From assembly GCF_002954265.1 (NCBI RefSeq), contig NZ_PPSL01000002.1, positions 992,001 through 1,056,000 on the forward strand: DNA of 64,000 bases. Reading direction: 5' to 3'. Shown one piece after another: positions 1 to 64,000 of the stretch (positions within the stretch are counted from its first letter, which is position 1; every line of letters begins with the position of its first letter). The DNA comes from Flavipsychrobacter stenotrophus (GTDB taxonomy: Bacteria > Bacteroidota > Bacteroidia > Chitinophagales > Chitinophagaceae). A model generated the notes under the pieces. It was not told where the DNA came from, did no database searches, and was given only the letters and a program-made list of their open reading frames with translations. The position numbers and the translations under genes were made by a program.

Positions 1-1
1 A

Positions 2-202
2 ATGATGGGCAATATGAATGAGAGCACCGTAGGCACCGCCGCCATTGCTACACTGATGCCACTGCTCGATGAAGCAGATGCAGATGGGCCGCTCCTGTTG
101 AAACAAGATCTTGCCGAAGGCCTTACTTACGACAATGGCCATATAAAACTCGCCAACCGTGCCGGGTTGGGCGTGAGGTTTACGGGGTTGAGGGATAATT
201 AA
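2..202 (+). CDS. Dipeptide (L-Ala-D/L-Glu) epimerase, C-terminal fragment
   Basis: This is the 3' end of a gene that begins before the window. The visible 66 residues contain GNMNESTVGTAAIA followed by DADGPLLL and a closing NRAGLGV segment. That is the pattern I know from the last strand and cap region of enolase-superfamily dipeptide epimerases, which racemise L-Ala-D-Glu-type dipeptides during peptidoglycan recycling. The catalytic lysines and metal ligands lie upstream and cannot be checked. The in-frame ATG at position 2 is internal to the family fold, not a real start. Another enolase-superfamily member, such as a muconate cycloisomerase-like protein, is possible but less likely given the N-E-S-x-x-G-T-A-A signature. 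Confidence 0.7.
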   Translation: MMGNMNESTVGTAAIATLMPLLDEADADGPLLLKQDLAEGLTYDNGHIKLANRAGLGVRFTGLRDN

Positions 203-204
203 AT

Positions 205-237
205 TAAAAAAGGGTGCCTCTTATTCAGAAGCACCCC
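205..237 (-). terminator. Rho-independent terminator of the GEVED/T9SS gene
   Basis: GGGTGC (212-217) pairs with GCACCC (231-236). Read on the minus strand, the stem is followed by a run of six T. It lies just past the stop of the minus-strand gene at 273-1403 and may also stop the epimerase gene arriving from the left. Confidence 0.65.
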
Positions 238-272
238 GGGTAAAGACGTCTCTCGTTCTAAACCCTCAAAAA

Positions 273-1403
273 TTATCCTTTCACAAAACGCACCACATGC
301 GTATTGATACCATCATTGTATTGAATAAGGTAAATACCCGCCTGCAATGCGCTTACATCTATTGCATTGGTGTTAGCTATTCCTCCTGCCGCCAGCAATG
401 TTCTGCCGGTCACATCTACTATCTGTAATGATGCGTTGCCATTTACTATGCCGTTTACCTGCACGGTAAGTGTATTGCTTACAGGGTTAGGGTACACACT
501 AAGCAATGCTTCCTGCGCTTCGGTAACATCGTTGATACCCACACTTGTCGTGAATTTCTTATTTACCCATGCAGAGAATGAACCGGCTCCGCAGCTGTCA
601 CGCACATGTGCATAATAAATAGTGCCCGCAAGCAGTCCCGATGCATTGGCGCTGGTAGCTGTAGTGTTAGTGCCTGACGTAGTTGGTGATGCCACAGTAG
701 TATTAACTATATACTGGTATCCTGCCGATCCTGTTACAGCTGTCCAGGCCATATGTGCTGTAGTGCCCGTAATAGATGATAGTGTTAATCCGGTAACCGT
801 ATCGCAGGTGGCAACTGAACCTACCAGATTTACATTGTAGTCTTCAGTTTCTCCCCAGTCAAATGATCCCGTAGCATCAGCCGTACACGGTGTGGCATTG
901 GTGGAACCAAGTGTCCATGTATAATTATCGTCTTCAAATACCATTACGCGCATCCTGGTAACACCTGCTGCTGCGGTAGTTGGTATGGCTACGGTAGCAG
1001 TTGCCGGGTTAGGTATGGTACCTGCGCCGTTGATGGTATATTGCAATATTCTTTCGCCGGCATCAGTAAAATCATTATTATGATTAAAATCTATGTACAC
1101 CGCAACAAAGTGTATCGTTGTTCCTCCGTCGTGTGTTATTGACAATAGGTAGCTGCTGCCTTTGGTAAGATTAGGCGCTGTTATAGTGTTGTAATAAGCA
1201 TAGTGCGCTCCGGCATATTGTGTGCTCCCGCTGGTATTATTCAGCGTACCCAGGGTAACATTGGATATATGATGATCTACGGCAAATCCTGCGGCATCAT
1301 CATAACCGGCAGCGCAATAGGGAGAAGGAGAGGTGATCTGTCCGCACACAACCTGGGATAATAGCATAGATCCCGCCAACAACAAAAGGTGTAATTTTCT
1401 CAT
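273..1403 (-). CDS. Secreted GEVED- and fibronectin III-domain protein with T9SS sorting domain
   Basis: A 376-residue exported protein with a clear signal peptide (LLLLAGSMLLSQVVCGQ). Residues about 30-195 contain a GEVED-type domain, recognised from YIDFNHNNDFTDAGER, MRVMVFEDD and the closing DWGETEDYNV. Residues about 200-290 look like a fibronectin type III module (VTGLTLSSITGTTAHMAW through YYAHVRDSCG). The last 75 residues, starting LSVYPNPVSNTLTV and ending IQYNDGINTHVVRFVKG, form a type A T9SS C-terminal sorting domain. The protein is therefore expected to cross the outer membrane by T9SS and be attached or released outside. Its ligand or enzymatic role is unknown. A TACATTTG -7 box lies about 76 nt upstream on its strand. 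Confidence 0.85.
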   Translation of the reverse strand: MRKLHLLLLAGSMLLSQVVCGQITSPSPYCAAGYDDAAGFAVDHHISNVTLGTLNNTSGSTQYAGAHYAYYNTITAPNLTKGSSYLLSITHDGGTTIHFVAVYIDFNHNNDFTDAGERILQYTINGAGTIPNPATATVAIPTTAAAGVTRMRVMVFEDDNYTWTLGSTNATPCTADATGSFDWGETEDYNVNLVGSVATCDTVTGLTLSSITGTTAHMAWTAVTGSAGYQYIVNTTVASPTTSGTNTTATSANASGLLAGTIYYAHVRDSCGAGSFSAWVNKKFTTSVGINDVTEAQEALLSVYPNPVSNTLTVQVNGIVNGNASLQIVDVTGRTLLAAGGIANTNAIDVSALQAGIYLIQYNDGINTHVVRFVKG

Positions 1404-1478
1404 CTGAACTGTTTGTTTTAAATCAATTGGTTTTAAAAATTATAAGATGTTTTCCCCGATACAAATTTTCAGGTCGGG

Positions 1479-1486
1479 CAAATGTA
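1479..1486 (-). promoter_or_regulatory. Bacteroidota -7 promoter box (TACATTTG)
   Basis: CAAATGTA on the plus strand reads TACATTTG on the minus strand, matching TAnnTTTG. It is placed to drive the gene at 273-1403 with a leader of about 65-70 nt. No clear -33 TTG was seen. Confidence 0.4.
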
Positions 1487-1656
1487 TCTTTACACCGCGC
1501 TGTATTCCTAATATAGATGGGGTACAATAAGGGGTACAATGTCTTTTTTAATAACTTTTGGTTATTAATAGACGCCAAAGAATCTGCGAAGGCTCGTCTT
1601 TTCGTTTTAATTTCACTTTTCTGTTTAGATCGAATAGTATTTTCAGACTACACGCA

Positions 1657-3432
1657 ATGACGTCATTCTGCCGGGTACGCCCTATATTTTTACTCATTTG
1701 TTTACTAATGGTTCTGTTTTCCTGCAAAGAAAATGGTAGCACACGCAAGGGCGTGGCACCTATTCGTCTCGCAGATTTTGATACATCGAGTCCTGTAAAA
1801 ACGTATGAAAAGATCAGGACGCATAACAAGAAAGAGATAGATAGTTTTTATATGCGTTTGGGTGCAGTACTCACTGAGCAGAACAGATACCCCGAATTAT
1901 TGAAACACCTGGATTATTACCAAAAGCTAAACGGACTAGATCAATACTCGGTAGCGTTTATATTAAAGGGAAGAGGATATGCCTATAACTATGTTGCGGA
2001 GTATGATTCGGCGAATTCATGTTTTCAGGATGCCGCTGCCATTTATTCAAAACTGGGTGCGCAACGTGAATTGGCAGATGTATGGGCCGGGCTCGGCACC
2101 AATTACCATTATAAGGCAGACTATGATGCTGCATTCTCCTGCAGATATAAGGCATTGAAAATATACGAGCAACTGAAAGATACATTGGGGGTGATGCATA
2201 TGAAGTGCGAAATGCCTATAGATTACTATTATCAGAAAGATTATACTAAGGCAATAGATACAGCACTAAGTTGCCTGAAGTACTACAAAGCCAGCGGCGA
2301 TGAATATATGACCGCATATATGCAAACCATATTGGCTACCTGCTATTTCGCCACAGATAAGTTCGACAGTTCGCTTACCTATTCTTATGCTTCATTGGTT
2401 ATAAGGCGTAAAAGCGGTAAGGCCCGCGAGCTGGGAGAAAGCCTGAATAATTTATCGCTGGCATATATGGGGCTTAAGAAATGGGACAGTGCCATAGCCA
2501 ACCTCAAAGAATCGCTACTGCTGATGCAGCAGGCGGGCGATATACGACAGATAACTATCATCAAACAGAACCTCGCCAATTGTATATGGAAAACCGGCAA
2601 TAAGCCTGAGGCTGAAAAGCTGCTGAACGAGGCCATTGAAGACGCGCTCAAAAGCAGGCAAAAAGATGCTATTGCCAATGGCTACAGAAAGCTATATACC
2701 TTCTACAGAGATGAGCGCGATTTTGAAAATGCACTCACCTACTATCAGAAATACAAAACATGGAAAGATTCTATGTTTAACGAAGAGAAGGTAAAAACAA
2801 TAGCAGATATCAACGTTAAGTATGAGACAGAAAAGAAAGAAGAAGAGATCGTCCGGCTCAACGAATTGCGGCACATAGACAAGATCAAGAAGATAGCTTA
2901 CCTCGTTTTTTCGGTGCTGATACTTATTAGTGCTGCGCTGGCTATTCTTTTCCTCACCAACAGAAACCGCAAGAACAGACTACTGATAGAAAAGGTAAAG
3001 CTGGAGCTGGAGGCTAATGAGAAAGACCTGAAGAACTTTACAGAAAACATCATTGCTAAAAATAAGTTTATAGAAGAACTGGAAGTAAAGCTTACGGCCA
3101 TTGCGGCGACCGCCAGTCAGCAGGAAGAAAATGAACAATTAAGTGAACTCTATCAGTTAAAAATACTGACGGAAGACGATTGGGTACAATTCAAGATCAA
3201 GTTCGACAAAGTATACCCAGGCTTTATAAACCGGCTAAGGCAGAGCTACCCCGAACTAGCCGCAGGAGATCAACGCCAGTTTTTACTGATAAAACTAAAT
3301 ATCGACAATAAAGAATGTGCGGGTATGCTGGGCATTTCTGCGGAGAGTGTAAAGAAAAACAGGTACCGACTGAAGAAAAAATTCAACCTCACCGAAGAGG
3401 ATAACCTTGATCAGTTCGTGCACAGTTTTTAA
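1657..3432 (+). CDS. Membrane-spanning TPR regulator with C-terminal HTH
   Basis: From ATG 1657 the protein has 591 residues and starts with a lipoprotein-like signal (MTSFCRVRPIFLLICLLMVL then FSC). The frame is open back to 1558, but the extra 33 residues would bury that signal, so I prefer 1657. A long array of tetratricopeptide repeats follows (for example YVAEYDSANSCFQDAAAIYS, KWDSAIANLKESLLLMQQAG). Then come a single membrane helix (IAYLVFSVLILISAALAILF), a coiled-coil stretch, and a helix-turn-helix (LNIDNKECAGMLGISAESVK, then KNRYRLKKKF). This layout is common in Bacteroidota: a periplasmic TPR sensor coupled across the inner membrane to a cytoplasmic DNA-binding domain. Targets and signal are unknown. 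Confidence 0.75.
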   Translation: MTSFCRVRPIFLLICLLMVLFSCKENGSTRKGVAPIRLADFDTSSPVKTYEKIRTHNKKEIDSFYMRLGAVLTEQNRYPELLKHLDYYQKLNGLDQYSVAFILKGRGYAYNYVAEYDSANSCFQDAAAIYSKLGAQRELADVWAGLGTNYHYKADYDAAFSCRYKALKIYEQLKDTLGVMHMKCEMPIDYYYQKDYTKAIDTALSCLKYYKASGDEYMTAYMQTILATCYFATDKFDSSLTYSYASLVIRRKSGKARELGESLNNLSLAYMGLKKWDSAIANLKESLLLMQQAGDIRQITIIKQNLANCIWKTGNKPEAEKLLNEAIEDALKSRQKDAIANGYRKLYTFYRDERDFENALTYYQKYKTWKDSMFNEEKVKTIADINVKYETEKKEEEIVRLNELRHIDKIKKIAYLVFSVLILISAALAILFLTNRNRKNRLLIEKVKLELEANEKDLKNFTENIIAKNKFIEELEVKLTAIAATASQQEENEQLSELYQLKILTEDDWVQFKIKFDKVYPGFINRLRQSYPELAAGDQRQFLLIKLNIDNKECAGMLGISAESVKKNRYRLKKKFNLTEEDNLDQFVHSF

Positions 3433-3460
3433 TAAATTGCGGTAACGAACCACGATCACC

Positions 3461-4138
3461 ATGATACAATTCTACTCGCCCGAACATGAAGTCTATAAAC
3501 TCGCAAAAGCGGAAAAGCGCGGCGAGACAAAACAACCAGGCGCAATGCAGGGAGTAAAGGCCTGGATGCAACAAAAGTGGGGGCTGAATGTAGTGTATAT
3601 ACATATACAAGAGAGTACTCCTCAGGTGCTCCACCTCATCTTCGACAACGGAAAGGATTATCAACGATGGTGGAAAATTTCGAAGGGGTCCTTATTCAGA
3701 AGATCCGGAGAAAAGTTATTGAGCAGAAAGTACAAAGACCTGTTGGATAAAACCGGAGATAATGCAATGTTGCAAAAGATTTCGGGTAAAAAATTGGCTT
3801 TCCCATCGCATAGTTTTTCCAGTGTTGCTATGCAGGAGGCACAAAGCAATATTCCGCCGGAACAACTTGCTGCACTACGGGCAAAGTACACCGGCCCCGA
3901 TGTTTGGGAACTACATTTTCCTGGAAATGATATACGTGTCTTTTTCTTTACTGAACAACAGAAGGCGGCAAACACAGGCAACGCTGACTACGAACAATTA
4001 CTCAAAGAATACTATGATCTTTTGAAACCCTATGATGAGTTCAACTACTTTCATTGGGAGGAAATGAAACTGATATTAGATAGCAAAGAGAATTTTGATA
4101 ACAGATACCAGGGCAACTGGTACTACTATTATAAATAG
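3461..4138 (+). CDS. Hypothetical cytoplasmic protein
   Basis: I do not recognise this 225-residue protein. It has no signal peptide or membrane segment. It is rich in aromatic and charged residues (DYQRWWKIS, NYFHWEEMKL, NRYQGNWYYYYK) and contains a lysine-rich middle (KLLSRKYKDLLDK). The start codon lies 28 nt after the TPR-HTH regulator, so the two may be co-transcribed. The following VOC gene begins 38 nt after its stop. No catalytic motif is evident. Confidence 0.6.
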   Translation: MIQFYSPEHEVYKLAKAEKRGETKQPGAMQGVKAWMQQKWGLNVVYIHIQESTPQVLHLIFDNGKDYQRWWKISKGSLFRRSGEKLLSRKYKDLLDKTGDNAMLQKISGKKLAFPSHSFSSVAMQEAQSNIPPEQLAALRAKYTGPDVWELHFPGNDIRVFFFTEQQKAANTGNADYEQLLKEYYDLLKPYDEFNYFHWEEMKLILDSKENFDNRYQGNWYYYYK

Positions 4139-4176
4139 AGTACGGTTGCGTACCTTCATTTTCCAAATCTCCCTCC

Positions 4177-4566
4177 ATGTTGCAGATCACCGGAATACAT
4201 CATGTGGCTATCATTTGTTCTGATTATGAGCGATCTAAGAGCTTCTATACCGAGGTGCTTGGGTTAACCGTGCTGGCAGAGGTTTTTAGAGAAGAGCGAC
4301 AATCTTATAAGCTGGACCTGGCATTGAACGGACAATATGTAATAGAGTTATTTTCTTTCCCTCACCCTCCTGCCCGCGTTTCCCGGCCAGAGGCGGCAGG
4401 CCTCAGACATCTGGCGTGGCAGGTGGCTGATATTGATGTCACTGTGCAGCACCTGGCAGCATACAACATAGCCGCCGAACCGATACGTGTAGATGAATAT
4501 ACCGGCAAGCGATTCACCTTCATTGCCGACCCCGACAACCTGCCCATTGAGTTCTATGAACTGTAA
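4177..4566 (+). CDS. VOC-fold metalloprotein, GloA2/YaeR-like
   Basis: A 129-residue single-domain member of the vicinal oxygen chelate superfamily. It closely follows the YaeR/GloA2 pattern: GIHHVAIICSDYERSKSFY at the start, LALNGQYVIELFSFP, RPEAAGLRHLAW and the closing DPDNLPIEFYEL. The usual four metal-ligand positions are present: His8 or His9, the Glu in VIELF, the His in RHLAW and the Glu in IEFYE. The family includes lactoylglutathione lyases, but the substrate of the YaeR branch is not settled, so a glyoxalase reaction is only an inference. It follows the unknown gene at 3461-4138 on the same strand. Confidence 0.8.
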   Translation: MLQITGIHHVAIICSDYERSKSFYTEVLGLTVLAEVFREERQSYKLDLALNGQYVIELFSFPHPPARVSRPEAAGLRHLAWQVADIDVTVQHLAAYNIAAEPIRVDEYTGKRFTFIADPDNLPIEFYEL

Positions 4567-4592
4567 CAGCACAAAAGTTTACATATAATTTG

Positions 4593-4604
4593 TGATGCAG
4601 ATCA
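4593..4604 (+). promoter_or_regulatory. FNR/CRP-like operator upstream of the cytochrome c peroxidase gene
   Basis: TGAT-GCAG-ATCA is a perfect dyad with the FNR-type 4-bp spacer. Its centre (4598.5) lies 41.5 bp before a start site at about 4640, which is what the -7 box at 4629-4636 predicts. This is class II activator geometry. Confidence 0.5.
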
Positions 4605-4628
4605 TCCTACACATAAGGGGCATTATTG

Positions 4629-4636
4629 TACTTTTG
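4629..4636 (+). promoter_or_regulatory. Bacteroidota -7 promoter box (TACTTTTG)
   Basis: TACTTTTG matches TAnnTTTG and ends only 5 nt before ATG 4642. Transcription would start almost at the start codon. No -33 TTG is visible, in keeping with an activator-dependent promoter. Confidence 0.5.
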
Positions 4637-4641
4637 CACAG

Positions 4642-5625
4642 ATGAAAAAAGTGCTTGCATTGATCATGGCCTTTGTGGCGGTGATCGTATGCTATTCATT
4701 TATCGGGAACAAAAGACCAAAATCGCCGTTATCCTTTACCGGCAAGCCTGCCAATAAAGTACAGCTAGGCGAAATGCTGTTTTTTGAAAGTCAGTTGTCT
4801 GCTACCCGGCAGCTAAGTTGCGCATCTTGCCATATTCCCGAGCATGGCTTTGCAGATACTGTTGCTTTTAGCAAGGGTATAAACGGCAGGTTGGGTAAGC
4901 GCAATGCCCCATCATGCACCAATCTAAGCGGCAGGCCCTATTTGTTTTATGATGGTCGTGCAGCTACTATTGAAGAGCAGGTAAAATTTCCTATTGAAGA
5001 TGCTAATGAAATGGGCATACCTATTGGCGAGGTTGTGAAAAGATTGAATAAGGACAGAGAATATGCGTCGCTGTTCAAAGCAATATTCAATGAACCACCT
5101 ACCGAGGAAAATCTTAAAGCGGCCATTGCTGCATTTGAACGTACTTTAGAAACAAGCCATACCCCATTTGACCGATACATGAATGACGACAGCACGGCAA
5201 TAAGCGCTTCAGCAATACGTGGCAGGGAGCTATTTATGGGCACAAAGGCCAAGTGTTTCGACTGCCACTTCTCTCCCGATTTTACGGGTGATGAATTCAG
5301 AAACATTGGCCTGTATGATGGAGTGCAATTTACAGATGAAGGCAGGGCTGCAATATCTAAAGACAAGAATGATCTGGGTAAATTTAAAGTGCCCGGCCTG
5401 CGCAATGTAGCCGTTACCAGGCCCTATATGCACAATGGCATGTTTAAGACATTGAGAGAGGTGATAGATCATTATGATGATCCTTTCAAAGCAGTGCCGC
5501 ACCCCATAAATATAGATACCCTGCTGCAAAATCCACTACACCTTACAGAGATGGAAAAGCAAGACCTTGAAAATTTCCTACTCACACTGACCGATGATCG
5601 GTTCATTAAAAAGGTGGCCAACTAG
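4642..5625 (+). CDS. Di-heme cytochrome c peroxidase (CCP/MauG family)
   Basis: A 327-residue periplasmic enzyme with an N-terminal signal or anchor (MKKVLALIMAFVAVIVCYSF). It has two c-type heme motifs: C60-A-S-C63-H64 in the N-terminal domain and C205-F-D-C208-H209 in the second. The order and spacing fit bacterial di-heme peroxidases that reduce hydrogen peroxide with electrons from the respiratory chain. The conserved RPYMHNGMFKTL segment near residue 270 supplies the likely distal Met. An FNR/CRP-like dyad plus -7 box directly upstream suggests control by oxygen or redox state. The 3' end overlaps the convergent comEC gene by 20 bp. A MauG-type oxidase is the alternative. Confidence 0.9.
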   Translation: MKKVLALIMAFVAVIVCYSFIGNKRPKSPLSFTGKPANKVQLGEMLFFESQLSATRQLSCASCHIPEHGFADTVAFSKGINGRLGKRNAPSCTNLSGRPYLFYDGRAATIEEQVKFPIEDANEMGIPIGEVVKRLNKDREYASLFKAIFNEPPTEENLKAAIAAFERTLETSHTPFDRYMNDDSTAISASAIRGRELFMGTKAKCFDCHFSPDFTGDEFRNIGLYDGVQFTDEGRAAISKDKNDLGKFKVPGLRNVAVTRPYMHNGMFKTLREVIDHYDDPFKAVPHPINIDTLLQNPLHLTEMEKQDLENFLLTLTDDRFIKKVAN

Positions 5626-7708
5626 TCCACCCAAAGCAAGCGCCGTCTATACCAACGACATGCAGCCCTACACTTGCATCACCGGCCGCTTTTACGATTG
5701 CTAGCTGTTCTTTCCTTATATAATTGTTGCCTATAACAAGGTGTGCGTCGGGAAAAACATCATGTAGCTGTTTTATGTTAATATCGGCATGATAATTTAT
5801 CACTACATAATTTACTTCAAATGGACCACCTGAAACAGGCTCATTCAGTATCAATATGCTCTTGCCGCCCACATATAAAAGACTGTCTCTTGTGTCTACT
5901 GCTCGCTGCCATGCCTGCCAATGTATGTGTGCGGGTTCTGTAGCATAGCGGATCTTTGCCGGGGCAACAGTGTCCTGCGAAAGAACCGAATAATGGTCGC
6001 CGCTTATCAACTCCATGTGGTTGGTCTTGCCAATATTGTACACCACAAAACGCTCCTGTTGCAGGCTATACCACTTCCCTATACACATTAATAACAACAA
6101 GCCACACATGCTGCCTAATGCTATAAACAGTCCCCGTTTTTGTTTACGTAAAAGCAGCAGGGCCACACCAATTATCACCAGGTACAGCAGCACCAATTGA
6201 GGTAAGGTCAGCTTAAGAAAATGGAAGGAAGTCGGGTTAAATAATTGCAACCATTTCAACAGAGAATTGAAGCAACCTACGAGCCATACATTAATGATGC
6301 CGAAGATTGTTGCCACCGCAGGCAGCCAGCTAAAACCAATGATGAGCATGCCCAGCAGCAAGACAATGAACATAAACGCAAATGCCAGTACATTGGCCAC
6401 CAGAAACATCAAAGGAAAATTGTGAAAATAATACACCACCAGCGGTGCTACCAATATCTCGGCAGCAAGACTGGCGGCAATGGTTTCAAATAGTTTGCGG
6501 TACAACCACTTCAGCCATTTGTACATCTTTACCTCCTGCTTCGGTTGTATAAACTTATAGGCAGGCGCATAGAATATAATGATGGCCAATACCGCTACAA
6601 AAGACAACTGAAACCCAAGCGAATAGAGCCACATGGGCTGCGCACATAGCAGAATAAAGGCTGTGGCAAAGAGCTGATTAAGGCTGTTGTTATTCTTACT
6701 GAAAAGTATACCCACCGCCAATAGAGAGAACATAATTGCTGCCCTTATAGCAGATGGAGAAGCCCCGGCCATAACCACATAGAACCATATAAGGGGCAAT
6801 GCTACGACGTAGGCTATCCAGTTATACTTCTTGTTCTTTATCCACCTCAACAGGAATACAATAACTGCAAAGAACATCATGATATTACCCCCACTTATGG
6901 CTATTATGTGCACAATGCCGGTATCTGAGTATGACTGCCGCGTGTCATTGTCCAGATTCACTTCATCACCCAAAAGCATAGCCTGTATAAGCCCCTTGGT
7001 GGGCACGTCACTAATATACTTATCCAGTTGCACCATACACCATTTGTGGGCGCGCTCAGAAGCTGACTCATCTGCGGTGTTGTGCTGCGCGTGCAACCTT
7101 ACAGCCTTAGCTGCACAAAACTGTTGGCAGCAGATATTATTATGTCGCAGATACCGAGCATGGTCAAACTCATGCGGATTACCGGCATTCGCTACTTGCT
7201 CCCACTTGCCTGGCAATAGTATTGTGTCGCCGCAGTGGTAGAGCATTGGCAAATCATCTTTATAGATGTACAAAATACCAACACCACTGGTATAGGTTAT
7301 ACCTCCACTGTCTATTGCCCTGATTACTTTTACAGGTATCTTCCATGAATGTTCTTTATCATTCGGCTCAGCTATTATCCGTGCGAGGCAAGTGGTATTA
7401 TCTTTATAGCAATGCCTTTCATAGAACGAAGGTTGTCTTCCGGAATCATTTAGCCATGCGATACAATGGCCACCACAGGCTAATAAGCAGTTCACAGCCA
7501 CAAACAAGATTACCTGACTACCGCTGGCTTTACGCAGCATCAAAATACAAAGCACAATAAACGACAGGACAACAACTATCAGTGCGTTAAACAAGTTCCA
7601 CTCAGGAAAGTTATCGTATGCCATTATCCCCACTGCAAGGGGCAACAGCAATCTAAGGAAAGGAGCACTTTCCCAGGTATATGCTTTGTTCAGTGGCCAG
7701 CGATTCAT
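5606..7708 (-). CDS. comEC: ComEC/Rec2-family DNA uptake channel
   Basis: A 700-residue polytopic membrane protein. The N-terminus has two to three membrane helices followed by a DUF4131-like soluble region. The central competence domain carries the hallmark GLIQAMLLGDEVNLDNDTRQ, then SDTGIVHIIAISGGNIMMFF and the GASPSAIRAAIMFSLLA helix. The C-terminal 150 residues are a shortened, degenerate metallo-beta-lactamase-like region (FVVYNIGKTNHMELISG) without an obvious HxHxDH motif. In naturally competent bacteria ComEC carries single-stranded DNA across the inner membrane. No other competence gene is in the window. Its 3' end overlaps the peroxidase gene convergently. Confidence 0.88.
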   Translation of the reverse strand: MNRWPLNKAYTWESAPFLRLLLPLAVGIMAYDNFPEWNLFNALIVVVLSFIVLCILMLRKASGSQVILFVAVNCLLACGGHCIAWLNDSGRQPSFYERHCYKDNTTCLARIIAEPNDKEHSWKIPVKVIRAIDSGGITYTSGVGILYIYKDDLPMLYHCGDTILLPGKWEQVANAGNPHEFDHARYLRHNNICCQQFCAAKAVRLHAQHNTADESASERAHKWCMVQLDKYISDVPTKGLIQAMLLGDEVNLDNDTRQSYSDTGIVHIIAISGGNIMMFFAVIVFLLRWIKNKKYNWIAYVVALPLIWFYVVMAGASPSAIRAAIMFSLLAVGILFSKNNNSLNQLFATAFILLCAQPMWLYSLGFQLSFVAVLAIIIFYAPAYKFIQPKQEVKMYKWLKWLYRKLFETIAASLAAEILVAPLVVYYFHNFPLMFLVANVLAFAFMFIVLLLGMLIIGFSWLPAVATIFGIINVWLVGCFNSLLKWLQLFNPTSFHFLKLTLPQLVLLYLVIIGVALLLLRKQKRGLFIALGSMCGLLLLMCIGKWYSLQQERFVVYNIGKTNHMELISGDHYSVLSQDTVAPAKIRYATEPAHIHWQAWQRAVDTRDSLLYVGGKSILILNEPVSGGPFEVNYVVINYHADINIKQLHDVFPDAHLVIGNNYIRKEQLAIVKAAGDASVGLHVVGIDGACFGWTSWPPF

Positions 7709-7801
7709 GGGTTGCTAAAATAAAGTACCCCTTGCAATTTATCGAATGTTCCTTCGTTTGTTTATATATTAGCTTGATAATTCTCATCATACCCTTAATC
7801 T

Positions 7802-8266
7802 ATGAACCGGATCGGCTATATTTTCCTCTTACTGTTAATGCTATTGAGCTTTCGTTATTCCTATGCGGCCTTTCCTATTACAACAACAACCGCCTTGTCT
7901 CAAGACAACAAAGTAGCAGCCTCAAGTTTTGAAAGGAAAGTAACACCAGCGCCTGTAGTACCAATGAAGCAATGGCTTCATGCTCATTTCAGATCTGCCG
8001 GTTCCCGCTGGGGCGGTGGTAGTGCACTGTCTATCGTCTCCGGTTCATTCACTGCATGTTCTATTATTTTAGTTGCCCTGTGTTTTGCCCCTATTGGTGC
8101 GGCTGTATTTCTGCTGTATTTATTTGCCCTATTATGTGCTATCATAGGCTTTGCTACAGGGCTTTCTGCATTATTGAACCATTGCAGCCTTAGAGGCCTG
8201 GCCATATTTGGCATGGCATTTTTGCCAGCCATGATCTTTGCATTGATCATCATAACACACCTCTAA
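7802..8266 (+). CDS. Small membrane protein, DUF4190-like
   Basis: A 154-residue protein with a signal-like start (IFLLLLMLLSFRYSYAAFPI). A short polar linker is followed by two to three hydrophobic helices ending in RGLAIFGMAFLPAMIFALII. The same layout and key strings (YAAFP, GLAIFG) recur in the gene at 8567-9037, so the two are paralogues. DUF4190-type membrane domains are common in Bacteroidota and their function is not established. No partner protein can be named. Confidence 0.65.
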   Translation: MNRIGYIFLLLLMLLSFRYSYAAFPITTTTALSQDNKVAASSFERKVTPAPVVPMKQWLHAHFRSAGSRWGGGSALSIVSGSFTACSIILVALCFAPIGAAVFLLYLFALLCAIIGFATGLSALLNHCSLRGLAIFGMAFLPAMIFALIIITHL

Positions 8267-8370
8267 CCTTAAAAAATCAGCGCATTTTGGTTATTAGTAA
8301 GAGTTGCAACCACCTAGAAGCTGTGCACAAGTAATTGTAGGTATTGTAAAATGTGTAAAGTCCATAAGCT

Positions 8371-8544
8371 ATGAATTTCTTATCCAGTGGGCGTTTTAGA
8401 AGAGCCATTACTAAGCTTACTTTTATTTTAAGCTGCTGCTTTGCTACATATGCGGCGTTCGCAATAATAGCTACCGGCAATAATTCGCCCAATGTTTTCA
8501 TTTTTGCGCTGATAAATAGTATGTTCGCAAATCTTTTATGTTAA
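8371..8544 (+). CDS. Possible 57-aa hydrophobic peptide between two DUF4190 paralogues
   Basis: ATG 8371 opens a 57-codon frame. It encodes a basic N-terminus (MNFLSSGRFRRAITKL), then a hydrophobic stretch containing SCCFATYAAFAI, and a second hydrophobic end. The YAAF string echoes the signal-peptide ends of both flanking genes. The frame ends 22 nt before the next start. It could be a small membrane protein, a decayed copy of the neighbours, or chance; length and composition alone cannot decide. Confidence 0.35.
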   Translation: MNFLSSGRFRRAITKLTFILSCCFATYAAFAIIATGNNSPNVFIFALINSMFANLLC

Positions 8545-8566
8545 GTGTATTTTTAAATCTATTTCT

Positions 8567-9037
8567 ATGAAAGTCCTATATGCAATAATGATCTGCCTTT
8601 GTACTGTGTTTGTCATTGATAGTTCTTGTTATGCCGCCTTCCCTGTAACAAACACACAAGCGCAAGAAGTATCTGTGGCAGAGGTTGTGAGTGCCACAAC
8701 AGAGCAATCACCCACCCCAACGGCATTGGCCACTAAGAAGAAACACCGGCACTATCATAATCATGAGGAACAACCTGAAAAATATGACCTCAGTGTTGCT
8801 TCATTTGTTCTTGCGTTGTGCAGTATCATATCGCTGTCCTTCGCAGTTGGCACCATAGCTACGGTACTTGGCGTGCTGGGGATCATTCTTGCTGTTCTTG
8901 CTTTTATTATAGCCACACAGGCACTAAACAGAAAGCAAAAGCTACAGGGGCTGGCTATATTTGGTTTGATAATAGGCGGTGTTATTAGCTTAACGTTTAT
9001 TGCTACTATAATTCCTAAACTTATTGGCTCAAAATGA
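8567..9037 (+). CDS. Small membrane protein, DUF4190-like
   Basis: A 156-residue paralogue of the product of 7802-8266. It has a signal peptide ending SSCYAAFP, a His/Lys-rich linker (TKKKHRHYHNHEEQPEK), and a DUF4190-like two-helix membrane domain (SFVLALCSIISLSFAVGT then LQGLAIFGLIIGGVISL). The histidine-rich stretch could bind metal, but that is speculation. Function is unknown. Confidence 0.7.
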   Translation: MKVLYAIMICLCTVFVIDSSCYAAFPVTNTQAQEVSVAEVVSATTEQSPTPTALATKKKHRHYHNHEEQPEKYDLSVASFVLALCSIISLSFAVGTIATVLGVLGIILAVLAFIIATQALNRKQKLQGLAIFGLIIGGVISLTFIATIIPKLIGSK

Positions 9038-9224
9038 TCGGCGTTATAGTATGATTACTCTAATTGCGTAGTTTACGCTGCAAGCTTCCCCATATATTTA
9101 TCATCTCCAAAGGACTTCGCATGCCCTGATATATGATTAATATCATAGGTCTGGCGCTATGAATACTGTCGTCGATTTTCGTACATTTACGGATATTCAA
9201 TAGTAAAAATATCCTTAATTATAT

Positions 9225-10595
9225 ATGTCACGTCAGGTTTCTATTTTAGGTGCGGGCCTTGTTGGTTCGCTGTTATCCGTTATACTCAAGAAAAAAGGTC
9301 ACGAGGTTACATTATATGAGCGCCGCCCCGATATGCGCACAGCATCGGGTTATGCAGGCCGCTCTATCAACCTGGCTATGAGTGCCAGGGGCTGGAAGGG
9401 ATTGGAGCTTGCCGGTCTTCGCGAAGATCTGGAGGCGATTGCCATCCCGATGTATGGCCGCCAGTTGCACATGCCCGATGGTTCGCAGGCATACCAGTCT
9501 TATAGCAAGAACAACGAAGCTATCTATTCTGTAAGCCGTGGCGAACTGAACAAACGCCTGATGACGCTTGCCGAACAGAATGGTGTCAGCATTAAGTTTG
9601 AGCACAAATGCAGCAATGTAGATGTGGCCAATAACAAGCTCAACTTCTCATTACCTGATGGTAGCACACAAGCTGTTCAGGCCGATCTGCTCTTTGGTGC
9701 TGATGGTGCGTTCTCTGCACTGCGCCAAAGCTATACTCATATGGATAAGGTAAACTGCTCGCAGAACTACCTGGAATATGGTTATAAAGAACTGAACATC
9801 CCAGCCGGTAAAGATGGCGAGATGATGATGGAGAAGAATGCACTGCATATATGGCCACGTGGCAACTATATGATGATAGCACTGCCTAACACAGACAATA
9901 CATTTACCTGCACTATGTTCATGCCATTTGAAGGGCCCAACTCTTTCGAAAAGCTGAAAACAGAAGCAGAGGTAAAGGCGTTCTTTGACGAGAAGTTTGG
10001 CGATGCAGTTCCGCTCATGCCAACATTGATAGAAGACTTCTTCACGAATCCTACTTCTTCACTTATTACCACGCATATAATGCCGTGGCATTATAAAGAC
10101 AAGAGCGCTTTGATAGGCGATGCGGCTCATGCCATTGTTCCATTCTACGGGCAGGGTATGAATGCAGGCTTTGAAGATTGTACGATCCTTAGCGGATTGA
10201 TGGATGTACATGGCGAAGACTGGACCACCATACTTAATGAATACGAGCGTAAGCGTAAGCCTAACGGTGATGCTGTTGCCGCACTGGCACTGCAGAACTT
10301 TGTAGAAATGCGCGATAAGGTGGGCGATACAGCCTTCCTGGAAAGGAAGAAGATAGAAAAAGAACTAGGCAAGAGGTATCCCGATCAGTTTGTATCGGTA
10401 TATGAAATGGTATCATTCAGTCACACACCATACAATACCGCAATACAGTGCATACAAGCACAAGACAGCCTGCTGCATGCTATAATGAAGGAAGGCGACT
10501 TCTTTAAAAATGTAGAGGACGGCCGCTTTACAGCAAAGCTGGATACCTACATAACAGAGTATCACAATGCGGTGCAACAACTTGACTTTGCATAA
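9225..10595 (+). CDS. kmo: Kynurenine 3-monooxygenase
   Basis: A 456-residue FAD-dependent aromatic hydroxylase. The N-terminal dinucleotide-binding motif is SILGAGLVGSLL, and the kynurenine monooxygenase signature GRSINLAMSARGWKGLELAG follows. The second FAD motif is IGDAAHAIVPFYGQGMNAGF. It should convert L-kynurenine to 3-hydroxykynurenine with NADPH and oxygen, on the route from tryptophan to quinolinate/NAD or to degradation. No other kynurenine-pathway gene is in the window. The stop codon overlaps the recJ start (TAATG), indicating an operon with recJ. Confidence 0.93.
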   Translation: MSRQVSILGAGLVGSLLSVILKKKGHEVTLYERRPDMRTASGYAGRSINLAMSARGWKGLELAGLREDLEAIAIPMYGRQLHMPDGSQAYQSYSKNNEAIYSVSRGELNKRLMTLAEQNGVSIKFEHKCSNVDVANNKLNFSLPDGSTQAVQADLLFGADGAFSALRQSYTHMDKVNCSQNYLEYGYKELNIPAGKDGEMMMEKNALHIWPRGNYMMIALPNTDNTFTCTMFMPFEGPNSFEKLKTEAEVKAFFDEKFGDAVPLMPTLIEDFFTNPTSSLITTHIMPWHYKDKSALIGDAAHAIVPFYGQGMNAGFEDCTILSGLMDVHGEDWTTILNEYERKRKPNGDAVAALALQNFVEMRDKVGDTAFLERKKIEKELGKRYPDQFVSVYEMVSFSHTPYNTAIQCIQAQDSLLHAIMKEGDFFKNVEDGRFTAKLDTYITEYHNAVQQLDFA

Positions 10596-12304
10596 TGAAG
10601 CCTGACAAGAGATGGACGATAAAAGAGGTTGATGAGCAGGTAGTACAGGGTCTTTACGAATCATTACATGTGCACCCGGCGGTTTGCAAACTGCTGGCGG
10701 TACGGGGTGTTACAGATTATGAGGCGGCGAAGAAGTTCTTCCGTCCTGAATTATCTCAGCTTCACGACCCATTCCTGATGAAAGGGATGCAGCGTGCAGT
10801 AGACCGCATAAGTGAAGCTGTGGAGTGGCATGAACGCATAATGGTCTATGGCGACTATGATGTGGATGGCACCACTGCGGTATCGGTTGTGTATTCATTC
10901 CTCAGGAAGAATTATAAAGGTGAACTGACCTATTACCTGCCTCACCGTTACAGAGAGGGATATGGTGTATCTAAGCGGGGTATAGACTACGCTCATGGCA
11001 ATGGCTATACATTGATCATTACGCTGGATTGTGGTATCAAATCGGCCGAGCTCATTAACTATGCACAGTCGCTGGGTATAGATGTGATCGTATGTGATCA
11101 CCACTTGCCCGATGATCATCTGCCGCTGGCACATGCCATCCTCAACCCCAAGCAGGCAGATTGTAAGTATCCTTACAAAGAACTGAGCGGTTGCGGTATT
11201 GGCTTTAAACTGGTATGCGCGCTGGCCATGCAGTGGAAGATATCGCTTGAAGAAGTGTATCCTTACCTGGACCTGGTAGCCACCAGCATAGCAGCCGATA
11301 TAGTGCCTATAGATGGGGAGAACCGCATACTGGCTTACTTTGGCATCAGGCGCATCAATGAAGATCCGTGCCCGGCTATTGCCATTCTCAAATCATTGGG
11401 TGGGGTTACCAAAGACCTTACCGTATCTGATCTGGTGTTTGTAATAGGCCCCCGTGTAAATGCAGCCGGCAGGATGGACGATGCCCGTAAGGCTGTAGAG
11501 CTATTTATAGAAACCGACGCCGAGAAGATCATATCATTGGCCGCATCGCTACACTCAGACAATGATGACCGCAGAGAAGTAGACAAAACCACCACCGAAG
11601 AAGCACTGGCATTACTGAATGGTGATAACAAAGCCTACCTGCGTAAGTCAACCGTACTCTTCCAGGAGCACTGGCATAAGGGTGTTGTGGGTATAGTAGC
11701 CTCAAGGCTTATTGACCACTATTACCGCCCTACTATAGTACTTACCGCGGCCAATGGCAAAGCCAGTGGCAGTGCCCGCTCAGTAGCCGGTTTCAACATT
11801 TACGAGGCTATACATGAGTGCCGCGATCTGCTGGAAAACTATGGTGGTCACTTTTATGCAGCAGGTGTTACCATGGGGGCAGATAAGGTGCAGCTATTCA
11901 TAGATAAGTTTGAAGAGGTAGTAGCGCGAACCATTACTGAAGACCAACAAACACCAGAGATAAACATTGATGCGGAAATACCGATCGCACTCATCAAACC
12001 CACTATCAACAGTCTCATCAAGCAGTTCGAGCCATTTGGCCCGGCCAATATGAAGCCGGTGTTTGTGAGCCGCAGGGTTTATGACTACCAGGGCAACTCG
12101 AGCGTGGTTAAGGATACTCACTTGCGTATAGTAGCACAACAAGACGGCGTGGCAATAACCGAGGGTATAGGTTTTGGCCTGGCCGACAAATATGACATTG
12201 TAAAGAGCGGACCGTTTGACATGGTCTTCTGTATAGAAGAAAATGAGTATAATGGCACAACCCGCCTGCAGGTAAGGGTTATAGACGTGAGAAGAAGCAT
12301 ATGA
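10595..12304 (+). CDS. recJ: Single-stranded-DNA-specific exonuclease RecJ
   Basis: A 569-residue 5'-3' exonuclease of the DHH family used in recombination and mismatch repair. Visible motifs are GDYDVDGTTA (DHH motif I), VCDHHLPDDHLPLAHAILNP (DHH motif III), SGCGIGFK, and the DHHA1 region ending GGHFYAAGVT. The C-terminal OB-like domain follows (FEPFGPANMKPVF). Length is normal for RecJ. Its ATG shares one base with the kmo stop codon, so translation is probably coupled. Confidence 0.95.
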   Translation: MKPDKRWTIKEVDEQVVQGLYESLHVHPAVCKLLAVRGVTDYEAAKKFFRPELSQLHDPFLMKGMQRAVDRISEAVEWHERIMVYGDYDVDGTTAVSVVYSFLRKNYKGELTYYLPHRYREGYGVSKRGIDYAHGNGYTLIITLDCGIKSAELINYAQSLGIDVIVCDHHLPDDHLPLAHAILNPKQADCKYPYKELSGCGIGFKLVCALAMQWKISLEEVYPYLDLVATSIAADIVPIDGENRILAYFGIRRINEDPCPAIAILKSLGGVTKDLTVSDLVFVIGPRVNAAGRMDDARKAVELFIETDAEKIISLAASLHSDNDDRREVDKTTTEEALALLNGDNKAYLRKSTVLFQEHWHKGVVGIVASRLIDHYYRPTIVLTAANGKASGSARSVAGFNIYEAIHECRDLLENYGGHFYAAGVTMGADKVQLFIDKFEEVVARTITEDQQTPEINIDAEIPIALIKPTINSLIKQFEPFGPANMKPVFVSRRVYDYQGNSSVVKDTHLRIVAQQDGVAITEGIGFGLADKYDIVKSGPFDMVFCIEENEYNGTTRLQVRVIDVRRSI

Positions 12305-12684
12305 TACATTCCTAGCAATAACCACAACCACCATCGGGTTTCGACTGGAAAAAGGAGGAAAGTGGTTAACGTAATCAAAAAAGAGTGGCTGTCTTTCGAT
12401 GGCCACTCTTCTATGTTAAGGAAACTAAAGCAGGGTTTAGATAGGGCTTTAGTAGAGACGGGTTTATAAAACAGGGTTCATATTTAACGATAGTATCTTT
12501 TTGCTATATTGAACTTTTGTGTTTGTTACCTTATATGACGCAGCACTTGTGCTGTGCGTTAGTAAATGATGAAAAAAAGTTTAAAAAGGAGGTTGCCTTG
12601 GTAGACAACCCCATTTTTACATCGCCAGAACTAATAAGGGGTTATAGGTAACAATCCGAAAAGGGTTTAAGTTATAAGTTATTA
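12305..12684 (+). other. Gene-free stretch after recJ
   Basis: Apart from the hairpin at 12382-12409, this AT-rich stretch holds no convincing gene. A 38-codon frame from ATG 12535 was considered and left out. Confidence 0.4.
12382..12409. terminator. Terminator hairpin after recJ
   Basis: AGAGTGGC (12382-12389) pairs with GCCACTCT (12402-12409). A six-A run precedes the stem on the plus strand and a short TTCT follows it. It can end recJ and would act better on transcripts coming from the minus strand. Confidence 0.55.
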
Positions 12685-12831
12685 TTATCTCGCCATTTTG
12701 TCCCAGGCAGCTATTCTGGTCTCTGGTGCACGGCTGATCGTATTCCTGCCATTTTCACTTTTCTTACTTGCCATCATCACCAATACTACCAGACCATAAA
12801 AGGCCACCAACACCCGAAATCTTTTTTCCAT
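12685..12831 (-). CDS. Possible 48-aa single-helix membrane peptide
   Basis: Starting at the ATG on 12829-12831 (MEKRFRVLVAF), the frame encodes a short basic head, one hydrophobic helix (VLVAFYGLVVLVMMA) and a charged tail. A longer frame from 12882 lacks a plausible N-terminus. I do not recognise a family. It sits between two hairpins and could be a real small membrane protein. Confidence 0.35.
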   Translation of the reverse strand: MEKRFRVLVAFYGLVVLVMMASKKSENGRNTISRAPETRIAAWDKMAR

Positions 12832-12913
12832 AAAATAGCTTGAAGGGTTTATGCTCTGCTTATATTGACGAGGTACTTGCAATAAATGTTAGTAATCCGT
12901 AAAATATTTTTAA

Positions 12914-12945
12914 AGAAAGAGGCTGCCAGCTGGCAGCCTCTTTCT
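12914..12945. terminator. Perfect-palindrome terminator
   Basis: GGCTGCCAGCTGGCAGCC (12921-12938) is a perfect palindrome extended by AGAAAGA/TCTTTCT arms. It follows the minus-strand lipoprotein gene that ends at 13020. Confidence 0.6.
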
Positions 12946-13019
12946 ACAGCTCCTAAAATTGTCAGGGATCACAGGAGTGTTCAATAGGATAGAGGCTATT
13001 GTATTGGTATCTAAATATG

Positions 13020-13985
13020 TTATAGTGCGGCCAAAGCAGCAGTAATATAAGACAGCGTCTGTGCCGTCATAACAGGGTTTACAACCAGACCGGCTGCTGT
13101 TGTTATGCCTGTCTGGTGGCAGTAATAATAGTTAGTGCCTATTACTGAGACACATACTATATCTATGGTAGTGCCGACCGGTACATTGTTGTAAGCAAAA
13201 TCATGACCGGAACCTGGATAAGCATTACCAACAGAATTGATGGAAGGGAATATTACAAAGACAGCGGTATTATAAGCGTTGAACGTTGTATCTACGATAT
13301 CGAAGTTGATATCTGTAAGAGTGCAGCCGCAAGAGTAAAAATGATCGCAGTTGATCCAGTTAAAGTGATTGCATGAATCGAACGTGTAGTAGGCTGTGGT
13401 AATGCCTGATGTATCAAGTGTAGTTCCGCCTCCTGCTGATGTGCCTGAACCGGTTGTATCGGCCGGGGTCCATGTAGTTACAGAGTCGCTATCGGTAGTG
13501 CCGATGAACAGTTCCATAGGTTGTGTAGAAGTTGCCGGCTGTTTGAAAGATGTGCTGTATTTGTTGGCAAATACTTCCTGTCCGCCCATTGTGGCCTTGA
13601 TCTTTACTTCACCACCACTAATCAGCTGCCTGCCATCAGTGCTTACCGGAACGGCCATGTTGGCGATCATAGCACCTACTTTGTAGGCTTCCGTTATCTG
13701 CAGGGTAACTGTTCCACTTGTGATGATATTACCTGATGCATCTTTAAATGAATTGGGGTAGAACTTCAGTTTTGTACCACCGCTTGCTGTTACTGTTTGA
13801 TAGGTGCCCGCTGTTACAGTAAATGTTTGTGGTGTTCCGCGCAGTGAACTGAATAATTGATATAGTTTGGTTTTATCGGGGACAACTACCACGGGCGTAT
13901 TGTTGTGATAATCTTCTTTCTTACATCCTGAATACAGGACAATGGCCACGCAAAGGGCAATAACAATATTGACAGATCTCTTCAT
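13020..13985 (-). CDS. Surface lipoprotein of unknown function
   Basis: A 321-residue lipoprotein with signal MKRSVNIVIALCVAIVLYSG and lipobox Cys21. Residues about 60-150 match a beta-domain I have seen in several Bacteroidota surface lipoproteins (FYPNSFKDASGNIITSG, VTLQITEAYKVGAMI, SGGEVKIKATMGGQE). A Gly/Ser/Thr linker follows. The C-terminal half has clustered Cys and His (DSCNHFNWINCDHFYSCGC), which may form disulfides or a metal site. The role is unknown. Confidence 0.65.
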   Translation of the reverse strand: MKRSVNIVIALCVAIVLYSGCKKEDYHNNTPVVVVPDKTKLYQLFSSLRGTPQTFTVTAGTYQTVTASGGTKLKFYPNSFKDASGNIITSGTVTLQITEAYKVGAMIANMAVPVSTDGRQLISGGEVKIKATMGGQEVFANKYSTSFKQPATSTQPMELFIGTTDSDSVTTWTPADTTGSGTSAGGGTTLDTSGITTAYYTFDSCNHFNWINCDHFYSCGCTLTDINFDIVDTTFNAYNTAVFVIFPSINSVGNAYPGSGHDFAYNNVPVGTTIDIVCVSVIGTNYYYCHQTGITTAAGLVVNPVMTAQTLSYITAALAAL

Positions 13986-14330
13986 AAAAACAGCGGTTTA
14001 AGTTGGTTATAAGTAGTATGACGAGTGCCTACCCGGTAACGTTAGTAATTGAACGAAAATAATTTATGACTAATAATGATCAGTTGAGTTTGGTGGATTG
14101 GCGGTTTGTGTAGGTAGGTTGACGGGAATCAGAGATCCCTGCCGGTGGAGGGAAGTACGAGACTTCGCAGGGCGTGGAAATTGTTGACGGGCGTTACAAA
14201 CGCCCTGCCGTTGCATCCTCGTTACAAACGAGGACGAGTGGTGGAGAAATTAAGAGGCTTCGCCCGGCGTGGGTATCAATTAGTGTGTAGTAGGGTCATG
14301 CAAATTGCAAGTTCTACTTTTTGATTGGTA
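13986..14330. other. Gene-free stretch with two ACA-loop hairpins
   Basis: No gene is apparent. The notable content is a pair of hairpins at 14189-14233 inside a degenerate repeat-like stretch. Confidence 0.5.
14189..14233. repeat. Pair of ACA-loop hairpins with different stems
   Basis: GGGCGTT-ACA-AACGCCC (14189-14205) and CCTCGTT-ACA-AACGAGG (14217-14233) share the CGTTACAAACG core but differ in the outer stem, with matching changes on both sides. Confidence 0.65.
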
Positions 14331-15461
14331 CTATATCTTCATCTTATCCCTGAAATTTTGAGTTAGGATGGGTTTTAGCTGGTCGTAAGACAGGAATACC
14401 CATACCTCCGATGAGCAATTGCTAGTCTGCGGATAGTTGAACGCAATACCATTGTGAGTGATGATGATATTTTCTGTAGGCACTATGTTATCTGCCGGTA
14501 TTTTCTCTATGTTTTCGGGTGTCTTTACATTGTTGTATTCATTGCGCAACAGCGTGGTGAGCGTGGCTTTGTCGGGTGTAAGAATATCGGCTGTGGTAAG
14601 GATCTTTTTGTTGGCTACATCTATGTTGCGGAATGAGCGTCCATTTGAGCTGTCGTTGTAGTAGGTATATTCTGTTACCAGTATGCCATTCTCATTATAC
14701 ATAGGGAACATGGAGTGGTGGCAATAGGCTTTGTGATAGCCAACATTCTTGGTAGGCCAGTCAGGTTTGTAGTTGTCCTTGTATGTATTTATGTCCTTCC
14801 GTCCCTGAGCTTTGGGATAGTCGGCCCACGATGCTGCGTTAACGCTCGTGCCATTAGCCTGCTGCAGCATAATATTACTGATGAATTCAGCATCTCTTGT
14901 CTTCATATCGTCGGCAGGCTTTACACCAATAAAGCTATAGTGTACGTCCTGGCTGTATTTTGCCTTGCCTTTCTTTATTTCCTGGCCATAGGCCATTATT
15001 TCTAAAGGGGTGGCGTTGCTGTAATCTTCAGTAAGGTTTATGGCCAGTGTGTCTTTGCCATCGGCACTGCGCCATGTGCCGGTAAGTTTGTTGCCTTGAA
15101 TAAAGAAATTCCAGTGTGGCACTTCTGCATGGCTTTGTGAATAGTAGTTGTCATCTATTCTGTATTCGCTTGCTTTGAGCTGTACGTTGTGCGCATAACT
15201 GAGGGGCTCTTGTATCATGAGGTACCTGAAATCTTTGGTAGCACTGTTGTAAAAGAAGCTGCCGCCATTGTTTGATCCGCCGCAATAGCCCCATCGCAGA
15301 TCTATAACTACCTTGTCTTTGCCTATAGTGCCCACAAAATGTTTATAGATGTTTTCGTATTCTATGTCGCCACACTTGGTGCGGTCTCCGGCGAATATAG
15401 ATTGGGTATTAAGCATGCCTGCAACGGCAATAGTTAGCATTATGGCTTTGTTGGTTTTCAT
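14331..15461 (-). CDS. Secreted DUF3298-type protein
   Basis: Starting at the internal ATG (MKTNKAIMLTIAVAGML), the product has 376 residues and a signal peptide ending SIFAG. The C-terminal 150 residues resemble the DUF3298/RsiV-like domain: NENGILVTEYTYYND, TADILTPDKATLTTLL, and NGIAFNYPQTSNCSSEVWVF leading to LSYDQLKPIL. Such domains occur in periplasmic or surface proteins, and in RsiV one binds lysozyme. A binding role here is only an inference. Confidence 0.6.
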   Translation of the reverse strand: MKTNKAIMLTIAVAGMLNTQSIFAGDRTKCGDIEYENIYKHFVGTIGKDKVVIDLRWGYCGGSNNGGSFFYNSATKDFRYLMIQEPLSYAHNVQLKASEYRIDDNYYSQSHAEVPHWNFFIQGNKLTGTWRSADGKDTLAINLTEDYSNATPLEIMAYGQEIKKGKAKYSQDVHYSFIGVKPADDMKTRDAEFISNIMLQQANGTSVNAASWADYPKAQGRKDINTYKDNYKPDWPTKNVGYHKAYCHHSMFPMYNENGILVTEYTYYNDSSNGRSFRNIDVANKKILTTADILTPDKATLTTLLRNEYNNVKTPENIEKIPADNIVPTENIIITHNGIAFNYPQTSNCSSEVWVFLSYDQLKPILTQNFRDKMKI

Positions 15462-15628
15462 AGAGAGCATACATGTATGTTTTTGTAAATTTAATAAAAA
15501 GTGATCAATTTGTCTGAATCAGGATGGTCAGGATTTTAGGAAAAGGAGGATACGGGTTGTTATTCCGATATAACCCCGGTTTATGCAGGGCTGAAGATGT
15601 TCAGCCCCTACGTTGTTGTTTTTTTTGA

Positions 15629-15728
15629 ATGCCCGATGGAAATGAAATTCTGATCGGGCATTGAATTGGTGTAGTTGATTGGTTTTCATTTGGTTGCGGT
15701 TTTTGGTTATGCCCGATCGTGCCCGATG
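15629..15728 (+). repeat. 100-bp double-hairpin element, copy A
   Basis: It begins TGCCCGATGGAAATGAAATT, whose 8-bp end pairs with ATCGGGCA, and ends TGCCCGATCGTGCCCGAT. The 45 bp before it (GCAGGGCTGAAGATGTTCAG and onward) is also duplicated before copy D. Confidence 0.85.
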
Positions 15729-15786
15729 TTGGTTATCTGAATCAGGATTTATAAGATTAAAGGAATAACAGGATGCCCGGTGCAAT

Positions 15787-15835
15787 CTCAAAGAGAACCG
15801 GCCCGATGGTCGTCGGTCTGAGACCGACAACGGGC
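15787..15835 (+). repeat. Variable-stem hairpin repeat, copy 1
   Basis: The flank CTCAAAGAGAACCGGCCCGA is followed by GTCGTCGGTC-TGA-GACCGACAAC. The 5' flank recurs at other loci with different stems. Confidence 0.75.
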
Positions 15836-15850
15836 GATCTTTGGGAGCGA

Positions 15851-15948
15851 TACCCGATGGAAATGAAATTCTAATCGGGCATGGGATTAGTGTAGTTTGT
15901 TGGTTTTCATTTGGTTGTGATTTTGGGTTATGCCCGATTGTGCCCGAT
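15851..15948 (+). repeat. 100-bp double-hairpin element, copy B
   Basis: Same layout as copy A, with TACCCGAT at the left end and TGCCCGATTGTGCCCGAT at the right. Confidence 0.85.
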
Positions 15949-15992
15949 GACTGTTTGGTTGTGCTCAGTTGCTTTGTCCAATCGCTTACTTA

Positions 15993-16020
15993 CTTTTCTT
16001 TGTGCTGCCGCAAAGAAAAG
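15993..16020. repeat. CTTTTCTTTG/CAAAGAAAAG inverted repeat
   Basis: A 10-bp perfect inverted repeat with an 8-nt loop, followed by TAACAAAAGAAAG. I know similar AAAGAAAAGTAACAAAAGAAA strings as interspersed repeats in many bacterial genomes; this is from memory. Confidence 0.6.
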
Positions 16021-16163
16021 TAACAAAAGAAAGCGGGCACTTTTGCGAACTGCTCCGCACGCAAAAGGAGCCGGGCAGCATGTCGTTGTGGTTGGCCAGA
16101 CCGCTCTTCGCAAGCTCAGCCAACGCTTCTTGCTCACCTTCAGTTGTCTTGAAATTTGAGGTA

Positions 16164-16263
16164 ATGCCCGATGGAAATGAAATTCTAATCGGGCATAGGA
16201 GTGGTGTAAGGTGTTGTTTTTCATGTGGTTATGATTTTTGGGTGTGCCCGATCGTGCCCGATG
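16164..16263 (+). repeat. 100-bp double-hairpin element, copy C
   Basis: TGCCCGAT...ATCGGGCA at the left and TGCCCGATCGTGCCCGAT at the right, with a T-rich middle as in the other copies. Confidence 0.85.
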
Positions 16264-16383
16264 TATTGTCTGAACCTTGACTCTCATGATGAGAGGATCG
16301 AAGGATGTCTGATGTTATCGTTATATGTGCCCGGTTAATGCAGGGCTGAAGATGTTCAGCCCCTACGTTGTTGTTTTTTTTTC

Positions 16384-16483
16384 AATGCCCGATGGAAATG
16401 GAATTCTAATCGGGCATTGATTTGGTGTAGTTTGTTGTTTTTCATTTGATTGTGATTTTGGTTTATGTCCGATTGTGCCCGAT
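16384..16483 (+). repeat. 100-bp double-hairpin element, copy D
   Basis: TGCCCGAT...ATCGGGCA at the left and TGTCCGATTGTGCCCGAT at the right. It is preceded by the same 45-bp module as copy A. Confidence 0.85.
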
Positions 16484-16520
16484 AATTTGAGAGTGGGAAG
16501 CGAAAGAGCGGTTTGGTGTG

Positions 16521-16594
16521 TCTCAAAGAGAATCGGCCCGATGGTCAAAGATTGTCGCGGTTCGAGAGCCTGCCATTGACAATCTTTGACGGTG
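16521..16594 (+). repeat. Variable-stem hairpin repeat, copy 2 (long stem)
   Basis: The flank CTCAAAGAGAATCGGCCCGA leads into a 13-bp perfect stem, GTCAAAGATTGTC (16544-16556) with GACAATCTTTGAC (16578-16590). Its stem sequence is unrelated to copy 1. Confidence 0.75.
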
Positions 16595-16866
16595 CTGCTG
16601 GGGGCGTTTGAGGGTAACGCTTAATACGAAACGTTCATAATCTAACTCACAAAGGTCAGTAACTATAATGTTAAGCGCAAATGAACATATCCACATTTTT
16701 TGAATTGGCGGGATGCGACTGTGCGATTGGGGTTGGGGTTGATTTGTGGTTTAGAAATGTGGATATTTTGTTAAGCAGGTTTGGTTACGTACTCAAAGAG
16801 AGACGGTCTGATGGTCGGGTCAGAGACCATAAGTGTTCGAAAAGTTGCTATTGTGCTTAGATAAGG

Positions 16867-17012
16867 CATTGACTTAAGCATTCTTCCATATTGAATGCGC
16901 TCCTTCAGAGCTTTGTGTTATGGTGGCTTCTGACGTAGGGCTAAAACGCCCTACGCTATTGAGGACGCTCTTTCAGAGCTAGTACATTTGCTTCAGTCAA
17001 TGGCATTGACCT
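16867..17012 (+). repeat. 145-bp dispersed repeat, copy 1
   Basis: It begins CATTGACTTAAG and includes CTCCTTCAGAGCTTT, the palindrome CGTAGGGCTAAAACGCCCTACG and CGCTCTTTCAGAGCT, closing with GTCAATGGCATTGACCT. The second copy is at 30267-30413. Confidence 0.8.
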
Positions 17013-17106
17013 TACCGGCAACGCCCATTTTTTGTTACGTTTTACTACAAACCGGTAGCCCCTACGGGCAATGTCATTAAGTTAAGAGAAATTCGCTTAA
17101 TTAGAC

Positions 17107-17186
17107 GTCCGATACCTGCGGCATCGTTTCAAAAATTACTATAAGATCTGCTATAGACATCTGATACCTTCGGCATCATTACATGC
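17107..17186 (+). repeat. Paired GATACC/GGCATC hairpins, copy 1
   Basis: GATACCTGCGGCATC (17111-17125) and GATACCTTCGGCATC (17163-17177) are separated by 52 bp start to start. The same pair occurs near 20.9 and 29.8 kb. Confidence 0.75.
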
Positions 17187-17504
17187 TATTATCACCTTAA
17201 CTTAATGACATTGCCCAAAGGGACATATCACGAGCTGTTTTACTCTTTTCGAACACTTATTGTCAGAGACCCAATAAACTGTATCGTCACGAGAGCGCTG
17301 CGCTAACTCTCGACAGTAAGTCGGAGAGAATTGGTCGATGGTCGTCGATCAGAGACCTACAACAGGCAGACTTTTAGAGTCCACAATTTTTTATTTGATG
17401 GAATGAATCAGTGGTGTCGGGTTTGAGCCGGTTTGGGGGTTTAGAAATATGGACATGTTTGTAAAGGTTCATTCCAGTTTTCACCGAAGAATCGGATAGT
17501 TACG

Positions 17505-17553
17505 TACTCAAACAGGATCGGCCGGATCTTTGTTGGTCTTATGACCAACAAAG
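17505..17553 (+). repeat. Variable-stem hairpin repeat, copy 3
   Basis: The flank ACTCAAACAGGATCGGCCGG precedes an 11-bp perfect stem CTTTGTTGGTC-TTAT-GACCAACAAAG (17528-17553). Confidence 0.75.
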
Positions 17554-17594
17554 GCGAAAACAGCGAAGAGTATGCATTAAAAATGGTTGAACAC

Positions 17595-19295
17595 CTATTT
17601 TAGCTCTTTCAGGTATTTGTAACTGTTGCCGTCTCTAGCCAATACATATTTATTCCAGAACAGATCACTATTGAGCGCCGGCCAGGCAAAATTCCAATCG
17701 ATGAGGGTATTTACAAGATCAAGAAAGTCTGTCGACTGGTTCTTTATTCTATATTTATCCTGACTTAGATAAGTCCATTCGTAAGCTCTAAAACCCGGTC
17801 CATCTTTTAGTAAAAGTACTATCATTGTCGACTGTTTTTGGCCTTCAGCCTCATGGACAAAGCACAGTATTCTACTGAGATCTGATGGATATACCATGGA
17901 TACTTTTTCCAGATCAAACTGCTGACCGGCAGTCTTGCCAACAGGTTTTGCCGCTTTATTGAGTATTGGCACTAGGTATCGGTCTGTTATACGATGCTCC
18001 ATCTTTTGAATACTATCCGCCTGTTCCTTCTTAAGGCGAGTGGCTACTACATCATACATCCCCAGATAAGGCCTGTTCTCCCTTTCTTCGGTATTCCATA
18101 CCGTATTCTTATTCTCATTCCACTCCGGCTCTTTAGTAAGGTCTTCCACTTTTTTAAATAGCCCTGTCTCCCAGAAATCCGGGTTAAATGTAGTAGCGTC
18201 TGCTGTAAAGAAATTAAGGGCCAGCAACTGGCTGAAGAATCTGAGCCTGGCTGCTGCAATATCTACACCATCAAAATAAGTGACATTCCTTTTCTCATAA
18301 TACCACTTGCCTTTGTAACTGACCCCAAATACTACATAGGCATAATTGCCAGGTATGGTATCGGGAAATGCATTTTCCACTTCGGTCTGGATATTTACCT
18401 GCCGGTCCTTTTTCAATATGTCTTTCAAATCTCCCTGATGTACCTGCTGCAAAAAGAACGCAACGAACTTTGTCTTATCATAATTGTATAACGAATGGTA
18501 ACAGATATTGAGGTCTATATTTTCGTCTCCAAAGGCTATGATATTTTTCAGCGGATCCTTATTATATCCCTTTTGCAGATACTCATTGTTCAGCACAGCA
18601 ATAGCATCTTCCCTCAGGTGCTGCTGCCTTTTTAATTCAGGCGATCTTACAGTGAGCTCTGCAATAACATCGGGGAGTATCTGAGACAACGCATTGTTGA
18701 TCGTACATTGAATAGAGCTATCGGTGCATCCGAATTCGAAACCGTGGTTTTGCCAGTCGCCTATATAAGTCTTATTAATAACCAATGCTCTGGTAGTGCT
18801 GTCATATAGCTTCACCGCAATTTTCGCATACATTATATTTTTCTCCCTGTATAATTCAGCTGTAGGGAAGTTGAGCACAAAGGGAAATCTGTTACCGGTA
18901 GCCAGGCGGGACAAGCTGTTCACGCTGCCGTCGGACAGTGTATTATTGAGAATAAAAATTGCATTGGGCAACTGCTCAGCAAAACGGTATTGAAGATACT
19001 GGCGGGACATTACAGCTATAGTTTTGAAAATATCCACCTGCTTCAAAAAAGCATATTCGCTTTTAACTGCGCTCAACAGGTATGGAGGTAGTGTTGCTTC
19101 AAAACTGTTGTCACTACTATCGGCAGGCGGCTGTTGTACTATACTCAGCGTGTTGTAATCAGCCACCTGCTTTTCCAGACCCTTACCGACCATCGTCTTA
19201 TATGGGGCAAGAATGACCAGTTGCGGCTGCAATTGCTGCTGAGCAAAACAAGTGCCGGTGACCAGCAAAATGAAAATCAAGAGCCTGTAAATCAT
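17595..19295 (-). CDS. Secreted protein of unknown function
   Basis: A 566-residue protein with a clear signal peptide (MIYRLLIFILLVTGTCFAQ) and no membrane helix after it. I do not recognise a domain. The sequence looks globular and mixed alpha/beta (for example YAYVVFGVSYKGKWYYEKRN, MIVLLLKDGPGFRAYEWTYL). It has no T9SS sorting domain, so it is probably periplasmic. It lies between the repeat block and dnaN, with its own start 113 nt from the dnaN stop. Confidence 0.55.
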   Translation of the reverse strand: MIYRLLIFILLVTGTCFAQQQLQPQLVILAPYKTMVGKGLEKQVADYNTLSIVQQPPADSSDNSFEATLPPYLLSAVKSEYAFLKQVDIFKTIAVMSRQYLQYRFAEQLPNAIFILNNTLSDGSVNSLSRLATGNRFPFVLNFPTAELYREKNIMYAKIAVKLYDSTTRALVINKTYIGDWQNHGFEFGCTDSSIQCTINNALSQILPDVIAELTVRSPELKRQQHLREDAIAVLNNEYLQKGYNKDPLKNIIAFGDENIDLNICYHSLYNYDKTKFVAFFLQQVHQGDLKDILKKDRQVNIQTEVENAFPDTIPGNYAYVVFGVSYKGKWYYEKRNVTYFDGVDIAAARLRFFSQLLALNFFTADATTFNPDFWETGLFKKVEDLTKEPEWNENKNTVWNTEERENRPYLGMYDVVATRLKKEQADSIQKMEHRITDRYLVPILNKAAKPVGKTAGQQFDLEKVSMVYPSDLSRILCFVHEAEGQKQSTMIVLLLKDGPGFRAYEWTYLSQDKYRIKNQSTDFLDLVNTLIDWNFAWPALNSDLFWNKYVLARDGNSYKYLKELK

Positions 19296-19353
19296 AGTGA
19301 GTGTGTGTGTTTATGTCCATATATTGAGAACATAACTGTAAATATAATTTCAT

Positions 19354-19381
19354 AAAAAAAGCGGCTGTAAACACAGCCGCT
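19354..19381 (-). terminator. Terminator of dnaN
   Basis: AGCGGCTGT (19360-19368) pairs with ACAGCCGCT (19373-19381), followed on the minus strand by a run of seven T. Confidence 0.8.
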
Positions 19382-19407
19382 GTATCAAAAAGTGTAATTT
19401 AAATCGT

Positions 19408-20529
19408 TTATACGCCTACCATTAATGGCATGAGCAATGTTAGTAATTGTTCATTTTCTACTGTGTCTACCGGCTTGAAGATACCTGCACGTGTAGGTGT
19501 GCTCAGTTCCAGCAATACTTCAGTTCCTTCCAGGTTGTTGATCAGTTCTATCATCAGCTTGGCATTGAAGGCTATCTTCATATCCTCGCCATTGTACTGA
19601 CAGCTGAGCATTTCCTTTCCTTCGTAAGAGAAGTCGATATCCTGTGCGCTGATCTGTACTGCATTACCGTTGATATCCAATACGACCTGGTTGGTGGTCT
19701 TGTTGGCAAATATGCTTACACGACGCAGTGCGCTGATGAAATCGGCACGGTTGATAGTAAGGTTATATGGATTTTCGGAAGGTATTACTGCTTTGTAGTC
19801 AGGGAAGCGAGCATCGATCAAACGGCAGCTTAAGCTGAACTTTTCGCCTGTAACAAACAGGTGGCTGCTGTTGTAAGCCAACTGCAATGAAGATGCATCG
19901 GGGGGCAAAGTAGCGCGTAACTGCTGCAGCGGCTTCTTAGGTACTACGAAACCATCTTTTGCAGGGCAGTTAACATCGTTGCGGCGGAACTGTACCAGGC
20001 GATGCGCATCGGTAGATACAAAAGTGATGCTGTTAGGCTCCATTTCGAAGTAAACACCTGTCATGGCAGGGCGAAGGGTATCACTGCTCACGGCAAACAA
20101 TGTTTTGTTGATGCTCTCCAGCAAAGAGATAGAAGGCATAGTGAACGCAGATGTATCAGACGGTGCCGGCTCCTTAGGGAAGTCGTCAGCTCTTTCGCCT
20201 GTGATACGGTATTTACCTATGTCACTCGACATTTCTATAGAAAGGTCGTTCTCGTTGATATTGAAATTGATCGGTTGCTCTGGCAGGTTCTTGAGGTATT
20301 CAGTAAGAATCTTAGATGGTATGCAGATACGTCCGCTACCTTCAGCATCGCTTACTTCCATTTGTACCCTCATCATTGTTTCCAGATCGGTAGCAGTGAG
20401 TGTTAGGGTAGTGCCGCTTAATTCGAACAGAAAATCTTCCAGTACTGAAAGAACGGTATTAGAACTGATCACACCGCTGATTTGTTGCAGGTTTTTGAGC
20501 AGGGCATTTGATGTTACAATAAAACGCAT
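19408..20529 (-). CDS. dnaN: DNA polymerase III subunit beta (sliding clamp)
   Basis: From ATG 20529 (MRFIVTSNALLKNLQQISGV) the product has 373 residues, the normal length for a bacterial beta clamp. The open frame extends seven codons upstream, but MRF is the family start. Recognisable segments include LTATDLETMMRV, GRICIPSKILTEYLKNLP, SSDTLRPAMTGVYFE, FVSTDAHRLVQFR and the C-terminal TLLMPLMVGV. The clamp tethers DNA polymerase III to DNA. No dnaA or recF is adjacent. The upstream region carries a TATCTTTG -7 box and three phased DnaA-box-like sites. Confidence 0.96.
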   Translation of the reverse strand: MRFIVTSNALLKNLQQISGVISSNTVLSVLEDFLFELSGTTLTLTATDLETMMRVQMEVSDAEGSGRICIPSKILTEYLKNLPEQPINFNINENDLSIEMSSDIGKYRITGERADDFPKEPAPSDTSAFTMPSISLLESINKTLFAVSSDTLRPAMTGVYFEMEPNSITFVSTDAHRLVQFRRNDVNCPAKDGFVVPKKPLQQLRATLPPDASSLQLAYNSSHLFVTGEKFSLSCRLIDARFPDYKAVIPSENPYNLTINRADFISALRRVSIFANKTTNQVVLDINGNAVQISAQDIDFSYEGKEMLSCQYNGEDMKIAFNAKLMIELINNLEGTEVLLELSTPTRAGIFKPVDTVENEQLLTLLMPLMVGV

Positions 20530-20547
20530 GTAATTGATGTTTGGAGA

Positions 20548-20555
20548 CAAAGATA
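20548..20555 (-). promoter_or_regulatory. Bacteroidota -7 promoter box (TATCTTTG) of dnaN
   Basis: CAAAGATA on the plus strand reads TATCTTTG on the minus strand, about 19 nt before the dnaN start codon. Confidence 0.5.
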
Positions 20556-20592
20556 ATCATCCTTGAGCCATGCCCGCCGACTATTACTGTGG

Positions 20593-20643
20593 TGTGGATA
20601 AATAGGAATAATGTGTGGATAGGTGTTAACAACCTGTAGATAA
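20593..20643 (-). promoter_or_regulatory. Three DnaA-box-like sites spaced 21 bp apart
   Basis: TGTGGATAA (20593-20601) is an exact reverse complement of the consensus DnaA box TTATCCACA. TGTGGATAG (20614-20622) and TGTAGATAA (20635-20643) each differ by one base. All three point the same way and start exactly 21 bp apart, so they lie on one face of the helix, upstream of the dnaN promoter. Confidence 0.6.
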
Positions 20644-20646
20644 AGG

Positions 20647-20808
20647 TTATTCTTCCTCGTTTTTACGAACAAATCCCATTATTGCAGATACAACGGCGAG
20701 AACCAGCAGGATGTTAATAAGCACGCCGGTTCTGAACCAGAAATAGCCAGCTACCCACCCCAGGAAAAGGATGATGGCAACAATGTATAAAATGCCTCTT
20801 AGTGCCAT
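20647..20808 (-). CDS. DUF5670 (lmo0937-family) small membrane protein
   Basis: Starting at the internal ATG (MALRGILYIVAIILFLGWVA), this is a 53-residue two-helix membrane peptide ending FVRKNEEE. Length, the GWVAGYF turn and the second helix match lmo0937/DUF5670 peptides as I know them. Function is unknown; related peptides are often stress-associated. The longer frame to 20904 adds a segment that runs into repeat DNA and is unlikely to be translated. Confidence 0.75.
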   Translation of the reverse strand: MALRGILYIVAIILFLGWVAGYFWFRTGVLINILLVLAVVSAIMGFVRKNEEE

Positions 20809-20902
20809 AAAAATAGAATGAGTAAAAATAAGGGAAAGTGTTGAATTATATGAGACTTTGAGAATGGCGAGAGGTTTAAAAAGCTTGATTACATACATAG
20901 AC

Positions 20903-20972
20903 ATCCGATACCTTCGGCATCGTGTATTTAAATCATCTATTTTCTATAAACATCTGATGCCTTCAGCATCAT
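20903..20972 (+). repeat. Paired GATACC/GGCATC hairpins, copy 2
   Basis: GATACCTTCGGCATC (20907-20921) and GATGCCTTCAGCATC (20956-20970). The second carries a paired change in the stem. Confidence 0.75.
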
Positions 20973-21102
20973 TACACGTAATGGTACTTCCTTTGGCAGA
21001 CGATGAGCAACAACAGAAAAATTTGCTTAAAATGCAGTTTATTCCATGCCTATATCTGATCATTTAGTTAGAGCAAGTGAGCAGTAAATAAATTAAGGCC
21101 AG

Positions 21103-21110
21103 TAATTTTG
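21103..21110 (+). promoter_or_regulatory. Bacteroidota -7 promoter box (TAATTTTG)
   Basis: TAATTTTG matches TAnnTTTG and ends 4 nt before ATG 21115, implying a leaderless or nearly leaderless transcript. Confidence 0.45.
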
Positions 21111-21114
21111 CATT

Positions 21115-21909
21115 ATGTTGAAAAATGCGCTTTACGACAGTCTGGGAATTGGGTACAATACAACGAGAAAGGCAGACCCGTATATTGTGGGTCATTTGTA
21201 TGAATTGCTGCAACCCATAGATGGGGGAAGCTATCTGGACATAGGTTGCGGCACCGGAAATTATACAACCGCACTTCATGCACGAGGGCTTAGTTTCACT
21301 GGTGTTGAACCATCTACGACCATGCTGCAGGAGGCGAGAGCGAAGAGCAATAGTATACCGTGGCTACAAGGGTATGTAGAGAACATACCGCTGACAGCTG
21401 AAAGTATGAATGGGGCGATAGCTACTTTCACAACCCACCACTGGCAACAGCATGAGCTGGGATTTGCAGAACTATACAGAGTGCTGAAACCAGGTGGACA
21501 TGTGGTTATTCTGACATTTACAACACAGCAGGTGGATGGCTACTGGCTCAATCATTATTTCCCTAAAATGATACAAAATACTATGGGAAGGGAAGTTGGC
21601 TATGATGCGACCATGGCGGCTGCGTGTAAGGCAGGATTTGAAATACAGACAACAGAAAAGTATTTTGTTCAGCCGGATCTTCAAGATCTGTTTTGCTATG
21701 CGGGTAAACATCATCCACAAATGTATTTCGACCCTGCAGTAAGAAGTGGTATTTCCGCATTCGCAGTGTCGGCTGATGAAGCGGAGCTACAAGAAGGGCT
21801 TGCGCAATTGGAGCAAGATATCAGTACAGGGCAATTTGCGGCGATAAAGGATAATTATAACAGTGATAGCGGCGATTACATATTTGCGGTGTTAAGGAAG
21901 GGGTTGTGA
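21115..21909 (+). CDS. Class I SAM-dependent methyltransferase
   Basis: A 264-residue soluble enzyme with the Rossmann-fold SAM site YLDIGCGTGNYTTAL (motif I), the acidic GVEPSTTML strand, and GFAELYRVLKPGGHVVILTF (post-motif region). It belongs to the UbiE/Methyltransf_11-like group; the substrate cannot be told from sequence. Residues after about 170 are variable and probably form the substrate cap. It stands alone between two repeat-containing intergenic regions. Confidence 0.85.
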   Translation: MLKNALYDSLGIGYNTTRKADPYIVGHLYELLQPIDGGSYLDIGCGTGNYTTALHARGLSFTGVEPSTTMLQEARAKSNSIPWLQGYVENIPLTAESMNGAIATFTTHHWQQHELGFAELYRVLKPGGHVVILTFTTQQVDGYWLNHYFPKMIQNTMGREVGYDATMAAACKAGFEIQTTEKYFVQPDLQDLFCYAGKHHPQMYFDPAVRSGISAFAVSADEAELQEGLAQLEQDISTGQFAAIKDNYNSDSGDYIFAVLRKGL

Positions 21910-21996
21910 TGCAGCTTTGACAAAAATATTTTTGCTAATTATTTTGACAAAAGAAAATTTGTCTGCACGCATGTATAGGGAGCTATGGAGAACTCA

Positions 21997-22045
21997 TCCC
22001 AAAGAGAACCGACCCGATGGTTGTTGGTCAGAGACCGACAACGGC
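21997..22045 (+). repeat. Variable-stem hairpin repeat, copy 4
   Basis: The flank CAAAGAGAACCGACCCGATG leads to GTTGTTGGTC (22020-22029) pairing with GACCGACAAC (22033-22042), including one G-T pair. AAAACGAATACGTCC follows at 22056. Confidence 0.75.
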
Positions 22046-22253
22046 AGAGGTGCACAAAACGAATACGTCCAGTGCGAGACTGCTTCGTTCCTGCCAATGA
22101 CAGGCTTTTTGCATCCGAAAACAACTTCTGTGGAGACGCAATTATGCGTCTCTACCACTGACAGGCTACCCGGCAGAAAAGGTACAAAAACGAATACGTC
22201 CAGTGCGAATGTCGCGGTTCGAGGGCCTCACCGTGACATTCGGGCTGGATATA

Positions 22254-22300
22254 TCTCAAAGAGAACCGACCCGATGGTTGTTGGTCAGAAGACCAACAAC
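22254..22300 (+). repeat. Variable-stem hairpin repeat, copy 5
   Basis: The flank CTCAAAGAGAACCGACCCGA leads to a 10-bp perfect stem GTTGTTGGTC-AGAA-GACCAACAAC (22277-22300). Confidence 0.75.
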
Positions 22301-22450
22301 GGCGGGTTTAAACATTAGCATACTACACGGTTATGATTGGCTGCGAACCTACGGCTTGCAAGTGTTGGGTGGGTGTTGGTGCTACAAAGCGGTGACGCCC
22401 TAACGGGGTCATAACATGTAATGGCCAGGGATTAATAGTTTGCCTAAGCA

Positions 22451-22480
22451 TAAAAAAAAAGGGTGGCAATGCCACCCTTT
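22451..22480 (-). terminator. Terminator of alaS
   Basis: GGGTGGC (22461-22467) pairs with GCCACCC (22471-22477), extended by A/T pairs. The minus strand then shows a run of nine T. Confidence 0.85.
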
Positions 22481-22502
22481 TCTATTTCATTATAATTTTA
22501 TT

Positions 22503-25127
22503 TTACAAAATCGCTCTCACATTATCAATCACCTGTTGCAGGTTGGTGATGTCCTGGCCGCCGGCAGTGGCGAGGGTTTTCTGTCCGCCACCGCCGCCTT
22601 TGATGAGGGCTGCTACATTTTCCTTTATTATTTTGCTTGCATCCAGTCCGCGGGCAGCGTTTACTTTTTCGTCTACACCTACTGCTACAAATGGCTTGCC
22701 ATCTATGTTGGCGCAAAGCACTACTACCAGGTCGTTGAGGTGATTCTTCAGGTCGAGGCAGAGCTTCTTCAACGCATCGGCAGAACTTACGTTCACTATC
22801 TGGCCTACGAACGTGATCTCATTGATGATCTCATCTTTGGTCAGTAATTCATTACGAACACCTACCAACTGACGTGCTTCCAGGTGCTCTATGTGCGCTT
22901 CAAGTTTTACCTTTTCTTCCTGTAATTTTTCTATGGCTTTCAGCGGATCTTTGTTGTTCTTTAATTGTGCGCCTATGCTGTCAAGTAAAGCCAATTGTTC
23001 ATTCATAAAACGTTCTGCTGCCACACCACTTACCGCTTCCATACGGCGTACACCCGCAGCCACAGCACCTTCGCTAATTATCTTAAAGAAGCCCAGTTGG
23101 CCGGTAGAACCTACGTGTGTACCACCGCACAACTCTATAGAGTAATTAGGATCCATAACTACAACGCGAACTGTGTTGCCATACTTCTCACCAAAGAGTG
23201 CCATAGCGCCCATTGCTATTGCTTCATCTTTGGTCATTTCCTTTATCGCCACCGGTACGTTCTCGCGAATCTTGGTGTTGACTATCTTTTCTATCTGTGC
23301 TACTTCTTCGTCGGTCACCTTTGCAAAGTGAGAGAAGTCGAAGCGCAGGTTATTATCATTTACTAAAGATCCCTTTTGTGCCACGTGTGTACCCAACACC
23401 TCGCGCAGCGCGGCATGCAGCAGGTGCGTGCCACTGTGGTGCACTTCGGTATTAGCGCGTTTACCAGCATCAACCTTAGCCAGCACGGGGCCGGTAACAC
23501 TATCAGGTAATACTTCGGAGAAATGTATGGTGAGGCCATCTTCTTTCTTGGTATCTATGATCTGTATGCTCTCGTTAGGGAATACAAACTCACCGGTATC
23601 ACCTACCTGTCCGCCGCTTTCGGCATAGAACGGAGTAGTGTCGAGTACGAACTGGTAGAGGTCTTTACCTTTCGATGTTACCTTGCGGTATTTCAATACA
23701 TTTCCTTCAGCTTCAAGATCGGTATAGCCTACAAAGTTTACAGTAGCAGCATCGCGCACAACTATCCAGTCGTGGGTATCCAGGGCTGTTGCAGCACGGC
23801 TACGAGTCTTTTGTTTTTTCAGTTCTTCTTCAAAGCCCGGCTGATCTACCGCGTAGCCTTTCTCGCCAGCAATCAAGACTGTAAGATCTATAGGGAACCC
23901 GTAAGTATCGTGTAGTTCAAAAGCTTTCTCGCCACCAATTACTGTGCCGCTGGTATTCTTGTCGGCCATGAGTGTGTCCATTCTGCGTAGCCCTTTTTCA
24001 AGGGTACGTAAGAATGCATCTTCTTCTTCCTTTACTACTTTGGTTACCAGATCCAATTGCTTGTGCAACTCGGGGAATACGTCTTCAAACTGCTTAGCCA
24101 AAACAGCCATCAGTTTGTAAAGTAAAGGGTGTTTGAAATCGAGGTAAGAATAGTAGTAACGAACAGCACGGCGAAGGATACGACGAATAACATAACCAGC
24201 GCCTGTATTAGACGGCAGCTGACCATCGGCAATAGTAAAGCCTATAGCGCGGATATGATCTGACAATACGCGGAAAGCCACGTCCTGCTTGCTATCTGTA
24301 TAACCATATTTCTTGCCGGTCATCTGCTCTATAGCAGCAATAGTGCCTGTAAACAGATCAGTATCATAGTTGCTCTGCTTGCCCTGCAATACACGTACTA
24401 ACCTCTCGAGGCCCATACCTGTATCTACATGCTGAGCAGGAAGTGTTACCAGAGATCCATCTTTCTGACGGTTGAACTGCATGAATACATTGTTCCAGAT
24501 CTCTATCACCTGCGGGTGGTCCGCATTCACCAGTTTGGCGCCCGGCACTAATGCTTTTTCTTCTTCGGTACGGCAATCTACATGGATCTCGCTGCAAGGA
24601 CCACATGGACCGGTATCGCCCATTTCCCAGAAGTTATCTTTTTTGTTGCCCATGAGGATACGATCTTCGGCCACATACTGTTTCCAGTAATTGTAAGCCT
24701 CTTCGTCCATAGGCAGATTTTCAGCAGCATCGCCCTGAAAAACGGTAACGTATAATTTGTCTTTAGGTATCTTGTATACTTCTGTCAGCAGCTCCCAGCT
24801 CCACTCTATTGCTTCCTTCTTAAAGTAGTCGCCAAAGCTCCAGTTGCCCAACATCTCGAACATGGTATGGTGATAAGTATCCACACCTACTTCTTCCAGG
24901 TCGTTATGCTTACCGCTTACACGCAGGCACTTTTGGGTGTCTGCTATACGGGTATTAGACGGGGTGCCATTGCCCAGAAAAAAATCCTTGAACTGATTCA
25001 TACCCGCATTGGTAAACAACAGGGTAGGATCGTTCTTTACAACGATGGGGGCAGATGGCACTATTTCGTGCCCTTTACTTTTAAAAAAATCTAAAAACTG
25101 ACTTCGTATCTCGTTTGCAGTAAGCAT
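22503..25127 (-). CDS. alaS: Alanyl-tRNA synthetase
   Basis: A full-length, 874-residue class II synthetase. The catalytic core starts MLTANEIRSQFLDFFKSKGH with SAPIVVKNDPTLLFTNAGMN and CGPCSEIHVDC. The editing domain has the zinc/deacylase motif TEVHHSGTHLLHAAL and SIELCGGTHV. The C-terminal DHHA1-like region ends GGGGGQKTLATAGGQD. It charges tRNA-Ala and clears mischarged Ser or Gly. A strong terminator follows. It is preceded on the same strand by the conserved hypothetical at 25198-26031. Confidence 0.97.
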   Translation of the reverse strand: MLTANEIRSQFLDFFKSKGHEIVPSAPIVVKNDPTLLFTNAGMNQFKDFFLGNGTPSNTRIADTQKCLRVSGKHNDLEEVGVDTYHHTMFEMLGNWSFGDYFKKEAIEWSWELLTEVYKIPKDKLYVTVFQGDAAENLPMDEEAYNYWKQYVAEDRILMGNKKDNFWEMGDTGPCGPCSEIHVDCRTEEEKALVPGAKLVNADHPQVIEIWNNVFMQFNRQKDGSLVTLPAQHVDTGMGLERLVRVLQGKQSNYDTDLFTGTIAAIEQMTGKKYGYTDSKQDVAFRVLSDHIRAIGFTIADGQLPSNTGAGYVIRRILRRAVRYYYSYLDFKHPLLYKLMAVLAKQFEDVFPELHKQLDLVTKVVKEEEDAFLRTLEKGLRRMDTLMADKNTSGTVIGGEKAFELHDTYGFPIDLTVLIAGEKGYAVDQPGFEEELKKQKTRSRAATALDTHDWIVVRDAATVNFVGYTDLEAEGNVLKYRKVTSKGKDLYQFVLDTTPFYAESGGQVGDTGEFVFPNESIQIIDTKKEDGLTIHFSEVLPDSVTGPVLAKVDAGKRANTEVHHSGTHLLHAALREVLGTHVAQKGSLVNDNNLRFDFSHFAKVTDEEVAQIEKIVNTKIRENVPVAIKEMTKDEAIAMGAMALFGEKYGNTVRVVVMDPNYSIELCGGTHVGSTGQLGFFKIISEGAVAAGVRRMEAVSGVAAERFMNEQLALLDSIGAQLKNNKDPLKAIEKLQEEKVKLEAHIEHLEARQLVGVRNELLTKDEIINEITFVGQIVNVSSADALKKLCLDLKNHLNDLVVVLCANIDGKPFVAVGVDEKVNAARGLDASKIIKENVAALIKGGGGGQKTLATAGGQDITNLQQVIDNVRAIL

Positions 25128-25197
25128 TATTATATAAATAAGGCTGCGAAATTAAGCAAATTTCTCCGACCGTCTATTTTGGTTAATAATGGATTTT

Positions 25198-26031
25198 TTA
25201 CAGAGGAAGCCCGGGGAGGCTGAGCCTGGAGATCACCCACAACTTAGATGTATAGGTGAGTCCGAAATGAGTGTCGCCGGAGAAGGTCATTTCTTCATCA
25301 GCGTCTTCCATTGTAGCAGTATAACGTATTTCACACTCGGCCTCTGCAGTGTCCTCATTGATAACCACAGATGTTATTTTAAAATCAAGAATGATAAGTC
25401 TGCTAAAAGCATCTCTGAAATGGATGATCTTTTCTACAACTTCTTTATTCGTCAGCACTCCCTTGCTTGTCTTTACCACCTTCGCAAGTCCAAGGTAATC
25501 GGGTGCCCATTCCTTTTTTTTATCTAATATGTGATTGACAAATTCATTGCAGCGGCTACGGATATCATAGTCGTGGTTGGGATGGTACTCTTCATAGATA
25601 AAACAGGTGGTCATGCCTTCTATATGCAAGTCGTTAGTCTCTTCCCTAAAGAGCTCATCGGTAATAAAACGGTATAGTTCACGGTCATCTACCTTACTGA
25701 TAGTATCTACAGTAATAGCATTATGGTGGAGTACGTCCCTTATCTTATTTAATTCTTCGGTGATCTCGGCATCGGGGATATTATTGACCAGGCGATATGG
25801 GGGGCGGCCAATAAGATTATAGACAAGGATCTTCTTACGTTTTGCCAATTCTTCTTCAAACTGCTGCACATAGTCGAGCCACTCGCGCTCAAGCTCAGGT
25901 GGCAGATCTTCATCAATAGGAGATATAAAATGGCCACCATGCTCTAATGCAAGCTTAATTTTTTTAATTTCATTTTCTAATCGAAGGTCGTCAAATTGTT
26001 CTTCGCCCTTCTCCTCCCCAGGTTCTGACAT
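25198..26031 (-). CDS. Conserved hypothetical cytoplasmic protein
   Basis: A 277-residue acidic protein without signal peptide or membrane helix. I do not recognise a named family. It begins with a charged stretch (MSEPGEEKGEEQFDDLRLEN). The middle is helical with many conserved-looking charged pairs (DDRELYRFITDELFREETND, EEYHPNHDYDIRSRC). The last 90 residues read like a small alpha/beta NTF2-like fold (AEAECEIRYTATMEDADEEM). It lies 70 nt upstream of alaS on the same strand and could share its transcript. Confidence 0.6.
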   Translation of the reverse strand: MSEPGEEKGEEQFDDLRLENEIKKIKLALEHGGHFISPIDEDLPPELEREWLDYVQQFEEELAKRKKILVYNLIGRPPYRLVNNIPDAEITEELNKIRDVLHHNAITVDTISKVDDRELYRFITDELFREETNDLHIEGMTTCFIYEEYHPNHDYDIRSRCNEFVNHILDKKKEWAPDYLGLAKVVKTSKGVLTNKEVVEKIIHFRDAFSRLIILDFKITSVVINEDTAEAECEIRYTATMEDADEEMTFSGDTHFGLTYTSKLWVISRLSLPGLPL

Positions 26032-26371
26032 GTAATTTTATAAACTGTTTATTAGAGAAATGGAACGATATCCCGACAAAACAAATTTCACTTTTATTTA
26101 TATTTAATTTATTGCCAATTCAAAAAGTACTATCAATCAGTGCTTTTATTATTGAATTTTGCCATTTAATTACTTAAAGTTAATAAATGTACATAAAATA
26201 TTATTAAGCAATTGGACTAAAGTATAAAAAAATAGTCGAAAAATTTCGACAGAATATTGTTTTTTTGAATGAGTAGGGGTATTCCTTTACTTAGTTGTCT
26301 GCTATTATAAGCGGAAAGAAATGAAGGATAATTGAAAGCGATTATATTTGATATTAGCATAAAATGGAATA
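26032..26371. other. AT-rich divergent intergenic region
   Basis: This 340-bp region lies between the minus-strand hypothetical and the plus-strand sigma factor. No gene was seen. It carries the -7 box at 26343-26350 and should hold promoters for both directions. Confidence 0.5.
26343..26350 (+). promoter_or_regulatory. Bacteroidota -7 promoter box (TATATTTG)
   Basis: TATATTTG matches TAnnTTTG and lies 21 nt before the sigma factor start. This suggests the primary sigma factor reads the operon. Confidence 0.45.
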
Positions 26372-26938
26372 ATGGAAATTGATAGCGGGCCTGTTTTATT
26401 GAAGAGAGAAAATACAGCAATTTTTGAGACTGCCTTTAAGCAGCATTTCAAGGCGCTACATGCCTATGCCTATACTATTATAAAAGATGATGTGATGGCC
26501 GAGGAAATAGTACAGAATATGTTTTATAAGATATGGAAGAACCGGGAGACAATAACGATCAACCAATCTTTCACAGCCTACCTATACAGATGCGTATATA
26601 ACGACAGCCTCAATCACCTGAAACATGTAAAAGTAAAAGCAGCTTATCAATCTTATGCAGTCCAAAACATGAGCAATTCAAATAATGCAGCGGATCAAAA
26701 GAGCCTCCGCGACCTGGAGCAAAAACTGGATGAGGCGATGAAGGAATTACCGGAACAATGCCGTACTATATTTCAGCTAAGCAGATTTGAAGAGCTGAAA
26801 TATCTACAGATTGCCGACAAACTGGGAATATCAGTAAAAACGGTAGAGAACCAGATGGGCAAAGCGCTGAGATTGCTTAGGGGAAAGCTGGTAGACTTTC
26901 TGCCGGCAGCATTGATAATATTATTACTCACCTTGTAA
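26372..26938 (+). CDS. ECF sigma factor (FecI-like, Bacteroidota type)
   Basis: A 188-residue RNA polymerase sigma-70 factor of the extracytoplasmic-function class. Region 2 is visible as FKQHFKALHAYAYTIIKDDV through EEIVQNMFYKIWKNRE. Region 4 is the HTH LKYLQIADKLGISVKTVENQ followed by MGKALRLLRGKL. The C-terminus is hydrophobic (FLPAALIILLLTL), which is often seen in this branch. The next gene encodes a FecR anti-sigma factor, so its activity is probably held in check until a surface signal arrives. Likely targets are the downstream surface-protein genes. Confidence 0.9.
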   Translation: MEIDSGPVLLKRENTAIFETAFKQHFKALHAYAYTIIKDDVMAEEIVQNMFYKIWKNRETITINQSFTAYLYRCVYNDSLNHLKHVKVKAAYQSYAVQNMSNSNNAADQKSLRDLEQKLDEAMKELPEQCRTIFQLSRFEELKYLQIADKLGISVKTVENQMGKALRLLRGKLVDFLPAALIILLLTL

Positions 26939-26939
26939 A

Positions 26940-27935
26940 ATGGATAGTGTGAACAGAAAACCGGAAAATACCGATGACGTGCTGGTAAAATACCTGCTGG
27001 GTGAAGCTACAGATACAGAGCAGCAAGAAGTAGAGCAATGGATAGCCGACAGCGCCGAAAACAAAAAACATTTCGACCACTTTAAACTGATATGGGATGA
27101 GAGTAAGCACCTGGCGTCTCAAAGTACAGTTGATGAAAATGAAGCGTGGGATCGCTTTATGGCAAAAGTGAAGACAGAAGAGAAGGCGGAAGCAATACAA
27201 CCAAAGGGCAGAGCGATACCATTGGGCAAGACCAACTGGATGAGAGCTGCTGCTGCATTGGTGCTGCTGATAGGATGCGGAGCCATTTATTATTTCGCCG
27301 CAGGGCCGGGCAGTACCATTACTACGCAGGCCGGTGATGTGGCTATGTCCACCACCCTGCCAGATGGTTCGGTAGTGACGCTGAACAGGAATTCATCAAT
27401 AAGCTACCCTACTTCATTCAGCGGAGGAACGAGACATGTGGTACTGAAAGGTGAAGCCTTCTTTAATGTTACGCCCGACAAAACGAAACCCTTTATCATT
27501 GATGCCGATAACAGCAGCATAAAGGTGGTGGGTACTTCATTTAATGTGAAGAGCAATGATGATAAAACAGAGGTAGTTGTAGAAACAGGAATAGTAGAGG
27601 TGGCCAAGAAACAATATGCTATAAGAGTATTGCCACACCAGAAAGCGATAGTGCTGAAACAAGAACAAAAGCCGGTGATGGAAAACAGCACTGACGTATT
27701 GTACAACTACTACAGAACAAAGGAGTTTGTTTGCGATCACACTCCATTGTATAAACTAACGGATATACTTAATGAGGCATTCGATGTGCATATAGTTATA
27801 GCAACGCCAACACTGAAAAACATACCTATTAATAGTACCTACCACGAGCAAAGCCTGGATGCTATATTAGAGAATATAAAAATGCTGACAGGGGCAACCG
27901 TGGAAAAAAACGGCAGCGAAATAATATTAAAATAG
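26940..27935 (+). CDS. FecR-family anti-sigma factor
   Basis: A 331-residue single-pass inner-membrane protein starting 1 nt after the sigma factor stop. The N-terminal cytoplasmic segment (LVKYLLGEATDTEQQEVEQW) is the usual sigma-binding region. A membrane helix follows (WMRAAAALVLLIGCGAIYYF). The periplasmic FecR domain includes LPDGSVVTLNRNSSISYP and GEAFFNVTPDKTKPF. The C-terminal DUF4974-like part contains LYKLTDILNEAFDVHIVI. It should transmit a signal from an outer-membrane STN domain to the sigma factor; the next gene encodes exactly such a domain. Confidence 0.92.
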   Translation: MDSVNRKPENTDDVLVKYLLGEATDTEQQEVEQWIADSAENKKHFDHFKLIWDESKHLASQSTVDENEAWDRFMAKVKTEEKAEAIQPKGRAIPLGKTNWMRAAAALVLLIGCGAIYYFAAGPGSTITTQAGDVAMSTTLPDGSVVTLNRNSSISYPTSFSGGTRHVVLKGEAFFNVTPDKTKPFIIDADNSSIKVVGTSFNVKSNDDKTEVVVETGIVEVAKKQYAIRVLPHQKAIVLKQEQKPVMENSTDVLYNYYRTKEFVCDHTPLYKLTDILNEAFDVHIVIATPTLKNIPINSTYHEQSLDAILENIKMLTGATVEKNGSEIILK

Positions 27936-27959
27936 CCTCATCTGCCGTACCTTTCGCAC

Positions 27960-29747
27960 ATGCGCCTTACCGTGAAAAACCTACTTTTATTTATACTGGT
28001 GGCTATACTTAGCCATCAGTATAGCTATGCGCAGGGACTGCTGGATAAAAAAGTAACGCTAACACTAACCAAAAAGCCGGTGAAGGAAGTGCTGAACACG
28101 ATCAGCAACCAGGGAGGCTTTTATTTTTCTTACATCAGTACCACTATTAACAATGATAGCCTTATCAGTATTGCTGTTCATAACAAAACAGTTAAGCAAA
28201 CACTCGATCTTATTTTCGGAGAGAAGTGCCAGTATAAAGAGAGTGACAACCACATTATTATACAGCCTTCGGCCAAAGAGAAATGGTACGCCATTTCGGG
28301 GTATATAACGGACAGGCTTACAGGGATAGGGATAAGTGATGTGAGTGTATTTGAAAGACAAACACTTGCTTCTACCCTTTCGGCAGCCGATGGTCATTTC
28401 AGGCTGCTGATAAAGGAAAGCGACCGATACCCTGTAGCTAAGGTGACCGTGACCATGGGCTCTTTTTATGAAGACACTACCATGCTATTTACACAGGGTT
28501 ATGACCAGCAACTGAATATATCATTGCCGCCGTCCAATCATTCATTGCAGGAAGTGGAGATCAACAGGTATACGGGCGTGGAGCGATCATGGCTGGGAAA
28601 ACACCTGTTCTCCACAAAGCTGCGTAAGCAGAGCGCCAATCTGGGTAAGTTCTTTGTCGATAAGCCCATTCAATTTTCGCTGACTCCGGGTCTGGGTTCT
28701 CATGGCAAACTGAGCGGGCAGGTGGTGAATACATTTTCGTTCAATGCTCTTGGCGGTTATGCTGCGGGCGTAGATGGCTTTGAACTGGGTGGACTCTTTA
28801 ACATTGACAAGAAGGATGTAAAATATGTGCAGGTAGCGGGGCTATTTAATGTAGTAAGCGGCAACACTGATGGCGTGCAGATAGCGGGGATAACCAACAG
28901 GGTAAATGATTCCGTGAATGGTCTGCAAATTTCGGGTATACACAGCCGCATAAAGGGTAGTGTAAAAGGTATGACGGTGGCCGGCATAAAGAGCTACGTT
29001 GATGGGAGCTATAAGGGATTCCAGTTATCAGGTATTGCTAACACTATTGAAAACGACCAGCAAGACAGCATGGCTATGGAAGGTTTTCAGCTATCGGGCA
29101 TAAGAAACAAAACCTATGGCAATGTGGAAGGGCTGCAAATGGCGGGCCTCATCAACGTGGCCAAGGGAGATGTGAACGGAGTGCAGGCATCTGCTATCTT
29201 CAACCGCGCTAAAAAGGTAAAGGGTGTGCAGATAGGATTTGTGAATATTGCCGATACGGTAGATGGCTACTGCATAGGGTTTGTGAACATCGTAAAGAAG
29301 GGCTATCATACCTTATGCTTGTCTACCAATGAAGTATTCAACACGAACATATCTTTCCAGGGCGGTAATAAGAAGCTATATGGAATCTACACGGTGAGCT
29401 TTAATATTAACCCCGACAGAAAGGCTTTTGGGTTGGGCTATGGTATAGGAACGCAAAGGCGCATAACCCCAAAGACAGCATTCCTTGCAGAATTAACAAC
29501 AGCTGCTATGTACACGGCCGATACTACAACTCCAAACATCATTAAATTCCGCACAGGATTTATATTCGAAATCACGAAAAAGCTTTCCGTTCATTTTGGA
29601 CCATCTATATCACTCGGTGTTCCATTTAGAGGTCCGTATAAGCCGGGGTATCAGACGCTCAGTCCTGATGATAAATTGTATGAAGTATACAAAGGTACCA
29701 AGGTGTCTTCGTGGATAGGCTGGCAAGCTGGGATCAATATTTTTTAG
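27960..29747 (+). CDS. STN-domain surface protein with LA_2272-like repeats
   Basis: A 595-residue exported protein (signal LLLFILVAILSHQYSYAQ) following the FecR gene. Residues about 25-104 form an STN (secretin/TonB N-terminal) domain: KKVTLTLTKKPVKEVLNTIS, FYFSYISTT, then VKQTLDLIFGEKCQY. Residues about 110-200 look like a carboxypeptidase-regulatory-like beta domain (ISGYITDRLTGIGISDVSVF). From about 265 to 445 there are roughly ten short repeats of the type G-V-Q-[IV]-A-G-[LIF]-x-N (GVQIAGITNRVND, GLQISGIHSRIKG), resembling LA_2272 surface repeats. The last 120 residues suggest amphipathic strands of an outer-membrane barrel. No TonB plug or receptor barrel follows, unlike FecA-type sensors. 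Confidence 0.7.
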   Translation: MRLTVKNLLLFILVAILSHQYSYAQGLLDKKVTLTLTKKPVKEVLNTISNQGGFYFSYISTTINNDSLISIAVHNKTVKQTLDLIFGEKCQYKESDNHIIIQPSAKEKWYAISGYITDRLTGIGISDVSVFERQTLASTLSAADGHFRLLIKESDRYPVAKVTVTMGSFYEDTTMLFTQGYDQQLNISLPPSNHSLQEVEINRYTGVERSWLGKHLFSTKLRKQSANLGKFFVDKPIQFSLTPGLGSHGKLSGQVVNTFSFNALGGYAAGVDGFELGGLFNIDKKDVKYVQVAGLFNVVSGNTDGVQIAGITNRVNDSVNGLQISGIHSRIKGSVKGMTVAGIKSYVDGSYKGFQLSGIANTIENDQQDSMAMEGFQLSGIRNKTYGNVEGLQMAGLINVAKGDVNGVQASAIFNRAKKVKGVQIGFVNIADTVDGYCIGFVNIVKKGYHTLCLSTNEVFNTNISFQGGNKKLYGIYTVSFNINPDRKAFGLGYGIGTQRRITPKTAFLAELTTAAMYTADTTTPNIIKFRTGFIFEITKKLSVHFGPSISLGVPFRGPYKPGYQTLSPDDKLYEVYKGTKVSSWIGWQAGINIF

Positions 29748-29793
29748 GGTGAAGGTGAAATTCTATAGTTTAAAGAAATTCGCTTAATCAGAT

Positions 29794-29867
29794 ATGCGAT
29801 ACCTTCGGCATCGACCCCAATTACAATCTGATTTTTCTATAGACATATGATACCTTCGGCATCATGA
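29794..29867 (+). repeat. Paired GATACC/GGCATC hairpins, copy 3
   Basis: GATACCTTCGGCATC occurs at 29798-29812 and 29849-29863. It is preceded by AAAGAAATTCGCTTAATC, a near match to the sequence before copy 1. Confidence 0.75.
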
Positions 29868-30266
29868 CAAGTTTTTAGCGCCACACAAAATGGAGGGGGT
29901 TGAAACCCATCGCTATTTATGCCGTTCCTGCCTAACGGTAGGCGGGCATTAAGAGCTTGACCAAAAGCTTTAAATTTCTGCCATTAAAAAAACGCAATTG
30001 ATTTGATCGGGCGCGAAACTATGGCTCGCGTGTAATGGAGGGGATATGTGAGGCTACAAACCTTTTGCACCTACTGCGCAATGACATGTATTGAATGCTG
30101 CCCTTTAATGTATAATTGGGATTATGCGGAGACGCAATTACGAGTGCCTACCCATACTGCTCAGATATTAGAAGTCGGTACCGTTACGATTGTTGCGGAC
30201 CTACGGGGTGCTGTGTAAAAGGTAAAGATATAGGCTACAAAGCTTTTGCACCTAACGGCGTAATGA

Positions 30267-30413
30267 CATTGACTTAAGGGTTCTTCTATACCGATTGCGC
30301 TCCTTCAGAGCTTTTATGTTGTGGTGGTTTCTGACGTAGGGCTAAAACGCCCTACGCTATTGAGGACGCTCTTTCAGAGCTTGCTCCTTTGCGTAGGTCA
30401 ATGACATTCACCT
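30267..30413 (+). repeat. 145-bp dispersed repeat, copy 2
   Basis: Nearly identical to 16867-17012 across CATTGACTTAAG, CGTAGGGCTAAAACGCCC and CGCTCTTTCAGAGCT, with small differences scattered throughout. Confidence 0.8.
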
Positions 30414-30488
30414 ACGCAAAGGAGCAATGACATTAGCCGATACCGATATGTAAGGTCTATTTGGCATTACTACAGTTACAGAGCGCAA

Positions 30489-30520
30489 GATTTGACAACT
30501 TTTAAAAAAGTTGTCAAATC
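30489..30520. repeat. 15-bp perfect inverted repeat
   Basis: GATTTGACAACTTTT (30489-30503) pairs with AAAAGTTGTCAAATC (30506-30520) around a 2-nt centre. It lies about 100 nt before the next gene. It could be an operator, a terminator of the preceding operon, or another repeat family. Confidence 0.7.
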
Positions 30521-30622
30521 TATTAGTTGTGGCTATAATACCCGCCTCTATTAACAAGTAATTTAATTCTCTGCATAGGGGTATAAACACTGTTGGCTGT
30601 CATATTTCAAACAACAGAAATT

Positions 30623-31828
30623 ATGACATCGAAGATCTTAACCCTTGCAGCATTTATACTTGGTTTTACGCAAACACCGTACGCACAAACAGCACATCAA
30701 CATGTAAATATAGGGCTGGTATATCCGCTGAGCACTAATGGTGTTCATGCGGGGCAGTATAACAACCTACTTTCTCTTAATGCTATAGCCGGGGTGTCCG
30801 CTTCAGAGAATGGGCTGTGCCTTGCAGGCGTATCGAACACCATTAAAGATAGTGCCAGTGGAATGGTTGCGGCCGGCGTGGTAAATGTTGTTGGTGGTAA
30901 TGCAAAAGGTGTGCTGGCAGCGGGTGTGGTAAACATAGTAAAAGGTCAGGTAACGGGCATGCAGGCATCAGGGTTTGTCAATGTGTGCGGCAACATAAAT
31001 GGCATGCAAACAGCAGGGTTTTGCAATGTAGCTCGTGGCAATGTAAATGGCTTACAGTATGCGGGATTTGTGAACAAGGCAAGGAATGTAAATGTGCAGT
31101 ATGCGGGGTTCACCAACATTGCCGACTCTGTGCGCGGCGGACAGTTTGCCGGTTTCAACAATACAGCTTTGGGTACGGTAAATGGTGTGCAGGTGGCAGG
31201 ATTCAGTAATGAAGCACAGAACGTACACACCCAGATCTCGGGATTCATCAACACCGCACGCAATGTGGAAGGTGCGCAAATAGCCGGTTTTATAAACGTA
31301 GCGAAAAAAGTAAAAGGTGTGCAGCTATCGGGATTTATGAATATTGCAGATAGCAGCGATTATCCTATTGGTCTCATCAACCTGATAAAGAAAGGCGAGA
31401 AGGCAATAGGTGTAAGTGTTGATGAAACGGGCACTACTATGGCTACATTCAGATCAGGCGGCAGGGTGCTGTACGGCATGGTAGGTGCGGGTATCAACAA
31501 TTATAAGAGTGATGGTCTTTACGCAATAGGCGCAGGACTAGGCGCCCATCTGCTCATGACCAAACACTTCAGGATAAATGTGGAAGCAGCAGTGAATACC
31601 CTCTCGGGATTTAACAACAAGTACTTCATCAATACAGGAGTGCGTATATACCCATCTTTTAAAATTGCCCGCGTAGAATTATACGGAGGACCCTCTATCA
31701 ACTATGGTGCTTACTCCCGCCGTCTTGACAATTATGGCGTAAGCAATACCATATGGTCGAGCAACTATTACAGCTATAAACAAGATCTTCATTTTGGTGT
31801 TGTTGGCGGCGTGCAGGTACATATATAA
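30623..31828 (+). CDS. LA_2272-like repeat surface protein
   Basis: From ATG 30623 (MTSKILTLAAFILGFTQTPY) the product has 401 residues with a signal peptide. It lacks the STN and regulatory-like domains of its paralogue at 27960-29747. Residues about 50-270 are ten or more short repeats such as GMVAAGVVNVVGGNAK, GMQASGFVNVCGNIN and GVQVAGFSNEAQNV. The last 130 residues (YGMVGAGINNYKSDGLYAIG, RVELYGGPSINYGAY) look like outer-membrane beta strands. A beta-solenoid stalk or surface patch is a reasonable guess. The longer frame from 30593 adds ten residues before the signal and is unlikely. Confidence 0.65.
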   Translation: MTSKILTLAAFILGFTQTPYAQTAHQHVNIGLVYPLSTNGVHAGQYNNLLSLNAIAGVSASENGLCLAGVSNTIKDSASGMVAAGVVNVVGGNAKGVLAAGVVNIVKGQVTGMQASGFVNVCGNINGMQTAGFCNVARGNVNGLQYAGFVNKARNVNVQYAGFTNIADSVRGGQFAGFNNTALGTVNGVQVAGFSNEAQNVHTQISGFINTARNVEGAQIAGFINVAKKVKGVQLSGFMNIADSSDYPIGLINLIKKGEKAIGVSVDETGTTMATFRSGGRVLYGMVGAGINNYKSDGLYAIGAGLGAHLLMTKHFRINVEAAVNTLSGFNNKYFINTGVRIYPSFKIARVELYGGPSINYGAYSRRLDNYGVSNTIWSSNYYSYKQDLHFGVVGGVQVHI

Positions 31829-32391
31829 GTAAAAGGTGGTTGCATAAATACCTATGCTTGGTTTACTCCCGGGGTGGTGCTGTGGGCACAAAACGAATAC
31901 GTCCTTGCGTGAGATTGCTTTCCCGCAATTCTGCGGGATAAACTCAATCCTTGCAATGACGCGATGAGGGTGGTGTTGGGAATATAAAACGAACACGTCC
32001 TTGCCTGAGATTGCTTCGTTCCTCGCAATGACCCGATGGGGGTGGTGTTGTAATGTAAAGCGAATACGTCCCGATACTAGATTGCTTCGTTCCTCGCAAT
32101 GACCCGATGGGGGTGGTGTTGTAATGTAAAGCGAATACGTCCCGATACTAGATTGCTTCGTTCCTCGCAATGACACGATTAGTTGGTGTTGGGAATGTAA
32201 AACGAATACGTCCTTGCGTGAGATTACTTCGTGCCTTGCAATGGCCGGTTAGAGATGAGGATTTGGATACAAAAGAAAAACAGAAATAATTTTTAAAGTA
32301 AATAGGGGTATCTCTCTCAACAATTGTCATCTATACATAACAACAAATTATACACACTTAAACAACTTAAAACAGCTTAAAACAAGTAACA
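31829..32391. other. 563-bp intergenic region with tandem array
   Basis: Almost all of it is the array at 31890-32250. An AT-rich leader before the head-GIN gene (32270-32391) probably holds its promoter. Confidence 0.65.
31890..32250 (+). repeat. Five-copy tandem array, 71-bp unit
   Basis: Units start at 31890 (96 bp, with a 25-bp insertion), 31986, 32057, 32128 and 32199 (partial). Each begins AAARCGAAYACGTCC and contains GATTGCTTCGTTCCTCGCAA followed by TGACNCGAT. Units 3 and 4 are nearly identical, which points to recent duplication. The core TTGCGAGGAACGAAGCAATC (reverse strand) is a widespread interspersed repeat motif I know from other bacterial genomes. Confidence 0.9.
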
Positions 32392-33105
32392 ATGAAAACA
32401 GTAATTTTCTCTCTCCTTTGCGCAGCAGTGCTTTTCGTAACCCCATCATGCAACAAAATTTCAGGCGACGGTCCTGTAGTATCACAGAAGCTTAATATCA
32501 CCGGCTTTACCGGTATATACGCAGGCATAGATGGTGATGTTTATTTCACCCAGGATTCTGTATTTAAAGTAGAAATAGTAGGACAGTCGAACATCATCAG
32601 CCACATACAAACTTATGTAGAGAACGGTGTGCTACAGATGCACTTTGAACCATTGGCCAATATAGGCAGACACACACGCGTGACCGCGTATGTAAGCGCG
32701 CCATCGGCTTACAACCTGGGTATTAACGGATCGGGCACTTTAAAGGTACTACAGCCAATCATCTCCAGCGACTTAAGTCTGAAAGTAAACGGATCGGGCG
32801 ATATATATGTGGCACAACTTACCGGCACCAATCTATATGGCAACATCAGTGGATCGGGCAATATCAACATTGGTGCAGGTAGTGTAAGAAACGAATCACT
32901 ACAGATTAGTGGCAGCGGCACAATTGACCTGTTTAACATCTATGCGAGAACGGTTGATTCCCGCACAAGCGGATCGGGTACTACAAAGGTGAATGTAAAT
33001 GATGACCTTACAGTAAATATTTCCGGTAGCGGTGATGTATATTGCATGGGCAATCCAAGTGTACATTCTTCTATTTCAGGATCAGGTAAAGTAGTTCACT
33101 ACTGA
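32392..33105 (+). CDS. Head-GIN-domain lipoprotein (DUF2807)
   Basis: A 237-residue lipoprotein (MKTVIFSLLCAAVLFVTPSC, Cys20). It carries the repetitive parallel beta structure of the head-GIN domain, seen in the recurring NGSG/SGSG turns (LGINGSGTLKV, KVNGSGDIYVA, NISGSGNINIG, ISGSGTIDLF). The domain is common in Bacteroidota outer-membrane lipoproteins; a binding role is assumed. It precedes a TonB-dependent receptor by 100 nt on the same strand. Confidence 0.85.
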   Translation: MKTVIFSLLCAAVLFVTPSCNKISGDGPVVSQKLNITGFTGIYAGIDGDVYFTQDSVFKVEIVGQSNIISHIQTYVENGVLQMHFEPLANIGRHTRVTAYVSAPSAYNLGINGSGTLKVLQPIISSDLSLKVNGSGDIYVAQLTGTNLYGNISGSGNINIGAGSVRNESLQISGSGTIDLFNIYARTVDSRTSGSGTTKVNVNDDLTVNISGSGDVYCMGNPSVHSSISGSGKVVHY

Positions 33106-33205
33106 AAACACTTCATCATCGAAAACATATTGTCTTACAAGCAAGACATAATAGACAGCCTGCAATACTACAGGTATCGCAGGTTGTTAAAAAGCACACA
33201 CTACC

Positions 33206-35602
33206 ATGAATAAGATCAGCATTTATATCTTCTTCCTTATAGCTATATGCACTAATACCAACGTGTCAATAGCGCAGGATGCACCGGCACCCACCATGCA
33301 AAATGTAACGGGCAACGTATACGATGAAGCATCGAGAACACCACTGTCGGGTGTAGTTATTCTGCAACTGAATACAGGTGTCACACTCAATGGAGGCGTT
33401 ACTGACTCAGCAGGACACTTTAAGATTGCCGTGCCAATTGGCAGGCAAACATTCAAGCTTACCTATATGGGCTATGAGAGCCGCGTGATCAATGACGTGA
33501 TCGTTACTGCAGGCAAGGAAGTAAACCTGAACATAGCCATGCAGGAGGCCCTGCATAAACTGAACGAAGTAACGGTAGTGTACAACAAGGCCAAAGACAA
33601 AACGCGCACCAACAATGATATGGCGCAGGTAAGCGCCCGCTCATTCAACGTAGAAGAAACCAAAAAGTATGCCGGTGCACTGGGTGACCCATCGCGTATG
33701 GCGGCGAACTTTGCCGGTGTAGCATCTGGCAATGATGCTACTAATGACATAGTGGTGAGAGGTAATTCTCCATCAGGCATGCTGTGGCAGTTGGGTGGAC
33801 TGAACATTCCTAATCCTAACCATTACGGATCATTGGGCAGTACGGGCGGACCGGTAAGCATGATCAACAACAATAACATCGATAAGTCTGACTTTATCAC
33901 CAGTGCATTTCCAGCGCAATATGGCAATGCGGTAGCCGGGGTATTTGATATCAAACTAAGAGACGGCAATAAGGATAAGAAGGAGTTTATGGCGCAGGTA
34001 GGTTTCAATGGTTTTGAGCTGGGTGCGGAAGGGCCACTGGGCAAGAAGAAGAACACATCATATCTTATCAATTACAGGTATTCGACACTAGGGTTGTTCC
34101 AGACACTGGGTATCAATTTTGGCACAGGCTCTGCGACACCCTTCTACCAGGATCTGAACTATAAAATAACAACACAAGTAAGCAAGACCGCCAAGGTGAG
34201 TCTGTTCGGTATTGCCGGACTAAGCTCGATAGATTTCCTGGGCAAAGATGTAGACAGCACAAAAACAGAACTTTATGGCGGCGATCCTTATGCCAACCAG
34301 ATGAGCAGGTATGCTACAACAATAACAGGACTCAGCTATGAGCAGCGTCTGTCGTCGAAAACCTTTACCCGCCTTACTCTTGGGTATTCCTCTACTTACG
34401 AAAAGTACAATGAAGATTCGCTTAGCTACATAGGTAACTCTGTTACGCCAACCTACTATCATAAATTCACCACCGGTAAAATGTCGGCTATATGGATGAT
34501 AGCACATAAGCTGAGTGCAAAGGATAATGTGGAAGCTGGTATAACCTATGACCACACCAACTTCTTCCTTAACGACAAGCAACTGCACCCTGGCAGCCCC
34601 GATGAAGTATACGTGGACAATAAAGGCAACTATGGACTGGCGCAGGCATATGCACAATGGAAACACAGATTTACCAACAATTTTGCAGCAGTAGGCGGTA
34701 TGCACTTCCAATACCTTACTATAAGTAATTCGATAGCCGCTGAGCCACGCCTTAGCTTTAGGTATGCATTCAACAGTAAGCAGGCATTAAGTGCAAGCTA
34801 TGGATTGCACCACCAGGCGCAGAATCTGTACACCTATTATGCACAGACTGAAACAGCAACCGGCATCACCTATACCAACAAAGATCTTGGCTTTACGCGT
34901 AGTAATCATTTTGTGCTTACTTACGACTGGAACATAACCCAAAACCTGCGACTGAAAGCAGAGACCTACTACCAGGCATTGGCAAATATCCCGGTTGAAC
35001 GTACTTCATCAGCATACTCAGAAGTGAATTCAGGTGCTAATTTCAATAACTCATTTGCAGATAGCCTGGCGAATAAAGGCACCGGTCGTAACTATGGTGC
35101 GGAGATAACACTTGAGCGTTTCTTTAACAAGGGATACTACTTCCTGTTTACCACGTCACTGTTTCAGTCTTACTACAAGGGCAGCGATGGTGTAGAGCGC
35201 AATACAGCCTTTAATACCAATTATGTGTTCAATGCATTGGCAGGTAAAGAGTTTAAGCTGGGCACTAAAGGAAGCGTATTAGCACTCAATCTTAAGCTAA
35301 CTACCGTTGGCGGCAGGTACCTTACACCTATAGACCTTGACCAGTCGCGTATAGAAGGCAAGGCTGTATATAAAGTAGAGCAGGCATTTTCAGAAAAACA
35401 ATCTCCGTACCTGAGGGCAGACGTAAAGATCGCTTACCGCAAGGAATACAAAAAGAGTACACTGGAAGTAGCCCTGGATATGCAGAACATCACCAACAAC
35501 CAGAACGTATTTACCAAGGGATATGACGCAAAAGCAGGTAAAATTGTGACCGTGTATCAGCAGAGTTTCTTCCCTATTCCTATGATCAGGTATACATTCT
35601 AA
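33206..35602 (+). CDS. TonB-dependent receptor with carboxypeptidase-regulatory-like N-domain
   Basis: A 798-residue outer-membrane receptor. A signal peptide ends NVSIAQD. A CarboxypepD_reg-like domain covers residues about 33-115 (VTGNVYDEASRTPLSGVVIL, FKLTYMGYESRVINDV). A plug follows (DPSRMAANFAGVASGNDATN, VVRGNSPSGMLWQLGGLNIP), then a barrel with many aromatic strand ends and a final PIPMIRYTF. It has no STN domain, so it cannot by itself be the signalling receptor for the FecR upstream. No SusD partner follows. The substrate is unknown. Confidence 0.88.
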   Translation: MNKISIYIFFLIAICTNTNVSIAQDAPAPTMQNVTGNVYDEASRTPLSGVVILQLNTGVTLNGGVTDSAGHFKIAVPIGRQTFKLTYMGYESRVINDVIVTAGKEVNLNIAMQEALHKLNEVTVVYNKAKDKTRTNNDMAQVSARSFNVEETKKYAGALGDPSRMAANFAGVASGNDATNDIVVRGNSPSGMLWQLGGLNIPNPNHYGSLGSTGGPVSMINNNNIDKSDFITSAFPAQYGNAVAGVFDIKLRDGNKDKKEFMAQVGFNGFELGAEGPLGKKKNTSYLINYRYSTLGLFQTLGINFGTGSATPFYQDLNYKITTQVSKTAKVSLFGIAGLSSIDFLGKDVDSTKTELYGGDPYANQMSRYATTITGLSYEQRLSSKTFTRLTLGYSSTYEKYNEDSLSYIGNSVTPTYYHKFTTGKMSAIWMIAHKLSAKDNVEAGITYDHTNFFLNDKQLHPGSPDEVYVDNKGNYGLAQAYAQWKHRFTNNFAAVGGMHFQYLTISNSIAAEPRLSFRYAFNSKQALSASYGLHHQAQNLYTYYAQTETATGITYTNKDLGFTRSNHFVLTYDWNITQNLRLKAETYYQALANIPVERTSSAYSEVNSGANFNNSFADSLANKGTGRNYGAEITLERFFNKGYYFLFTTSLFQSYYKGSDGVERNTAFNTNYVFNALAGKEFKLGTKGSVLALNLKLTTVGGRYLTPIDLDQSRIEGKAVYKVEQAFSEKQSPYLRADVKIAYRKEYKKSTLEVALDMQNITNNQNVFTKGYDAKAGKIVTVYQQSFFPIPMIRYTF

Positions 35603-35680
35603 AAGCAACTAAATAGTGGACATATTTGGTGACCTACGCCCTATCAACATTAGTCAAAGAGATCTATAGCCCCTGTCATT

Positions 35681-35712
35681 AAAATAGCCGCCACATGTGT
35701 GACGGCTATTTT
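35681..35712. terminator. Bidirectional terminator
   Basis: AAAATAGCCG (35681-35690) pairs perfectly with CGGCTATTTT (35703-35712), with a U-rich end in either direction. It separates the convergent receptor and peptidase genes. Confidence 0.85.
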
Positions 35713-35734
35713 TGTAATTCACTGACAATTTCAA

Positions 35735-36679
35735 TTATTTATAGATCAATACCTCATTCCTGCCTTCACTTGTTTTGCAAGCTCTGTACATACCCTCACT
35801 ATTAAAAGGCATTTCAATATTGCCATGTTTGTCCAAGGCTATAAGGCCGCCTTCGCCGCCTATTTCCACCAGCTTATCATGCACTACTATGTCGCAGGCT
35901 TCTTTCAATGAAAGGCCTTTGTAGTCTATAAGACAGGAGATATCATATGCCACTACCGAGCGGATGAACAACTCGCCAACACCGGTGCAGGATATGGCAC
36001 AGGTATCGTTGTTGGCATACGTGCCTGCACCTATTACGGGGCTATCTCCTATACGTCCGAATTTTTTGTTGGTCAATCCGCCGGTACTGGTTGCTGCGGC
36101 CAGATTGCCATTCATATCGAGGGCTACAGCTCCTACTGTGCCAAATTTCTTGTCCGTTTTTTCTTCTTCCTTAACGGTGTGGTCCAGTTGCACTACATCA
36201 TCTTTCAGTGCCTGCTGCCACTGCTGGTAGCGTTGCTCGGTGTAGAAGTAGGCATCCTCTTCCATAGCCATGCCTTGTGCCCTTGCGAATTCTTCTGCTC
36301 CCACACCGGCCAGCATTACATGGCCGCTATGCTCCATCACAGCCCTGGCCACTTGTACGGGGTTCTTTACATGTGCTATACCACATACTGCGCCCGCAGC
36401 CAGGGTTTTACCATCCATTAGCGCTGCATCCATTTCCTGCATACCCTTGTTGTTAAATACGCTGCCTTTGCCGGCGTTAAACAATGGAAAATCTTCAAGG
36501 CTGGTGACAGCTGCCTCTATTGCATCAACGGCACTACCGCCGGCTTCCAGTATCTTATAACCTGCATCTATGGCATTCTGCAAGCCTGTTTCATACTGCA
36601 ATTGCAGTTCGGGGGTCATTGTGCTGCGTAAAATGGTGCCCGCACCGCCATGTATGGCAATGCAATATTTTTGTGTCAT
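35735..36679 (-). CDS. Isoaspartyl peptidase / L-asparaginase (Ntn hydrolase)
   Basis: A 314-residue plant-type asparaginase. The start has IAIHGGAGTI. The autocleavage site is KKFG-T181-VGAVALD, where Thr181 becomes the N-terminal nucleophile of the beta subunit. Further signatures are GGLTNKKFGRIGDSPVIGAG and SCTGVGELFIRS. The enzyme cleaves beta-aspartyl dipeptides and asparagine. There is no signal peptide, so it is cytoplasmic. Length and motifs are complete. Confidence 0.93.
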   Translation of the reverse strand: MTQKYCIAIHGGAGTILRSTMTPELQLQYETGLQNAIDAGYKILEAGGSAVDAIEAAVTSLEDFPLFNAGKGSVFNNKGMQEMDAALMDGKTLAAGAVCGIAHVKNPVQVARAVMEHSGHVMLAGVGAEEFARAQGMAMEEDAYFYTEQRYQQWQQALKDDVVQLDHTVKEEEKTDKKFGTVGAVALDMNGNLAAATSTGGLTNKKFGRIGDSPVIGAGTYANNDTCAISCTGVGELFIRSVVAYDISCLIDYKGLSLKEACDIVVHDKLVEIGGEGGLIALDKHGNIEMPFNSEGMYRACKTSEGRNEVLIYK

Positions 36680-36747
36680 ATACCTTTATTTCTGTGTAAG
36701 AAGATAAAAGTAGTGTTTTTATCTGTGGAAGGAAATTGAAAAATCGC

Positions 36748-37401
36748 CTATTGCTGACTCAGCAACTTATACTCCTCATTAGAGATCATCTTGTAGTCGG
36801 CAGGAATACGAAAGACAGCGTTCTCTACCGGCGACTGACTTACCGATTCAGCCACCATGTGCATGGTAAACCCTTTTACGTCATCGGAGTAAGTGTACTC
36901 TAATGGCATAAAGCGGGAATCGGGAAAGCGTTCATAGGTGATAGTTTTGTCAGGGTACCAATCGAGGCTAACATATAAATTAGCCTTCGATCCGTTTTTA
37001 TAGACCAATACTGTTTTCATGGCCTTCTTGCCCGCAATAACCTTTTCCTTGTCCGGATCTTCCAGCATAGTAAATCCTTTATAAGGTTCCTGCCTGCTGC
37101 TCATTTCGTCCATAGATAGCTGTATGGCGTATTTCCTGCCATTATTAGATCTCAGCGAATAGACGGTATTGTCATTGGTGTTGATCAACTCCACATTCTC
37201 AAAACCATTGCTCAGTTTCAGTTCCTTTCTAATAAAGCCATTCTTGAACGTGAATATGTAAGTACCGGTAAACGTTGCTTCGGCCTTGTTCTTAAACTCC
37301 ACTTTATACTTTACAGTCCCTTCAGTAAACGGGCACTGTGCCATGGCAACGACCACAGAAAGGAGAAGAAATGACAGTAAAAAGAGTACTTTGTTTTTCA
37401 T
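36748..37401 (-). CDS. Exported DUF4412-like protein
   Basis: From ATG 37401 (MKNKVLFLLSFLLLSVVVAM) the product has 217 residues with a signal peptide. The frame to 37461 adds 20 residues before it and is unlikely. The body is all-beta (GTVKYKVEFKNKAEATFTGT, NTVYSLRSNNGRKYAIQL). The C-terminal FRIPADYKMISNEEYK is like the tail of DUF4412-type periplasmic proteins. Function is unknown. Confidence 0.6.
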   Translation of the reverse strand: MKNKVLFLLSFLLLSVVVAMAQCPFTEGTVKYKVEFKNKAEATFTGTYIFTFKNGFIRKELKLSNGFENVELINTNDNTVYSLRSNNGRKYAIQLSMDEMSSRQEPYKGFTMLEDPDKEKVIAGKKAMKTVLVYKNGSKANLYVSLDWYPDKTITYERFPDSRFMPLEYTYSDDVKGFTMHMVAESVSQSPVENAVFRIPADYKMISNEEYKLLSQQ

Positions 37402-37565
37402 TGTTTGTCTTGGTAATTCAGGGCAATTGAGATATAGAAAATATGGATACAATTTACGCAATCTGCTTTATTCACAACACTTTTGGTTAAATTATATTTA
37501 CACTCCGACCATTAAAGCTGTAGAATTCGTACATTGCTTGTTGATATTATAACAAGTTTGGTGCC

Positions 37566-39254
37566 ATGATTTTTTTGAAGAAGTTGACTAAAGCAAACGG
37601 ATTTATTGCGGGTGCTGCCCTATCGGCAACTGCATTCTTTTTTATACATGCCCGCTCGGCAGATGATCCCTATTTTGAAATTTCCAAGAATCTCGATATT
37701 TACACCAACCTCTTCAAGGAGCTGAACACCTATTATGTTGATCCTATTGAACCGGGCAAACTGGTAAAAACGGGGGTTGACGCTATGCTGGATGACCTGG
37801 ACCCGTATACCAACTACATTACCGAGTCTGATGTGGAGGATTATGAATTCATGACCACGGGTAAGTATGGTGGCATTGGCGCTAATATGCACCGCAAGGG
37901 CGATGATATATTTGTAGGCGATGTTTACGAGAACAGCCCGGCACAAAAGGCAGGTCTGCATCCCGGCGATGTGGTGATATCGGTAGACAATCAACAGGTA
38001 AAAGGAAAGAGCGTAGATGATCTGAGTCTTCTATTAAAAGGATCTCCCGGCACTCAACTTACCTTAAAGATCAAAGATGCTTACACCGGTGTAGAATCTT
38101 CCAAGATCATTACCCGCGGTGAAATTGAAATATCCAGTGTTCCTTACGCCTCGCTCATTGGTCCGGGTAAAGATATTGCTTATGTGAAGCTCACTCAGTT
38201 TACGCAGGGTTGTGCGCGCCAGGTAAGAAATGCTTACGACAGTCTGAAGAAAGCACAACCTGCTCTGAAAGGCCTTGTGCTGGATGTAAGGAATAACCCG
38301 GGCGGATTGGTAGATGAAGCCGTGAATATCTGCAACATATTTGTAGACCGCGACCAGACAGTGGTAACCACGCGTGGCAAGATACCCGATATGGACAAAG
38401 ACTATAAAACAGCAGGTACGGTCTGGAACAAAGATCTTCCGCTCACGGTACTGGTCAATAAGTCTTCTGCATCAGCGTCAGAGATCGTGGCAGGCACTAT
38501 GCAAGACCTCGACAGGGGCGTGATCATTGGTGAGCGCTCATATGGCAAAGGGCTTGTGCAGGTAACCCGTCCTCTGGGTTTCAATGCGCATCTTAAACTC
38601 ACCATTGCCCGCTATTACACGCCCAGTGGCCGTTGTATACAGGCGCTCGACTATACTCACCGCAATGCAGACCACTCTGTAAGTACGTTTGCCGACTCCC
38701 TAAAGAAATCATACAAAACCCGCAATGGCCGTACCGTGCTTAGCGGCGGAGGCATAGAGCCAGACGTGAAGATCAAAGACGATCCTACCAGTCAGCTAGC
38801 TATTACACTCTACGTAAAGAATTACCTGTTTGACTACGCAACCGACTATGCCGGCAAGCATAAATCAATTGCGGACCCAACAAAATTCTCATTAACCGAA
38901 GCAGAGTTCGCCGACTTTACAAAATGGCTGGACAAGAAAGATTATTCTTATAAAACAGAGACCGAGTCAGAACTGGATTCATTAAAAGCGATAGCGGTAA
39001 AAGAAAAGTACTACGACGATACCAAGGCTGAATTTGATGCACTGAAGGCTAAACTATCTCACGATAAAAAGCAAGACCTGCAGAAGAACAAAGAGGCAGT
39101 AAAGCAAATGCTGGAGAACGAGATCGTATCCCGCTATTACTTCAGCAAAGGCCGCATAGCGCAAAATATGCAGCACGATAAAGAACTGGATAAGGCAGTT
39201 GCGCTAATAGCATCAAGTGCCGAATTTGACGCCTTACTTAAAGTGAAGAAATAG
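37566..39254 (+). CDS. C-terminal processing peptidase (S41 family, CtpA/Prc-like)
   Basis: A 562-residue periplasmic serine protease with an N-terminal anchor (FIAGAALSATAFFFIHA). A PDZ domain covers residues about 100-170 (YGGIGANMHRKGDDIFVGDV, SPAQKAGLHPGDVVISVD). The S41 core has the probable catalytic Ser303 in KSSASASEIVAG and Lys328 in ERSYGKGLVQ, a 25-residue spacing as in E. coli Prc. It should trim or degrade periplasmic proteins from their C-termini. The 3' end overlaps the convergent NUDIX gene by 17 bp. Confidence 0.93.
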   Translation: MIFLKKLTKANGFIAGAALSATAFFFIHARSADDPYFEISKNLDIYTNLFKELNTYYVDPIEPGKLVKTGVDAMLDDLDPYTNYITESDVEDYEFMTTGKYGGIGANMHRKGDDIFVGDVYENSPAQKAGLHPGDVVISVDNQQVKGKSVDDLSLLLKGSPGTQLTLKIKDAYTGVESSKIITRGEIEISSVPYASLIGPGKDIAYVKLTQFTQGCARQVRNAYDSLKKAQPALKGLVLDVRNNPGGLVDEAVNICNIFVDRDQTVVTTRGKIPDMDKDYKTAGTVWNKDLPLTVLVNKSSASASEIVAGTMQDLDRGVIIGERSYGKGLVQVTRPLGFNAHLKLTIARYYTPSGRCIQALDYTHRNADHSVSTFADSLKKSYKTRNGRTVLSGGGIEPDVKIKDDPTSQLAITLYVKNYLFDYATDYAGKHKSIADPTKFSLTEAEFADFTKWLDKKDYSYKTETESELDSLKAIAVKEKYYDDTKAEFDALKAKLSHDKKQDLQKNKEAVKQMLENEIVSRYYFSKGRIAQNMQHDKELDKAVALIASSAEFDALLKVKK

Positions 39255-39891
39255 GCAGAAGGCCAGCATCGCGCAACACCGCTTCCAGCTCTGATAATAT
39301 CATAGCTGTAGCGCCCCATATTATTGTGCTGTCTTGCAGTACATAGGCATTTACCTTAAGCTTTACATCGGGCATGGCGGGTGAGGTGACGTGCGTTACT
39401 TCCTTTCTCGACGGATGGGACAGATCACTTACCGGAACTTCAAGAATATAAGATACCTCAGCCTGGCTTAGGTTATAGGCTGGCCTTTGTGCCGAAAAGC
39501 CTACATAGGGATATACATTAAAATTGCTCACAGGTATGTAGAGCGAGGTAAGCGCGCCAAGAATATCTACATCGGCCGCCATTATACCCACTTCCTCATT
39601 TGCTTCTCTAAGGGCGGTTGCCCGGTAGTCGGCATCATTCTGCTCATAGCTGCCACCCGGAAAGCTCACCTGGCCGCTGTGCGGGGTGTTATCCTCCCTG
39701 CGTTTCATGAATAGAATATGAGGCTCACCATTTAGTGGAAAAATAAGACATAACACCGCACTGGGTCGGGCATTAGCGGGCACTGCCATAGGCATGGGCC
39801 TTACACGGCCCATCATCAATTCCTGGGCTTTACTGCCCGGCAGGGATTCCCTCAGGCGTTTCTTTATTTGGTCTATCTGCTGTTCTTCCAC
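39238..39891 (-). CDS. NUDIX hydrolase, CoA pyrophosphatase-like
   Basis: A 217-residue cytoplasmic enzyme, starting at GTG 39891. The NUDIX box is complete (GGSYEQNDADYRATALREAN then EEVGI). The preceding KRREDNTPHSGQVSFPGG is typical of the CoA diphosphatase (NudL/PCD1) branch, which cleaves coenzyme A to phosphopantetheine and 3',5'-ADP. A TACCTTTG -7 box lies 11-18 nt upstream. It overlaps the ctp gene convergently. Confidence 0.88.
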   Translation of the reverse strand: MEEQQIDQIKKRLRESLPGSKAQELMMGRVRPMPMAVPANARPSAVLCLIFPLNGEPHILFMKRREDNTPHSGQVSFPGGSYEQNDADYRATALREANEEVGIMAADVDILGALTSLYIPVSNFNVYPYVGFSAQRPAYNLSQAEVSYILEVPVSDLSHPSRKEVTHVTSPAMPDVKLKVNAYVLQDSTIIWGATAMILSELEAVLRDAGLLPISSL

Positions 39892-39901
39892 GTTCTATTG
39901 T

Positions 39902-39909
39902 CAAAGGTA
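39902..39909 (-). promoter_or_regulatory. Bacteroidota -7 promoter box (TACCTTTG)
   Basis: CAAAGGTA on the plus strand reads TACCTTTG on the minus strand, just upstream of the NUDIX start, giving a leader of only a few nucleotides. Confidence 0.45.
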
Positions 39910-40025
39910 TTAACTAGTCAATATATTCATGTTTTTTTCTGATCAGAAGTGCCCGTTCTGTAACCTTTACACGTAGGTAGATGTAGTATAAGGGTAGGTT
40001 CACAAAATAATAGAGCAAAACATAA

Positions 40026-40033
40026 TACCTTTG
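40026..40033 (+). promoter_or_regulatory. Bacteroidota -7 promoter box (TACCTTTG)
   Basis: TACCTTTG matches TAnnTTTG. It makes the TTG at 40031 (inside the box) an impossible start codon and points to a transcription start near 40040. Confidence 0.45.
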
Positions 40034-40072
40034 CAGTCGTATGAAAGGGTAAATTCTTTCTTATGTTATTCA

Positions 40073-40630
40073 TTGGCCGACATCAAAACACTATACAACA
40101 AGGTTCCACCACTGGTAAGGTCATTCTTACTAAAGGCCGCGCTTATATTTATAGTGTGGCAGCTGCTGTATAATTTTGTGCTCGATCCGATCAGAGTTCC
40201 AGACAGGCAATTGACCAATGCAACAGCCTACTCTACTGCGAAGTTTATGTCCGCATTTTATGACAATGTTGGTGCTGTCTATACACACAACAATGCTACC
40301 GCATCTGCCATTATTACTATAAACGGACGTGGTGTATTGGGTATACTCGATCCCTGCAACGGACTGGATATTTATGTGCTCTTTATTTCTTTTTTATTCT
40401 GCTTTCCCGGCACAGCCAAAAGGCGGGGATTGTTCATTTTAATGGGCCTACCTTACATCTATATCATCAATACTATCCGTTGTGCCTTGATAGGCTGGCT
40501 GAATATAGCGCACAGGGGTTGGGTAGATATCAGCCACCACTATATTTTTACTGCGGCTGTATATCTTCTTGTGTTCTACCTTTGGATGGAATATACCAAA
40601 ACGAAAAGAGCAACTGTACATGCGGGGTAG
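40073..40630 (+). CDS. Exosortase-family transpeptidase
   Basis: A polytopic membrane protein of about 185 residues with the three catalytic positions of exosortases/archaeosortases: Cys in LGILDPCNGLDIYVLF, Arg in IINTIRCALIGWLN and His in VDISHHYIFTAAVY. These enzymes cut a C-terminal sorting signal and may attach a glycan or lipid. No in-frame ATG fits. TTG 40073 is my best start; the frame is open to TTG 40031, which lies in the promoter box. The last codons overlap the next gene by 11 nt, a coupled pair. The subtype is uncertain, and no substrate tail of PEP-CTERM type was seen in the window. Confidence 0.8.
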   Translation: MADIKTLYNKVPPLVRSFLLKAALIFIVWQLLYNFVLDPIRVPDRQLTNATAYSTAKFMSAFYDNVGAVYTHNNATASAIITINGRGVLGILDPCNGLDIYVLFISFLFCFPGTAKRRGLFILMGLPYIYIINTIRCALIGWLNIAHRGWVDISHHYIFTAAVYLLVFYLWMEYTKTKRATVHAG

Positions 40631-41027
40631 AGCGCTATTTATCATTTCCTTTATTGTTATCATCTTATTCAGCTGGGCCAATGTTGATTATTTTGGCTCT
40701 GTGCATAACAATGCCTTTGGCCCAACGGTTAACCAGATCGTTCATATCATAGCATTTTTACTAACAGCGGGTATAGGCTATATTAACTGGCGCCAACATG
40801 ATAAGTGGGTCAATAGCCTATGGTTGGGATTATATGCATTAGTACTTCTATTGTTCCTGGCCAGCGGTGTGCTATTTCACTTCACCCACAATGAGCTGAT
40901 CAAACGCACAGGTGCAGGCCTGCGCAACAGGTTTACAGAGCCGCTCCCTTTTCTTGTTTTTTACCTGTTTACGGTGTTGTCCAAACAATTATCCCGAACC
41001 ACTGATACACACAATAAAAAGGGCTGA
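40620..41027 (+). CDS. Exosortase-associated small membrane protein
   Basis: A 135-residue protein with four predicted helices (ALFIISFIVIILFSWANV, NQIVHIIAFLLTAGIGYINW, SLWLGLYALVLLLFLASGVL, LPFLVFYLFTVLS). Its ATG at 40620 lies inside the exosortase gene. Bacteroidota exosortases such as XrtF are known to be paired with a small membrane partner. The position argues for the same here, though the family could not be confirmed. The stop codon lies in the terminator stem. Confidence 0.65.
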   Translation: MRGRALFIISFIVIILFSWANVDYFGSVHNNAFGPTVNQIVHIIAFLLTAGIGYINWRQHDKWVNSLWLGLYALVLLLFLASGVLFHFTHNELIKRTGAGLRNRFTEPLPFLVFYLFTVLSKQLSRTTDTHNKKG

Positions 41028-41047
41028 TCATGGTGATCAGCCCTTTT
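41017..41047. terminator. Bidirectional terminator
   Basis: AAAAGGGCTGATCA (41017-41030) pairs perfectly with TGATCAGCCCTTTT (41034-41047) around TGG. It ends the exosortase pair and the convergent barrel gene. Confidence 0.88.
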
Positions 41048-41066
41048 AGTATTTGCCAAAATTTTA

Positions 41067-42839
41067 TTAGAAGAAGTTATAATCTCGTCTGGCGGAGTTA
41101 AGCCTTATGCCCAGGTACACATAACTGGTAGTTAGTGGCCCGGCAGGATCGTAACCTACAGAAGAATAACCGTTATACACTTTCGAGGCATTATCGAATT
41201 TCCTGTAAACAGTACCTAGGTCAATAAACAGGTTTCTCGATGCCTGGTAAGACAGGTTCAGATTAATGCTCATTACCTGGCTCTTTGGTCCGTTAACCAT
41301 CTTTATCCCATAGTCTTTAGGGCGTGAAGTATATGTTTTGAATACATCGTTACCCAGGTTTGCACCGCCTGTATCTACGCCATGCACGTAGTACATGCCT
41401 TTAAGTGTTACCATCAGGTTTTTTGCGGGTTGGTAGCGGGCGATACCTATCATCTTTATATAGCCCGATCCAAGAGGATCGGCCAATGGCTGGTTGAAGT
41501 TGGTATAGTTGGCAATAGTGTCTTTGGCAGCATATGCATAAGGGCGTACCGCATCCAGTTCGGCCTGGAGGTCCAGGTTCTTTACGCCCAACGCATCAAA
41601 ATATTTGGCACCCAGCTGATAACCGTACTTATTACCGTACCATCCCTTTCCTGATACAAGTTCCGATGCCTTGAATTCGTTGAGCATGAACTGCCCGTAA
41701 AACTGCAGATGCTTTGCTGCTATGGCTTTAAAAGACCAGCCAATGAGCGATTTGTCTGCACTGCCATTAAAATTATTAGCCGCAAGCGTAAACGCTACCG
41801 GATTAAGGTAGTTGAGCTCATAGCCATTAGCACGGTCAAATATGATAGACTCAAAATAGCTTAGATTCAGCCATGGCCTTGCATTAAATGATATGAAGTG
41901 CATGGTGGCATACTTGTGCGCATATAGCTGATCGCCTGCCTGTTTATTGTATTGTCCCGTTAGCTGCAGGTACAAGCTCTCATAGTTAAGTTTCCATATT
42001 CTTGCACGCAACTTCAGGAAGGTCATGTTAGATGAGAAGTCGCTCAGGAAAAGGCTCGTAACACCATCGCCTATAAAGTTTTTACCCGACCCGAAGGTAA
42101 CACTCACCTTATCCTTCACAGCAGCGAAGTCTACGTAACCACTTGCATTGAAGTAAGAGAAGTTTGCACCTCTTGACTTAGGCACAAAAAAGTAGTCGGC
42201 ACCCGGCACTGCCATGTACTTGCCATCTTTCATAGCATAATTATATACGTATCCCGGCATAGATTCTATGTTGTCAGTCAGCATAGTATAGAAACCTATA
42301 CGCTTACCGAACCATCCGCGAAATTCAAGGTCATAGCTACCGTAAAGGTGATATCCGCTCAGTCCTTTTACCGATACGCTACCCCCGCCACTGTTGGCCT
42401 CTTGTGTAGAAACATAATTCTGCACCGGGTTTATGATCAGTAAAAAGTCCTTGGTCTTTACATAGCCCATGTTGTAACGGTCTTTGTATATCTTGCCCCA
42501 CAGGGTATGTTTTCCTTTTATAAATCCATTCTCATCAGCCGCCCATTCACCATGCTCGGCAACAAGCATACGCATATTATACAGGTCTATTTTGCTGAAT
42601 GGGTTTTTGCGGGTAGTGTCGGCGGCCCAGCTCTGCATAGATTCGGCAAAATGGACTGCATTCTTCCTTGACTCCAGTTTGTCACTTAAGTTCAGGCTAT
42701 CACATAGCCTCCCCGACCTTGTTTCCAACCTATCCAGCAGCAGGTAGTTGTCAGATCCGGTGGCTATATAGGTCGTTTGGGCAGTAGAACAGTAAGTTGA
42801 TAAAGCAAGGGCAAGAGCGAGGTAGGCTTTTTTCTGCAT
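41067..42839 (-). CDS. Wzi/RemB-like outer-membrane beta-barrel protein
   Basis: A 590-residue exported protein (signal KKAYLALALALSTYCSTAQ). Most of it reads as alternating amphipathic strands. The segment SGKNFIGDGVTSLFLSDFSS then NMTFLKLRARIWKLNYESLY resembles the core of Wzi capsule-assembly proteins and of the Flavobacterium gliding protein RemB. The ending ARRDYNFF provides a C-terminal aromatic. Surface attachment of polysaccharide or a gliding role is possible but unproven. It faces the exosortase pair across a shared terminator. Confidence 0.6.
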   Translation of the reverse strand: MQKKAYLALALALSTYCSTAQTTYIATGSDNYLLLDRLETRSGRLCDSLNLSDKLESRKNAVHFAESMQSWAADTTRKNPFSKIDLYNMRMLVAEHGEWAADENGFIKGKHTLWGKIYKDRYNMGYVKTKDFLLIINPVQNYVSTQEANSGGGSVSVKGLSGYHLYGSYDLEFRGWFGKRIGFYTMLTDNIESMPGYVYNYAMKDGKYMAVPGADYFFVPKSRGANFSYFNASGYVDFAAVKDKVSVTFGSGKNFIGDGVTSLFLSDFSSNMTFLKLRARIWKLNYESLYLQLTGQYNKQAGDQLYAHKYATMHFISFNARPWLNLSYFESIIFDRANGYELNYLNPVAFTLAANNFNGSADKSLIGWSFKAIAAKHLQFYGQFMLNEFKASELVSGKGWYGNKYGYQLGAKYFDALGVKNLDLQAELDAVRPYAYAAKDTIANYTNFNQPLADPLGSGYIKMIGIARYQPAKNLMVTLKGMYYVHGVDTGGANLGNDVFKTYTSRPKDYGIKMVNGPKSQVMSINLNLSYQASRNLFIDLGTVYRKFDNASKVYNGYSSVGYDPAGPLTTSYVYLGIRLNSARRDYNFF

Positions 42840-42866
42840 AAAGGCGTTTTACAGATATGTAAATTG

Positions 42867-42874
42867 TAGATTTG
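42867..42874 (+). promoter_or_regulatory. Bacteroidota -7 promoter box (TAGATTTG)
   Basis: TAGATTTG matches TAnnTTTG and lies 46 nt before the dihydroorotase start codon. Confidence 0.45.
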
Positions 42875-42920
42875 CGTGGTAAAATTAAGCGTTATTCACT
42901 AATACGCCGCATATAACAAC

Positions 42921-44252
42921 ATGACAACGATATTAATAAAAAACGTCACCATAGTAAACGAAGGTATCAGCAAGGTATCAGACATTCTGTTGAAAGATGG
43001 TCTTATAGATAAAATTGACACCAACATCACACCTGCAGGCAACTATAAGGAGATAAATGGCGAAGGGCTGCACTTGCTACCGGGTGTTATTGACGACCAG
43101 GTACACTTCCGCGAGCCGGGTCTTACCCATAAAGCCAATATTCATACTGAAGCGGCAGCAGCTGTGGCCGGTGGCACTACCACTTTTATGGAGATGCCCA
43201 ATACCAACCCGCCCGCTATCACCCAGCAATTGCTGCAAGACAAGTATGATATTGCGGCGGCTACCTCTGTAGCCAATTACTCCTTCTTTATGGGCGTATC
43301 TAACAGCAATGCCGATGAGGTACTGCGCACCAACGACAAAAAGAACGAAGTATGCGGTGTGAAGATATTTATGGGATCGAGTACAGGCGATATGCTGGTA
43401 GACAACTACCTTACCCTGAACAAGATCTTTTCAGAATCAGAGTTGCTTATTGCCACCCATTGCGAAGATGAGCGCGTGATCACAGAAAACAAGGCCAAAT
43501 ACCCTGATGCTGATAATGCTTCTTACCATCCGCTGATCCGCGATACAGAAGCATGTTTTGCCAGTTCATTTTCAGCGGTACAGCTGGCCATGATCCACAA
43601 GACCCGCCTGCATATACTGCATATATCTACTGCCCGTGAGCTACAGTTGTTCACCAACATGTTCCCGCTGACCGACAAGCGCATAACATCAGAGGTGTGT
43701 GTACATCACCTGCATTTTACTGCCGATGATTATCCGCAATACGGCAATCTCATAAAATGCAATCCGGCGATTAAAGCCAAAGAGAACAGGGATGCTCTGT
43801 GGGAAGCACTGCTTGACGACAGATTGGATATAATAGCTACCGATCACGCTCCCCACACCTGGGAAGAAAAGCAACAGCCTTACCAACAAGCACCTGCAGG
43901 TGTGCCATTGGTGCAGCATTCGCTAGTCCTTATGCTGCAATATGCAAAGCAGGGCAAGTTGAGCATTGAAAAGGTGGTAGAGAAAATGTGTCACGCGCCG
44001 GCTCAATGCTTCCAGATAGCTAAAAGAGGTTATATACGCGAGGGTTACCATGCCGACCTGGTGTTGGTGAATATGAACGAAACATACACCGTGAGCAAGG
44101 AGAATATCCTTTATAAATGTGGCTGGTCGCCGTTTGAAGGACATACGTTTCCGGCAAAGATCGTGAATACTATAGTTAACGGAAATATCGTTTATGAAAA
44201 CGGCAAAGTTTTGGATCTATACAGAGGACAAAGAATATTGTTTGACAGATAA
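42921..44252 (+). CDS. pyrC: Dihydroorotase
   Basis: A 443-residue amidohydrolase, complete in length. It starts with the composite beta domain (ILIKNVTIVNEGISKVSDIL). The metal-site strand is GVIDDQVHFREPGLTHKANI. Further motifs are AAVAGGTTTFMEMPNT, VKIFMGSSTGDM, LHILHISTARE and IIATDHAPHTWEEK. It closes the pyrimidine ring by converting carbamoyl aspartate to dihydroorotate. The first His of the usual HxH metal pair is Gln here (DDQVH), which I recall as common in Bacteroidota PyrC. Other pyrimidine genes are not adjacent. Confidence 0.88.
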   Translation: MTTILIKNVTIVNEGISKVSDILLKDGLIDKIDTNITPAGNYKEINGEGLHLLPGVIDDQVHFREPGLTHKANIHTEAAAAVAGGTTTFMEMPNTNPPAITQQLLQDKYDIAAATSVANYSFFMGVSNSNADEVLRTNDKKNEVCGVKIFMGSSTGDMLVDNYLTLNKIFSESELLIATHCEDERVITENKAKYPDADNASYHPLIRDTEACFASSFSAVQLAMIHKTRLHILHISTARELQLFTNMFPLTDKRITSEVCVHHLHFTADDYPQYGNLIKCNPAIKAKENRDALWEALLDDRLDIIATDHAPHTWEEKQQPYQQAPAGVPLVQHSLVLMLQYAKQGKLSIEKVVEKMCHAPAQCFQIAKRGYIREGYHADLVLVNMNETYTVSKENILYKCGWSPFEGHTFPAKIVNTIVNGNIVYENGKVLDLYRGQRILFDR

Positions 44253-44414
44253 AGTGAAGATGGCAAAAATAAATACCACCATTTCACTAATTCTATTCCA
44301 TTTCTGCTTCGTTGCAAAAGTCTTTAAATAGGTCACTATTCGCAGATTTTGCGCCTTGCACAAAAGAAATATAATCATTAAACTTGATGGCATTTATTTT
44401 CGCCATCCTCACTG

Positions 44415-45740
44415 ATGCAAAACGACAAGATCACACTTAAAGACCTCTCTATCTTTACTTCAGACGGCAGTGGAGGTGTCTTCGACCTTATAGACCGTAC
44501 CACTTCACTGGCCGGGAAGGATATGCTGCGCAAGCACCTGCATCATCCGCCCGACACGGCTGAGAATCTGATAGCTACGCAGGAAGCTATTAAATTCTGG
44601 AGCAAACACCTGCAGCTATGGCCAAAGATCATTTCTAACGGCACAATAGTGATGCTGGAAAAATTCTTTGAGTCGGCAGATAATGTAAGTGCACCACCAA
44701 CAGGTATTACCCTGATGATGGGAACAATGATGCAAAAGGTGTTCAATAAGCAGGAGTACTTTTTAACCAAATTCTCGCTTTCCCATCTTTCAGATTTTTT
44801 GAAGGGTTGCCAACAACTGGCAGAAATAGCCGACAACGAAGTTGTTCCATCAGCATTGAGACATGAACTGGATGCTATAAACAAGGAACTGGAACACAGG
44901 TTGGCAAATAAGATGATGAACGTGAATCCGGATGCCCAATACTCTGAACTGGCGCAGCTCAACTACCAGGCTCGCCGCGAAATGAAGAGTATGGTCTATC
45001 GCCTCATCAACCACTATGCGCGGCTAGATGCATGGCAATCTATGGCACGGGCAACCAATGAACATAAGTGGGTATTTCCTGAAATACTGCCGGCATTGCC
45101 TATTCGCTTCGAAATGGAGCAACTATATCACCCTTTGATACAGCAGCCAATTGGATACGATATAACATTTGATAATAGCCGCAACTTCCTGGTGCTTACG
45201 GGGGCCAACATGTCGGGCAAGACCACCTTTATGCGCTCACTGGGTGTTGGTGCTCTTATGGCTCATCTGGGCATGGGCGTACCCGCAAAAGCACTTCGTA
45301 TCAGCTTTCTGCAGGGCATCATCACCAACATGCATGTAGAAGACAACATACTGAAAGGAGAAAGTTATTTCTTTGCCGAAGTGCAACGCATGAAGCAGAC
45401 CGCCGAAAAGCTACAACAACATCAACCCCACCTGGTACTGATGGATGAACTCTTTAAAGGCACTAACGTACATGACGCATATGAGTGTACCAAGGCAGTA
45501 ATGGATGGTTTGCTCAATCATAACAATCACCTGATGATACTGTCTACCCACCTCTATGAAGTGGCGCACCAATTTGCCGAAAACAAAGAGATCCTATTCT
45601 CCTACTTCGAGACGGAGCTAGACAAGGATAGCAGCTACAGGTTCACCTATAAACTAAAACCCGGCATATCTAACGACCGCATTGGGTATCGTATATTGCA
45701 GAAAGAAGGTGTAATTTCGCTGCTGCAAAAAAAGCGTTGA
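44415..45740 (+). CDS. Short MutS-family ATPase
   Basis: A 441-residue protein carrying only the MutS core/lever region and the C-terminal ATPase domain. Motifs are LTGANMSGKTTFMRSLGVGA (Walker A), ENILKGESYFFAEVQRMKQ (close to the MutS motif), LVLMDELFKGTNVHDAYE (Walker B) and LSTHLYEVAHQF. The mismatch-binding and connector domains of true MutS are missing, so it is not the main mismatch repair protein. Such short MutS-related proteins are common in Bacteroidota and their role is not settled. A small membrane peptide gene follows after one base. Confidence 0.85.
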   Translation: MQNDKITLKDLSIFTSDGSGGVFDLIDRTTSLAGKDMLRKHLHHPPDTAENLIATQEAIKFWSKHLQLWPKIISNGTIVMLEKFFESADNVSAPPTGITLMMGTMMQKVFNKQEYFLTKFSLSHLSDFLKGCQQLAEIADNEVVPSALRHELDAINKELEHRLANKMMNVNPDAQYSELAQLNYQARREMKSMVYRLINHYARLDAWQSMARATNEHKWVFPEILPALPIRFEMEQLYHPLIQQPIGYDITFDNSRNFLVLTGANMSGKTTFMRSLGVGALMAHLGMGVPAKALRISFLQGIITNMHVEDNILKGESYFFAEVQRMKQTAEKLQQHQPHLVLMDELFKGTNVHDAYECTKAVMDGLLNHNNHLMILSTHLYEVAHQFAENKEILFSYFETELDKDSSYRFTYKLKPGISNDRIGYRILQKEGVISLLQKKR

Positions 45741-45741
45741 C

Positions 45742-45909
45742 ATGAAGTCGAAAATATTTGTGATCGTCATTGCCACTCTTATTGTGTTGCCAGTGCTATA
45801 CCTGGTGACCAATGAACTGAAATACCGTTCTAAACACGGCAATGAGCCGGTTCCTGTTAACAATACTTTAGATAGCACTATTGCACCAAACGGCGATACT
45901 ATAAAATAG
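45742..45909 (+). CDS. 55-aa single-helix membrane peptide
   Basis: ATG 45742 opens one base after the MutS-family stop and encodes 55 residues. A short basic start and a hydrophobic helix (MKSKIFVIVIATLIVLPVLY) are followed by a polar tail ending IAPNGDTIK. The signal-anchor pattern and tight spacing support translation. I do not recognise a family. Confidence 0.5.
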   Translation: MKSKIFVIVIATLIVLPVLYLVTNELKYRSKHGNEPVPVNNTLDSTIAPNGDTIK

Positions 45910-45946
45910 TAATGCATAAATTTAGTGTGCCGTAAGGCCAGTAAAT

Positions 45947-46477
45947 ATGAAAAAGCTACTCCTGATCATCCTCCTTGCAATTTGCGGCATCAATGCAGAT
46001 GCACAGAGCCGCGGACGTTATAAGCGAATGCCCGTAGATAGCCTGCCCTATATGAAGTCGCCGGAGTTGCCGGCATACAACATAAGGTTAATGGACAGTA
46101 CAACCATCTTCAATACATTTAATATTGCTAAAGGAAAATATACGGCCATCTTCTTCTTCGACCCCGGCTGCAGTCATTGCCACGATATTACTGCAGAGCT
46201 GACACGCGGTATGGATTCGCTGAAAAACATCCAGTTTTACTTTACTACGCCTAATCCTGATTTTACGGCTATGCGTAAGTTTGCATCAGATATGCACCTT
46301 GCCGATTATGCCAACATAGTTGGCATTGGCCGTGACTATGAGTTTTTCTTTATAGACTATTACAACGTGAATTCCTTCCCCGACCTAGCACTCTATGATG
46401 AGAACAAAATGATCGTGCACCTGTTTGAAGGAAGGGTTACTGTTAAGGATCTTTATGAGTACACCCACAAGAAGTAA
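45947..46477 (+). CDS. Periplasmic thioredoxin-fold protein with CxxC
   Basis: A 176-residue exported protein (signal MKKLLLIILLAICGINADAQ). The thioredoxin-like core is AIFFFDPGCSHCHDITAEL, with a C-S-H-C active site, then FYFTTPNPDF and the cis-Pro-type NVNSFPDLALYDE. It probably handles thiol-disulfide exchange or folding in the periplasm; the partner is unknown. It follows the 55-aa peptide by 37 nt and may share the transcript starting at the MutS-family gene. Confidence 0.8.
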   Translation: MKKLLLIILLAICGINADAQSRGRYKRMPVDSLPYMKSPELPAYNIRLMDSTTIFNTFNIAKGKYTAIFFFDPGCSHCHDITAELTRGMDSLKNIQFYFTTPNPDFTAMRKFASDMHLADYANIVGIGRDYEFFFIDYYNVNSFPDLALYDENKMIVHLFEGRVTVKDLYEYTHKK

Positions 46478-46489
46478 TTTACGTCTTCG

Positions 46490-47953
46490 TTAATCTTCCT
46501 TATCCTTATTTCTTTTTACACCTTTCAGGCGAATGCGGGCATTGTATATACGACCATCTTTGTCCCATACTTTTACACCGTACTCCCCTTCTTCCATTTC
46601 GTCAGTATTCACCTGGCATATGTTTACGTTCTTAGGGTACGAAATATCCATTTCATATTCTCTGCCGGTAGAGTCGATCATCACACAACTAAGGATATCA
46701 GGCATGTTGATGGTGAAGTACTTCATCGTTGGGTTCTGCGAACCAATAAGTATAGAAGTATTATCTACCACCTTATTCTTCTTGTAATATACGCCCCTGC
46801 GATACATAACACTGCGGGTTACCTGGTCTTCCCATACTACATAGATAAAGCCACCGCCAATAGCCACATCCGCATTCAGCATCACACCTTCGGCAACGGT
46901 ATCATACACTTTAGGAAATCCCCTGGTGAGGTCATCTGTTACAGCAAGGCAAACTATGTTATTACCACCGGAGCTTTGCGTCCACACAATACCGGCAGCA
47001 CTACCTATGCCCGATATACGCGGGTAGTTTTGTTTAGGCACACCGGTGATAGCGCCTGTCACTTCAGATGTGGTCAATGAAGGATAAGACAGCGACAACT
47101 TGCTCAGATACACCAGTGAATTATCATTAGATCCGCTCATATATACCGAGTACAATGTATCGCCAACTATTACACCATCGGGGCCACTGGCGGGGCATGT
47201 AGATGGCACATAGTCTGTAGAGTCTATGCGCAGGGCATTATTAAAGGTCTTGCAGCCATTGTTAGAAACACCACCCCATATGTTGCGCAGGCCACCAAGG
47301 TTATTCCTATACAGCAACACACCTGCTGAGCCGGAAGCCACCAGTGCGGCGGGGCTGCAATCGCACACCTTGTCGCCTGAGTTAATGCTGGCTAAAGTGT
47401 CTTTGAAGAAAGACTCTCCCATATCATCAGATCGTGCTACCACATAGTGAGCATTATCATAGCCCTTGTCCACCTTCATATAGGTAACAAACGGATTGCC
47501 ATTCTCATCGGTAGTAACAGTAGGGAAACGGGTGATGTAATTATATTCAGAATCTACCTGTGCAGCTGCGGAAAAATTCACGCCACCATCATAAGAGTGC
47601 TTGATGTAAATATGGTTCTTTTCTTCGGGTATCTGCTTGTAGGTAACATATACAGTATCGCCATGTGCTGCTATGTCGGGACCTGCCCATGAGGTGGCAA
47701 ATACATTTACTCCCGACTGACTAATAACGATAGGTGTAGAGAATGATTCTCCTCCCCACTTGGCAAAATAGGCCTTACCGCCATCATCTCCCCACACCAC
47801 CATAGGGTTGTTGTATTTATCCAGTTTTATGCGCGGGTGCAGGTTGCCATATATCTTATGTGCCACAGGTGCAGTAGCCAGCCAGCTGATAGAATTTTGT
47901 GCAAGAACGGGAATACAAAGTATTGTAAATAAAGCAGTAAGAAGTTGCCGCAT
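46490..47953 (-). CDS. Secreted sialidase-superfamily beta-propeller protein
   Basis: From ATG 47953 (MRQLLTALFTILCIPVLAQN) the product has 487 residues with a signal peptide. The body contains repeated blades with BNR/Asp-box-like turns (HSYDGGVNFSAAAQ, ARSDDMGESFFKD, GVSNNGCKTFNNA) typical of exo-alpha-sialidase-like propellers. The catalytic Arg triad and Tyr cannot be assigned by eye, so enzymatic activity is open. The end lacks a standard T9SS domain (VKVWDKDGRIYNARIRLKG then basic). It may be a surface glycan-binding or propeller scaffold protein. Confidence 0.65.
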   Translation of the reverse strand: MRQLLTALFTILCIPVLAQNSISWLATAPVAHKIYGNLHPRIKLDKYNNPMVVWGDDGGKAYFAKWGGESFSTPIVISQSGVNVFATSWAGPDIAAHGDTVYVTYKQIPEEKNHIYIKHSYDGGVNFSAAAQVDSEYNYITRFPTVTTDENGNPFVTYMKVDKGYDNAHYVVARSDDMGESFFKDTLASINSGDKVCDCSPAALVASGSAGVLLYRNNLGGLRNIWGGVSNNGCKTFNNALRIDSTDYVPSTCPASGPDGVIVGDTLYSVYMSGSNDNSLVYLSKLSLSYPSLTTSEVTGAITGVPKQNYPRISGIGSAAGIVWTQSSGGNNIVCLAVTDDLTRGFPKVYDTVAEGVMLNADVAIGGGFIYVVWEDQVTRSVMYRRGVYYKKNKVVDNTSILIGSQNPTMKYFTINMPDILSCVMIDSTGREYEMDISYPKNVNICQVNTDEMEEGEYGVKVWDKDGRIYNARIRLKGVKRNKDKED

Positions 47954-48145
47954 AGAGAGCTTGTGAAGCACTAAAATTAGTAATTTATTTGAACACCTTG
48001 TTGTTATGACTATAGCGTAACGCCATTAGAGCTTCATAGACACTAATGCGTGCACAAACTACAAATTGTCATATTAATTATGATAATCACGGGTTTTAGA
48101 ATAATATTGTATAATATTGACTTACTGATCTAAATATACACTACA

Positions 48146-48629
48146 ATGAAAAAGACAATTTTATCATTAGGCGTTTTGCTAGCTATATCTTGCACCTATT
48201 CTTTTGCGCAGACAGCGACCACTCTTCAACAAGGTGGCGTTTCGCTAGCTAAGCAAGAAGCCGCACAGAGCCAGAGTCTTGATATTAGCCCAAGGGAAGC
48301 CGTTCTTAACATCAGCTATAAAATGACAGGTGGAAAAATGCTGGTGATGGCAGATGACCACAAAGAGGGACCAATTTTTGTAGAGAAAACAGCATCTACA
48401 CTTAGCGAAGACATATCAGATATACAATGCCGATGGCAAAAGCCTGATAGCTACTTATACGGTAGGAAGAAAAGCTACCGACATAACGCTGACCATAGTT
48501 AAAGGGAAAACAGTAAAGGAATTTGCCCTGCGCGAATATCTGGCCCGCGCCACCAGCGACCTGGAAAGAGATGCAATAAAACGCAAGTTGCCGGTTTATT
48601 GGTTGTATAAGAATGGTTATGCGAAGTAA
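48146..48629 (+). pseudogene. Secreted hypothetical protein with frameshift
   Basis: The first frame (48146-48502) encodes a signal peptide (MKKTILSLGVLLAISCTYSF) and about 90 coherent residues, then turns into unlikely sequence. In the +1 frame a coherent continuation is readable from about 48425: IYNADGKSLIATYTVGRKAT, then DITLTIVKGKTVKEFALREY and LARATSDLERDAIKRKLPVY, ending NGYAK at 48629. The crossover lies near 48400-48425. One extra base in the DNA, an assembly error, or programmed +1 frameshifting would each explain it. The family is unknown. Confidence 0.7.
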
Positions 48630-48647
48630 TAGTCATTAAATATTTAT

Positions 48648-48680
48648 ACTCCCGCATCTTTGCCAGATGCGGGAGTTTTT
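48648..48680 (+). terminator. Terminator after the frameshifted gene
   Basis: ACTCCCGCATCT (48648-48659) pairs with AGATGCGGGAGT (48665-48676), followed by TTTTTCTTT. It sits 19 nt after the +1-frame stop, supporting that stop as the true gene end. Confidence 0.88.
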
Positions 48681-48703
48681 CTTTACATCACATCTTCAAA
48701 GCT

Positions 48704-49585
48704 ATGAACAAGTTATTGCTCTTTTGGGCCTGCATCCTGTTCTTTATTTTTGCCTGCCGGGCACAACCCACAACTATTGATGGCTTCTTCGACAAAGACC
48801 TGTTGCCCGATAAGATCACGGTAGAAGACGAGGATAGCAGAGCATCTTCCTCATTTCATATCACCTGCAACTTTTCTACTCTATCCGCCCCCATCATTTT
48901 TGATTGCACCTACTATTATTCCGACTTTCTTTTTGTGTGCCCGATACCTTCTGTGGTTACCCATGAAGATGCATTTACCGATAAGTTGGCGCGTGTAATG
49001 ATCCCGGCCGCTAAAACACCTTTAGACTCCAACGGCTTCAGGTGGATAACGCAAGTGTGTATGAACAGCAGCAACAAGGCTAAAATGCCCCCGGCTGTCA
49101 ATTTCAAGAGTTCATTCACCATTCACTGGCACCAGGGTATGCCCGATATTAAACGACCTTCGTTTACCAAGGTGCCGGCCGATTTTCCGCTCTGTATGGG
49201 GCACAGCTACAGTACACCTGCTATCAAGGCCAAAAGCCTAATACTAGGTTACATAGGCAACAACCATAACGCTGTCATCAGAACATTCGATATACCCGGC
49301 TACCAGGTGATCACCACAAGGCATGGAGTACTGCTAAAGAAGGGAGACCTCTATGCATGGGTATTTATCAATGATAAAAACACCTTTGGTATTGGTAGCG
49401 AAAAGCTGCGCTGGCCAACGGTTACAGACGTAACCTGGCACAACAACTGCCTGCTGATCAAAACCGTAGCCATCCCCTCTGATATCAAAAGTACCTATGT
49501 AGTCTGTTTGGACTCATGGGATGTTTTCCGGCTGAAAAACAACAATGATACGTCGGTGCAAACGTTGAATAGTTTGTGTTATTGA
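48704..49585 (+). CDS. Secreted protein of unknown function
   Basis: A 293-residue exported protein (MNKLLLFWACILFFIFACRA then QP). I do not recognise it. It begins with GFFDKDLLPDKITVEDEDS, a phrase like those introducing calcium-type or FG-GAP-like segments, and then looks beta-rich with scattered Cys (ITCNFS, FDCTYYY, TQVCMN, FPLCMG). It could be a disulfide-stabilised periplasmic protein. It stands between a terminator and another orphan gene. Confidence 0.55.
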   Translation: MNKLLLFWACILFFIFACRAQPTTIDGFFDKDLLPDKITVEDEDSRASSSFHITCNFSTLSAPIIFDCTYYYSDFLFVCPIPSVVTHEDAFTDKLARVMIPAAKTPLDSNGFRWITQVCMNSSNKAKMPPAVNFKSSFTIHWHQGMPDIKRPSFTKVPADFPLCMGHSYSTPAIKAKSLILGYIGNNHNAVIRTFDIPGYQVITTRHGVLLKKGDLYAWVFINDKNTFGIGSEKLRWPTVTDVTWHNNCLLIKTVAIPSDIKSTYVVCLDSWDVFRLKNNNDTSVQTLNSLCY

Positions 49586-49672
49586 TTCAGTTAACCATGT
49601 TCGTCTATATCCTTCTTCTGATGAATAACCACATGCAAGTCAAATAAATGACCCAATTTTAAATACTGAAAG

Positions 49673-50188
49673 ATGCCTATAATTAGCGTATCCATATTCT
49701 TTTTCACTATCGTTTTTTTCATTTTGGTAGGGCTTTCTATTTTTGTGGCTGTTTGCAATCGGCAGACACAACGCACGATAAAAAAATTCACTTCACTTGT
49801 TCATCTCCTACACCCTACTGTAGTCTCTAACGTCAAATTACGCTATTGGACAACAAATGGAGGAAAGAGTACTATAAGCCTGAATAGTCGCTGCGATCTC
49901 TATTTATTTGACAACTGCCTCGCTGTAACTCGTAGAGAGCACTTTATCTATACTTTTTCATTTGCTCCTATTCTAATTACTTCCAATAAAATAAATGCTG
50001 AACGCATGTTTGACTACATCAGAATTTATAATCCATACAGCATAATATTTAGGGAAATTGTACAAGGGGAAATAGTTATTAAAGTCTCAGACCCACTATA
50101 TACCCACTATAAAATTGAACTAACCCTTATGGGTATGACAAAAGAGCAAATAGCTAAATTTAAGAGAATCGAAGATTGGCTAAATTGA
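49673..50188 (+). CDS. Single-pass membrane protein of unknown function
   Basis: A 171-residue protein with one N-terminal helix (IFFFTIVFFILVGLSIFVAV) followed by a basic cytoplasmic-type segment and a soluble beta-rich domain (NVKLRYWTTNGGKSTISLNS, CDLYLFDNCLAVTRREH). The family is unknown. It is noticeably more AT-rich than its neighbours by eye, so recent acquisition is possible. Confidence 0.5.
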   Translation: MPIISVSIFFFTIVFFILVGLSIFVAVCNRQTQRTIKKFTSLVHLLHPTVVSNVKLRYWTTNGGKSTISLNSRCDLYLFDNCLAVTRREHFIYTFSFAPILITSNKINAERMFDYIRIYNPYSIIFREIVQGEIVIKVSDPLYTHYKIELTLMGMTKEQIAKFKRIEDWLN

Positions 50189-50299
50189 TTGGCTAAAGGC
50201 AATTGGTCTAAATGCAAAAAGCTGCCCACGTTCTACCATTAACCTACTAAATCTGTGTCTTTCATAATTTGCCAACATAATTAATTGATTAAAATTTCC

Positions 50300-50346
50300 G
50301 GCGATGTTGGTCTTATGACCAACATCCATCAGGACGTATTCGTTTT
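50300..50346 (-). repeat. Variable-stem hairpin repeat, copy 6 (inverted)
   Basis: A 10-bp perfect stem GATGTTGGTC-TTAT-GACCAACATC is followed by GGACGTATTCGTTTT (50332-50346), the reverse complement of AAAACGAATACGTCC seen beside hairpin copy 4 and in the 31.9-kb array. Confidence 0.75.
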
Positions 50347-50366
50347 GTACCCCCTACCCAAACACA

Positions 50367-50394
50367 AAGGCCCGTTGCAACAGCAACGGGCCTT
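50367..50394 (-). terminator. Terminator of the RNase G gene
   Basis: AAGGCCCGTTGC (50367-50378) pairs perfectly with GCAACGGGCCTT (50383-50394). Confidence 0.85.
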
Positions 50395-50421
50395 ATAAAT
50401 TTCTTGTCAATTACAGATCAT

Positions 50422-51981
50422 TTAGAGCTTGATCATGTCATTGGTATGCGCATCGTAAAAATTGTATTCGGTAAGTGGAGAAGCATTGTCTATCACTACC
50501 TTCATTTTTACTTTGGCGGCCTTGGCCCACTTCTTCACTATTGATGGTTTCAGTAGAGTACCCTTGGTAAGGTAGCCTTCAACTATCGGGTGCACGTGTA
50601 GTGCCAGATCTTTATGTCCCTGTGTTACCAGGTACTTGAAGTCTTTCTCTATATCATCTGCCAGCAATATCGACGGGCCTATTTTACCTGTACCCTTGCA
50701 GGTAGGGCAATTCTCGGCTGTAGATATGTTCAGCTCGGGACGCAGGCGCTGGCGTGTTATCTGCATCAACCCGAATTTAGAGATAGGCAGTACCGTATGC
50801 TTTGCCCTGTCAGTCACCATCAGCTCTTCCATAGCCTCTACCAGTTGCTTTTTATGCTCGGGTAGCTTCATGTCTATAAAGTCAATGATAATGATACCGC
50901 CAAGATCCCTCAACCTCATCTGCCGGGCTATTTCTGCCGCTGCTTCAAGGTTGGTCATTATAGCATTCTGTTCCTGTCCTGCTTCCGCATGGCGGGTACC
51001 ACTGTTCACGTCAATAACGTGTAGTGCTTCAGTATGCTCTATGATCAGGTAGGCGCCGCTGCTCAGGTTCACCGTTTTACCGAATGCCGCCTTTACCTGC
51101 TTGCTTATACCGTAGGTCTCAAATATGGGTTGCTGTGCTGTATGCAGACTTACTATCTCGGCCTGCTCAGGAGCAATACGCGATATGTAGTCCTTCATCT
51201 CGGTCATGATCTTCTTATCGTTGATCACTACTTTCTGAAAACTCACACTCAACAGATCTCTTAATATAGACGTGGTCTTATCCTGTTCGCTCAGTATCAT
51301 CTGCGGCGCTTTCGCTCCTTTCAGATTCCGCTGTATCGTCTTCCACATTTTCTCCAGTTCCAGTATATCCGCATGTAGCTCAGCTGTGTTCTTTCCTTCA
51401 GCTGCTGTACGCACTATTACACCAAAATTTTTGGGCTTTATGCTTTCTACTATACGCTGCAGGCGCTTACGCTCATCTGCCGAATGTATCTTTCTCGATA
51501 TAGCTACCACATCATTAAATGGCGTAACCACCACAAACCTTCCGGGGAGTGATATTTCGCAGCTCAATCTCGGACCTTTAGAAGAGATCGGCTCTTTAAA
51601 TACCTGTACAAGCACTTCTGGTTTCCCGTTAAATACTTCAGTTATTTTACCGTTCTTCAGTATTTCAGCCTCGTTCTTGAAACTGCCGAAGTGTTCACCC
51701 CAGCTAGGATTGCCGTCTACCGATTGCTTACTGAATTTTATGAGAGAGCGCAGGTATGGACTCAGATCAGTATAAGAGAGAAATGCGTCTTTTTCGTACC
51801 CAACATCTACAAACACCGCATTAAGCTGTGGCATCAGTTTTTTTATCCTGCCCAGGTATAGATCTCCTACGGCAAACTGATTAGTTCCACGCTCATAGTG
51901 AAGTTCGACCAGCTTCTTGTCTTCCAACAAGGCTATCTCTACACCCTCACCAGATGCATTAATAATTAATTCTTTGTTCAT
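50422..51981 (-). CDS. rng: Ribonuclease E/G family endoribonuclease
   Basis: A 519-residue RNase G-type enzyme that cuts single-stranded RNA in rRNA maturation and mRNA decay. The S1 domain is near the start (VGDLYLGRIKKLMPQLNAVF, VDVGYEKDAFLSYTDL). The catalytic metal region shows LHVIDVNSGTRHAEAGQE and GGIIIIDFIDMKLPEHKKQL. The zinc-link CPTCKGTGKIG follows, then a C-terminal domain. Length matches RNase G, not the long RNase E. It belongs to the cluster with the COX24-like peptide, TPR and HU genes upstream on the same strand. Confidence 0.94.
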   Translation of the reverse strand: MNKELIINASGEGVEIALLEDKKLVELHYERGTNQFAVGDLYLGRIKKLMPQLNAVFVDVGYEKDAFLSYTDLSPYLRSLIKFSKQSVDGNPSWGEHFGSFKNEAEILKNGKITEVFNGKPEVLVQVFKEPISSKGPRLSCEISLPGRFVVVTPFNDVVAISRKIHSADERKRLQRIVESIKPKNFGVIVRTAAEGKNTAELHADILELEKMWKTIQRNLKGAKAPQMILSEQDKTTSILRDLLSVSFQKVVINDKKIMTEMKDYISRIAPEQAEIVSLHTAQQPIFETYGISKQVKAAFGKTVNLSSGAYLIIEHTEALHVIDVNSGTRHAEAGQEQNAIMTNLEAAAEIARQMRLRDLGGIIIIDFIDMKLPEHKKQLVEAMEELMVTDRAKHTVLPISKFGLMQITRQRLRPELNISTAENCPTCKGTGKIGPSILLADDIEKDFKYLVTQGHKDLALHVHPIVEGYLTKGTLLKPSIVKKWAKAAKVKMKVVIDNASPLTEYNFYDAHTNDMIKL

Positions 51982-52183
51982 TCTGCCGTCGTTTAACCAA
52001 ATATCATCCCGTTAGCACCCTCATTTGCATGGGGGAGGGATGGGACAGCCGCAAATAGAATATGTGGAGACCTCTTGTAAATCCTGCAATAATACACTCA
52101 CACACCTTACTTATGCACATAGTGCAGCTGCAAGGCGTGTGAATGCAATTAAAGGCTTTGGGAAGATGATTTGGTAGTGAATA

Positions 52184-52276
52184 CTACTTGTTCTTCTTAT
52201 GACGGTTTTTTCTCAAGCGTTTCTTACGTTTGTGGGTAGCTATTTTATGTCTTTTTCTTTTTTTACCGCAAGGCAT
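52184..52276 (-). CDS. 30-aa highly basic ribosomal peptide (AURKAIP1/COX24-like)
   Basis: A complete 31-codon frame reads MPCGKKRKRHKIATHKRKKR followed by LRKNRHKKNK. More than half the residues are Lys, Arg or His. This matches the short AURKAIP1/COX24-domain proteins I know from Bacteroidota genomes, homologues of mitochondrial mS38 and probably a small-subunit ribosomal protein of the bS22 type. It sits between the RNase G and TPR genes on the same strand, 18 nt after the TPR stop. Confidence 0.85.
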   Translation of the reverse strand: MPCGKKRKRHKIATHKRKKRLRKNRHKKNK

Positions 52277-52294
52277 AATTGTATGATTTTAAGT

Positions 52295-53152
52295 TTACTT
52301 CAATGAATTTATCTTTCTGTCAATCTCCTTACTGAAATCAGGTTTATTCACCAATGTTTTACAACGCTCCAGCAACTCAATTGTTTTCTCTTTATTACCT
52401 AACCCCTCATATGCCTGCGCCAGGAAATACATAGCCTCAGAATTACTCGGTTCTACTTTCAATACTGTTTCAAAGCGTTTTACAGCCTTATCAAATTGGC
52501 CCGACTGTATCGACATTCTTCCCAACAACATGTTAGCAGGAATATCATCTGGCTTCTCTGCGGTTACTGCTCTTAATATAGCAACTCCCTTCATTGGTTC
52601 TCCCGAGCCCTCTATGTATGCTGTAGCCAATGCCAGTTTAGTATCTTCATTATTAGGATCTATCTGCGCAGACTGCTCCAGGCAACTCACTGCCTCTCCC
52701 GCTTCCCACAACTGCACAGACGGTGAATGTTCGTCTTGCATTAGCTGCAAAAATATTTGGCCTGCAAAAGTAAGATCTTTTGCTGACTTCTCCAACTTTC
52801 CTGCTTTTCCCGAAAAATAGGCTGCAATGGGAAATTGTTTATTGCGTTCATATACACCGGAAAGGCGTACAAAAACAGCAGCCATACGTGAAGAGTCACG
52901 TATGGCCGTAAGTTCATTTTCAATGGTCTTCACCGTATCAGCTGCCGTTTTCGGGAGCAACTTCTTTGATGCGGCTAATAAAGAGTCGAAAGAGGCGGGC
53001 TTCATGGTGTTAGGACCCTGGGCCATGCCACCTTGCTGAGGTTGATGATCGTGATCATGTTTCTTCAGCGGCGGTATGGTGTTACCTCCCCAGTATAAAA
53101 GAGCAATTAGTATTGATGCTGACCCAAGTGTGATATAATGTACTGCCTTCAA
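52295..53152 (-). CDS. Membrane-anchored TPR protein
   Basis: A 285-residue protein with an N-terminal membrane anchor (YITLGSASILIALLYWGG), a His-rich linker (KKHDHDHQPQQGG), and at least four TPR units in the second half (EDTKLALATAYIEGSGEPMK, IPANMLLGRMSIQSGQFDKA, SEAMYFLAQAYEGLGNKEKT). It lies between HU and the COX24-like peptide on the same strand, an arrangement I recall in other Bacteroidota. TPRs usually mediate protein contacts; the partner is unknown. A TACCTTTG -7 box lies 23 nt upstream. Confidence 0.8.
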   Translation of the reverse strand: MKAVHYITLGSASILIALLYWGGNTIPPLKKHDHDHQPQQGGMAQGPNTMKPASFDSLLAASKKLLPKTAADTVKTIENELTAIRDSSRMAAVFVRLSGVYERNKQFPIAAYFSGKAGKLEKSAKDLTFAGQIFLQLMQDEHSPSVQLWEAGEAVSCLEQSAQIDPNNEDTKLALATAYIEGSGEPMKGVAILRAVTAEKPDDIPANMLLGRMSIQSGQFDKAVKRFETVLKVEPSNSEAMYFLAQAYEGLGNKEKTIELLERCKTLVNKPDFSKEIDRKINSLK

Positions 53153-53174
53153 TGGAATTTTTTTCTTGTTTCCG

Positions 53175-53182
53175 CAAAGGTA
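53175..53182 (-). promoter_or_regulatory. Bacteroidota -7 promoter box (TACCTTTG)
   Basis: CAAAGGTA on the plus strand reads TACCTTTG on the minus strand, 23 nt before the TPR gene start, between HU and TPR. Confidence 0.45.
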
Positions 53183-53208
53183 GCGAAATCACGCTTGTTT
53201 TATTTTAC

Positions 53209-53532
53209 TTACAGTTCTATTGCATCTTTCTCACTGCTCTCAACAAGTTCGTGCTTGCTGTCTTTTACCGCCATAGAAAACTCCTTGGCAGGTTTAAATG
53301 CAGGGATAAAATGCTCAGGTATCTCTACCGCTACGTTTTTCTTGATGTTACGGCCGATCTTAGCAGCGCGCTTCTTCAAAATAAAACTACCAAATCCACG
53401 TACATAAACAGGCTCTCCTTCTATAAGGGAAGTCTTCACTTCCTTAAAGAATGTTTCCAATGCCACCAGGATATCTACTTTAGGTATTCCTGTCTTCTCT
53501 GCTATGCTTCCAACGATATCTGCCTTTCTCAT
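53209..53532 (-). CDS. HU/IHF-family nucleoid DNA-binding protein
   Basis: A 107-residue histone-like protein. The start is MRKADIVGSIAEKTGIPKVD, the core VALETFFKEVKTSLIEGEPV leads into the beta arm VRGFGSFILKKRAAKIGRNI, and the P-E-H-F-I-P-AFKPAKEF closing is typical. The tail has about 15 extra acidic residues (KHELVESSEKDAIEL), common in Bacteroidota HU. It bends and packs DNA. Confidence 0.93.
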   Translation of the reverse strand: MRKADIVGSIAEKTGIPKVDILVALETFFKEVKTSLIEGEPVYVRGFGSFILKKRAAKIGRNIKKNVAVEIPEHFIPAFKPAKEFSMAVKDSKHELVESSEKDAIEL

Positions 53533-53980
53533 GTTTAATAAGTATTGTAATGATAAATTATACTAGCTGGATGGCTATTTCACATCCTTAGTATTCAATA
53601 ATTGAACCAAATTTTAAATAATTTACGAATTTACGTTTTTGATAGATAATCACCTATAAACCAAATATTTATAACGTTTCAATAACTAATAAATCAATAC
53701 TTTATAAAACTGATTAAATGCTATTTAACTATTACTTTATAATGATTTCGAATAGTATATGTTATTGATTTCTTGTTGGCAACCCAATGTGGGGAAATTG
53801 TTGGGGAAAATTTTCCACATTTTTATTATTTTAAATGCATTGGGGCATGATTTATAGACCCTAATCCATCAAGGGTAATTAATTGTATATCTGATTGATA
53901 GACTAAGGCATATGTACTTTTGGTTAAAAAAAGAAAGAGGCATCACGCAGTGATACCTCTTGTAATTTGTCAGGTGTCGG
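53533..53980. other. AT-rich 448-bp region upstream of HU
   Basis: No gene was seen. It carries an imperfect dyad at 53788-53820 (ATGTGGGGAAA...TTTTCCACAT), whose right arm TTTTCCACA differs by one base from a DnaA box. The terminator of the giant gene is at its right end. It should include the HU promoter. Confidence 0.5.
53935..53961 (-). terminator. Terminator of the giant T9SS gene
   Basis: AAGAGG-C-ATCAC (53935-53946) pairs with GTGAT-A-CCTCTT (53950-53961). On the minus strand it is followed by TC and a run of seven T. Confidence 0.8.
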
Positions 53981-56900
53981 CTATTTGCTCACTGTAAAAT
54001 GTATCCATTCAGCACCGCTGCCTGTTATTACGCGCAATATATACTGCCCCGGAGCAATATGGCTGTCAGTTACCACCTGTTCGTGTATAATGCTGTGCAT
54101 TGGCTGGGTACTACCGCTATGCAGTATGCGCCCCATCATATCAATGATCTCATAGGTGACCGGTTCATTGCTTCCTTCTGTTTTACCGATCAGCGTGAAA
54201 TTGCCATTGTTCGGGTTCGGATAAAGAGAGAACGACACACCTGACGGATGAAGGGTATTGATACCTACATGCCCTGTATACAAGGTTACCACATTGCTAT
54301 GGTTAGATACGGCAACAGCACATGGTATATTACAATCTGCTATGCAGTAGAAGGCATCATTACCAACCGCTGTTGTGCTGTAAGTAGCTGATGTGGCGCC
54401 TGCAATAGCAGTGCCGTTTTCATACCATTGGTATATTGGCGAAGATCCGCAATTGGTCAATGTTGCAGTAAATGTTACAGGCTGGCCTATATAACCTATG
54501 GTATCGCCTGGCGATACGGTTACCGTTACAACCGGTATAACATTGGGATATACGTGCATGGTAATATTGTTGCTATACACTGTGTCAATTGTAGGGCAGG
54601 TGGCATTGCTGGCCATTCGGCAACTAATTACATCACCATCTGCAGGTGAGTCGCCCAGCGTTAGTCCGGCACCAATATTTACTCCATTTCTTCTCCATTC
54701 TATGTACGGCGCTGTTCCGCCATTTACAGGGGTAGCAGTATAGGTTGCCGGCGCGGCACCACAAAGCGTGTCATTAGGGCTTACAGCAGCGGTAACCATT
54801 GGCACTACACTTACATGCACCGTTACTATTTTCGATGTAGTGGCAGATCCGCAAGCATTAGTTACAGCATAATAGATAGTATCTACGCCGGCAGTAATAC
54901 CAGTCACTACACCGCCTGTCACCGTTGCATGAGCATTGCTGACTGTCCATGTGCCACCAGGCACTACAGTGGTTAATGTTATGGCCATACCTATGCACGC
55001 TACTGACGGACCTGCAATAGTATCTGCTCCCGGCACGCCATATACTGTTACCAGTCTGCTTACGCTTACCGCACCACAAGCATTCGTAACGGTATAATAT
55101 ACCGTGTCTGTGCCCGGGGTCACACCGGTTACCATGCCCGATGTAGAAATAGTTGCATGCGTATTACTTACACTCCATACACCGCCCGGTGTACCATCAT
55201 GTAATGTGGTTGTTCCGCCGGGGCACACGGTGGCAGTGCCCAATATAGCGGCTACTACCGGCACTGTGGTTATGTTCACTGTAAGCGTTACCGTAGTTGT
55301 GCCGCATAGGTTAGCTACCGCATAGCTTACAATGGCGCTGCCTGTTGCTACACCATTGTACACGCCGGTAGTCGCATCTATAGTTGCCACGCTGGCAGGT
55401 GAGCAACTCCATATTCCTGAGATAGTAGCATCGGTAAGTGTAGCCGATGTGCCGGCACAAATCGTAGTTGTACCGCTTATTGCACTCACCGTTGGTAATG
55501 GATTTACAGTTACCGTATAGAGGGCAAACAGCGATCCGCAAAGGGTTGTTGCCTCATAGTACACAGTGACATTACCGGCTACTGTGCCCGTAAATATACC
55601 ACCAGGCGTTATAGTACCACCGGTGCCACAGGACCATATGCCGCCAGGTGTGCCAGTGGGGTTAGTAAGTGTTATAGATGAGCCGACACACACCGCAGCA
55701 GCGCCCGTTATAGCACCTGCTACTGGCAGCGGATTGACAGTAAGCCTGTGTGTGGCTATAGATGTGCCACAATAGCCGGTTATCGCATAATAAACAGTAT
55801 CTGTACCTGGTGTTACTGCGGTAACCAGTGCCGAGGCAGATATAGTCACATGGCTGCCGGTATGGTTCCACGTTCCGCCTGGTGTACCGGTAGTATTATA
55901 CATGTATGCCGTACTGCCTGGGCAGAGGCTGTCTGTTCCTGTCACATAACCCGGGTTAGGCAGTGTTAGTACCTTAATGGTTTTCCATACAGATGCTGTT
56001 CCGCAACTATTTGTTGCTGTATAAGTAAGCGTATCAATACCACCTGCCGCTGCATATACGTTTGCTGTAGTTGGCGTAGCTGTTGTTGGTAATACATACC
56101 CGAAGTGAATGCCCCATGATCCTGAAGCAGGTCCTGCGGTGGCCACAAATGTACCACCCTGGCACAACGAATCGAGACTGGTAATTGCCGTCATTACAGG
56201 TGTGTCTATAACATTAACGGGGAACGTTGAATAGACCGTTCCGCACAAATTAGTAACTGTACTGGTTATTGTTGCAGTACCTACATTAACACCAGTTACT
56301 GCACCGGTGGTTGCATCCACTGTCACCAAAGGAGACGTAGTGCTCCATGTGCCCGGAATGGTAGTGGTCAATGTGATAACAGAGCCGCTGCACACTGTAC
56401 TTGTACCCGTGATCACGCCTGCAACGGGCAGTGGCTTTACGGTAATGTCGTGAGATGTATAAACTGTTCCGCACGTGGCGCTGGTTACAGTGTATCTAAT
56501 TGTAGTTGTGGCAAGTGTTGTAGCCACCCCTGTTACCACCCCTGTTGTTGATACTATAGCTACAGCCGGATTCAGGCTGCTCCATACACCGCTTGGTGTT
56601 ACATCTATCAACGTTGTTGTTGCGCCCGAACAAACGGTATCGTCACCAAAAATAAGGCCCGGTACCGGCAATGGATGTACAGTGAAGGATAGGGTAGCCG
56701 TAGCCGTACCGCAGGTAGGAGTAGTTGTTGTATAACTTATTGTTGTGGTGCCATAATTATTCCCGCCCGCTTCTCCGGTGGCATCATCAACAGTGGCTAT
56801 AAAGGTATTGTCGCTGCTCCAAGTGCCGGCACCAAAAGACCCTGTATTATCAAGCGTTACACTGCTACCCATACATACATCCGAAGGAGAGGGTGCTATT

Positions 56901-59900
56901 ACTGCATTGGCAACGGCATTTACTGTAATGGTGTATGGATCTGGTATAGAACCACATGCGGTAGACCCAGAATAAGTAATAACTACCGAGCCGTCAGAAT
57001 TACCGATCACCACCCCTGTCAAAGGATCAACATCGGCAGTTGATGGGTCGGATGAACTCCAGTGCCCCAGTGGGGTTCCGCCTACGTCTGTCAGTACTAT
57101 TGTCGATCCTACACACACATCGGTAGGACCTGTTACATCACCATCGAGTGGCAGTGAATTTATCGTTACGCTGAATGTAGTAGAGTCAACGCCGCAAGAT
57201 GTAGACACGGTATAAACGATAGTATCAATGCCCGCTATTGTACCTTTGAACATAATAGTATCAATACCACTTACCGCAGAGAGGAACAACACATAACCCC
57301 GTCTGCTGCGCCATGTTCCACCCGGTGTTGCAGAATGATTGCGTAACGTATCAAATGAATTCTGGCATACAGTATCAGCTCCGGTTATGGTGCCATGCTG
57401 GGGTAGTGTCAATACATTTACAACATGGGTTGACAAGGTACTACCGCAACTGAAAGTATTAATGGTATATGATATTGTTGCAGTTCCCCCAAGAAATGCT
57501 GCCCCACTTACTACGCCGGTTGCCGATACTGGCGCAATGGAATTATTGGAACTCTGCCATATTCCTCCGGGAAAAACTGTTGATAAAGAAATAGTGCTTC
57601 CATTACAAACATTAATAGGGCCGGTTATTGGGCTTACTATTGGAGAACGCTTGACGTACACAGTGTGAATTGCTGAATCCTGTCCACATCCTACTGTTGA
57701 TGTGACAATATATTTAATAGCTGCAGAAGCTGGAAAAGGAGTAGCCCCGGTTACCACACCTGTTGGCGACACTGTAGCAACCGCCGGGTTACCGCTTGCC
57801 CAGGTACCCACGCTACTTGCTCCAAAACTTATCAGATTAATGCTTGCGTTATAACATACGCTATCCGCCCCGGTAATACCACCGGCAGCAGGAAGCGGAT
57901 TAACAGTTAAGGTCATGTAGCTGTCGTCGGTAGTACATGCAGTGCTTGTCTGATAATGGATATTAACAGTACCCGGGCTATAATAAGTAACCATACCGCT
58001 GCCATCAATATCTGCTATGCTCGGGTCTTCGCTGTACCAATATCCGCTGCCTACAGCATAATTGGCATACAACCAATCTGGTCCGCTACCCATACAAACA
58101 GGATCATAGATGCCATCTATCGGGCCTGAGTATGCATCGGGGTCTACTGTAAAGGTGAATGTTGTAGAGTCGCTGCCACACGTGGTACTGGAAATGTGTG
58201 TAATAGTAACAGTACCATACAAACTCGCATACAACATGCCCGATGCATCGACATCAGCTATAGAAGGGTCACTGCTGATCCATGTACTGGTACCTGATGC
58301 ACCTGATAAAGAAAGCGGATAGTTGTAGCCGACACATCCGTTTGTAGGCCCATAAATAATACCGGCATGTGGCGCAGGATTTACCGTAAATGCAAGTACT
58401 GCGGTATCTGCACCGCAGGAATTAGATGCTATATATCTAACTACAGTGCCGCCGGTATTGATGCCCGTTACTGTACCTGCAGCATCTATTGCGGCTATTG
58501 CGGCATCCTCTGTCGTCCAAGCGTCTGCACCTACCGATGTACCATGCCCCAACCACACGGTAAAACCTTCACACACCATGTCTGGTCCAATGATTGCCCC
58601 TGCCTGCGGTAATGCGCGTACATTAATATTGAGTGTAGTAGTGTCTGACGTGCAAGCATCAGTTACAATATAACTTATGGTAGCACCACCCGCATCAATA
58701 CCCGTTACAGAGCCACCGGCATCTACAATGGCTATAGCGGGGTGGCTGCTACTCCACGTACCAACTGCGCTTGCTGATGTATTTAATAAGTTGATATTTT
58801 CGTTCACACAGACAGAATCTGTTCCTGTTATCGATCCTGCATCAGGGTCTGACCTTACGGTCAATGTTTTAGTAGCAGATACTGTATCGCAGCTGTTGCT
58901 TACTTTGTAGGTAATAACTACACTGCCGCTATTTATGCCGGTGACGCTACCCGCATCGTCTACGCTTGCTATCGTGGTATTGCTGCTAGTCCATGTGCCG
59001 CCATCAGTTGCGCCAATTTTAGTCAAAAGTGTTATCTCCGTTTTACAAATACTGTCTACACCTGATATAGTTCCGGCTACTGGCATAGAGTCAACTTTTA
59101 GTGCAACCATTGCTATGCCTTCAGAGCATGCTGGATTTACAGTATAGCTGATAATGGTTTCGCCGGCACCTATTCCTGTTACAACACCCGATGCATTTAC
59201 CATTGCTACTAAGTTATCACCACTTGACCAGGCCCCTCCTGACACAGCGTCTGTCAATGACGTAGCTGAGCCATTACAAATGGTCGAAATTCCAGAAATG
59301 ATTCCTGCGTTAGGCGTAGGTATAACTGTAACCTTATATGTGGTGCTGACGCTATTGCAGGTGTTACCATTGCCAAATGTTATTATCGTTGTCCCAATTC
59401 CTTTCGGCCAAACCACTCCGGAAGGTTTTATAATAGCCACAGATGGAACACTACTGCTCCAATATCCGCCGTTTGCATTATAAAGGCCTCGTATATGCGT
59501 TGCACATATTGTTACCGAATCAAATTGAATCATCCCCCCATTCAATTTCGCATAAATAGGTGATAATGGAAGTAATGGTGCATCTATAAAAGCAAAATAG
59601 GTGGTTACTACGGTGTCATGAGTAAAGTATAGATGAGTCAGCCCCTGATTTACGGCGAATGCATTACCAAAAGAGTCAACTTGCACAACATTGGTATCTT
59701 GTGAACTCCACCAACCAGGTCCTACTGCTGTATATAAACGGTGTGAGCCCACGCAAAACCTAGCCCCCGGCATTCCCGAGCCTCCACTACTACCACCTCC
59801 ACCCGGAGGTATCGTCCCGGAAAAATAAAGTACCCTGCCACTATCATTATCAGCAATAAACAGGTCTCTGTCAGCATTTAGCTGCATAGCATACTTGCCC

Positions 59901-60730
59901 TGATTGCTATATGGGTTGATAATTGTATCAACAACTGTACTATCAGCAAGACTATCGGCCCGCATAATATTTACACCGTTCATTGAATGATCTATACAAT
60001 ATGCCCTGCAGTCTTTTACCGTAAGATCCCATGGGTTCATAGTCACCATGCTATCTACCTTACTCATGGTTGTGAGGTTATACACGTCTATCCTATTACT
60101 GTCATTTTCGGTCAGGTATAATTTCCCGCCGTTAATGGCTACTGCTTTAGGCGAATATAAGTGTGATAGCAATAATGTTTTGGTAGCTGTGGTTAGAGGT
60201 GATGATATTTTGATGAGCTTACCGGTGCCGCGAATAGGAAGATGTGTAATGCCATTCATAGAGTCAGCACTAACAACGTATACGTTCTGTAAATCGTCAA
60301 CTGCTATCCCTCTTGGTTTGTTCCAGGCAAGTGCCCCTGTAGAATTGCTAATCGTCTTTATTAATGCCAACCCGGAATTAAATACTTGTATGTTACTGTC
60401 TGTTTTACCGGTTTGTACAACATACAAATTGTCATCATTGTCGTACACTAGTCCTTGCGGTGATATAAGTTTTAAACTATCGTCATTATCAAGCCCACCC
60501 ATAAAATCGGTAACATTGTTCCATATCTTCACTACCGACTTTACTGCAGTATCCCCCGCTTTTACAGAACTCACTGCTACTTTCCCGCTATTACTTATAG
60601 CCATTCCATAAGCCTTATTCATTTTTACCCAGTAGAGTACAGAAGTATCCTGATAGTAGCATTGCCCGAAAGACTCACTAAAGCCCAGCAGGAACAAAAG
60701 AATAAATAGTATAGGTAGTATTTTTTTCAT
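53981..60730 (-). CDS. Giant secreted Ig-repeat protein with T9SS sorting domain
   Basis: A 2249-residue exported protein (signal KKILPILFILLFLLGFSESF). Residues about 25-305 read as an NHL-like beta-propeller (SPQGLVYDNDDNLYVVQTGK, NKPRGIAVDDLQNVYVVSAD). A Gly/Ser linker lies near 310. From about 470 to 1975 there are nearly 20 Ig-like repeats of about 80 residues, each opening like P-x-A-G-x-I-[TS]-G-x-[DT]-x-[VI]-C and holding G-x-W-S-S-x-[ND]-x-x-I-A. Two more divergent repeats follow, and a T9SS type A domain (LYPNPNNGNFTLIGK onward) ends the chain. It is expected at the cell surface as an adhesin or long scaffold. One conserved Cys opens most repeats, with a second near the end, suggesting a disulfide per domain. 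Confidence 0.85.
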   Translation of the reverse strand: MKKILPILFILLFLLGFSESFGQCYYQDTSVLYWVKMNKAYGMAISNSGKVAVSSVKAGDTAVKSVVKIWNNVTDFMGGLDNDDSLKLISPQGLVYDNDDNLYVVQTGKTDSNIQVFNSGLALIKTISNSTGALAWNKPRGIAVDDLQNVYVVSADSMNGITHLPIRGTGKLIKISSPLTTATKTLLLSHLYSPKAVAINGGKLYLTENDSNRIDVYNLTTMSKVDSMVTMNPWDLTVKDCRAYCIDHSMNGVNIMRADSLADSTVVDTIINPYSNQGKYAMQLNADRDLFIADNDSGRVLYFSGTIPPGGGGSSGGSGMPGARFCVGSHRLYTAVGPGWWSSQDTNVVQVDSFGNAFAVNQGLTHLYFTHDTVVTTYFAFIDAPLLPLSPIYAKLNGGMIQFDSVTICATHIRGLYNANGGYWSSSVPSVAIIKPSGVVWPKGIGTTIITFGNGNTCNSVSTTYKVTVIPTPNAGIISGISTICNGSATSLTDAVSGGAWSSGDNLVAMVNASGVVTGIGAGETIISYTVNPACSEGIAMVALKVDSMPVAGTISGVDSICKTEITLLTKIGATDGGTWTSSNTTIASVDDAGSVTGINSGSVVITYKVSNSCDTVSATKTLTVRSDPDAGSITGTDSVCVNENINLLNTSASAVGTWSSSHPAIAIVDAGGSVTGIDAGGATISYIVTDACTSDTTTLNINVRALPQAGAIIGPDMVCEGFTVWLGHGTSVGADAWTTEDAAIAAIDAAGTVTGINTGGTVVRYIASNSCGADTAVLAFTVNPAPHAGIIYGPTNGCVGYNYPLSLSGASGTSTWISSDPSIADVDASGMLYASLYGTVTITHISSTTCGSDSTTFTFTVDPDAYSGPIDGIYDPVCMGSGPDWLYANYAVGSGYWYSEDPSIADIDGSGMVTYYSPGTVNIHYQTSTACTTDDSYMTLTVNPLPAAGGITGADSVCYNASINLISFGASSVGTWASGNPAVATVSPTGVVTGATPFPASAAIKYIVTSTVGCGQDSAIHTVYVKRSPIVSPITGPINVCNGSTISLSTVFPGGIWQSSNNSIAPVSATGVVSGAAFLGGTATISYTINTFSCGSTLSTHVVNVLTLPQHGTITGADTVCQNSFDTLRNHSATPGGTWRSRRGYVLFLSAVSGIDTIMFKGTIAGIDTIVYTVSTSCGVDSTTFSVTINSLPLDGDVTGPTDVCVGSTIVLTDVGGTPLGHWSSSDPSTADVDPLTGVVIGNSDGSVVITYSGSTACGSIPDPYTITVNAVANAVIAPSPSDVCMGSSVTLDNTGSFGAGTWSSDNTFIATVDDATGEAGGNNYGTTTISYTTTTPTCGTATATLSFTVHPLPVPGLIFGDDTVCSGATTTLIDVTPSGVWSSLNPAVAIVSTTGVVTGVATTLATTTIRYTVTSATCGTVYTSHDITVKPLPVAGVITGTSTVCSGSVITLTTTIPGTWSTTSPLVTVDATTGAVTGVNVGTATITSTVTNLCGTVYSTFPVNVIDTPVMTAITSLDSLCQGGTFVATAGPASGSWGIHFGYVLPTTATPTTANVYAAAGGIDTLTYTATNSCGTASVWKTIKVLTLPNPGYVTGTDSLCPGSTAYMYNTTGTPGGTWNHTGSHVTISASALVTAVTPGTDTVYYAITGYCGTSIATHRLTVNPLPVAGAITGAAAVCVGSSITLTNPTGTPGGIWSCGTGGTITPGGIFTGTVAGNVTVYYEATTLCGSLFALYTVTVNPLPTVSAISGTTTICAGTSATLTDATISGIWSCSPASVATIDATTGVYNGVATGSAIVSYAVANLCGTTTVTLTVNITTVPVVAAILGTATVCPGGTTTLHDGTPGGVWSVSNTHATISTSGMVTGVTPGTDTVYYTVTNACGAVSVSRLVTVYGVPGADTIAGPSVACIGMAITLTTVVPGGTWTVSNAHATVTGGVVTGITAGVDTIYYAVTNACGSATTSKIVTVHVSVVPMVTAAVSPNDTLCGAAPATYTATPVNGGTAPYIEWRRNGVNIGAGLTLGDSPADGDVISCRMASNATCPTIDTVYSNNITMHVYPNVIPVVTVTVSPGDTIGYIGQPVTFTATLTNCGSSPIYQWYENGTAIAGATSATYSTTAVGNDAFYCIADCNIPCAVAVSNHSNVVTLYTGHVGINTLHPSGVSFSLYPNPNNGNFTLIGKTEGSNEPVTYEIIDMMGRILHSGSTQPMHSIIHEQVVTDSHIAPGQYILRVITGSGAEWIHFTVSK

Positions 60731-60807
60731 AATTACATTCTTAGCCTCAACCTTGCAAGTTAATCATTATATCGTAAATAATTATTTATGATTATTTACA
60801 AAATATA

Positions 60808-60831
60808 AAAGCCGGAGCATTGTCCGGCTTT
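60808..60831 (-). terminator. Terminator of the ABC exporter gene
   Basis: AAAGCCGGA (60808-60816) pairs with TCCGGCTTT (60823-60831), followed by a U-rich stretch on the minus strand. Confidence 0.8.
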
Positions 60832-60860
60832 ATTATACGTCAATAGGTATTGTTTAGTTT

Positions 60861-62681
60861 TTATCTCACCTGCTGCATCTCTACCAGCTTTCTGTAGATA
60901 CCGTCTTTTGCCAGCAGGTCTTTATGAGTGCCGCGCTCTGCTATTGAGCCCTTATCCATTACTATGATCTCATCGGCATGTTGCACGGTGCTCAGGCGGT
61001 GTGCTATTACTATGCAGGTGCGGTTCTTCATCAATGTATTTATAGCTTCCTGCACTGTACGCTCGCTCTCTGTGTCTAATGATGAGGTTGCTTCGTCGAG
61101 TATCATTATGGGCGGGTTCTTCAATACCGCACGGGCTATGGTCACTCGCTGGCGTTCACCGCCACTCAGCCTTACGCCCCTGTCACCCGCCATGGTTTCG
61201 TATCCTTCGGGCTTGTTCTGTATAAATGTATGTGCATTAGCTACTCTTGCTGCTTCCTCAGCACGCTCCAACGTAGCACCACCGGTACCGAGTGTTATAT
61301 TGTTATAGATGGTATCATTAAACAGTATAGGGTCCTGTCCTACCACGCCCATCAACCTGCGCAGGTCATCTATTTTATACTCCTTTATGTTTATTCCATC
61401 TATCAGTATCTCCCCGCTGGTCACATCATGAAACCTCGGCACAAGGTCTACCAGAGTACTCTTACCTGCTCCCGATGCACCTACCAATGCTATCACTTTT
61501 CCCTTCGGTATGATCATGTTCAGATTACGCAGTATCTGTTTGTCACCATAGGCAAATGATACATTCCTGAATTCAATGCTGTCCTTAAAGTCGTGTACCG
61601 GTGTGGCATTGGGCAGTTCGGTTATTGCATTCTCAGCCATCAGCAGGCCTTCTATCCTGTCCAGTGCACTGGTACCCTTTTGCACATTGGTAAATGCTGA
61701 TGACAGATTCTTGAATGGATTAATGATCTGGGTAAACAATACAATGTAACCAATAAAAGTAGCGCCGTTAAAGCCGGTACCTGAAAACACCATTCTGCCG
61801 CCAAACCAAAGGATCATGCACACAACTATTATCCCCATTGTTTCAGACATTGGCGAAGCCAACTCTCTGCGGGCTGCTATTTTGTTGCGGGTATGAAACA
61901 GTGTGTTATTTAGTTTCATGAATTTAAGATGCTGGTGCTTCTCTGCGTTAAACGCTTTCAATACCCGCATACCTACCAGCGTTTCATCTATTACGCCCAG
62001 CATACTACCCAATTGCTCCTGGGCAAGATTACTCGATTTTCTGAGCGATTTACTGATCCTGCCAATGATCAGTCCGGCTACTGGCAAAAATAAAAGAAGA
62101 ATTAAAGTAAGTTGATAGTTGATGTAGATCATTGTGCCGAGGTAGGCAATGATGGTCAGCGGCTCTCGTATAAACACCTCCAAGACACTCATTACCGACA
62201 ATTCCACTTCATTAATGTCGTTGGTCATCTTAGAGATCAGGTCACCCTTACGTTCTTCGGTAAAGAAGCCTATTGGCAATGACAGTGTTTTTGCAAAAAG
62301 ATCGTTGCGCAGCCTGCGCAAAACCGCATTACGCAATGGGTTGAGAATATAAAGACCTATGTAAAGGAACAGGTTTTTAAGGATAGTGAACACCACTACT
62401 ATTACACATACATATGCCAGGGCAGTGAGCTTGTCCTGAGACGCGATAAGATTCTTAAAATAGGCTATGGCAGGCTCAATAAACCCTTTGGGTGCAATGC
62501 CGGGTGCTTTTGCTGGCGTGGCATTGATGCTTGCATCGCCAAACAGCAACTGTATCACAGGAATCAGCATGTTGAAGGAAAGCAACCCAAATAAAATACT
62601 CAGCAGGTTGGCGCCAAAGTAAAGTGCTATCTTACCTTTATAATCGGCAAGGTAAGTGAGCAGCCTTGATATTTTTTTCAT
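60861..62681 (-). CDS. ABC exporter, MsbA-like (fused permease and ATPase)
   Basis: A 606-residue half-transporter. Six membrane helices occupy residues about 15-320 (YFGANLLSILFGLLSFNMLI, IIVVCMILWFGGRMVF). The ATPase domain has GASGAGKSTLVDLVPRF (Walker A), RGVRLSGGERQRVTIARAVL (signature) and IMILDEATSSLD (Walker B), then the IAHRLSTVQHAD H-loop. It should work as a homodimer in the inner membrane. Lipid A core or another lipid is the usual MsbA cargo, but drug or polysaccharide export cannot be excluded. Confidence 0.92.
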   Translation of the reverse strand: MKKISRLLTYLADYKGKIALYFGANLLSILFGLLSFNMLIPVIQLLFGDASINATPAKAPGIAPKGFIEPAIAYFKNLIASQDKLTALAYVCVIVVVFTILKNLFLYIGLYILNPLRNAVLRRLRNDLFAKTLSLPIGFFTEERKGDLISKMTNDINEVELSVMSVLEVFIREPLTIIAYLGTMIYINYQLTLILLLFLPVAGLIIGRISKSLRKSSNLAQEQLGSMLGVIDETLVGMRVLKAFNAEKHQHLKFMKLNNTLFHTRNKIAARRELASPMSETMGIIVVCMILWFGGRMVFSGTGFNGATFIGYIVLFTQIINPFKNLSSAFTNVQKGTSALDRIEGLLMAENAITELPNATPVHDFKDSIEFRNVSFAYGDKQILRNLNMIIPKGKVIALVGASGAGKSTLVDLVPRFHDVTSGEILIDGINIKEYKIDDLRRLMGVVGQDPILFNDTIYNNITLGTGGATLERAEEAARVANAHTFIQNKPEGYETMAGDRGVRLSGGERQRVTIARAVLKNPPIMILDEATSSLDTESERTVQEAINTLMKNRTCIVIAHRLSTVQHADEIIVMDKGSIAERGTHKDLLAKDGIYRKLVEMQQVR

Positions 62682-62851
62682 TCTGTGTTTTTGTGATCTG
62701 CTGCCCCGGAAAATTAAAATATGGGCAAAAGATATATTTCGAAAATTAAAGGTAGAAATATTTTCATTCCCGCCTCCCTAATGCTTTCTTAAATGACATT
62801 ATGACTACCAAAGGGTTAGCATTTTAGGGCTCCGATTTTACTTTCTTTTTG

Positions 62852-62859
62852 TAAATTTG
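62852..62859 (+). promoter_or_regulatory. Bacteroidota -7 promoter box (TAAATTTG)
   Basis: TAAATTTG matches TAnnTTTG and lies 19 nt before the antitoxin start codon. Confidence 0.45.
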
Positions 62860-62878
62860 AATTATAAATATTGTGGGT

Positions 62879-63121
62879 ATGACGTTAGTAGCTTTAAACG
62901 AACTGAAAAAAGAAGTAAAGAATCTTATCGATGACGCGGATGAAGAAATGGTAAAAGCCATCCGTGCGATGCTTGAAAATGAGCAGGAAGATGACTGGTG
63001 GGATACTTTACCTGACGCCGTGAAAGCAGGCATTGATGAAGGTATAAAAGACATGGAAGAAGGGAGGGTTACACCACATGAAGAAGTGTGGAAAAAATAT
63101 AGCAAGTGGACAACAAAATAG
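62879..63121 (+). CDS. Antitoxin of a ParE-type module
   Basis: From ATG 62879 (MTLVALNELKKEVKNLIDDA) the product has 80 residues. A GTG two codons earlier is possible. It is acidic and helical, with a C-terminal half LPDAVKAGIDEGIKDMEEGR then VTPHEEVWKKYSKW, like addiction-module component antitoxins (TIGR02574-like) that wrap their toxin. It overlaps the toxin gene by 16 nt, as expected for a co-translated pair. Confidence 0.78.
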   Translation: MTLVALNELKKEVKNLIDDADEEMVKAIRAMLENEQEDDWWDTLPDAVKAGIDEGIKDMEEGRVTPHEEVWKKYSKWTTK

Positions 63122-63408
63122 TTTGGTCAGAAAAATCTCAGAAAACATTTAATGACATTATTGAGTACCTATTAAAGGAATGGACAGAAAAAGAAATATT
63201 AAATTTCATTGACCTTGTTCATTCCAAGCTGGATCTGTTATATTCTTTTCCGTATTCCGGCACTACAGTACCAAATAGGAAAAACACCTTTCGAACAGTT
63301 ATTCATAAGAGGGTAATACTTATTTATGACTACAAGCCACTCAAAAAAAAGGTAACATTACTTTTCTTCTGGAACACCCGGCAAGATCCGAAAGGCTTAA
63401 AGTTTTAA
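63106..63408 (+). CDS. ParE/RelE-superfamily toxin
   Basis: A 100-residue protein starting at GTG 63106 inside the antitoxin gene. The fold markers are IVWSEKSQKTFNDIIEYLLK at the start, LYSFPYSGTTVPNRKNTFRT in the middle and HKRVILIYDYKPLKKKVTLL then FFWNTRQDP at the end. This matches ParE/RelE toxins, which poison gyrase or cut mRNA on the ribosome; which of the two cannot be told here. No Met start is available nearby. Confidence 0.85.
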   Translation: MDNKIVWSEKSQKTFNDIIEYLLKEWTEKEILNFIDLVHSKLDLLYSFPYSGTTVPNRKNTFRTVIHKRVILIYDYKPLKKKVTLLFFWNTRQDPKGLKF

Positions 63409-63501
63409 ACAGAACATACAGGCTTGGTAGATTGCGAAATTTCGTCATAATACCCCACCCAAATTGTCGTTTATACACTCTCGTAAATGCACATGTAGTA
63501 T

Positions 63502-63509
63502 TAAATTTG
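63502..63509 (+). promoter_or_regulatory. Bacteroidota -7 promoter box (TAAATTTG)
   Basis: TAAATTTG matches TAnnTTTG and lies 18 nt before ATG 63528. Confidence 0.4.
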
Positions 63510-63527
63510 TGTATTAAATCCACCCTC

Positions 63528-64000
63528 ATGTCAGCAACAACTGCAACCGGAAACTATGCCCATGTAAACGGCATAAAAATGTATTACGAGATTCATGGCT
63601 CGGGCAGCCCGCTGGTACTCATACATGGCGGCGGATCAACTCTTTATACAACATTTGGCAGAATAATGCCCATGCTGGCGCAAACGCACCAGATAATAGG
63701 TGTAGAACTACAGGCGCACGGCCATACGCAGGATAGAGATACGCACAGCAGTTTCGAACAGGATGCTGATGATGTGGCAGAACTACTTAAGCAACTGAAT
63801 GTAACAGGTGCTAATGTGATCGGGTTCAGCAATGGCGGCACTACCGCTATGGCACTGGCCATAAGGCATCCTGACCGGGTACGTAAGCTGGTACTGGCAT
63901 CAGCTTTATACAAAAGGTCTGGAATGCCGCCATGGTTCTGGGATTTCATGATGAACAGTGGTGGTCTTGACAGTATGCCGCAAGTGTACAAAGATGAATA
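63528..64000 (+). CDS. Alpha/beta hydrolase, N-terminal part
   Basis: The frame from ATG 63528 runs off the window after 157 codons. It shows the alpha/beta hydrolase core: VNGIKMYYEIHGSGSPLVLI, the oxyanion HGGGST, and the nucleophile elbow VIGFSNGGTTAMAL with Ser as nucleophile. The catalytic Asp and His would lie beyond the window. There is no signal peptide. The substrate cannot be inferred. A -7 box lies just upstream. Confidence 0.88.
   Translation, partial: MSATTATGNYAHVNGIKMYYEIHGSGSPLVLIHGGGSTLYTTFGRIMPMLAQTHQIIGVELQAHGHTQDRDTHSSFEQDADDVAELLKQLNVTGANVIGFSNGGTTAMALAIRHPDRVRKLVLASALYKRSGMPPWFWDFMMNSGGLDSMPQVYKDE

Follow-up and report, generated by a model that had tools for sequence, protein, structure and literature searches.

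As a rule, a FecR relay is set off by an import receptor for iron or sugar, and such relays are usually taken to report the occupancy of that receptor. In the Fec, Fox and Pup systems (FecI-FecR-FecA), an ECF sigma factor, a membrane-bound FecR with a FecR_C domain and an exported outer-membrane protein with an N-terminal STN domain are encoded in a set order. The STN domain of FoxA touches FoxR and protects it (PMC11637429). PUMA3 (VreA-VreI-VreR) of Pseudomonas aeruginosa combines an ECF sigma factor and a sigma regulator with an STN-like protein distinct from TonB receptors; the available part of PMC2729926 describes VreA as a 23-kDa protein without a barrel. Here we describe a locus that has the components and gene order of the former and, like the latter, an STN protein other than a TonB receptor. 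It lies in a stretch of 64,000 nucleotides from Flavipsychrobacter stenotrophus (the window). We propose, with a probability of roughly 0.6, that it encodes a Bacteroidota cell-surface-signalling relay in which sensor and TonB receptor are different proteins, with a putative mechanism and a regulon marked by a promoter motif. The predicted architecture, the synteny and the common promoter motif are the parts of this reading supported by sequence comparison. We found no published description of the system in a literature search that left most subscription papers outside, and the available parts of PMC9249621, PMC9723704 and PMC9239204 contain nothing on this architecture.

The gene trio and the predicted fold of the STN protein

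Three genes follow one another on the forward strand with spacings of 1 and 24 nt, as the earlier note on this DNA had reported. They encode an ECF sigma factor of the TIGR02985 group (26372..26938, 188 aa; TIGR02985 165.7 bits, cut-off 126.4), a FecR-type anti-sigma factor with FecR and FecR_C domains (26940..27935, 331 aa; PF04773 71.6 bits and FecR_C 37.5 bits, each above its cut-off) and an exported STN protein (27960..29747, 595 aa), the proposed sensor or transducer. As in Fec-type systems, the sigma factor gene adjoins that of the FecR anti-sigma factor, and the periplasmic C-terminal STN-like domain of FecR (FecR_C) was found in 27/27 aligned FecR members.

The structure model of the STN protein (pTM 0.48; unreliable at residues 195-259) predicts, in order, an STN domain, a SusC-type NTE, a linker, a beta-solenoid formed by the repeats and, at the end, an OmpA-like barrel of 8 strands. 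The assignment of the STN domain (residues 25-104, 28032..28271) rests on Pfam and predicted secondary structure, the fold comparison having barely tested this part. In the window protein, Pfam gave 26.1 bits for residues 61-103, under the cut-off of 28.4; among the family members, STN was detected in 32/33 at E<=1 (best E 5.3e-14). The NTE or carboxypeptidase-D-like domain (residues 109-193, 28284..28538) matched the NTE of SusC (9hfj; Z 11.8, rmsd 1.9, 80 aligned) and also 6ytc (Z 9.7). CarbopepD_reg_2 scored 22.7 bits in the window protein, under the cut-off of 32.2, and was present in 33/33 members at E<=1, so that the carboxypeptidase-regulatory-like domain named earlier holds at the family level. 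A PDB sequence search with the family returned two chains, each of the NTE/carboxypeptidase-D type.

The repeats had been recognized correctly as LA_2272-like: the LA_2272_repeat model (NF047436) scored 29.1 bits in the window protein (cut-off 25) and matched 33/33 members at E<=1. They form the predicted solenoid (residues about 260-445, 28737..29294), which matched 3p4g (Z 19.4, rmsd 2.3, 204 aligned). The antifreeze-protein fold match of the sensor reflects solenoid shape and says nothing on function. What had been described as a short barrel-like end is a predicted 8-stranded OmpA/OprF-like barrel with a C-terminal Phe (residues 448-595, 29301..29744; 4rlc, Z 13.6, rmsd 2.5, 120 aligned).

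TonB-dependent transducers have a plug and a 22-stranded barrel, neither of which is present in the predicted fold of the sensor. The list of families for the 33 sensor members has 21 entries and includes neither Plug nor TonB_dep_Rec, so the combination of STN without a plug stands. SusC/RagA models of NCBIfam matched 3 of the 33 (best E 1.5e-4), in matches reported without positions. With Plug in 0/33 members and an 8-stranded barrel predicted, the third gene was ruled out as a TonB receptor.

The repeats had also been placed at the cell surface, a location that the name of the repeat model implies too, but the predicted topology does not support this part of the earlier note. In the models of the sensor and of its paralogue rep2 (see below), the repeats lie N-terminal of an even-stranded barrel, on the predicted periplasmic side. 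Because the solenoid is positioned between the STN domain and an even-stranded barrel, it would be on the same side as STN; the solenoid is therefore probably periplasmic. The predicted outer loops of the barrel are short except for the last, which has 29 residues.

Conservation of the trio and census of FecR and STN proteins

A gene for FecR adjoins that for the STN-solenoid-barrel protein in 42/49 loci from at least six families, by which a local accident was rejected as an explanation of the trio. A non-transporter STN protein is a conserved neighbor of this FecR; the expectation that homologues lie next to FecR held in 42/49 loci and failed in 7/49. These loci are not independent and include near copies (L001/window, L009/L010/L015 and L005/L006). 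The ORF caller uses the earliest start, which is too early in some loci (L011, L013, L031, L068 and L069). No sigma factor ORF was called in L074. The sensor-match search, with 3 candidates scored per genome, gave at least 220/395.

The window's genome contains one FecR only, the one beside the STN protein. Using the STN-NTE part of the family, we obtained 12 matches at E<=1 in this genome, with all 73 candidates scored. STN positions were covered by this protein alone, and the other 11 matches started at position 98 or later, in the NTE; no further STN protein was found in this search. Single FecR proteins occurred in 5/18 genomes (G000, G017, G146, G076 and G186), each beside this STN protein; G017, G146 and G186 showed one or two extra STN-NTE matches reaching into STN positions. 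In G253, a genome with 28 FecR, the same search detected another 20 frames bearing STN (872-1262 aa). In several genomes, this relay, with a sensor unlike that of the usual FecR relays, was the only one of the FecR type to be found.

The seven homologues without adjacent FecR would be consistent with an STN protein that has kept its domain but does not signal, FecR answering to another partner. We consider this highly unlikely: the synteny extends across at least six families, the genome of the window yielded no alternative STN protein, and in a midpoint-rooted tree the orphans are nested within FecR-linked clades, where 4 changes are required and at least 3 are forced.

Downstream genes and the candidate promoter motif

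Three further genes on the forward strand had been overlooked, leaving the earlier reading of the locus incomplete. The first, rep2 (30623..31828, 401 aa), encodes a paralogue of the sensor, a predicted solenoid-barrel protein without STN or NTE. An independent model of rep2 showed the same barrel (pLDDT 86.8). Its repeat part matched HxuA (4i84; Z 11.3, rmsd 3.1, 159 aligned) and also GlmU and LpxD, at rmsd near 10; the antifreeze-protein chain was absent among the rep2 fold matches listed. The NCBIfam repeat model matched 15/19 aligned rep2 members and missed the copy in the window. The second gene encodes a DUF2807 (head-GIN/Toastrack) protein (32392..33105, 237 aa; PF10988 136.2 bits) with an N-terminus that, by eye, is lipobox-like. 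DUF2807 was found within 8 kb in 11/17 genomes, relative to an expected 0.23 (3/75 rows, second pieces of one frame, were left out of this count).

The third encodes a TonB-dependent receptor that has an NTE and a plug and lacks STN (33206..35602, 798 aa; 20.0 bits for Plug, under the cut-off of 23.9). In Fec-type systems STN is carried by the TonB-dependent receptor, whereas in 11/11 module receptors scanned Plug was present and STN was missing. Based on a single-sequence search, the STN-less receptor was found in 22/37 module loci with enough flanking DNA; this receptor family was not nearby in 15/37. In L027 and L029, different receptors, matched by Plug but not by STN, follow the sensor.

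Upstream of the sigma factor gene, there is a sigma-type promoter motif, GGGGTA-N14-TGTC (26276..26299). The same motif, on the same strand, precedes rep2 (30578..30601) and the DUF2807-TonB-receptor pair (32305..32328). The window thus has 3 sites (chance 0.06). Including the window, the motif was found before the sigma factor gene in 24/39 loci under the strict pattern and in 29/39 under the loose one. Downstream module genes carried it in 24/69 cases (rep2 9/19, TonB receptor 11/24, DUF2807 4/26) versus 1/146 other genes, and other genes of orphan loci in 0/47; no strict motif preceded any downstream gene in 14/34 loci having such genes. By called starts, the motif was found before 0/43 STN proteins; two genomes, G249 and G371, do have a site some 30 nt ahead of where the sensor match begins, which over-long called starts kept out of this count.

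In 18 genomes, the strict motif was present within 2 kb upstream of 10/17 module FecR genes versus 0/89 other FecR genes, and the motif was therefore rejected as a general FecI-type promoter. Motif sites lay within 8 kb of module FecR in 19/118 cases, relative to an expected 0.37. Overall, the strict pattern was near background in 17 other genomes (106 sites versus 91 for the reversed pattern), indicating that the signal lies in placement. Sequence comparison thus gives the sigma factor and receptor genes a common promoter motif; its pairing with this sigma factor is a candidate one, which comparison alone cannot assign.

Because the receptor, rep2 and the DUF2807 protein share locus and motif, the module does include a transporter, albeit one without STN. 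Of the earlier reading, in which a protein other than a transporter reports to the sigma factor, the plug-less STN protein next to FecR is supported, and the receptor of the module had been missed. This receptor may itself bind a ligand and pass its state, via NTE domains or by contact, to the STN barrel protein and on to FecR. Such a split transducer is quite possible, if short of an even chance. It would fit a receptor occurring in 22/37 loci, STN-less wherever scanned and preceded by the motif in 11/24 cases, and the other STN-less receptors with plug in L027 (with the motif) and L029. In addition, the sole distant motif site just before a gene in the window's genome precedes another STN-less TonB receptor (L083). 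However, the receptor may be a plain member of the regulon, and its family is not nearby in 15/37 loci.

A rather doubtful reading, which involves no ligand, is that the barrel-solenoid protein reports its own assembly or the state of the outer membrane or peptidoglycan, and the regulon repairs the envelope. The short outer loops, apart from that of 29 residues, and a candidate regulon of envelope proteins would fit. So would its DUF2807 member, since the available part of PMC11237479 unifies DUF2807 into Toastrack, a partner of phage-shock envelope-stress systems. The same source, however, argues that Toastrack is intracellular, while the DUF2807 protein here is exported; the available part of PMC10949514 describes a DUF2807 protein as an adhesin, and the frequent TonB receptor points to uptake.

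The proposed relay and its relation to known systems

We return to the relay with a sensor separate from the TonB receptor. In this FecR relay, a small anchored outer-membrane protein appears to take the place of the import receptor, and the relay seems to activate a conserved group of envelope genes, one of which codes for a separate receptor. The STN domain of the sensor would bind the C-terminal STN-like domain of FecR (residues 263-331) and keep FecR stable. Cleavage of FecR and release of the sigma factor may follow when the barrel or solenoid changes state in response to a ligand, an envelope defect or a partner, for example the TonB receptor without STN. Once free, the sigma factor would direct transcription of its own operon; promoters of the form GGGGTA-N14-TGTC would let it transcribe rep2 and the genes for the TonB receptor and the DUF2807 protein as well. 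The likeliest trigger would be the state of the neighboring receptor or of the outer membrane, which is the weakest step of the proposal. The predicted regulon and promoter are directly testable.

A stronger version, in which a FecR relay detached from nutrient uptake uses a barrel-anchored periplasmic solenoid to sense the outer-membrane state or a partner receptor and has a dedicated promoter and regulon, we consider unlikely. If true, this conserved class of relays would be a Bacteroidota counterpart of sigma-E, and its regulon would comprise solenoid-barrel proteins, Toastrack-type proteins and TonB receptors lacking STN.

The sensor shares its repeat with the LA_2272 and VC2662 repeat proteins (NF047436 and NF047437), to which it adds STN and NTE. 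VC2662 is uncharacterised in the available part of PMC10865864, and we found no function of the LA_2272 repeat in print. With the SusC/RagA-type TonB receptors of Bacteroidota it has in common an STN domain followed by an NTE, and the NTE fold matches that of SusC; unlike them, it has no large barrel and no plug was found. PUMA3 is defined by a small STN protein without a beta-barrel, whereas residues 448-595 here are predicted to form one of 8 strands, anchoring a protein with NTE and solenoid that is conserved in another phylum and has a different gene neighborhood. The difference from Fec, Fox and Pup is that the protein carrying STN has a beta-solenoid and a predicted barrel of 8 strands but no plug, and that a separate gene encodes the TonB receptor, which lacks STN.

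Organization and predicted structure of the sigma-FecR-sensor trio

Genes for an ECF sigma factor (26372-26938; TIGR02985 member, 165.7 bits), a protein with FecR and FecR_C domains (26940-27935) and a sensor protein with STN, CarbopepD_reg_2 and LA_2272_repeat domains (27960-29747) follow each other on the + strand with gaps of 1 nt (sigma/FecR) and 24 nt (FecR/sensor), in agreement with the arrangement described in the earlier note. The window sensor scored below the Pfam cut-offs for STN (26.1 bits) and CarbopepD_reg_2 (22.7 bits) and above the NCBIfam cut-off for LA_2272_repeat. Its domain identity was settled at the family level: among 33 family members, STN was found in 32 and CarbopepD_reg_2 in 33 (both at E<=1), LA_2272_repeat was found in all 33, and the scan gave no Plug row. 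Of ten relatives scanned singly for STN, three were at or above the cut-off, six were below it, and in one (L017) STN did not appear at E<=0.01. At its C-terminus the sigma factor has a hydrophobic tail that is conserved in the family (consensus LVDFLPxxLLxL, window 26888-26935) and for which membrane contact is conceivable.

In an AlphaFold2 model of the sensor based on 33 sequences (pLDDT 77.3, pTM 0.48), residues 31-103 showed the strand-helix order of STN domains. Fold comparison matched residues 109-193 to the carboxypeptidase-D-like 5aq0 (Z 12.6, rmsd 1.7, 79 aligned) and the SusC N-terminal extension (NTE) 9hfj (Z 11.8, rmsd 1.9, 80 aligned); the model is unreliable over residues 195-259. 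The repeats were modelled as a beta-solenoid (residues about 260-445; 3p4g, Z 19.4, rmsd 2.3, 204 aligned) and residues 448-595 as an 8-stranded barrel, similar to the designed barrel 6x9z (Z 13.9), OprF (4rlc; Z 13.6, rmsd 2.5, 120 aligned) and OmpA (1qjp; Z 12.3). In the alignment, 29/33 family members end in Phe, a terminal residue common in outer-membrane barrels. The paralogue rep2, which lacks STN and NTE, was modelled from its own 19-row alignment (pLDDT 86.8, pTM 0.71) with the same barrel (4rlc, Z 14.8); its repeats again formed a stack of short strands, matched less closely by beta-helical proteins. Because both ends of 8-stranded outer-membrane barrels are periplasmic, and contact with FecR requires STN to be in the periplasm, the sensor solenoid between them is probably periplasmic. 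The predicted topology would therefore place on the periplasmic side what had been called surface repeats. The strand prediction would leave the barrel with outer loops of about 5, 4, 7 and 29 residues.

Distribution of the sensor and its linkage to FecR

Scanning genome contigs, we found 32 sensor loci, all titled Bacteroidota and mostly from Chitinophagaceae or its genera; the upstream neighbour was FecR in 26 of them. With three candidates scored per genome, at least 220 of 395 sampled Bacteroidota genomes had some match; many of those listed were proteins with repeats alone, or TonB receptors matched in their STN-NTE part. Seventeen further loci (families f1, f3, f5, f7, f8, f9 and f10) were extended from full-length matches. 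FecR adjoined the sensor in 16 of these, the exception being the f5 locus, and in 42/49 loci overall. ORF calling gave a sigma gene in 39 of these 42 FecR-linked loci; L001 and L020 are cut by a contig end, and L074 has no sigma ORF among its called genes. The nearest relative of the window (97%) is a MAG titled Flavipsychrobacter stenotrophus.

Seven orphan sensor genes (L005, L006, L023, L025, L028, L031 and L063) have no sigma or FecR neighbours. In a midpoint-rooted tree of 50 sensors they lie inside FecR-linked clades, requiring 4 changes, at least 3 of them forced by well-supported branches. This nesting suggests that linkage to FecR is ancestral and was lost late in some cases; the orphans may act in trans or no longer signal.

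The genome of the window (F. stenotrophus) contains a single FecR and, at E<=0.01, a single Pfam match to STN. When all 73 candidates in this genome were scored with the STN-NTE part of the sensor family (14 rows), 12 matched at E<=1; the sensor was matched over positions 8-201, and none of the 11 others covered the STN positions (start at 98 or later, NTE only). The same search is able to see STN receptors, since in G253, a genome with 28 FecR genes, it found 20 further frames of 872-1262 aa with matches starting in the first 12 positions. A single FecR, each adjoining the sensor, was present in 5/18 genomes, F. stenotrophus among them. Of the other four, G076 likewise had the STN positions matched in the sensor alone; in G017, G146 and G186, one or two further matches reach into STN.

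Downstream module genes and a candidate promoter motif

Downstream of the window sensor lie rep2 (30623-31828), a DUF2807 gene (32392-33105) and an STN-less TonB receptor gene (33206-35602). Among 37 FecR-linked loci (window included) in which at least 3.5 kb follows the sensor, the receptor was present in 22, DUF2807 in 25, a repeat-only paralogue in 18 and at least one of the three in 32; L007, L016, L018, L065 and L074 had none of them. In 11/17 genomes, DUF2807 genes were located no more than 8 kb from the module FecR (expected 0.23, given a total of 72 such genes across the 88.6 Mb that 18 genomes comprise). All 11 module receptors scanned had NTE and Plug, and none had STN (E<=0.01). L027 and L029 carry another receptor type after the sensor, with Plug and without an STN row.

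The repeat-barrel half of the L007 sensor (L007:5977-7770) resembles rep2 (265 bits) more than its counterparts at other loci do, and no separate rep2 is among the called ORFs there; this sensor may have arisen by fusion of an STN-NTE part to a body of the rep2 type. For rep2 in the window, the ORF listing gives TTG 30593, inside the promoter motif described below; ATG 30623, opening an apparent signal peptide, is the likelier start. The 0.85-kb sensor-rep2 gap contains an inverted repeat (30381-30427; 23-nt arms, 1-nt spacer), which could be a mobile element or a terminator-like one. An array of 71-nt units (31872-32229) lies in the interval from rep2 to the promoter of DUF2807, with two identical copies at 32008-32149 and diverged copies around them.

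The motif GGGGTA-N14-TGTC was first read from regions upstream of sigma genes. Three copies occur in the window, before sigma, rep2 and DUF2807-receptor (0.06 in shuffles). Across the loci, with the window among them, strict matches no more than 200 bp from a called start were found before the sigma gene in 24/39 cases, the STN-less receptor in 11/24, rep2 in 9/19, DUF2807 in 4/26, FecR in 0/42 and the sensor in 0/43. Other genes of at least 150 aa had it in 1/146 (the L027 receptor). It was absent from all seven orphan loci, including their other genes (0/47). The downstream genes (24/69) differed from other genes with Fisher p = 1.1e-12, kinship ignored. At least one strict site preceded downstream genes in 20 of the 34 loci having such genes, and none did in 14. 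DUF2807 often lies after the receptor in the same orientation, and the two may be transcribed from one promoter.

Over whole genomes, counts of the strict pattern were close to background (12 vs 5 for the reversed pattern in the F. stenotrophus genome, 106 vs 91 in 17 others). Nevertheless 19/118 strict sites, in 12/17 genomes, lay no more than 8 kb from a module FecR (expected 0.37), and a site was found within 2 kb upstream of 10/17 module FecR genes vs 0/89 other FecR genes. Beyond the three copies in the window, the F. stenotrophus genome has 9 sites: 7 are within ORFs, 1 is intergenic with no gene after it, and 1 is 89 bp ahead of a gene for an STN-less TonB receptor (L083:3-1445), a possible distant regulon member. 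In another genome, a DUF2807 gene situated about 68 kb away from the module (G049:C7:44571-45412) has the motif upstream and a second one in the opposite orientation.

Proposed mechanism and comparison with known systems

By analogy with the protective contact of the FoxA STN with FoxR (PMC11637429), the sensor would keep FecR intact, and the sigma factor would be freed when this hold is lost or altered. One candidate trigger is a split transducer, in which the hold is altered by the STN-less receptor, itself part of the candidate regulon; another is the envelope state. DUF2807 has been unified as Toastrack, with partners from envelope-stress systems, and is argued there to be intracellular (PMC11237479); a DUF2807 protein has been described as an adhesin in Porphyromonas gingivalis (PMC10949514). 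This literature does not decide between the two candidates.

In the literature searched, we found no description of a solenoid sensor anchored by a barrel, or of the conserved six-gene module and the promoter that go with it. A precedent for STN on a non-receptor is VreA of the PUMA3 system; VreA, however, has no barrel (PMC2729926), whereas the sensor reported here is predicted to carry a barrel-anchored solenoid.
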